From IMG/VR virus record IMGVR_UViG_3300032315_001707, positions 1-23,644 of that record: DNA of 23,644 bases; one strand, 5' to 3'. The notes under the pieces are model-generated. The model was not told where the DNA came from. It saw only the letters and a list, made by a program, of their open reading frames with translations, and did not search any database. Below, piece after piece: positions 1 through 23,644 of this stretch (position 1 is its first letter; the number at the start of each line of letters is the position of its first letter). Source of the DNA: a virus. Position numbers and translations under genes: made by a program.

Positions 1-623
1 GAAGTTAATTCAAACTGGTTAAGAAGAGCTGCAACACCTGAGTCTTCGACCAAGCCGTTGAAGGCTGTGCCGGAAGTACCGAGGCCTGAGAGTCTTGCAC
101 TGGATGTACCAGTGAAGGCTGTGTTCAAGTAGTTGTAACCGATTTCTTTACCGTCTGATGTTGCTTGAGCACCACCTGTGAAAGCAGCTGAGTTACCGTC
201 ACCTTGATTGGCGCCGGGTTGACCGAGAGCTGTACTTTCATACTTATAACGCATTGCGAATGCTAAGCCAACAGGCCCAGTCATAGGTTGTACACCCACG
301 ATCTCCTTTGTGATGAGCTCAGGGAATGTACGACGAATCATTGGGATGAGGACTTTTGGCAAACGTGCATCACCGGTTTCGTAGGTATCTGAGTTAGGTA
401 AGGCACCGCCGAAACCAGAACCAGTTGTAACAAATACGCCGACAGATGCGGATGAGTTTGACTCGAAACACCATTTTTCTTGGTTCTCAAGAAGGATGGC
501 TGTGTTCAAGCGTGTATGTTCGTTGTCAATTGCTGCAACTTTGTCTGAAGTGTAGTCCAATACTGGGGTCCACTTTTCGACTAAAGCTTCAGCTTTCGTT
601 TTATTGATGTGTAGAAGTTCCAT
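1..623 (-). CDS. 23: Major capsid protein gp23, C-terminal part off the left edge
   Basis: Forms the hexameric lattice of the T4-type capsid. About 207 N-terminal residues are visible, read from the ATG at 623; the rest lies beyond base 1. The N-terminus has the T4-type layout: a helical delta region with LLENQEKW at residues 44-51 (T4 has a closely similar FENQEKD), then the family signature RRTFPELITKEIVGVQPMTG around residues 96-115, followed by GLAFAMRYKY. T4 gp23 is cut by gp21 after an (L/I)-x-E site near residue 65. No such site is visible in the equivalent stretch here; the nearest is LLE at 44-46. The gene follows gp22 with a 66-bp gap containing a late-promoter-like TTTAAATA at 643-650. 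An AGGAG lies about 13 nt upstream of the ATG, rather far for a Shine-Dalgarno. The identity is secure. Confidence 0.96.
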   Translation of the reverse strand, partial: MELLHINKTKAEALVEKWTPVLDYTSDKVAAIDNEHTRLNTAILLENQEKWCFESNSSASVGVFVTTGSGFGGALPNSDTYETGDARLPKVLIPMIRRTFPELITKEIVGVQPMTGPVGLAFAMRYKYESTALGQPGANQGDGNSAAFTGGAQATSDGKEIGYNYLNTAFTGTSSARLSGLGTSGTAFNGLVEDSGVAALLNQFELT

Positions 624-642
624 AGTTTTATAATTTCTCCTT

Positions 643-650
643 TATTTAAA
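643..650 (-). promoter_or_regulatory. Candidate late promoter for gp23 (TTTAAATA)
   Basis: The minus strand reads TTTAAATA, a 7/8 match to the T4 late -10 element TATAAATA, 19 nt from the gp23 ATG. With T4-like spacing the transcript would begin about 14 nt before the ATG, inside or just past the AGGAG. That would make the apparent Shine-Dalgarno part of the promoter. Inference from consensus only. Confidence 0.45.
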
Positions 651-689
651 AGAATTTTTTCGACCTTAAATTGAGTATAAAAAGTGACC

Positions 690-1658
690 TTAGTGTCTAA
701 GCTTTAACTTAGAACCGTCGAGCTTTTTCATCTCATTCAGATATCCGCCAACAGGAGATTGATTCTCAACTGGTGGTCTAGAAATTACTTCTTCTACAAG
801 TGATTCTGTTTCAGGGCGGTCAACGGCCTCAACGATCCGTCTTGTGACCTTTTCCTTAGCATCCTCAACTTGTTCGGAAGTATCTTTCTCGAACATCTCA
901 ACTACGTACTGATAGTTCTCTTGAATGTACTCGGGCGACTTGCCTCTGAGTAACTTACTGACATATGCCTTTGTACTCTCAGGCATATCTTTTGTCTTCT
1001 CTTCAAGCAAAATTTTGGCTTCAGCATTATTTAACTTTGAGTTAAGTGATGTGTTAGCCTCTAGTGCTTCATTTAATTCCTTCTTCAAGGAATCAATTGT
1101 TGTTTTACCATCAATGAGAGCATCTTTGATCTCACCGTTAATAAATTCTTCGTTAATACCAACAAGTTTACGAATTTCGTCTAGAACTTTGCGTGAGCGA
1201 ATGTTCTCAACAGCTTCATTAACTTGTGATGTTGGTACTACTTTTTCAAGATACAGATCCATGTAATTTGAAATCTCATCTACGAGACGAGTTCTGAAGG
1301 ATTCTGCTTCTTCTGTTAAAGATGTTTCATACTTACCAACTACAGCTTCAAGCTTTGCTGTGTGATCTTCATCGATCTTTGTAAGTACGGCTTTGAGCTT
1401 TTGAGCATGATCAAAATCAATTGTCTCAACAAGCTTCTGAAGTTTTGATGTGTGATCTGAATCAATGGACTCAATTAAGGATTCAAGCTTAGCAGCATGA
1501 TCTTCATCAATTTTTGATGTAGCAGCTTCTACTGCGAGTTCTGCTCTTTGATCGGCTTTTTCATTTACTGCTGTTTCGAAAGCTTCGTGTACTGCGGTTA
1601 AAGTCTCTTCAGTGATGAGATCTTTGAACTGTTCTTTGAGAATTGATTTGAAGTCCAT
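690..1658 (-). CDS. 22: Prohead core scaffold protein, gp22-like
   Basis: Scaffold that fills the T4-type prohead and is degraded by gp21 during maturation. The call rests on position (gp21, small ORF, gp22, gp23), size (322 residues against about 270 in T4) and composition. The protein is almost entirely charged alpha-helix, rich in E, K, A and L and without cysteine. Residues 50-109 are four tandem 15-residue repeats starting I-D-x-D-H. A second helical stretch runs about 190-265. Possible gp21 sites of (L/I)-x-E type include ITE (15-17), LIE (61-63) and LVE (76-78). The C-terminus ends in a basic tail (KKLDGSKLKLRH). There is no Shine-Dalgarno; AATAAATA stands 12 nt before the ATG. The plus-strand ORF inside this gene (925-1266) is a shadow. 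Primary sequence of gp22 is poorly conserved, so context carries weight. Confidence 0.88.
   Translation of the reverse strand: MDFKSILKEQFKDLITEETLTAVHEAFETAVNEKADQRAELAVEAATSKIDEDHAAKLESLIESIDSDHTSKLQKLVETIDFDHAQKLKAVLTKIDEDHTAKLEAVVGKYETSLTEEAESFRTRLVDEISNYMDLYLEKVVPTSQVNEAVENIRSRKVLDEIRKLVGINEEFINGEIKDALIDGKTTIDSLKKELNEALEANTSLNSKLNNAEAKILLEEKTKDMPESTKAYVSKLLRGKSPEYIQENYQYVVEMFEKDTSEQVEDAKEKVTRRIVEAVDRPETESLVEEVISRPPVENQSPVGGYLNEMKKLDGSKLKLRH
1332..1511 (-). repeat. Four tandem 45-bp (15-residue) repeats inside gp22
   Basis: Residues 50-64, 65-79, 80-94 and 95-109 align without gaps on the pattern I-D-(E/S/F)-D-H-(A/T)-x-K-L-x-x-(L/V)-(I/V/L)-x-(S/T/K). The bases differ between copies while the amino-acid pattern is kept, so this is an old, selected protein repeat and not recent slippage. 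A 15-residue period (about 3.75 residues per turn) suits a right-handed pentadecad coiled coil. Confidence 0.9.
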
Positions 1659-1670
1659 ATTAGTTGTGTA

Positions 1671-1678
1671 TATTTATT
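1671..1678 (-). promoter_or_regulatory. Candidate late promoter for gp22 (AATAAATA)
   Basis: The minus strand reads AATAAATA, a 7/8 match to the T4 late element, ending 12 nt before the gp22 ATG. The surrounding 22 bp (1666-1687) are the same as the promoter region of the acidic-protein gene at 7198-7221 apart from a 2-nt indel, which supports a real regulatory element. Confidence 0.6.
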
Positions 1679-1691
1679 TATTCTAAAAAGG

Positions 1692-1841
1692 TTAATTTTC
1701 TTCCTGATTTACGTAATTACGAATTTTATTTTTTAATTTTGTTTCTACAGCAGCCTCTAAAGCTTGTTGTGCTTCTGAGTAATCCTTATTGGCTAGTTTA
1801 CCAATAAGGTTAGTAATCGTTTTTTGTTCTTCTGTTGTCAT
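1692..1841 (-). CDS. Small prohead-core-like protein, 49 residues
   Basis: A 49-residue ORF between gp21 and gp22, starting 3 nt after the gp21 stop codon. A weak AGG about 8 nt upstream overlaps the end of gp21. The sequence starts MTTEEQKTITNLIGKLANK and is predicted helical with alternating acidic and basic residues (later LKNKIRNYVNQEEN). T4 carries two small prohead-core genes, 67 and 68, just upstream of 21; small helical proteins of this size recur in the prohead gene blocks of T4-like phages. A scaffold accessory of that type is the best guess. The tight spacing to gp21, good reading frame and position make it a likely real gene, but homology to gp67 or gp68 cannot be shown by eye. 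Confidence 0.7.
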   Translation of the reverse strand: MTTEEQKTITNLIGKLANKDYSEAQQALEAAVETKLKNKIRNYVNQEEN

Positions 1842-1844
1842 ATA

Positions 1845-2519
1845 TTAACCTAATTTAATCTTATTAATGAAACCGATCAAGGCCTCTCTTAAAAATGAAT
1901 CTGTGCCGTGTCTAGGCATGTTAGAAAGTTTTTCAGCGAGTTGTGCTTTTGCTTTTGCTGAGCACTCAATAATTGAACCATCAGGACGAATCATATACTC
2001 TCTTGATTCCATTACTGACTCAAGCATAGCATTCTGTACTGAAGGTTGATGCACAACGTCAAGACAGATTAAGTGAAAGTTTGAAACGTGTTTTGTATCT
2101 CCCGTCTCATTAATATTGCCCAAGGCGCGAGAAGAGATACCCATTTTAATTCCGTCTGTAATTAAAGACTTAAGAAGCTGGCCCATTGGTGTATTGAGTA
2201 CTTGAGACTTACCCATAAAGTAGTTACCGTTTTGTTTTAACTCCGTAACAAGGTGACAGGCATTAACAGGGTTAACTTCTGTTGATTGTGGGTGATTCAT
2301 TTCACCGATAGCTCTACGAGACTTAACCATTTCATCAGTGTAGCGATTAACTTCTGTAACCATCTCATCTAGTTTATAGATACGACCGTTTTGATTTTTT
2401 TGCTCGGCCATTAAGAAAGGACCGGTGATGTAGAGTTTTTGTTCTCCTTGACGGTTTTTTTCTTCGATCATGAAATCGAGCCCGTCATGAATATCTTCGA
2501 CTAAAAATTTAAGTCCCAT
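1845..2519 (-). CDS. 21: Prohead maturation protease gp21
   Basis: Serine protease of the T4 prohead (peptidase family S78 type) that cleaves capsid and core proteins after (L/I)-x-E. The 224-residue length fits T4 gp21 (212). The likely catalytic histidine is His76 in GEMNHP; the serine is in the GISSRALG loop (Ser129/Ser130). The block ICLDVVHQPS (151-160), typical of this family, probably supplies the third catalytic residue. The N-terminal strand GPFLMAEQKNQNGRIY (33-48) is also characteristic, where many homologues have N-x-N-G-R-x-Y. The C-terminal helical tail may be removed by self-cleavage, as in T4. It lies directly before the 49-residue ORF. No Shine-Dalgarno is present; ATTAAATA lies 10 nt before the ATG. 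The portal gene 20, which precedes 21 in T4, is not next to it here. Confidence 0.96.
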   Translation of the reverse strand: MGLKFLVEDIHDGLDFMIEEKNRQGEQKLYITGPFLMAEQKNQNGRIYKLDEMVTEVNRYTDEMVKSRRAIGEMNHPQSTEVNPVNACHLVTELKQNGNYFMGKSQVLNTPMGQLLKSLITDGIKMGISSRALGNINETGDTKHVSNFHLICLDVVHQPSVQNAMLESVMESREYMIRPDGSIIECSAKAKAQLAEKLSNMPRHGTDSFLREALIGFINKIKLG

Positions 2520-2529
2520 AGGTTTCTAT

Positions 2530-2537
2530 TATTTAAT
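2530..2537 (-). promoter_or_regulatory. Weak late-promoter-like element for gp21 (ATTAAATA)
   Basis: The minus strand reads ATTAAATA (6/8 match to TATAAATA), 10 nt before the gp21 ATG. It faces away from the perfect late promoter at 2570-2577 in the same 66-bp divergent gap. Some promoter is needed here because the upstream gene is on the other strand; the exact element is uncertain. Confidence 0.4.
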
Positions 2538-2569
2538 CTACTATGTACTAATTTCTCAAGTTAAAATAG

Positions 2570-2577
2570 TATAAATA
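2570..2577 (+). promoter_or_regulatory. Late promoter TATAAATA for the plus-strand membrane gene
   Basis: An exact match to the T4 late -10 element TATAAATA, with only 8 nt between it and the ATG at 2586. With T4 spacing the transcript would begin about 2-3 nt before the ATG, giving an essentially leaderless mRNA. No Shine-Dalgarno is present. Confidence 0.75.
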
Positions 2578-2585
2578 TTGCTAAT

Positions 2586-3452
2586 ATGTTTACAGCTCTA
2601 TTAGCATTCACAGCCTTACTGGTAGCAGGAAGTGCAGCTTATTTTTCAGTCCTTGGTATTGCAACTTTATTCTCTGGGCACTTCTGGTCGGTCATTATTA
2701 TGGCTGGGTCCTTAGAGTTAGGTAAATTAGTAGCTACCTCTTTCTTATATCGTTATTGGAACAAGGTGGTTTGGTTTTTAAAGGTATATATGATAATGGC
2801 TGTATTGGTTCTCATGGGTATTACCTCCCTAGGTATCTATGGTTATCTGTCATCGGGTTACCAGGTTAATGCCGGTAAGACTGAGCTCATTGATAATAAG
2901 GCCTCTCTTATTGTACAGCAAAAAGATAACATCACAAAAGAGGTTGAACAGATTAACTCTCGTATTAATACTCTTAATGATGCTCGTAAGTCTCAAGAAA
3001 CTCGTTTACCTCAAATGTCTCGTCTAGCAGCTAGACCTGTTTATGAGGATATGGCAAGATCAGCTGAAGAAATCAAAGGCTTAACAGCCCGGGTACAAGA
3101 GCTTCAAACTACAGCATTTGAGAAAGATAACGAACTTATTATTTTAAACTCTGAAGGTAATGAAGTGCATGATATTGGCACCTTTAAGTTTGTAGCGGAA
3201 TCTGTTGGCCTACCTCTTGATACTGTTGTAAAGCTTTTTATCTTGATTATTGTTTTAGTATTTGATCCCTTAGCGGTGTCCCTGGTATTAGCATATAACA
3301 TTGCTAGAGGTGGTTCAATATTAAAAGAAACTAAACAGCTTTTAGTTGATCAACCTATCCCGGCTCGGACAAAAACTATTATAACAGAAGAGATAACAGA
3401 AGAGGTTATACCTGGTTCTGAAAAGACAAGAAAGTATTCTTCAAAGGCCTAA
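2586..3452 (+). CDS. Membrane protein with central coiled coil
   Basis: The only plus-strand gene. The N-terminal third holds about three hydrophobic segments (roughly residues 1-30, 33-54 and 62-90); residues about 98-188 are a charged helical stretch likely to form a coiled coil. A fourth membrane segment lies at about 212-240 and contains VLVFDPLAVSLVLAYN. The tail is polar and ends in lysines. Similar phage proteins with membrane-coil-membrane layout are known to me from marine T4-like phages as hypothetical or coil-containing proteins; no function is established. The start at 2586 is favoured because the next Met (residue 39) would lose the first membrane segment. An exact late promoter stands 8 nt upstream, so it is expressed with the virion genes. 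Its last 12 bases overlap the 3' end of gp4, with no terminator between. Confidence 0.88.
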   Translation: MFTALLAFTALLVAGSAAYFSVLGIATLFSGHFWSVIIMAGSLELGKLVATSFLYRYWNKVVWFLKVYMIMAVLVLMGITSLGIYGYLSSGYQVNAGKTELIDNKASLIVQQKDNITKEVEQINSRINTLNDARKSQETRLPQMSRLAARPVYEDMARSAEEIKGLTARVQELQTTAFEKDNELIILNSEGNEVHDIGTFKFVAESVGLPLDTVVKLFILIIVLVFDPLAVSLVLAYNIARGGSILKETKQLLVDQPIPARTKTIITEEITEEVIPGSEKTRKYSSKA

Positions 3453-3890
3453 GTGTTTCTCGGTAAGCACAACAAACTCTGACCCCTTTTTAGTTGCAAA
3501 CTGAGTTGCCGCCTCCCACTTAGCTCTGTTTTTAACATACTCAGCTTGGCGTCTAAGAAGAGATTTTGTATTCCTAGTGGGTATAGGTGGCACAGTCTGT
3601 ACAGAGGGCTTTATTTCAACAAGGTATTTTTTAATTTCGCCATTTTTATTTCTTAAAGTTATATTAAAATCAACAAAGTAACGAGACACTCTTTGGGTAA
3701 GAGGGTTTTGATAAGGTACAATAATTGATTCAGATCCCCAGGAGGTAACAGCTGGGTTATGATCAGCCCACCTCATGAACTTAATTTCATATGATGATCG
3801 ATACAATATAGGTAGAGTACCTTTATACTTGTCTTTATTAACAGGGTTGAATATACCTTGTTTGAACTTAGATGTTCTTTTACGATTCAT
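3441..3890 (-). CDS. 4: Head completion protein gp4-like (nuclease fold)
   Basis: Corresponds to the T4 gp4 (50/65) head-completion protein, needed after DNA packaging to make heads competent for tail joining. At 149 residues it matches T4 gp4 (about 150). The N-terminal signature GIFNPVNKDKYKG (12-24) and RSSYEIKFMRWAD (31-43) is typical. A nuclease-like arrangement is visible: Glu35, Asp74 in RYFVDFNI, and VEIKPS (91-96), giving an E...D...E-x-K pattern as in TnsA/Holliday-resolvase-like PD-(D/E)xK folds. The start ATG follows the TGA of the upstream 90-residue gene with no gap, so translation is probably coupled. Its 3' end overlaps the convergent membrane gene by 12 bp. Confidence 0.88.
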   Translation of the reverse strand: MNRKRTSKFKQGIFNPVNKDKYKGTLPILYRSSYEIKFMRWADHNPAVTSWGSESIIVPYQNPLTQRVSRYFVDFNITLRNKNGEIKKYLVEIKPSVQTVPPIPTRNTKSLLRRQAEYVKNRAKWEAATQFATKKGSEFVVLTEKHLGL

Positions 3891-4163
3891 TCACCAATTC
3901 TTGCAAGAAAAGTATTTTGCTGTGCCCGGCTTAGCAGTTGAGCATTTGTGACGAGCTCTAAAAGATTTACGTTTTTTGGGATTAGACTTTTTAATTCTTA
4001 AATTAGGGTCCCCGTAATGCACTCTTTTAAGCTTACCATCCACCCTAGCACATCTCATATATTTTTTATCTGAGCGACTTGAAGACATTTGCTTTGTAAC
4101 CTTGGTGCATCTGCCACCTTTGGCTTCTGTTAATATTTCTAATACTGTGTTGTTAAAGTTCAT
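3891..4163 (-). CDS. Small basic Cys-containing protein, possible internal head protein
   Basis: A 90-residue protein very rich in Lys and Arg, with four cysteines (19, 38, 74, 87) that could bind a metal. The second half (SNPKKRKSFRARHKCS, 60-75) is a family recurring in marine T4-like phages, to my recollection as a conserved hypothetical. The N-terminus MNFNNTVLEILTEAKGG contains LTE followed by Ala at residues 11-14. This is the form of a gp21 cleavage site and resembles the short capsid-targeting sequences that send T4 internal proteins into the prohead (cut after x-A-E before Ala). Together with the strong positive charge this suggests a DNA-associated protein packed inside the head; that is inference. 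It lies between gp13 and gp4 and ends directly at the gp4 start. Confidence 0.85.
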   Translation of the reverse strand: MNFNNTVLEILTEAKGGRCTKVTKQMSSSRSDKKYMRCARVDGKLKRVHYGDPNLRIKKSNPKKRKSFRARHKCSTAKPGTAKYFSCKNW

Positions 4164-4171
4164 AAAAGTAA

Positions 4172-5032
4172 TTATCCAATAAAGAACATAGCCCCGGTCA
4201 CATCTTCATAGGTGTTCTTTAATTCCTGTTCTAAAGCGTCTCTTTCTTGAATGCCTTGTGACATAAAGTCTGAGTAGTTAACAGATCCTCCACCAAAGAG
4301 GTTTGTGCCTGAAAATTTACCTCTTACGTTACCTACAACAATTTTACACAAAGCTAAAGAGTATCTATAGATCCATCTTTCATTAATAAGATCTTTAATT
4401 GGTCTTTCAATATAACAACCAACAACACCTAGGTATGTTTGTTCAGGTATAGGTTCGGGGATAATTCTTAGGTTTTGATTCTTAGGATCAAATCTATAAT
4501 GCGGGGTCATGGCCAGTACCTTATTGCGTGTATCAATAAAACCTTTAAGTACTTCCCAGGTTGTAAGGTCGAAGCCAAAGTTACCAACCATATAAGAGGA
4601 ATAGATTTGTTGGGCCATGGCCTGCTCTAGCGTAAAGAGTGTATTAATACCTGTAGTTTCACCGTAAGTAAAAGAAAAACAATCAAGTACTCTTCTATAA
4701 GAGTTTAAATCGTAATCATATCCAGCTGATAAGCCTACAGTTTGAGACTTATACATCTCTGGGGTCTGATTAATGAGAGTTGCAACATTTAATCCTACAC
4801 CTCTTGTATATTTGGTAGAATCAAATATCAAAAATTCTTCTGTATACCCTGCATACTTGGTAAAAAATTCCATAGCTTGGGCAATGTTGTCATAGATTTG
4901 TTCATTAGCTATTTCAACGTTAACTAAGGGCTCTCCCATTTGTCTACGAATTCTTTGGGCTAGTGCATCATAACTCGTAATGATTGAGTTAAAATTGGTT
5001 GACCCAGAGGTATAACGAGGAAGTACGTTCAT
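4172..5032 (-). CDS. 13: Neck protein gp13-like
   Basis: Head-completion/neck protein that, with gp14, seals the filled T4 head and receives the tail. It has 286 residues (T4 gp13: 309). The N-terminal stretch RIRRQMGEPLVNVEIANEQI (28-47), followed by a helix IAQAMEFFTKYA, matches the gp13 pattern of a short helix, beta hairpin and an acidic E-x-x-I/D helix. The C-terminal third resembles the conserved gp13 core: IERPIKDLINERWIYRYSLA (about 209-228), then KFSGTNLFGGGSVNYSDF and a final charged helix (ERDALEQELKNTYEDV). It follows gp14 by 13 nt, the reverse of the T4 order (13 before 14). ATTAAATA and then ACTAATATG precede the start; no Shine-Dalgarno is present. The alternative is another neck component, but gp13 is the best fit. 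Confidence 0.8.
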   Translation of the reverse strand: MNVLPRYTSGSTNFNSIITSYDALAQRIRRQMGEPLVNVEIANEQIYDNIAQAMEFFTKYAGYTEEFLIFDSTKYTRGVGLNVATLINQTPEMYKSQTVGLSAGYDYDLNSYRRVLDCFSFTYGETTGINTLFTLEQAMAQQIYSSYMVGNFGFDLTTWEVLKGFIDTRNKVLAMTPHYRFDPKNQNLRIIPEPIPEQTYLGVVGCYIERPIKDLINERWIYRYSLALCKIVVGNVRGKFSGTNLFGGGSVNYSDFMSQGIQERDALEQELKNTYEDVTGAMFFIG

Positions 5033-5045
5033 ATTAGTTATTTAA

Positions 5046-5750
5046 TTATAATTCTTTTAATCCGCCGTAGTAGCCATAAATTTCAGATCTATCTGTAGCA
5101 TTTTCATCTATAATACATTCAGCAGTTTTATCATTTGATTGCGGGTAGGGCTGTACCAATTCTTCTGGGTTAACTCCTCCAGCCTCTCTTCCATATTCTT
5201 CATCATCATTGAACTGAATATTGAGAGGTTCTTTTGGTGCACCAGGTTCGGATGAGTACTCCCAGCGCTTACACTTTATTACCCACACATAATGACCCAT
5301 CAGTTGGTTAGCATTAAATTGTAAATTTTGATCATCTCTTTCAGTTATCTCATATACTGGAGCCCCTCTACCCCCAGGTCTATCTCCAAACCCTCCATAT
5401 TCAGCCATTTCAATTAAGTCTCCTGCTTTTGGCTCTCTGTAAGTACCAAACACCTCTTGAAAAGATGATAGATGTAAAATACACGTCATATCACAATCAG
5501 CCATTATGCCAAATTTAGATAACATAATGGCATCATTTGTAATATCAGTTAACATTACAACAGGACCAGCTGATAAAAACGGTGTTGTTGGGTCTTCCCC
5601 GTATAGATAAAAATGAGAAGAAAGAGTGTAACCGTGAGTGTAATAAGTTACTTCAGTACCGTAATGCTCTATCTGTTCCTTCCAGTAACCAAATATTAAC
5701 GTCCGTTCGTTTTCATTAACTACTTTATTTAAATAACGAACTTTTTCCAT
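5046..5750 (-). CDS. 14: Neck protein gp14-like
   Basis: Partner of gp13 in the T4 neck. It has 234 residues (T4 gp14: 256). The key block is EHYGTEVTYYTHGYT, then LYGEDPTTPFL and SKFGIMADCDMT (about residues 28-93). T4 gp14 has the same order: a YYVRR-type strand, then FGEDPTSRF and FSKFGMQVDD. The central part carries a predicted beta-barrel insert (EVFGTYREPKAGDLIEMAE; later YVWVIKCKRWEYSSEPGAP), as expected for a neck adaptor barrel. The C-terminal 60 residues are acidic and polar and end in DRSEIYGYYGGLKEL. The ATG is one base after the stop of the upstream gene (TAA A ATG), without a Shine-Dalgarno, so translational coupling is likely. Confidence 0.82.
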   Translation of the reverse strand: MEKVRYLNKVVNENERTLIFGYWKEQIEHYGTEVTYYTHGYTLSSHFYLYGEDPTTPFLSAGPVVMLTDITNDAIMLSKFGIMADCDMTCILHLSSFQEVFGTYREPKAGDLIEMAEYGGFGDRPGGRGAPVYEITERDDQNLQFNANQLMGHYVWVIKCKRWEYSSEPGAPKEPLNIQFNDDEEYGREAGGVNPEELVQPYPQSNDKTAECIIDENATDRSEIYGYYGGLKEL

Positions 5751-5751
5751 T

Positions 5752-6333
5752 TTAAATAGTTGCTAGTTTTTTAAAGCCCTTCTTTAAGGGATGTTTACGA
5801 TTTTTTTTATATGCAGGATCTCTTGCAATGTCTTTTAAATCTATTTTTGCTTCACCGAGAAATCTTGGCTTCTTAACCCACTTATCAGTATAAGGGTGGT
5901 AGATGGCTGGGTATCTTTCTTGATCTAAATCTCTAATTGTAGGTAAGTAATAAATAGGGTGTAAAGAGCTAGTAGCTAATCTTCCATTTATTTGCTTAAT
6001 AGTTTGAAGTACTCTCTCCTTAATCATGTCATCCAGATTTGTTTTATCAATTAGTACTAATATGTTAATAGCACATCTTTTAGACGATTCCTCCTCAAGC
6101 ACGGGTCCAACTATAAAGTATTCCCACACCCTCTTTCTACCGCCTCCATGTTCTGCAGAATTTATTATTTCAATATCTTTTAGTATTTGAGATTTAACAG
6201 CAGGTTGTAAAACAGGGTCTCCACCATCTGGAGAAAAGTACCAAATTCGAGGATCAAGAGAATTTGGAGCTACTGGGTGGGTATGATATTTGAGATAAGC
6301 TTTTTCAAATTCTTCTTCAAATAATTTCTTCAT
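5752..6333 (-). CDS. Degenerate nucleotidyltransferase-like protein in neck operon
   Basis: A 193-residue protein aligning by eye with a phage nucleotidyltransferase-like family. Visible landmarks are DPRIWYF (27-33), LQPAVKSQILKDI (42-54), then IVGPVLEEESSKRCAINILV (74-93). Active members have G-S about ten residues before D-x-D. Later HPIYY (125-129) and DKWVKKP (150-156) match the family's HPI-x-Y and D-K-W-I-K-K-P blocks as I remember them. Here G-S is G-P (76-77) and the D-x-D position is A-I-N (88-90), so nucleotidyl transfer is unlikely and a structural or binding role is more plausible. The C-terminus is very basic (KKGFKKLATI). It heads the gp14-gp13-gp4 operon and overlaps nothing; a new promoter is needed because a terminator lies just upstream. 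The family assignment is from memory and moderate. Confidence 0.8.
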   Translation of the reverse strand: MKKLFEEEFEKAYLKYHTHPVAPNSLDPRIWYFSPDGGDPVLQPAVKSQILKDIEIINSAEHGGGRKRVWEYFIVGPVLEEESSKRCAINILVLIDKTNLDDMIKERVLQTIKQINGRLATSSLHPIYYLPTIRDLDQERYPAIYHPYTDKWVKKPRFLGEAKIDLKDIARDPAYKKNRKHPLKKGFKKLATI

Positions 6334-6339
6334 ATATTG

Positions 6340-6347
6340 TATTTAAG
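6340..6347 (-). promoter_or_regulatory. Weak late-promoter-like element (CTTAAATA) for the neck operon
   Basis: The minus strand reads CTTAAATA (6/8 of the T4 late element) 6 nt before the ATG at 6333. It lies between the terminator at 6367-6386 and the first gene of the neck operon, where a promoter would be expected. Evidence is positional and weak. Confidence 0.4.
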
Positions 6348-6366
6348 CTTTTCTCTATAAACAGAA

Positions 6367-6386
6367 ACGGCCCCTTGCGGGGCCGT
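6367..6386 (-). terminator. Rho-independent terminator with GCAA tetraloop
   Basis: A perfect 8-bp stem (ACGGCCCC pairing with GGGGCCGT) closes a 4-base loop that reads GCAA on the minus strand, a stable GNRA tetraloop closed by C-G. On the minus strand it is followed by TTCTGTTTATAG, a moderately T-rich tract. It stands 22 bp downstream of the acidic-protein gene and ends its transcript. It is the clearest GC-rich hairpin noticed in the window. Confidence 0.88.
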
Positions 6387-6408
6387 CTATTAATTCTGTA
6401 AATGATTA

Positions 6409-7194
6409 TTATTTAAAGAAATCGCCTCTTTTAACAGTCGACTTAACTTCAGACTTGCCCTTTGGATTTTGATATGATTTATCATGTCCCTTGGCTGGCT
6501 TTAACTTAGGATCTGAATCAACATCTCCACCGTGTACCTTACCGCCGTGAACTTTTGGATGTCCACCAACTTTGTTACTCTTGTGTTGGAGTACCTTGCT
6601 CTTATCGCCAAGAGGTTTTAATTCTGTTGCTTCTTTAACTGGCTCTTCTTCCATTTCGAGATCTTCAACGTCATCGGCTTCTTCATCTCCGAATTCTGCC
6701 TCTTCTTCTGACTCTTCTTCTCCGCCAGTTTCTTCAGAAATTTTATCAAGGATAGTCTGAAGATGGTCCATTACTGACTTAAGATCAGAAACGAGATCTG
6801 TTACTTCGTCTTTTTCACCTTCGAGCTCATCCATCATTTCGTCATCTGAGGTAGGTACTTCAACTTCCATTTCCATGCCCATTTCTTCTTCACCTGGAAG
6901 CTGCTCATTAATTGTTGCTTTGAAAAGCTTTTCAAAAGAGCCTTCAAATGATTTTGTTGGTTTTTCCATAGAATCTTTTAAAACTTTAGGTTCGTGCACT
7001 TTAGTACCATGCATCTCTTCTGGGTCTTCTAAATCCTTCTTGACCTTTTCAGCGCCGCCTGCTACAAGTCCTACTTTGCCACCTTTAGCAATTTCTTGAT
7101 GGCCGGCAGGGACTACTACGTTTGATGCTTTACTTGATTCTTCGTTAAGAAGAACTTGAGTTGAGTAAATTTCTTCGAGAGGATTTTTCTTCAT
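6409..7194 (-). CDS. Highly acidic protein, candidate prohead core/internal protein
   Basis: A 261-residue protein with no recognised enzyme domain. Residues about 98-187 are extremely acidic (GEEEMGMEMEVEV; GEEESEEEAEFGDEEADD), enclosing a predicted helix at 120-155 (VTDLVSDLKSVMDHLQTILD). The C-terminal 70 residues are basic and Gly/His/Lys-rich (HPKVHGGKVHGGD). The N-terminus MKKNPLEEIYSTQVLLNEES contains LNE at 16-18, and INE (95-97) and ISE (152-154) also fit the (L/I)-x-E cleavage rule of gp21. The gene has its own exact late promoter and its own terminator, and its promoter/leader nearly copies that of gp22. These facts suggest an abundant head-assembly protein comparable in role to acidic T4 core proteins such as gp67, but homology is not shown. 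The plus-strand ORFs inside it are shadows of the acidic codons. Confidence 0.85.
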   Translation of the reverse strand: MKKNPLEEIYSTQVLLNEESSKASNVVVPAGHQEIAKGGKVGLVAGGAEKVKKDLEDPEEMHGTKVHEPKVLKDSMEKPTKSFEGSFEKLFKATINEQLPGEEEMGMEMEVEVPTSDDEMMDELEGEKDEVTDLVSDLKSVMDHLQTILDKISEETGGEEESEEEAEFGDEEADDVEDLEMEEEPVKEATELKPLGDKSKVLQHKSNKVGGHPKVHGGKVHGGDVDSDPKLKPAKGHDKSYQNPKGKSEVKSTVKRGDFFK

Positions 7195-7202
7195 ATGGTG
7201 TA

Positions 7203-7210
7203 TATTTATA
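7203..7210 (-). promoter_or_regulatory. Late promoter TATAAATA for the acidic-protein gene
   Basis: An exact match to the T4 late element on the minus strand, 8 nt before the ATG at 7194. With T4 spacing only 2-3 nt would precede the start codon. The region 7198-7221 equals the gp22 promoter region at 1666-1687 except for a 2-nt insertion. Confidence 0.75.
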
Positions 7211-7233
7211 TTTATTCTAAAGTGATTGTTTTT

Positions 7234-7455
7234 TTAAGGGACTATTAGGGCTGAAAGAGATAAAAAGGAAGTACTTAATGAAGTATAATTAGTTCCAGGG
7301 GCTCCAACAGCTGTAAGAATACTAATTAAAGTATTAAAATTACTATTAACGGTTTGACATGAAGTATCTAAAGCATTAAAATTATTATTAATAGTAACTA
7401 GGGAATCTCCTATGTACTCATTGTCATATATTTGTGTTGTGAATTCTCTGGCCAT
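7234..7455 (-). CDS. Short fibre-like protein with IG-(D/N)-SL-x-TIN module
   Basis: A 73-residue protein whose first 33 residues parallel the N-terminus of the RCC1-propeller protein just upstream: EYIGDSLVTINNNFNAL here and ECIGNSLITINSNFDTL there, at the same distance from the Met. A second NSNFNTL follows 14 residues later, so the helix is internally duplicated. The remainder is a hydrophobic, Ser/Leu-rich tail ending SLSALIVP. It starts 6 nt after the upstream stop, with no Shine-Dalgarno. It may be a small tail or fibre component carrying only the attachment or trimerisation helix, or a remnant left by loss of a C-terminal head domain. The clean frame and coupled position favour a real gene. 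Confidence 0.72.
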   Translation of the reverse strand: MAREFTTQIYDNEYIGDSLVTINNNFNALDTSCQTVNSNFNTLISILTAVGAPGTNYTSLSTSFLSLSALIVP

Positions 7456-7461
7456 AATTTT

Positions 7462-9207
7462 TTATATTACTATTTGTACTAAGCTTGGTACGGTGGTAAC
7501 GGCAGGGGAAGCATCCACACCTAATTGACCTGACGCTACTTCATCCCAGCCCCAACCTAAAACTTTTCCGGTATTTAATAAAGCTAAGAAGTTTGCCTTA
7601 TTGGTAACGTCGTTATTTGTACTTCTAATTTGAATAGGGTAACCTAAACCAGGGTTAAATGCAACCCTTTGAAATGTTGAATTAGTAGCAGTTGTCGTAC
7701 CAATACCTATTAAGCCGGAACCGCCATAACCTGCGGCCCATAATCTATTTGCTGTATCAAGTACTAGGGTAGTCTTTTGAGTGCCGTTACCAGCTACAAC
7801 AATTTGACTCACCTTTACCCCGGGGGTGCTTAACCATGGCCATGCTGTGTTTTCAGATACTGCTACTGCTGTTGCTGTTGTACCTAGGCCTAACTGCCCG
7901 TAAGTATTATTACCCCAGCATTTAACTTTATAGCCTGAAACGCCATCTCGTACTAGTGCCCAGCATGTGATCGCATTTGCATCAATGTGTACTGCTACAT
8001 CTTCTACAAAATCTGAATCTGTAAACCCATTAACTCTTTCAAACTGTACTGAATTAGCAGCATTTGTTGTACCAGTAACAGCCCCATTAGTACCACGACC
8101 TGTAGCATATAGAGTACCATCTTTAAGAGTTACAAAGGTTGTTATTTGATCAGCTGTGCCTCCAACCCTGACATTGTTAACCCGATAACCGAATGGTAGC
8201 CCAGTTATTAATCTAAAAGAATCTATATTAGGTATTCCAAGATCTCCGATACCGGCTTGACCGTCTTGGTTTCTACCAACTACATAAAGTTTATCTTGAG
8301 TATCGACAACGAAGGTTGTTGTTGCATTATTATTACCAGCTGAAGTTATTAAGCGCCCTGTCCCTGTAAATGATACAGATTGAAGTGGAGACGCTATAGG
8401 GTTAGTTGTTCGTGGTATACCGGCCTGATCTCGACCATTAGCACCCCATACAAAAACTCTACCATCCTCTGTTAGGGCAAAAATTGTTAGTAAAGCAGTA
8501 ACAGCTCCTGTTCCTGTAGCTAATTGTACTATTTTATTACCTGATAGTTTAGCAGCAGCGTAACCAGCTACAGGGTTAGTAACAGCGTTAATCGGTATTG
8601 TGTTTTCTCTGATTGCATTAACAAAAGTAAAGATAGGGGTAGGTGTTGTTGAGGTTGTACCTATACCCAATTGTCCTGATGAGTTTGTTCCTGCTGAATA
8701 AACCCGACCGAAAGATGTAATAAGGTAAGTGCAATTATGCTGAGAGTAAACTTTTGATATACCCTCTCCTAACTCTAAGGGTGGGGTAAAGCCAGCAACA
8801 CGAGGGGTAAAGACTTTTTTATCAGCAAGACCTATACCTAGCTCTCCGCGCTGATTAAGCCCTACAACTCTTAAAGAACCATCATTAAGAATAAAAAAGT
8901 TATCTCTACCACCACCTGAGTTTGTACCCTGCTCTTCAAGTCCTGAAACTTTTACTAATTCAACACCGGGTATATTAACCTGTGCACGATTTCCTTGAAC
9001 AATTGTATTTACCCCGGCACCTATAAAATTAACAGTACCAATATTAATACCAATCGGGTTACCTTCATCCTCTATAGCTACTCCAGTTTCATTGACACTA
9101 ATATCACAAATAGCATTTTTTAAAGTATCAAAATTACTATTAATTGTAATTAGAGAATTACCTATACACTCGGAACTAGGAATTGTTGTAATTTCAGGAC
9201 AGGCCAT
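7462..9207 (-). CDS. Fibre/adhesin protein with RCC1-type beta-propeller
   Basis: A 581-residue protein. Residues 1-35 hold the IG-N-SL-I-TIN-x-NF module shared with the next gene. A linker (about 36-88) includes a beta segment with IVQGNRAQVNIPG. From about residue 90 to the end there are RCC1 repeats: GLNQRGELGIG (116), GTNSSGQLGIG (173), GANGRDQAGIP (255), GRNQDGQAGIG (311), GRGTNGAVTG (370), GNNTYGQLGLG (432), GYGGSGLIGIG (493) and WDEVASGQLGVD (554). Each is preceded by a strand such as LYVVG or VFVWG. RCC1 repeats make a beta-propeller, usually of seven blades; eight motifs are visible. In a phage this is most likely a receptor-binding or structural head domain on a fibre, by inference. 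An exact late promoter lies 13 nt upstream of the start. No membrane segment or catalytic motif is seen. Confidence 0.9.
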   Translation of the reverse strand: MACPEITTIPSSECIGNSLITINSNFDTLKNAICDISVNETGVAIEDEGNPIGINIGTVNFIGAGVNTIVQGNRAQVNIPGVELVKVSGLEEQGTNSGGGRDNFFILNDGSLRVVGLNQRGELGIGLADKKVFTPRVAGFTPPLELGEGISKVYSQHNCTYLITSFGRVYSAGTNSSGQLGIGTTSTTPTPIFTFVNAIRENTIPINAVTNPVAGYAAAKLSGNKIVQLATGTGAVTALLTIFALTEDGRVFVWGANGRDQAGIPRTTNPIASPLQSVSFTGTGRLITSAGNNNATTTFVVDTQDKLYVVGRNQDGQAGIGDLGIPNIDSFRLITGLPFGYRVNNVRVGGTADQITTFVTLKDGTLYATGRGTNGAVTGTTNAANSVQFERVNGFTDSDFVEDVAVHIDANAITCWALVRDGVSGYKVKCWGNNTYGQLGLGTTATAVAVSENTAWPWLSTPGVKVSQIVVAGNGTQKTTLVLDTANRLWAAGYGGSGLIGIGTTTATNSTFQRVAFNPGLGYPIQIRSTNNDVTNKANFLALLNTGKVLGWGWDEVASGQLGVDASPAVTTVPSLVQIVI

Positions 9208-9220
9208 ATTATCTATAGTT

Positions 9221-9228
9221 TATTTATA
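9221..9228 (-). promoter_or_regulatory. Late promoter TATAAATA for the RCC1 fibre gene
   Basis: An exact match to the T4 late element on the minus strand, 13 nt before the ATG at 9207 and overlapping the short gap after the 2001-residue gene. The predicted leader is about 8 nt without a Shine-Dalgarno. Confidence 0.72.
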
Positions 9229-9238
9229 CTTAAAATCG

Positions 9239-12200
9239 TTAAGAGCAATTGGGATCAAAATAACTTAGTAAACTTTCAAAGTTACTCCATAGATACTCAA
9301 TGCTTCTATTAACTACTGCAGAGGTTACAATTTCATTTTGACCAATAACAATTTGTTCCTTAGAATAGGTTGGAGGTTTATAACCTTTGCAGCTTGTTTC
9401 ATTGAAATATAACGAACCTCTGAATAATTCTATATTGTCCCACAATCTTTGGAAGGACTTATTATATACCCAGTTTTGAACATATTCATCTTTATGAATG
9501 AGTAGATTACTTAAAGGCCAGTATGATACTGGTAACGGTCCTTTAATACTTTCAAGTTCCATTAGATCAATATATTTTAAAATTTTATCTCCTGAAACTA
9601 CAAGAGTGTTTCTATATTCATCTTGATAAACATCTTGTATATTTGTAGCACAGGTCTTGTTGTCAATTAAACGACCTGCATAAACACCGTTTCTAAAATA
9701 CCTTGCAACTGTATTATTAAAAACAATATAAATTATCTCTTTATTGTAATTAGAGTTTATCTTTATAGGTTGAGCTTCTTTGCTTACTGTATCTGTAAAT
9801 AAATATTCAAATATGAATGTACCTTGCTGATTATATACTCTAACCCCGGTTTGAGTTAAACAGTGAAGGTTATTTTCAGAATCTGTAGTTACACTAATTG
9901 GTGGTGTTGTGCGAAGGCTTGAATCAATTATTGTTATAAGCCAAGTACCGGTATTAGAATAACCCTTCACACATTTATTACCTGTATCTGCAATCCATAC
10001 ATTATCAAAATTATCAATACAGATATCATTAGGTTTAGAGAATCCTTGAGTAGATTTTGAAGTGCCAAACCCACCCCATGAAAGGAATAGATCAAACGGT
10101 ACTGGATCAGTTAGGTTAATATTATAAGATGCTACTCGGTTTAGAGTGCCATCTAAAACAAATAGTTTGTTTTGACTATCAAGAGCAATTCCTCGTATAT
10201 CTCTAAACGCAAACAAGTCATCAAGCAATAATCTTGAGGCTACGAACGTACCTGAGTAGTCAGAAGACAATACTTTAACTTCATTAGTAAGGGCAGCATA
10301 CAGAATATTATTCTTACTAACTATATCTTTATAGGTGCAACTGGAATTAATCGTGCAGTTAACGATTGGGTCATAATATGTATTAATTTTTTCTATATTG
10401 ACATTCCATACTCCCTCTTCACAGGCTGAACCAATTAAAATACTTCCATCTTGAGTTATACATGGCTCAAAGACCCATTTTTTATTATAAGATCTATTAC
10501 TCTTAGTGCTGCTCCAAGTTACTGCAGTTCTTGAGTTAGCGGAAGTTCTAGCTGACCATTTCCATGATATACAATACTTGCCTATCTTTTCAGGATTCTG
10601 CTCTTGTGGGGTACAAATATAATCATTCCAAGAACAGCAGCTTGAGAGTCTACCAGTTGTAGTTATTGAAGGAAACTCCGGTGTTACATTTTGTACATCT
10701 TCCCAAGTTACTGTATTAGGGTTATCTGTTACAAGACAGTCTAAACTATCCCAAGTATAAATCGGGCAAGTTGTATCTAATACGGGTGGTATGCCTAGCC
10801 ATCCAAAAAATTCAGCAGGTCTGGTCTCATATCCGCGACCTCTTGTTTCTAGATATTCTAAATTTTCATAGAACTTAGCAAATACAGAATTTATATTATC
10901 CTCGTTTACCCACTCATTAGGAGCAACTTTTGGTACCTCTGGCCATGGTAACTGTAAAGGTGTTTCTGGTGTACGATAGTTTTCTGTATCTATAGTATCA
11001 TATTCAGCAACAACTTTGATAATATTAGTAAAGGTAGAACTTACTTCAGCCGGTACAGCACTCGTATAGTAAACAGTGCTAGTAATCGTCTTATAACCTA
11101 TATCGGTGTAGGTTGCAGTTATGTTACTGTATAGAGTTGATCCACTTAAAGTTATTACTTCATTCTTATCATCTAAATTAACTTCAATTCGATCAACAGC
11201 ATTAAATCCTACTGATATATTTTGAAATTGAACTTGAGTGCCTGTTAGTACATATCTGTTTGAGGTATATACTTTAAAATCACCTCGAGAGTAAATTGAG
11301 CAGTTTTTACTATCTGAAAAGACATACTGCTTAGTTTGCCAATCGAAAGGTTCAGCAGATATAACGGTACTAACAATTTGACTTCCTTGAAGATATATTG
11401 GTGTATTATTATTAATACTAGCTGTATAAGGGTTTAAGCCATCTTTAGAGTATTGTAATTCATAAACATAATCTATATCATTAGATGATATTTGAGTTTC
11501 AACTGACCACGAAGGAGTTGAGAGAGACCAGGTTAATGGTCCGCCAGTACTTCTATTAGGTGTTCTTTCTGCAGAAAGATTAGTAGAGGCCTCGGCGCGC
11601 CATTTTTTAGGGTAAGGCCCTGATAGAGCAGAAGTTAAGGTATTAAGAGTTACACCAAAGGGTGCTGTGGTTATTGATGTAACTAAACACTGAGTTGTAT
11701 ACCAGGAGGAAGGCTTACCTGTTAGTGTAGAAGTTATATCAACAAAATTTGCAGTTGTACCAAAACGGGGTGTAGTTATAGGTGCTGAGAGATGAACAAA
11801 GGTAGACCACCTATAAATTAAATCATATAAACCATAACAAAAGTCTAAAGTACTAGCTGTATCTCCGGATAAAGATACCCTTAAAAAGGCTGCATAACTT
11901 TTAAGGGAGTCATCAGTTGGTAGAAAGTCGGGACACTGAGTGAACCCGGAACTAAAAGAAGATGTAGGAGGCACATAACTTACGATCTGTATACCGTTTC
12001 GGTATTTAGTATTACGACTAGCTAGATCTTCTGTATTATAATAGAACGGATAAGGCAATTCTTCACCAGTACTATCATCATAATAGTAAAATGGACCTGA
12101 AGATAAAATAGTTCCATCTGAAACTACTAACTGTATAGGTATCTTGGGGTAAAAATTAAGTTCAGTTGGAATAGATACATCGTAGTAGCCTGAACTTATA

Positions 12201-15200
12201 ATAGATGAAGCTTGATAAAACCCTAAATCTGTAGAACCAATAGTCCAATAATATGCTGATGCTCCAGTTCCATTGGCAGAAAGATTAATAGTTTCAGTAT
12301 GACCTTCTCCGTAAAAGCAGGGGCCGGGGGTGAGGGTATAGCTAGAACTATTAGCAAGAATAGGACCAACTTTAGAGCCAGAGCTGTTAAAATAATTTTT
12401 TGCGAATGCTATAAAGTCTGCTGATAAAAGAGTATTAACAAAAATAGCTGAAATGCTATTTGAGTAAGTATGAGGGGTATACCATTTTCGTCCTACTGTT
12501 TCACCTAAAGAATCAAACGTCGAACTAGCCGAGACTACAACCTGATAGCTACTAACTCTTGGTATACTTGTATCAAAACTACATAAAGTTGTAAAAATTG
12601 TAGATGCAGTTATTGGTAGATATAAAGTAGGGGTTGTTTGATTATTGAGATAAATGGAAGCTGTATTATAATAAAGAGCTCTGGGTACAGATAAGGTACA
12701 GATATACGGAGTTGTAGTTCCAGTTTGTAAGTAATTTAATTGGGCACCCCAAACGTATACTGTATCATTAGAAGTAGCATCTGAAGAGATGGAATTTGTA
12801 TCAGTCGTTACCCCGAGATAGAGTTTATCTGTTTCTGTAGATGTTAAAGTAAAAGTTGCGCAACATCTTGACCAACCTCTAGCTCCTTCTAGGGTAAAAT
12901 TACTCTGTCTATAATCTCCCTTTGAGTTTAGAGATATTACATTATTAGCAGCTCTTCCCTTATACGAGGTAAAGCTACCACCTGGAATTAAAACATCTCC
13001 TTCTTTTGTTATACCAGAAGATAAAAATATGGTATTTACAGTATTGTTAAATCCTAATTGGGTATTAAAAGTAGAATCTATATTATTTCTAGTAGTATCA
13101 AGTCGATATAAACGATAATAGGGAGCGCCTGCAACATCGGTAAAGTCTCCTCCAACATATAAGCCCGTATTACTTGAGTTTAAAATTAAGCTTCTAACAC
13201 CTATATCCCCAACAGTATAAGGAGATATAACTGCGCCATTACTAGCTAGTTTAATTAAATTTTTAGTAGAGGTACTATTATAATAACTAAACACTCCACC
13301 GATGTATATATTGCCCGCCGAGTCTACTTGTATAGAGAATATAGAACCATACTTTTTGACACCGCCTTCAATAAAACTATAAACGCCAGGCCTTAACCCT
13401 AAGGTTGTATCCCTAGCTCCCGTTGAAGATGTTCGAGCTATATTTTTTGTATTTGTCCTACCAGCCCAGTTTCTAAACGAGCCGCCTATTAAAATAGTGC
13501 CTGCTGGTTCAAACTCTATAGCTCTAACAACACCAACAAACCCTCCATCATCAGTGGAGGCTCCTGTTCCCACATTAAAAATAGCATTATCAACTAATGC
13601 ACCATTAGGGTTAATTACAGCAAGTCCGTTACGAGTGGCGCTATCATAGGTAGTAAAACTACCACCTACAAAAATAATATTACGAGTAGTATCTGGTTTA
13701 ATTATTTCAACAGGTGAGCTGCCGAAGTAAGTGTTTGTACTTCCAGTAAATCTGCTCGATGATGCAAGATCTCCAGTGCCTGTTAAACATACTATATTTG
13801 TAACCGCTGTACCTCTGTATGATGTAAAGTTTCCACCTACATATAGACTATTACCTGAAACTGCTATTGTTTTAACTGCACAAAAATCTCTACCAAAAAC
13901 TACAGGTCCTGAAAAACCGGAAAGTGTTAAACCGGATGTTAGGGGCCCGTTACCGTTTAAGTCTACAGCACATGCACGACCTACATTTACACCATTACAA
14001 GTAGTAAAACTACCACCTAAAAAGAATCTGTTTCCTGATAGTACTATAGTATTGAGTGCACCATTTAAGCTTACATTAAAGAGAGGGGTGGACCCAGGTA
14101 CCGGTGGTGGTTCGTAGGTTTCTATAGATACTGAATCCCAAGACCCGTTGTTATAGGCTATTCCGTCCTGTATGTCAAAAACTGCAGAACCTTTATTAAA
14201 ACCATCAAAATATAAATACCCGCCGCCTGAGGGATAAGCAAAGACTGAGTAGGTATAGGTTTGAGGGAGTAGTTGTACTGCATCTCGAGCTATAAAATGA
14301 TCTTTGTTAGAAACAGATTCAACTTCAAAAGTAATAGTGGAATCGTCAACACTTATGCCTAAGGTTTCTCGACTAATTGTTATACTGTCTTGAGGTTGAA
14401 AGTATAGCCCGCCATTCGTTGTCGAGAGGGTTGACACTGTACTATTGCTAACTGTGATAGTAAAAATTGCGCTTACACCGCCACCTGTTGTTGTATATCC
14501 AGACTGAGGTACTACATAGGTTTGATTAGTGTGTAAAAAGTAATTTGGTAAACCAGCAGTTGTAACATTTGTAATAGTACTAATGGTATTAAAGGGAGTA
14601 CCTGAACTGGGTATTAAAAATGTGCCTCCAGTTTTATTATCAGGGGTTACTATTTGATTAGGTAAGCTTGCTGATAATGATGAACCTGTTGACCAGACGT
14701 TAGTATTTGAAAATTGTTCACTGCCAGTTAAAAGGTTGGTAAGGTTAAGAAAAGAATCATCAAAAACTACAGATAGCCGTGCGTTATAGGTACCTGTTGC
14801 TTGACGATAAAAAATATTACTATTATCAGTATTTTGGTAATTTATATACAGGATAGGTGGAGGTATATTAGGAAAGAGATCATAAACTGCAGTAAGAGCG
14901 GTAGTACTACCTATATTTTCTTCGATATCCTCAACTCCTGTTAATAATGTAACCCTGAGTATTGTACTCTGAGAAGGATCGGCATTAATTACGCTTTTAT
15001 AATCGTATGTATCAGTAGTTATACTAAAGATAATAGAACTTAAGCTAGTAACAGCCCCTAAGGTTTCTGCTATATAAGGGGTTCCTGATGGTAGACGAGC
15101 TGTAACAAAAGAGGTATCAAAACTCCATTTAATGGTTTCATCGTTATCGGGTATACCTGGACCGACAACAATAGCAGATAGAGACCTTACTGCAGGTTCA

Positions 15201-15244
15201 TTATCATACCTAACTGCACTTAATGTTATATTACCAAACCCCAT
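9239..15244 (-). CDS. Giant 2001-residue fibre/adhesin with two beta-propellers
   Basis: Visible order: an N-terminal beta region (1-165). A carbohydrate-binding-type beta-sandwich follows, its first half at about 170-376 (NLLTGSEQFSN, QTYTYSVFAYPSGGGYLYFDG) and its second half at about 787-850 (GWSRCCATFTL, VYVWGAQLNYLQ, TPYI). Between the halves is a seven-blade delta-60/DUF5122-type propeller with GG-x-F at 410, 470, 527, 587, 649, 698 and 755. A small beta module (about 214-313) interrupts the first half. PKD/Ig-like beta regions lie at about 970-1050 and 1335-1415. A Cys-rich region covers 1490-1640 and an NHL-type propeller about 1640-1895 (CIDNFDNVWIADTGNKCVKG). The C-terminal helices at 1918-1994 are duplicated. 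Such stacks of binding domains indicate a host-contacting tail protein; the exact virion position is unknown. The ATG is 7 nt after TTTAAATA. Confidence 0.9.
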   Translation of the reverse strand: MGFGNITLSAVRYDNEPAVRSLSAIVVGPGIPDNDETIKWSFDTSFVTARLPSGTPYIAETLGAVTSLSSIIFSITTDTYDYKSVINADPSQSTILRVTLLTGVEDIEENIGSTTALTAVYDLFPNIPPPILYINYQNTDNSNIFYRQATGTYNARLSVVFDDSFLNLTNLLTGSEQFSNTNVWSTGSSLSASLPNQIVTPDNKTGGTFLIPSSGTPFNTISTITNVTTAGLPNYFLHTNQTYVVPQSGYTTTGGGVSAIFTITVSNSTVSTLSTTNGGLYFQPQDSITISRETLGISVDDSTITFEVESVSNKDHFIARDAVQLLPQTYTYSVFAYPSGGGYLYFDGFNKGSAVFDIQDGIAYNNGSWDSVSIETYEPPPVPGSTPLFNVSLNGALNTIVLSGNRFFLGGSFTTCNGVNVGRACAVDLNGNGPLTSGLTLSGFSGPVVFGRDFCAVKTIAVSGNSLYVGGNFTSYRGTAVTNIVCLTGTGDLASSSRFTGSTNTYFGSSPVEIIKPDTTRNIIFVGGSFTTYDSATRNGLAVINPNGALVDNAIFNVGTGASTDDGGFVGVVRAIEFEPAGTILIGGSFRNWAGRTNTKNIARTSSTGARDTTLGLRPGVYSFIEGGVKKYGSIFSIQVDSAGNIYIGGVFSYYNSTSTKNLIKLASNGAVISPYTVGDIGVRSLILNSSNTGLYVGGDFTDVAGAPYYRLYRLDTTRNNIDSTFNTQLGFNNTVNTIFLSSGITKEGDVLIPGGSFTSYKGRAANNVISLNSKGDYRQSNFTLEGARGWSRCCATFTLTSTETDKLYLGVTTDTNSISSDATSNDTVYVWGAQLNYLQTGTTTPYICTLSVPRALYYNTASIYLNNQTTPTLYLPITASTIFTTLCSFDTSIPRVSSYQVVVSASSTFDSLGETVGRKWYTPHTYSNSISAIFVNTLLSADFIAFAKNYFNSSGSKVGPILANSSSYTLTPGPCFYGEGHTETINLSANGTGASAYYWTIGSTDLGFYQASSIISSGYYDVSIPTELNFYPKIPIQLVVSDGTILSSGPFYYYDDSTGEELPYPFYYNTEDLASRNTKYRNGIQIVSYVPPTSSFSSGFTQCPDFLPTDDSLKSYAAFLRVSLSGDTASTLDFCYGLYDLIYRWSTFVHLSAPITTPRFGTTANFVDITSTLTGKPSSWYTTQCLVTSITTAPFGVTLNTLTSALSGPYPKKWRAEASTNLSAERTPNRSTGGPLTWSLSTPSWSVETQISSNDIDYVYELQYSKDGLNPYTASINNNTPIYLQGSQIVSTVISAEPFDWQTKQYVFSDSKNCSIYSRGDFKVYTSNRYVLTGTQVQFQNISVGFNAVDRIEVNLDDKNEVITLSGSTLYSNITATYTDIGYKTITSTVYYTSAVPAEVSSTFTNIIKVVAEYDTIDTENYRTPETPLQLPWPEVPKVAPNEWVNEDNINSVFAKFYENLEYLETRGRGYETRPAEFFGWLGIPPVLDTTCPIYTWDSLDCLVTDNPNTVTWEDVQNVTPEFPSITTTGRLSSCCSWNDYICTPQEQNPEKIGKYCISWKWSARTSANSRTAVTWSSTKSNRSYNKKWVFEPCITQDGSILIGSACEEGVWNVNIEKINTYYDPIVNCTINSSCTYKDIVSKNNILYAALTNEVKVLSSDYSGTFVASRLLLDDLFAFRDIRGIALDSQNKLFVLDGTLNRVASYNINLTDPVPFDLFLSWGGFGTSKSTQGFSKPNDICIDNFDNVWIADTGNKCVKGYSNTGTWLITIIDSSLRTTPPISVTTDSENNLHCLTQTGVRVYNQQGTFIFEYLFTDTVSKEAQPIKINSNYNKEIIYIVFNNTVARYFRNGVYAGRLIDNKTCATNIQDVYQDEYRNTLVVSGDKILKYIDLMELESIKGPLPVSYWPLSNLLIHKDEYVQNWVYNKSFQRLWDNIELFRGSLYFNETSCKGYKPPTYSKEQIVIGQNEIVTSAVVNRSIEYLWSNFESLLSYFDPNCS
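9560..10342 (-). other. NHL-type propeller region of the giant fibre protein
   Basis: Residues about 1635-1895 contain successive NHL-like blades: RGIALDSQNKLFVLDGTLNR, NDICIDNFDNVWIADTGNKC, and SVTTDSENNLHCLTQTGVRV. Each blade has the D-x-x-(N/D)-x-(L/V)-(F/W/H) strand and a following x-V-x-x-Y or similar strand. Blade number is uncertain (at least four). Confidence 0.72.
12887..14095 (-). other. Seven-blade delta-60/DUF5122-type propeller inserted in a beta-sandwich domain
   Basis: Seven copies of a (Y/F/L)-(V/L/I)-G-G-x-F-(T/S/R) strand occur at 40-80 residue spacing, several followed by N-x-I-A/V...G-x-x-D as in GTILIGGSFRNWAG then NIARTSSTGARDTTL. This is the delta-60 repeat pattern. 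The segment sits between the two halves of a sugar-binding-type domain (strand SVSIETYE before it, GWSRCCATF after it), so it appears to be a domain inserted in a loop. Confidence 0.78.
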
Positions 15245-15251
15245 TATAGAT

Positions 15252-15259
15252 TATTTAAA
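15252..15259 (-). promoter_or_regulatory. Candidate late promoter TTTAAATA for the giant fibre gene
   Basis: A 7/8 match to the T4 late element on the minus strand, 7 nt before the ATG at 15244, in the 31-bp gap after the 909-residue gene. The predicted transcript would be almost leaderless. Confidence 0.5.
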
Positions 15260-15275
15260 CGGTTAGTTCGAGTTT

Positions 15276-18005
15276 TTAAACCCATTCCACAGAAATTAAT
15301 TCTGAATAAGCAGGTTTAGTGCGTTCAACGGCAGCTTTAACAGAAGCTTCGATCGTTGCGCGGGTGTTTTCATCAGTTATACTAAGTCCGGAAAGCTTAA
15401 TCTTAAAGAAAGTACTTTTTGATCCGGGTGCTTTGTGTTTAAAGAATCGCTCGATTCCTTCAATGTATTGAATTTGAGAAGTGGGTATACTCCATATTAG
15501 ATCCTCTCCTTCAAAATAGCCTTTAACAAACATATTTAAAAAGGAAGGTTTTATTGCATAATCATAAATTCTAATATTATCTATATACCCATTGAATATA
15601 AGGGCTTGAGAGTTTAACTCAGTATTTAAATTTGTAAATTTACCAGTAGGTGTGCCTATGTACAAGTCGTTTTTTCGAAGATAACTAACGGAGTAATTAC
15701 CTGGGAGTAATATTTGATCTCTTAGTCGGGTATCAACATATAAAGATAATGTACGATTTTTAAAGGTGCCTGTAATAAGGTGCCAGGTTTCATCAGTTAG
15801 ATATTGTACTGGGACTGATAGAGTAAAGGTTTTAAGAGGAGTTCCTCGTAAAGGCTTTTGAGCTATAATTTTAAACTGTAGCTGTGGGTTATTGTTGTAT
15901 AGAACTTTATTAAAAATTCTCTTCCATTCATAACCTGTAAAGTCACCTCTACCATTAAACTTCATAAAGTTTTTATCTTCTTTTTCCGGTGGTGTTAATA
16001 CTATATTAGTGCTGTCAGGTATAAAAGAGGATCGAGCTATATCTCCATCTAAAGTTACCTGATAAAGAGTTTTTTCATTACTTCTATATACTAAGCTATA
16101 CCATTGCTGTTTATTATTGGCTCTATCATATGTGTAGATAAAGCTTACATTGTTTACATCAGGCTGTCTAATACCTAGTTCAAAACTAGTTATAGCAGAA
16201 AGAGTGGTTGTATTAATCTTTGTAACGTTGTTATTGCCATAAAATACCCAAACGTTACTTTCAGGGTCTATAGTTATATTTGAGCAATTAGTAAAGTTAG
16301 TCTGTTGTACTCCATTTACAAATAAATCTCCAGAACTATCTACTACCCACTTCTTACCCCCGTTGTCGTATTTGGTATCTATACATGGTGGCTCTCTTAA
16401 AATGTTACCTGATAGATCATAGGTAAGTATACCACCGAATCCAATACTAGTACTTGTAAGGGATAGATTAACTGAACCACTCGCTGAAAATATTGAGTTA
16501 TTGACTGACAGGATTTCTTTTAAAGTGTATAAACTTCCACCACCAGGTATAAAGATGTTAGATATAGTACTTAAGCTATTAACCTGTACCTCAAAAACTG
16601 CTCCTACCCCTCGACCTGATGTTGATAACCCGGTTACAGTTGTTGTATAGGTACCCGGGACTATATTTACACCAGTATTGTAGCTGTAATTTATTTTAGT
16701 TATAGCACCATTTGTTTGGTCTACATAAGGGATAGAACTTACCCCAACAAAAGTTAAATTATTATCAAAGTAATAAAATGCTTCAGTAGTCTGTAAATAA
16801 CAACCATCAAATTGATCTATAATAAACTGTTTTGGTTCTCCAGAGATAATATATGGTTCACCGCTACTTAAACGAGGTACTGCTAAAACATCACCTAGGT
16901 GGTTAAATTTATAAATGCCTATAGGGTTACTTTTATCTAAAACTAAAACCTCATTATCGCTATTCATACTAACCTGTATAGGTGAACTTGAACCGCTTAA
17001 CTCTGGAGATATAAAGCTAATAACAGATTGAGTACTTTTATCTGAATAATTTAGCCCCTCTTGATTATAATAGTATAAATGACCGTAGAACGTTTCAGGT
17101 ATAGCAAAAAATGGGTAATACTTTAAATTATTATAAGAAATGCCGTAACCGCCATAGTTTAAGTTACCTACTAATTGTGTCGCTGGGGCAGTGCTCCAGT
17201 TTTTATTTTGTACCCATAAGTTTATAGTAAATTCATTTGGTAAATTATAATTGTCTGAATAAGAGACTTTTGCATCTAAGAAATCGTTATTATCAAAATT
17301 AAGAGCATTTCGATCAACAACACCAGGTTCGTTTGTATTTAAAACAAAACTATTTTTAAAATTTGTGATACGAAAATTATTATTATAAATTGTGTTATCT
17401 ATTCCTGAAGCTGACCAGGTTTGTACATTAAGACGCAAATTTGTTGAGAGAGGGCCTGAAAAGGTATTAATAATATTTTCAGCTGTTTTTTCACCGTTAT
17501 GAAAATACTGATAAAGAACCCCTGATTCAAGGCGGATAGAAGAAGGTATATCTATAAAAACTGGGTCATTGTCAACATATGTTTCATAAGTTAATTCTCC
17601 AAGCAGAGCATAATTGTATGTTACTTTACCAGGATTATAAAAACGATCAAACCAACGAGGTGTTTCTCCAGATAAACTATATAACCAGCTACACAGCCAC
17701 GTACCATTAGGTATATCTGTGGTTGTGCCCCAAGGGGTGGTATTGCCGTAATTACCTTGTTTTTTAAAAATTCTATCAGCCATTGCGGGTATTGGACCCG
17801 GGATAGCGCCATCCCCTACTATTTGTCCAGAAGAGAGATTCTGAGTTGTAGCATAAAGAGGTACATGAAAAAAAGTTGTACTATCTTTTTTAAATTCTAT
17901 ATCTATTGTTGAAGCCTCATAACCTAAACAAATCTTATCGTTACCATCTAATTGATTAGTACCGGTAAAGATTCTATAATAATTTCTTTGATTAAAGTTT
18001 GGCAT
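15276..18005 (-). CDS. Fibre/structural protein with split LamG-type domain
   Basis: A 909-residue protein. Residues 1-230 are beta-rich and unrecognised. A LamG/concanavalin-type sandwich starts at about 233 (LNFDNNDFLDA, LPNEFTINLWVQ) and finishes at about 680-820 (DETWHLITGTFKNRTLSLYV, LYIGT, FNGYIDNIRIYDYAI). The middle, about 316-665, is a propeller-like region with blades such as VSMNSDNEVLVLDKSN, KKWVVDSSGDLFVNG and NITIDPESNVWVFYG. Within it lies a small beta module (about 446-523, TYTTTVTGLSTSGRGVGAVF) related to one in the 2001-residue neighbour. The C-terminal 90 residues end with a helical segment (DENTRATIEASVKAAVERTK) and may contact the next subunit. LamG domains bind carbohydrates or proteins, so a host-contacting role is likely by inference. 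The start follows the upstream stop as TAA-T-ATG, without a Shine-Dalgarno; translational coupling is likely. Confidence 0.9.
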   Translation of the reverse strand: MPNFNQRNYYRIFTGTNQLDGNDKICLGYEASTIDIEFKKDSTTFFHVPLYATTQNLSSGQIVGDGAIPGPIPAMADRIFKKQGNYGNTTPWGTTTDIPNGTWLCSWLYSLSGETPRWFDRFYNPGKVTYNYALLGELTYETYVDNDPVFIDIPSSIRLESGVLYQYFHNGEKTAENIINTFSGPLSTNLRLNVQTWSASGIDNTIYNNNFRITNFKNSFVLNTNEPGVVDRNALNFDNNDFLDAKVSYSDNYNLPNEFTINLWVQNKNWSTAPATQLVGNLNYGGYGISYNNLKYYPFFAIPETFYGHLYYYNQEGLNYSDKSTQSVISFISPELSGSSSPIQVSMNSDNEVLVLDKSNPIGIYKFNHLGDVLAVPRLSSGEPYIISGEPKQFIIDQFDGCYLQTTEAFYYFDNNLTFVGVSSIPYVDQTNGAITKINYSYNTGVNIVPGTYTTTVTGLSTSGRGVGAVFEVQVNSLSTISNIFIPGGGSLYTLKEILSVNNSIFSASGSVNLSLTSTSIGFGGILTYDLSGNILREPPCIDTKYDNGGKKWVVDSSGDLFVNGVQQTNFTNCSNITIDPESNVWVFYGNNNVTKINTTTLSAITSFELGIRQPDVNNVSFIYTYDRANNKQQWYSLVYRSNEKTLYQVTLDGDIARSSFIPDSTNIVLTPPEKEDKNFMKFNGRGDFTGYEWKRIFNKVLYNNNPQLQFKIIAQKPLRGTPLKTFTLSVPVQYLTDETWHLITGTFKNRTLSLYVDTRLRDQILLPGNYSVSYLRKNDLYIGTPTGKFTNLNTELNSQALIFNGYIDNIRIYDYAIKPSFLNMFVKGYFEGEDLIWSIPTSQIQYIEGIERFFKHKAPGSKSTFFKIKLSGLSITDENTRATIEASVKAAVERTKPAYSELISVEWV
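16011..17060 (-). other. Propeller-like insertion inside the LamG-type domain
   Basis: Residues about 316-665 separate the N-terminal (EFTINLWVQ) and C-terminal (DETWHLITGTFKN) halves of one LamG-type domain. They contain NHL-like strands with D-x-x-(S/D)-(N/G)-(V/D)-(W/L) patterns. The segment is itself interrupted at about 16437-16670 by a small Gly-rich beta module (GRGVGAVFEVQV). Confidence 0.65.
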
Positions 18006-18006
18006 A

Positions 18007-18951
18007 TTAGTTTGTTGTTATGATTTGTTCATCATAGCTATTATCTATTTGAGGTGGAGAACTTGTAGGTGTTAGACCGGTTTTTAAATTAGCTATATTA
18101 ATAGAACCCACTTTATCTTTAATTGCAGGTAGTAGAGGGAAGTCGAATAAAAAGTTAATTTGAGTATCAAATGTCTTATTTAAAGAAACATCCTTGTTAA
18201 AAACTTGGGAAGGAAAATCTTGATAGTAAGTAATCCATTTATTATTAGGGAGAAAGTTGTAGTTTAAATCTTTATTAGTAACAGCAGATAGTAGATAGTT
18301 ATTAACTATATCACTATTTAAAATAACCCCTGTCCCTCTCATTGTGCCGCAACTACAAAAAGTTAAATAACGGTAACCTACATTAGTATAAGTCTTTAGA
18401 GCAAAGCGGTTGTTGTAACTCTCGCAGTAGAAGTGCTGCCGGTACACTTCATCATTATCAGTAATTTTATCATTAACCCGGATAGTATAAGGATATGCAG
18501 CATCAGCCTGAAGGTATTTTCCACCAACAAGTATTTCTACCTTTAAGCTATCAACATCTATAGGGTTAAAGAAAAAGTTTGCTGCATCTGCGCTTGTAGT
18601 AGCAGTTTTTATTATTAACGCGTTAGCTTCATCATAGATAGCATAAAAGCTTCCTGATAAACCTGGAAAGGTTGGAGTCGATTGAATTTTTAAGGTGAAG
18701 GGAATCTCTCCAATTTTTTTAGTAATTTGTTTTTGAAATATAGAACTAAGATTAACAGCTGTAGTTAATACAAGACATGTATTACGATTTATAGTGAAAT
18801 CCTGAAAGTTAATAAAGCTATCAACTAATTGTAAATTTAAACCTTCAGTATAACCTACTACTTTAGCTTTTAAATTTTCGTTATAGTTATATTGATAATT
18901 TAACCTAACTGGTTCTAAGTCTGCTAATGTTCTGTAAACAACTGTTGCCAT
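18007..18951 (-). CDS. Unrecognised 314-residue fibre-cluster protein
   Basis: I do not recognise this protein. It is predicted mostly beta, with aromatic-rich strands and no membrane segment or signal peptide. The middle (about 90-205) has three roughly similar stretches: SGSFYAIYDEANALIIKTAT, VGGKYLQADAAYPYTIRVN, and HFYCESYNNRFALKTYTNVG. Their F/K-Y-x-x-x-x...ALKT pattern loosely resembles beta-trefoil (fascin or ricin-B-like) lobes; this is weak. A CSC pair follows in YLTFCSCGTMRG. The C-terminal 50 residues are proline- and polar-rich, as in a flexible linker. It is flanked by the PKD protein and the LamG protein, with TAA-T-ATG coupling into the latter, so it probably belongs to the same tail or fibre complex. 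ATTAAATA stands 6 nt before its ATG. Confidence 0.82.
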   Translation of the reverse strand: MATVVYRTLADLEPVRLNYQYNYNENLKAKVVGYTEGLNLQLVDSFINFQDFTINRNTCLVLTTAVNLSSIFQKQITKKIGEIPFTLKIQSTPTFPGLSGSFYAIYDEANALIIKTATTSADAANFFFNPIDVDSLKVEILVGGKYLQADAAYPYTIRVNDKITDNDEVYRQHFYCESYNNRFALKTYTNVGYRYLTFCSCGTMRGTGVILNSDIVNNYLLSAVTNKDLNYNFLPNNKWITYYQDFPSQVFNKDVSLNKTFDTQINFLFDFPLLPAIKDKVGSINIANLKTGLTPTSSPPQIDNSYDEQIITTN

Positions 18952-18957
18952 TATAAA

Positions 18958-18965
18958 TATTTAAT
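18958..18965 (-). promoter_or_regulatory. Weak late-promoter-like element (ATTAAATA)
   Basis: The minus strand reads ATTAAATA, a 6/8 match to the late element, 6 nt before the ATG at 18951 and inside the 21-bp gap after the PKD gene. In AT-rich spacers such matches arise easily, so it is only a candidate. Confidence 0.3.
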
Positions 18966-18972
18966 AGCAGTT

Positions 18973-20007
18973 TTAGCATAACCCAGAAACTGTATAATAA
19001 TCTGTGCCTAAATTACCAAAAGATAAGAGAGACTGTCCAAGTGAGTTTCTAATAGGGTTAGGGGGCGCTGTAGGTATTAATGTATATACTCTCTCTGTAG
19101 CACTTTGTGTTGCTACAAAGGTTAGATTTTTATCTATCTCAGCAGAGTAAAGGTTGCCGTAAGGAGTATTTCTACCTTTTAATATATGAAATTGAGCATC
19201 TGTAGTAGATAGTAGAACTGGGCCGATTGTTAAAGAGCAGGTATCTATACTGTTAGTAGAACTACTATATGCAGTGATAGAGGGATAAAATACAGGGTAC
19301 GTATTACATTCTCGAGTATATGTATGTAATACATCATAATTTCTAGGGTCTTGTGAATCACTAGATAGTATATTTGTAAAAATAAGATTGCTATTTGGTT
19401 CATTATAATATCTAGAAACAAGTAATCTCTCTGAGCCATCACCGAAGTCCCAAAGAATTCTATCGACAGGGAAGCTGCCGGGTATAGTTGTTCTAGCTGT
19501 GAGGCGCACTAAAAATGGAGCGTAACCTGTTGTTGGTTGAGTAACGGAATAAAGGTTAGCTTTAGGTAATATTTCTTGTACTGTGCAGACGCTCAGAGTT
19601 TTAAAATCAGTTTGAGTTTTTGTTAGTAGTAGTTGAGTTTGAGGGTCGACCCATAAATATGTTTCAACTACGGTAAGTGTAGTTTCATAACTACCTGGCA
19701 TTATATAAACATGAGAAATATCTGTACTACAGGTTAATGTATAAGTGTCATTATTAGAGTTATAATAGTCATTAAAGTCCCAAATATATTGAGCACTAAC
19801 GCTTGTAAAATTATTTGTAGTGGTACTTAGTATAGTGTTATTTTTTATAAAAACTTTTGCTCCGGGTGCATTGCCAGTTATAATACCTCCCTGTGGTAAA
19901 AGTACAGTGCATAAAAGAGGGGATGCTATACTAAAGGGAGTTCCCCTATCCCAAGAATAGTTACTGGGAACAGAATGCCCGCTAATTACTGTAAAGTTTA
20001 CTGTCAT
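18973..20007 (-). CDS. Tandem PKD-domain protein
   Basis: A 344-residue protein with two PKD (Ig-like) domains. The first (about 47-140) has YIWDFNDYY (74-82) and HVYIMPGSYETTLTVVE (99-115). The second (about 160-262) has ILWDFGDGS (184-192), then HTYT (228-231) and YPSITAY (241-247). The W-D-F-(G/N)-D plus H-x-Y pattern is diagnostic of PKD folds. PKD domains are structural or adhesive beta-sandwiches found in surface proteins and phage tail components. There is no signal peptide, consistent with virion assembly in the cytoplasm. The N-terminal 45 residues (SPLLCTVLLPQGG) may be a separate small beta segment, and the C-terminal 75 residues are unassigned. The start follows the upstream stop as TAA-T-ATG, so the gene is probably translationally coupled to the large gene before it. 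Confidence 0.88.
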   Translation of the reverse strand: MTVNFTVISGHSVPSNYSWDRGTPFSIASPLLCTVLLPQGGIITGNAPGAKVFIKNNTILSTTTNNFTSVSAQYIWDFNDYYNSNNDTYTLTCSTDISHVYIMPGSYETTLTVVETYLWVDPQTQLLLTKTQTDFKTLSVCTVQEILPKANLYSVTQPTTGYAPFLVRLTARTTIPGSFPVDRILWDFGDGSERLLVSRYYNEPNSNLIFTNILSSDSQDPRNYDVLHTYTRECNTYPVFYPSITAYSSSTNSIDTCSLTIGPVLLSTTDAQFHILKGRNTPYGNLYSAEIDKNLTFVATQSATERVYTLIPTAPPNPIRNSLGQSLLSFGNLGTDYYTVSGLC

Positions 20008-20008
20008 A

Positions 20009-23000
20009 TTATGAAGATACTGTTATATTTAAAGAGTAATAGGTTGGTCCAACACTATTGGTAATTGCAAAGGGTATATAGAAATTCCCTGATGTTGTAG
20101 GTGTACCTGTAAATAGACCATTATCATTAACAGCTATCGTCCAAGGACTATTCGCACTGTCAGTTAAATAGAAAGAGGTTGGATTATTTGAAGCGCTTAC
20201 TGTATAGTTAAAGGTAGTAGAGGTAGTAGCAGTAAGGGATAAAGAGTTAATTACTGATGGTGGTATTTTACTATTTTCATTAGTAGGTGCATATACCGTG
20301 ATGCTTTTTAAAGTAGTATCCGGAATATTAATCATAATAAATTCTATAATATCAGTACCGTTAGCAACTATAGTTAATAGAAATTCATTTTTAGTTTTGT
20401 CGTAACTTAAAACAGGGGAATCAAAAGTTGTATATGTGTACAATATACTTCTAAGTAAGGTATTATCTTCATTATTAGGAAAGATTTTTTGAAAGTCTCT
20501 TGTAACTAGATCTAATTTATAAATTTCAGGGTATAAACCAAGACCACTAAGCTGGTAGCAGGTACTTATTATAACTACTTTTTCTTCTGGTAAAAACCAA
20601 GTGTCTCCAGGTTTTGCAAAACTAGGTGGCGGATTTATAATTAAACTATTTCCTATTTCTCTTATAAGATTTGCACTGACAGGTACAGCTAAAGAGATAA
20701 ACCTAGCATTATCAGTTATACTACTAATATTACCTGTATCAAAGTTATAATCTAAATCTTCTAATATAATTGCAGAAGTAGTTTCCACGTACAAGGTATC
20801 AAAAAACATATCTATTTTTGTAACCCCTACCCCTGTCAACTGGTTATAAAGATTAAGTGCAGTGTAGGTATCAAAAACAGCACTTAAAGCTTCTTTACCA
20901 GGAGATACAAATTGAGTATTTTTACGGACCCAAATTTCGCCAGGTATGAATCTTCTTTTATATGGAGACATGTTACTTACATCCTTATATAAACCATATT
21001 GGTTACCAAAAATATCAGTTACCCAATTGTCAAGAACTTTACCAGTTTGTTTTAAGATTTGAGTATCAGACCATGCACTAACATTAACTACACCTGAAAA
21101 ATTTTGAGGCTTATTAGCTTCGTCTGTCCATATTAAACCTTCACTACCGCCCCATGGTGTCTGACGGCTTGTTGGAAGAACAAGTCCGAGCTGAGTCTTT
21201 GGGTTAGTCTCATAAACAGATTGATAAGGTATAAATTTTTGATACTTTTTAGTAACTTGTTTTTTAAGATTACCTGCTATCGGGCCTGATGTTACTGGCT
21301 CTTTAAGCCATGTGTTATTATCTTCTACTATAGTATAAGGGGTAGGTTGGTCTTGTTTAGTGAAACCTCTTCCTCCAGCTCTTTTTGTACCGTCTTCAAA
21401 ATAAGAGGATAGAACGCTCGATGATACAGAGAGTAGAGATGTAAAATCTTTATTTAGATATGTTGAAATGCCCAAATTGTTTGGGGTAAAGTATCCGCCC
21501 TTATCGGTAGCACTATATAGTTTATCTAGTGCTGGAAAGATTGCATAAGCAGGAAAATACCTATTTGTTAAATTATTCCATGGTCGAAGAGGGTCAACAA
21601 TAAGAGCCAGATCGGCTGTTCCAAATTCAGAAGTAGCTACTACAGATGTAGCTGAAATGCTCCAAACAAAAGGATTAATACTCTTGTAGTAAACTTCAAC
21701 TGGTTGATTATCAACAACATTAGTTAAGGTTATAGGAGAGATATCTGTAGTAGGTATAGATATAGATTGATTGGTTAGATTGTATAATAAGGGTTCGAGA
21801 TTTGAAGTTGCAGTTGTCACTATCTGTATAGTGCTCCATATATTTTCATTAACTTCAATTTTATAATTAATAGGCTGAGTCCAGGTAAATGAGCTTATAT
21901 ATTTTCTGTCATACTCAACAAGATTGCCTGTACTAATAACTAAATCAGAAAACAGGGGCTGGGTTATAACGTTATAATCATCAACGACTCTGAAGCTAGC
22001 ACCCCAACTTATAACATCTTTATATGTTGTATTACCTAAAGCCCAGTACGGTTTAACTCCGTTTGCATTTGAATTAGGTCTTCCTGTATTATAGTTCCAT
22101 CCAAAGAGTGGAGTATTAATTACAAAACCAGGGGCTTCTTGAGTATAAGAAGTGATAGTAATTTGAGTAGTAGTTGGGTTTAGTTCAACTGCAGAAATTT
22201 GAGGTATACCTGAAAAGATATAATAACCGGAAGCTGTGTATACTTGGGTGGGGGATACCTGTGCAGCTGTAATAGCTGTTAATAACACTGTATAGTTACC
22301 TAAGGTTAAGGGTACAAAGTTAAAACTAAAAGTATTATAAAAATCATATTCAGTACCCTCTGGGTCTATTAATTTCCAAGATGCTGTTACAACATTACCA
22401 TAATTTACATCCGGGTACTGAGCGTAAGTCTCTGTATACTCAGGTTGAGCTTTTGCTCCATAAGGGTAAAACACATTAGGGTATGAGACTGTAGTAGTCT
22501 GTGGTAATCCGTTAATATCTTTATCTATAGTTAGGTAATCGTAAGTAGCCCAAATACTTCCTCGGTTTGTGGCAGTAATTTCTGTAGTTGTTGTATCAAC
22601 AGAAGAAACAGCGCTATACGTAGCTGTAGGTGCTTTTTTATAAAGAATAACATCTCCTGGTCTCAAGACCATACTTGAAGAGGTATTACTACTACTCCAG
22701 TTACCTTCATTATCTTTAGTTGCATTAACCCATAAAGACTTTCTATTATAAGGATAACGAGCTACAAAAAATGGAAATGTATTTGGCTGTTCTAATGTAT
22801 TATCGGATGCTCGTCTGTAAATATAACTATGACCCTGTCTTAAGAAAAATCTGTTGGATACAGAGGAAGCTCCAGAATACCAACCTCCATCGCCCCAGCC
22901 TATAGAGTTATTAGTTTTATAGAACGCAAAAGCAGAACTACTAGTGTAAGTTGTTCCGTTAAAATCTGTCCATGTTGTCAAATCAACAAACTCATCATTA

Positions 23001-23644
23001 ACCTGTTCTATTATAAAATCAGCAAGACTATTGTTATCAGTAAACTCAGTGCTTGGATGTCCGAATGGTGTAAATAAAGTAGCTCTACAGTTACATAAAC
23101 TGAATTCTTTATAAGAGCTTGCTGTTCTTGCAAACGTACAATCAGGTTGATGTCTGAGAGTCTTAAAGACATTATTAGCATCAGTAAGATCTTCGCCTTC
23201 CCAGATAAAATGTACATACTCTCCAGTTCTAAATATTGCATTTAAGCCAGATTGGGACGTACCAGTATATTTACCATATGTGTAAGTCTGTCCTGATAGC
23301 CACGTACACTCTGTAGCATCGGTTTCAGCATCTGTATATTTTGCTAGTTTATAGATTACATCTGATGCTGTTATACTATTTGAGCTTGTTGCAAAAGGTA
23401 TATTTAAATCCTGTATCCCTACAGGTTCACAAACAGTTGTAATATCTTTAGGTAAATAAGAAGGGAAGGACTCTGTATTACTAATTCTTTGATAGGGCCA
23501 AACAATTAAGTTATTTTCTGTACCGATAGGGATATCAGACTTAACCATTTTATATAACCAGGCCTCTTGAGTATCTCCGTATGCAGCTGAGTCTGTATAG
23601 CCTGGAGAGGTAAGACGAACTCTAATTTTATCAGCAAGATCGGA
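20009..23644 (-). CDS. Very large beta-rich fibre/structural protein, N-terminus off the right edge
   Basis: The reading frame stays open from the stop at 20009 to the end of the window. It has an in-frame Met at 23548, but 32 further residues of protein-like sequence lie upstream (for example LADKIRVRLTSPGYTDSAAY) with no stop. The true start is therefore probably outside, and at least 1,211 residues exist. Numbering from the Met at 23548: a Cys-containing N-terminal region (CEP at 40, CTW at 81, LCNC at 151-154); a PKD/Ig-like segment at about 385-445 (SWKLIDPEGTEYDF, LGNYTVLLTAI); a long unassigned beta-rich middle; and a C-terminal putative Ig (He_PIG-like) domain at about 1098-1179 (NDNGLFTGTPTTSGNFYIPF). 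No membrane or enzyme motif was seen. Ig-like stacks suggest a fibre or tail-surface component. The stop is coupled (TAA-T-ATG) to the PKD gene. Confidence 0.88.
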   Translation of the reverse strand, partial: SDLADKIRVRLTSPGYTDSAAYGDTQEAWLYKMVKSDIPIGTENNLIVWPYQRISNTESFPSYLPKDITTVCEPVGIQDLNIPFATSSNSITASDVIYKLAKYTDAETDATECTWLSGQTYTYGKYTGTSQSGLNAIFRTGEYVHFIWEGEDLTDANNVFKTLRHQPDCTFARTASSYKEFSLCNCRATLFTPFGHPSTEFTDNNSLADFIIEQVNDEFVDLTTWTDFNGTTYTSSSAFAFYKTNNSIGWGDGGWYSGASSVSNRFFLRQGHSYIYRRASDNTLEQPNTFPFFVARYPYNRKSLWVNATKDNEGNWSSSNTSSSMVLRPGDVILYKKAPTATYSAVSSVDTTTTEITATNRGSIWATYDYLTIDKDINGLPQTTTVSYPNVFYPYGAKAQPEYTETYAQYPDVNYGNVVTASWKLIDPEGTEYDFYNTFSFNFVPLTLGNYTVLLTAITAAQVSPTQVYTASGYYIFSGIPQISAVELNPTTTQITITSYTQEAPGFVINTPLFGWNYNTGRPNSNANGVKPYWALGNTTYKDVISWGASFRVVDDYNVITQPLFSDLVISTGNLVEYDRKYISSFTWTQPINYKIEVNENIWSTIQIVTTATSNLEPLLYNLTNQSISIPTTDISPITLTNVVDNQPVEVYYKSINPFVWSISATSVVATSEFGTADLALIVDPLRPWNNLTNRYFPAYAIFPALDKLYSATDKGGYFTPNNLGISTYLNKDFTSLLSVSSSVLSSYFEDGTKRAGGRGFTKQDQPTPYTIVEDNNTWLKEPVTSGPIAGNLKKQVTKKYQKFIPYQSVYETNPKTQLGLVLPTSRQTPWGGSEGLIWTDEANKPQNFSGVVNVSAWSDTQILKQTGKVLDNWVTDIFGNQYGLYKDVSNMSPYKRRFIPGEIWVRKNTQFVSPGKEALSAVFDTYTALNLYNQLTGVGVTKIDMFFDTLYVETTSAIILEDLDYNFDTGNISSITDNARFISLAVPVSANLIREIGNSLIINPPPSFAKPGDTWFLPEEKVVIISTCYQLSGLGLYPEIYKLDLVTRDFQKIFPNNEDNTLLRSILYTYTTFDSPVLSYDKTKNEFLLTIVANGTDIIEFIMINIPDTTLKSITVYAPTNENSKIPPSVINSLSLTATTSTTFNYTVSASNNPTSFYLTDSANSPWTIAVNDNGLFTGTPTTSGNFYIPFAITNSVGPTYYSLNITVSS

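Follow-up and report, generated by a model that had tools for sequence, protein, structure and literature searches.

Introduction

Through its head spike, RcGTA can attach to the host capsule (PMC7296036; PMC10218006). The fiber protein of this spike, Rcc01080 (PDB 6tb9, chain F3), belongs to the head-spike-fiber family NF048003 of NCBIfam, whose ordinary members carry a contiguous beta-sandwich. A contiguous sandwich is also found in E217 gp45 and Pa193 gp46 (PDB 8env and 9b45), baseplate triplex subunits whose described role is to hold the tail fiber and not to bind the host (PMC10329688; PMC11042391).

The usual description of a phage receptor-binding protein is a string of domains joined end to end. 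Insertion of one domain into another is known in principle, also for propellers. In enzymes of the prolyl oligopeptidase and DPP IV type, a propeller is carried between parts of another fold; there the host domain is an alpha/beta hydrolase, unrelated to the sandwich described here and not part of a phage protein. In the literature we searched, we found no published phage head nested step by step with natural precursors. Here, we describe a 2001-residue structural protein from an uncultured T4-like phage in which one large domain is accepted inside another, a propeller seated in one hairpin turn of a beta-sandwich of the sugar-binding type. Because living relatives keep the likely before and after states (no sandwich, sandwich plus a small module, and sandwich plus the propeller as well), the path of domain insertion can be read directly.

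Results

We analyzed a stretch of 23,644 nucleotides (IMG/VR record IMGVR_UViG_3300032315_001707, positions 1 to 23,644), hereafter the window. Its major capsid gene (3-623) is ~37% identical to that of Synechococcus phage S-RIM8. The 2001-residue protein is encoded by an open reading frame (ORF) on the minus strand (9239..15244, ATG start), as are all of its parts given below, and its neighbors suggest a role in the virion. The proximal part of the head (residues 1-147; 14804..15244) is kept in relatives that lack the sandwich, and blastp aligned it to loci L117/L142, L119/L143, L133, and others. The distal part (residues 870-1100; 11945..12637) is contiguous with residues 1-147 in alignments of L117, L119, and L133. 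A very conserved motif, FYGEGHTE, marks this distal domain in the relatives examined. The remainder is a conserved core (residues 1107-2001; 9242..11926), which shares 42% identity with its L003 counterpart and ends in an NHL-type propeller (29.2 bits) and a helical C terminus. The next gene (7462-9207) encodes an RCC1-type propeller protein of 581 residues; three propeller types (DUF5122, NHL, and RCC1) occur across these two adjacent genes.

Between the two parts of the head, a first-pass annotation of the DNA had noticed the strand motifs of a phage-fiber sandwich, in order but far apart. Each motif lies where it was reported: NLLTGSEQFSN at residues 170-180, TYTYSVFAYPSGGGYLYFDG at 329-348, and SVSIE at 371-375, followed on the C side by GWSRCCATFTL at 790-800, VYVWGAQL at 829-836, and TPYI at 845-848. 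We scanned the protein with NF048003 (GTA_spike_fiber; 182 positions, curated cut-off of 36 bits). The intact protein gave no match over this cut-off. Scanned apart, the unspliced residues 305-377 scored 26.6 bits at positions 42-120 and residues 789-851 scored 29.9 bits at positions 120-173, such that position 120 is where the two matches meet. When the raw window was searched in all six frames, two separate partial matches again resulted. With a profile made solely of ordinary copies, residue 170 onward aligned at the profile start (position 2 onward), residues 308-369 at positions 40-108, and residues 789-850 at positions 121-179. By sequence profile and predicted fold, residues 168-214 (piece A, NLLTGSEQFSN...TPDNKTGG; 14603..14743), 312-382 (piece B, six strands; 14099..14311), and 788-852 (piece C, GWSRCC...VYVWGAQL...TPYI; 12689..12883) together form a single beta-sandwich of the head-spike-fiber family. 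Unlike the contiguous ordinary members, this domain is broken by inserts of ~97 and ~405 residues.

Removing both inserts left a 175-residue sequence that scored 72.6 bits against NF048003 over positions 8-171 of 182 (5.7e-20), compared to 55.7 bits for pieces B and C without A. This spliced sequence also matched the tail protein family phrog_5939 (6.9e-13) and, over query residues 1-163, RcGTA Rcc01080 (6tb9 chain F3; 1.5e-7); all three are matches to a single sandwich family over nearly the whole length. No sequence match was found between the window sandwich and the carbohydrate-binding modules CBM61, CBM16, CBM22, and CBM4. Piece A alone scored weakly. The order A-B-C reached 80.3 bits against a profile of 12 ordinary contiguous copies, a score attained by 0 of 2,000 decoys in which one piece was replaced or shuffled. 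A junction scan identified 382|788 and 214|312 as the best splice points, within two residues of the joints first proposed (384/786 and 214/313). As also proposed, ordinary copies run the SVSIE-type strand straight into G-W: in loci L007-L021, SI(E/T/Q) leads directly into GNGWYRC. Inserts of at least 12 residues were present in 0 of 218 aligned domain matches. In a survey with 176 contiguous copies, in which loci were ranked by alignment quality and contiguous copies were therefore favored, only the window and L002 carried a domain split by hundreds of residues.

To describe the fold, we used AlphaFold models of an ordinary copy, L018, and of the unspliced window segment. The L018 model (pLDDT 91.3, pTM 0.89) has 11 strands; at the propeller joint, strands 111-118 and 121-128 are linked by a turn of two residues, and the site of insert 1 lies between strands 38-43 and 51-57. 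It superposed on Pa193 gp46 with a Z score of 22.9, on E217 gp45 with 20.0, and on the beta-sandwiches of CBM61, CBM16, CBM22, and CBM4 with ~12. The window model kept the 11 strands of the ordinary copy and their order, with the split at 377/791. On the N side these are 184-193 (as two short pieces), 208-212, 317-325, 329-338, 343-347, 353-357, 362-365, and 371-377; on the C side they are 791-799, 804-813, and 829-838. The pLDDT of this model was 68-80 in piece A; pieces B and C were mostly at 70-94 (~84-92 for the strands at 317-377, up to 94 in piece C). The model superposed on contiguous residues 198-391 of 9b45 (Z 20.0, 2.3 Å, 177 residues) and is thus predicted to form one closed sandwich. 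For the two baseplate subunits together, Z was 18-20 with the window model and 20-23 with the ordinary copy, and 9b45 was also reached by the ordinary-copy sequence profile (2e-22). Foldseek alone returned no significant match for the 691-residue model; the Z of 20.0 came from structural re-alignment of the Foldseek list. The alignment used for folding held 16 ordinary copies. Of 160 subsets drawn at random, this one did best at putting the three blocks in their correct places, and choosing it biases the model toward a closed sandwich. Split halves of ordinary copies were dropped as a guide, as MAFFT stacked the N and C halves; single copies were misaligned too.

Insert 2 (residues 383-787; 12884..14098) lies where ordinary copies have a hairpin turn of two residues and consists of a seven-repeat DUF5122-type propeller (~388-779) with short linkers. 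PF17164 (DUF5122) matched five stretches (46.2 bits, gathering threshold 27), and phrog_5490 matched at 2.6e-19. The first-pass label of "delta-60/DUF5122-type" holds for DUF5122; the delta-60 model TIGR02608 reached 19.9-21 bits compared to a cut-off of 76.5. The "complete seven-blade propeller" of the same annotation is borne out as seven GGxF-type repeats (residues 407-758, spacing 49-62) and stands at the level of sequence: the AlphaFold model, for which the propeller alignment held two sequences, did not resolve the propeller, and its confidence was mostly <40 over the N-side half of this insert. Although similar in sequence to PF17164 and phrog_5490 propellers, the window propeller differs from them in being inserted inside another domain. 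When we searched annotated phages with the whole segment, the sole match was a stand-alone propeller of 383 residues from Leptospira phage 80412-LE1. Because this stand-alone relative exists, a DUF5122-type propeller can be an autonomous unit.

Insert 1 (residues 215-311; 14312..14602) is the small Gly-rich beta module that had been described at about residues 214-313, and it does split the first half of the sandwich, between strands 2 and 3, with 214|312 as the optimal splice. It is also present in L112, L113, L135, and L136. A similar module (blastp E 0.001 over 58 residues) occupies approximately residues 430-512 (16470..16718, minus strand) of the neighboring 909-residue protein (15276-18005). 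This second copy is kept in L002 and missing from the 819-residue L003 homolog (5467-7926), which has a clean empty site. Thus, one kind of small module occurs in two adjacent genes. Among annotated phages, there was no match for insert 1, the 909-residue neighbor, or the conserved core. A Pfam assignment of insert 1 to DUF4424 (16.9-17.7 bits, cut-off 27) was taken as chance and rejected.

The nested form occurs in four phage lineages. Identity to the window is 88% in L002, 45% in L112, and 37% over residues 1-1100 in L113/L114. In contrast, L135 (1800 residues) and L136-L138 (1802 residues) represent two lineages of orthologs, in both head and core, that contain the sandwich and the Gly-rich module and lack the propeller. 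Their propeller joint, FDLYGTNIYNYGFWESGSVIITNPSDFYLSAFELENKWVRCTAIL in L135, spans 16-18 residues compared to ~413 in the window, and pieces B and C reach the NF048003 cut-off unspliced (36.0-38.6 bits in L135). The whole sandwich is missing in L117, L119, L133, L139, L141, L144, and L160, which align at residues ~1-147 and ~860-1100. The sandwich unit is absent from most relatives of the 2001-residue protein, a point overlooked in the first-pass annotation, as was the Gly-rich module of the neighboring gene.

We used the core (residues 1107-2001) to build trees. All sandwich-bearing forms, together with L133, fell into one clade (support 99/99 in the first tree and 100/100 in the second); L133 lies inside this clade yet lacks a sandwich. 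The second tree unites the propeller forms (92/96), which are joined first by the sandwich-only forms (85/92) and then by L133. The wider core tree did not resolve the branches that order these steps. The tree thus favors, without full support, a history in which the sandwich would have come first and the propeller later.

Comparing the window to L002, the propeller is the fastest-diverging part (75% identity, dN 0.172, dS 0.59). For the sandwich pieces, identity is 88-94% (dN 0.03-0.055, dS 0.20-0.46), and dN in the C-terminal core is 0.016-0.035. Since dN/dS of the propeller is 0.29, i.e., not >1, the propeller is not under positive selection on average. Its raised dS suggests some allele exchange as well.

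Discussion

We consider it highly probable that this head was built by insertion. A sandwich of the head-spike-fiber type would have entered a short connection of an older head, the small Gly-rich module would have been placed in one of the sandwich loops, and the seven-repeat propeller would have been placed in the hairpin turn that leads from the strand with SVSIE at its end to the one starting with GWSRC. The first-pass annotation had proposed loop insertion, not end-to-end fusion, and the spliced scores, the single closed predicted fold, and the orthologs with an uninterrupted joint all favor it; because of these orthologs, the case is much stronger than that annotation could make it. As the start and end of a propeller lie close together, it can hang off the turn while the sandwich closes around it. 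The propeller would then project outward as a fast-evolving contact surface, with the sandwich serving as a glycan-binding-type platform in the exposed head of a virion protein.

What such a head does is suggested by its relatives. Host capsule or glycan binding is known for the RcGTA spike only, and the window head would stand beside RcGTA by virtue of its sequence. This link and the fold link to E217 gp45 and Pa193 gp46 point opposite ways; that the nested head would be an adhesin binding a cell-surface glycan or another receptor is therefore an inference. A real possibility, if not the one we favor, is that the nested head serves a structural role, the propeller being a spacer or a site of protein-protein contact within the virion. 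The closest solved sandwiches by fold hold a tail fiber in the baseplate, and a propeller dN/dS below 1 is compatible with such a role. However, among sequence relatives of known role, the best, the RcGTA fiber, comes from capsule-binding spikes, and amino-acid divergence is concentrated in the propeller.

Another alternative concerns the direction of change. The nested head could be ancestral in the clade, with L135-L138 having lost the propeller and L133 the whole sandwich. The branches that give the order are short, with the support values and the lack of resolution in the wider tree noted above, and the joint loop of L135/L136, which has 16-18 residues rather than 2, could represent a scar. 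We nevertheless regard loss as unlikely: outside the clade, all relatives are without the sandwich and ordinary copies elsewhere are without the propeller, and in the second tree one branch sets the propeller forms apart from all others, while the adjoining branch does likewise for the sandwich-bearing forms.

That two unrelated domains merely resemble the halves of a sandwich, with the propeller joined end to end between them, is very improbable. GWxRC, YVWGAQL, and similar short motifs occur widely, and piece A scores weakly by itself, but the complementary NF048003 coordinates, the strand-for-strand match, the one closed fold, and the orthologs in which the pieces are contiguous at the propeller joint speak against it. 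An assembly chimera, conceivable for a fragment of an uncultured virus, is practically negligible, as independent contigs at 88%, 45%, and 37% identity share the architecture and both joints are in frame.

The large T4-like phages of this clade might assemble adhesin heads by serial nesting. Hairpin turns of the sandwich would then be sockets for exchangeable modules, and exchange or diversification of the propeller could leave the sandwich that carries it undisturbed; we hold this broader idea to be possible but rather doubtful. There is also a consequence for annotation: when the whole protein is put through standard family searches, the split sandwich domain is overlooked, and nested heads may for this reason be under-counted in phage genomes.

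Several smaller observations accompany these results. In L112, the nested head and the core lie in two overlapping reading frames (2713-6000 and 5940-8735), which reflects either an assembly frameshift or a real split gene. The N-terminal head domain is apparently tandem-duplicated in L135 and L136, where window residues 1-79 match twice, and in L145 and L148 the head starts ~140-250 residues later in a long ORF. A C-terminal stretch, ERFFKHKAPGSKS...KPAYSELISVEW, is conserved among the 909-residue neighbor, L004 (3847-7449), and distant relatives, and may mark a virion attachment domain. Finally, a 288-residue ORF on the plus strand of the window (2586-3452) has several apparent membrane-spanning stretches and a coiled-coil-like part, and a similar ORF is present on the minus strand of L004 (1197-2324).
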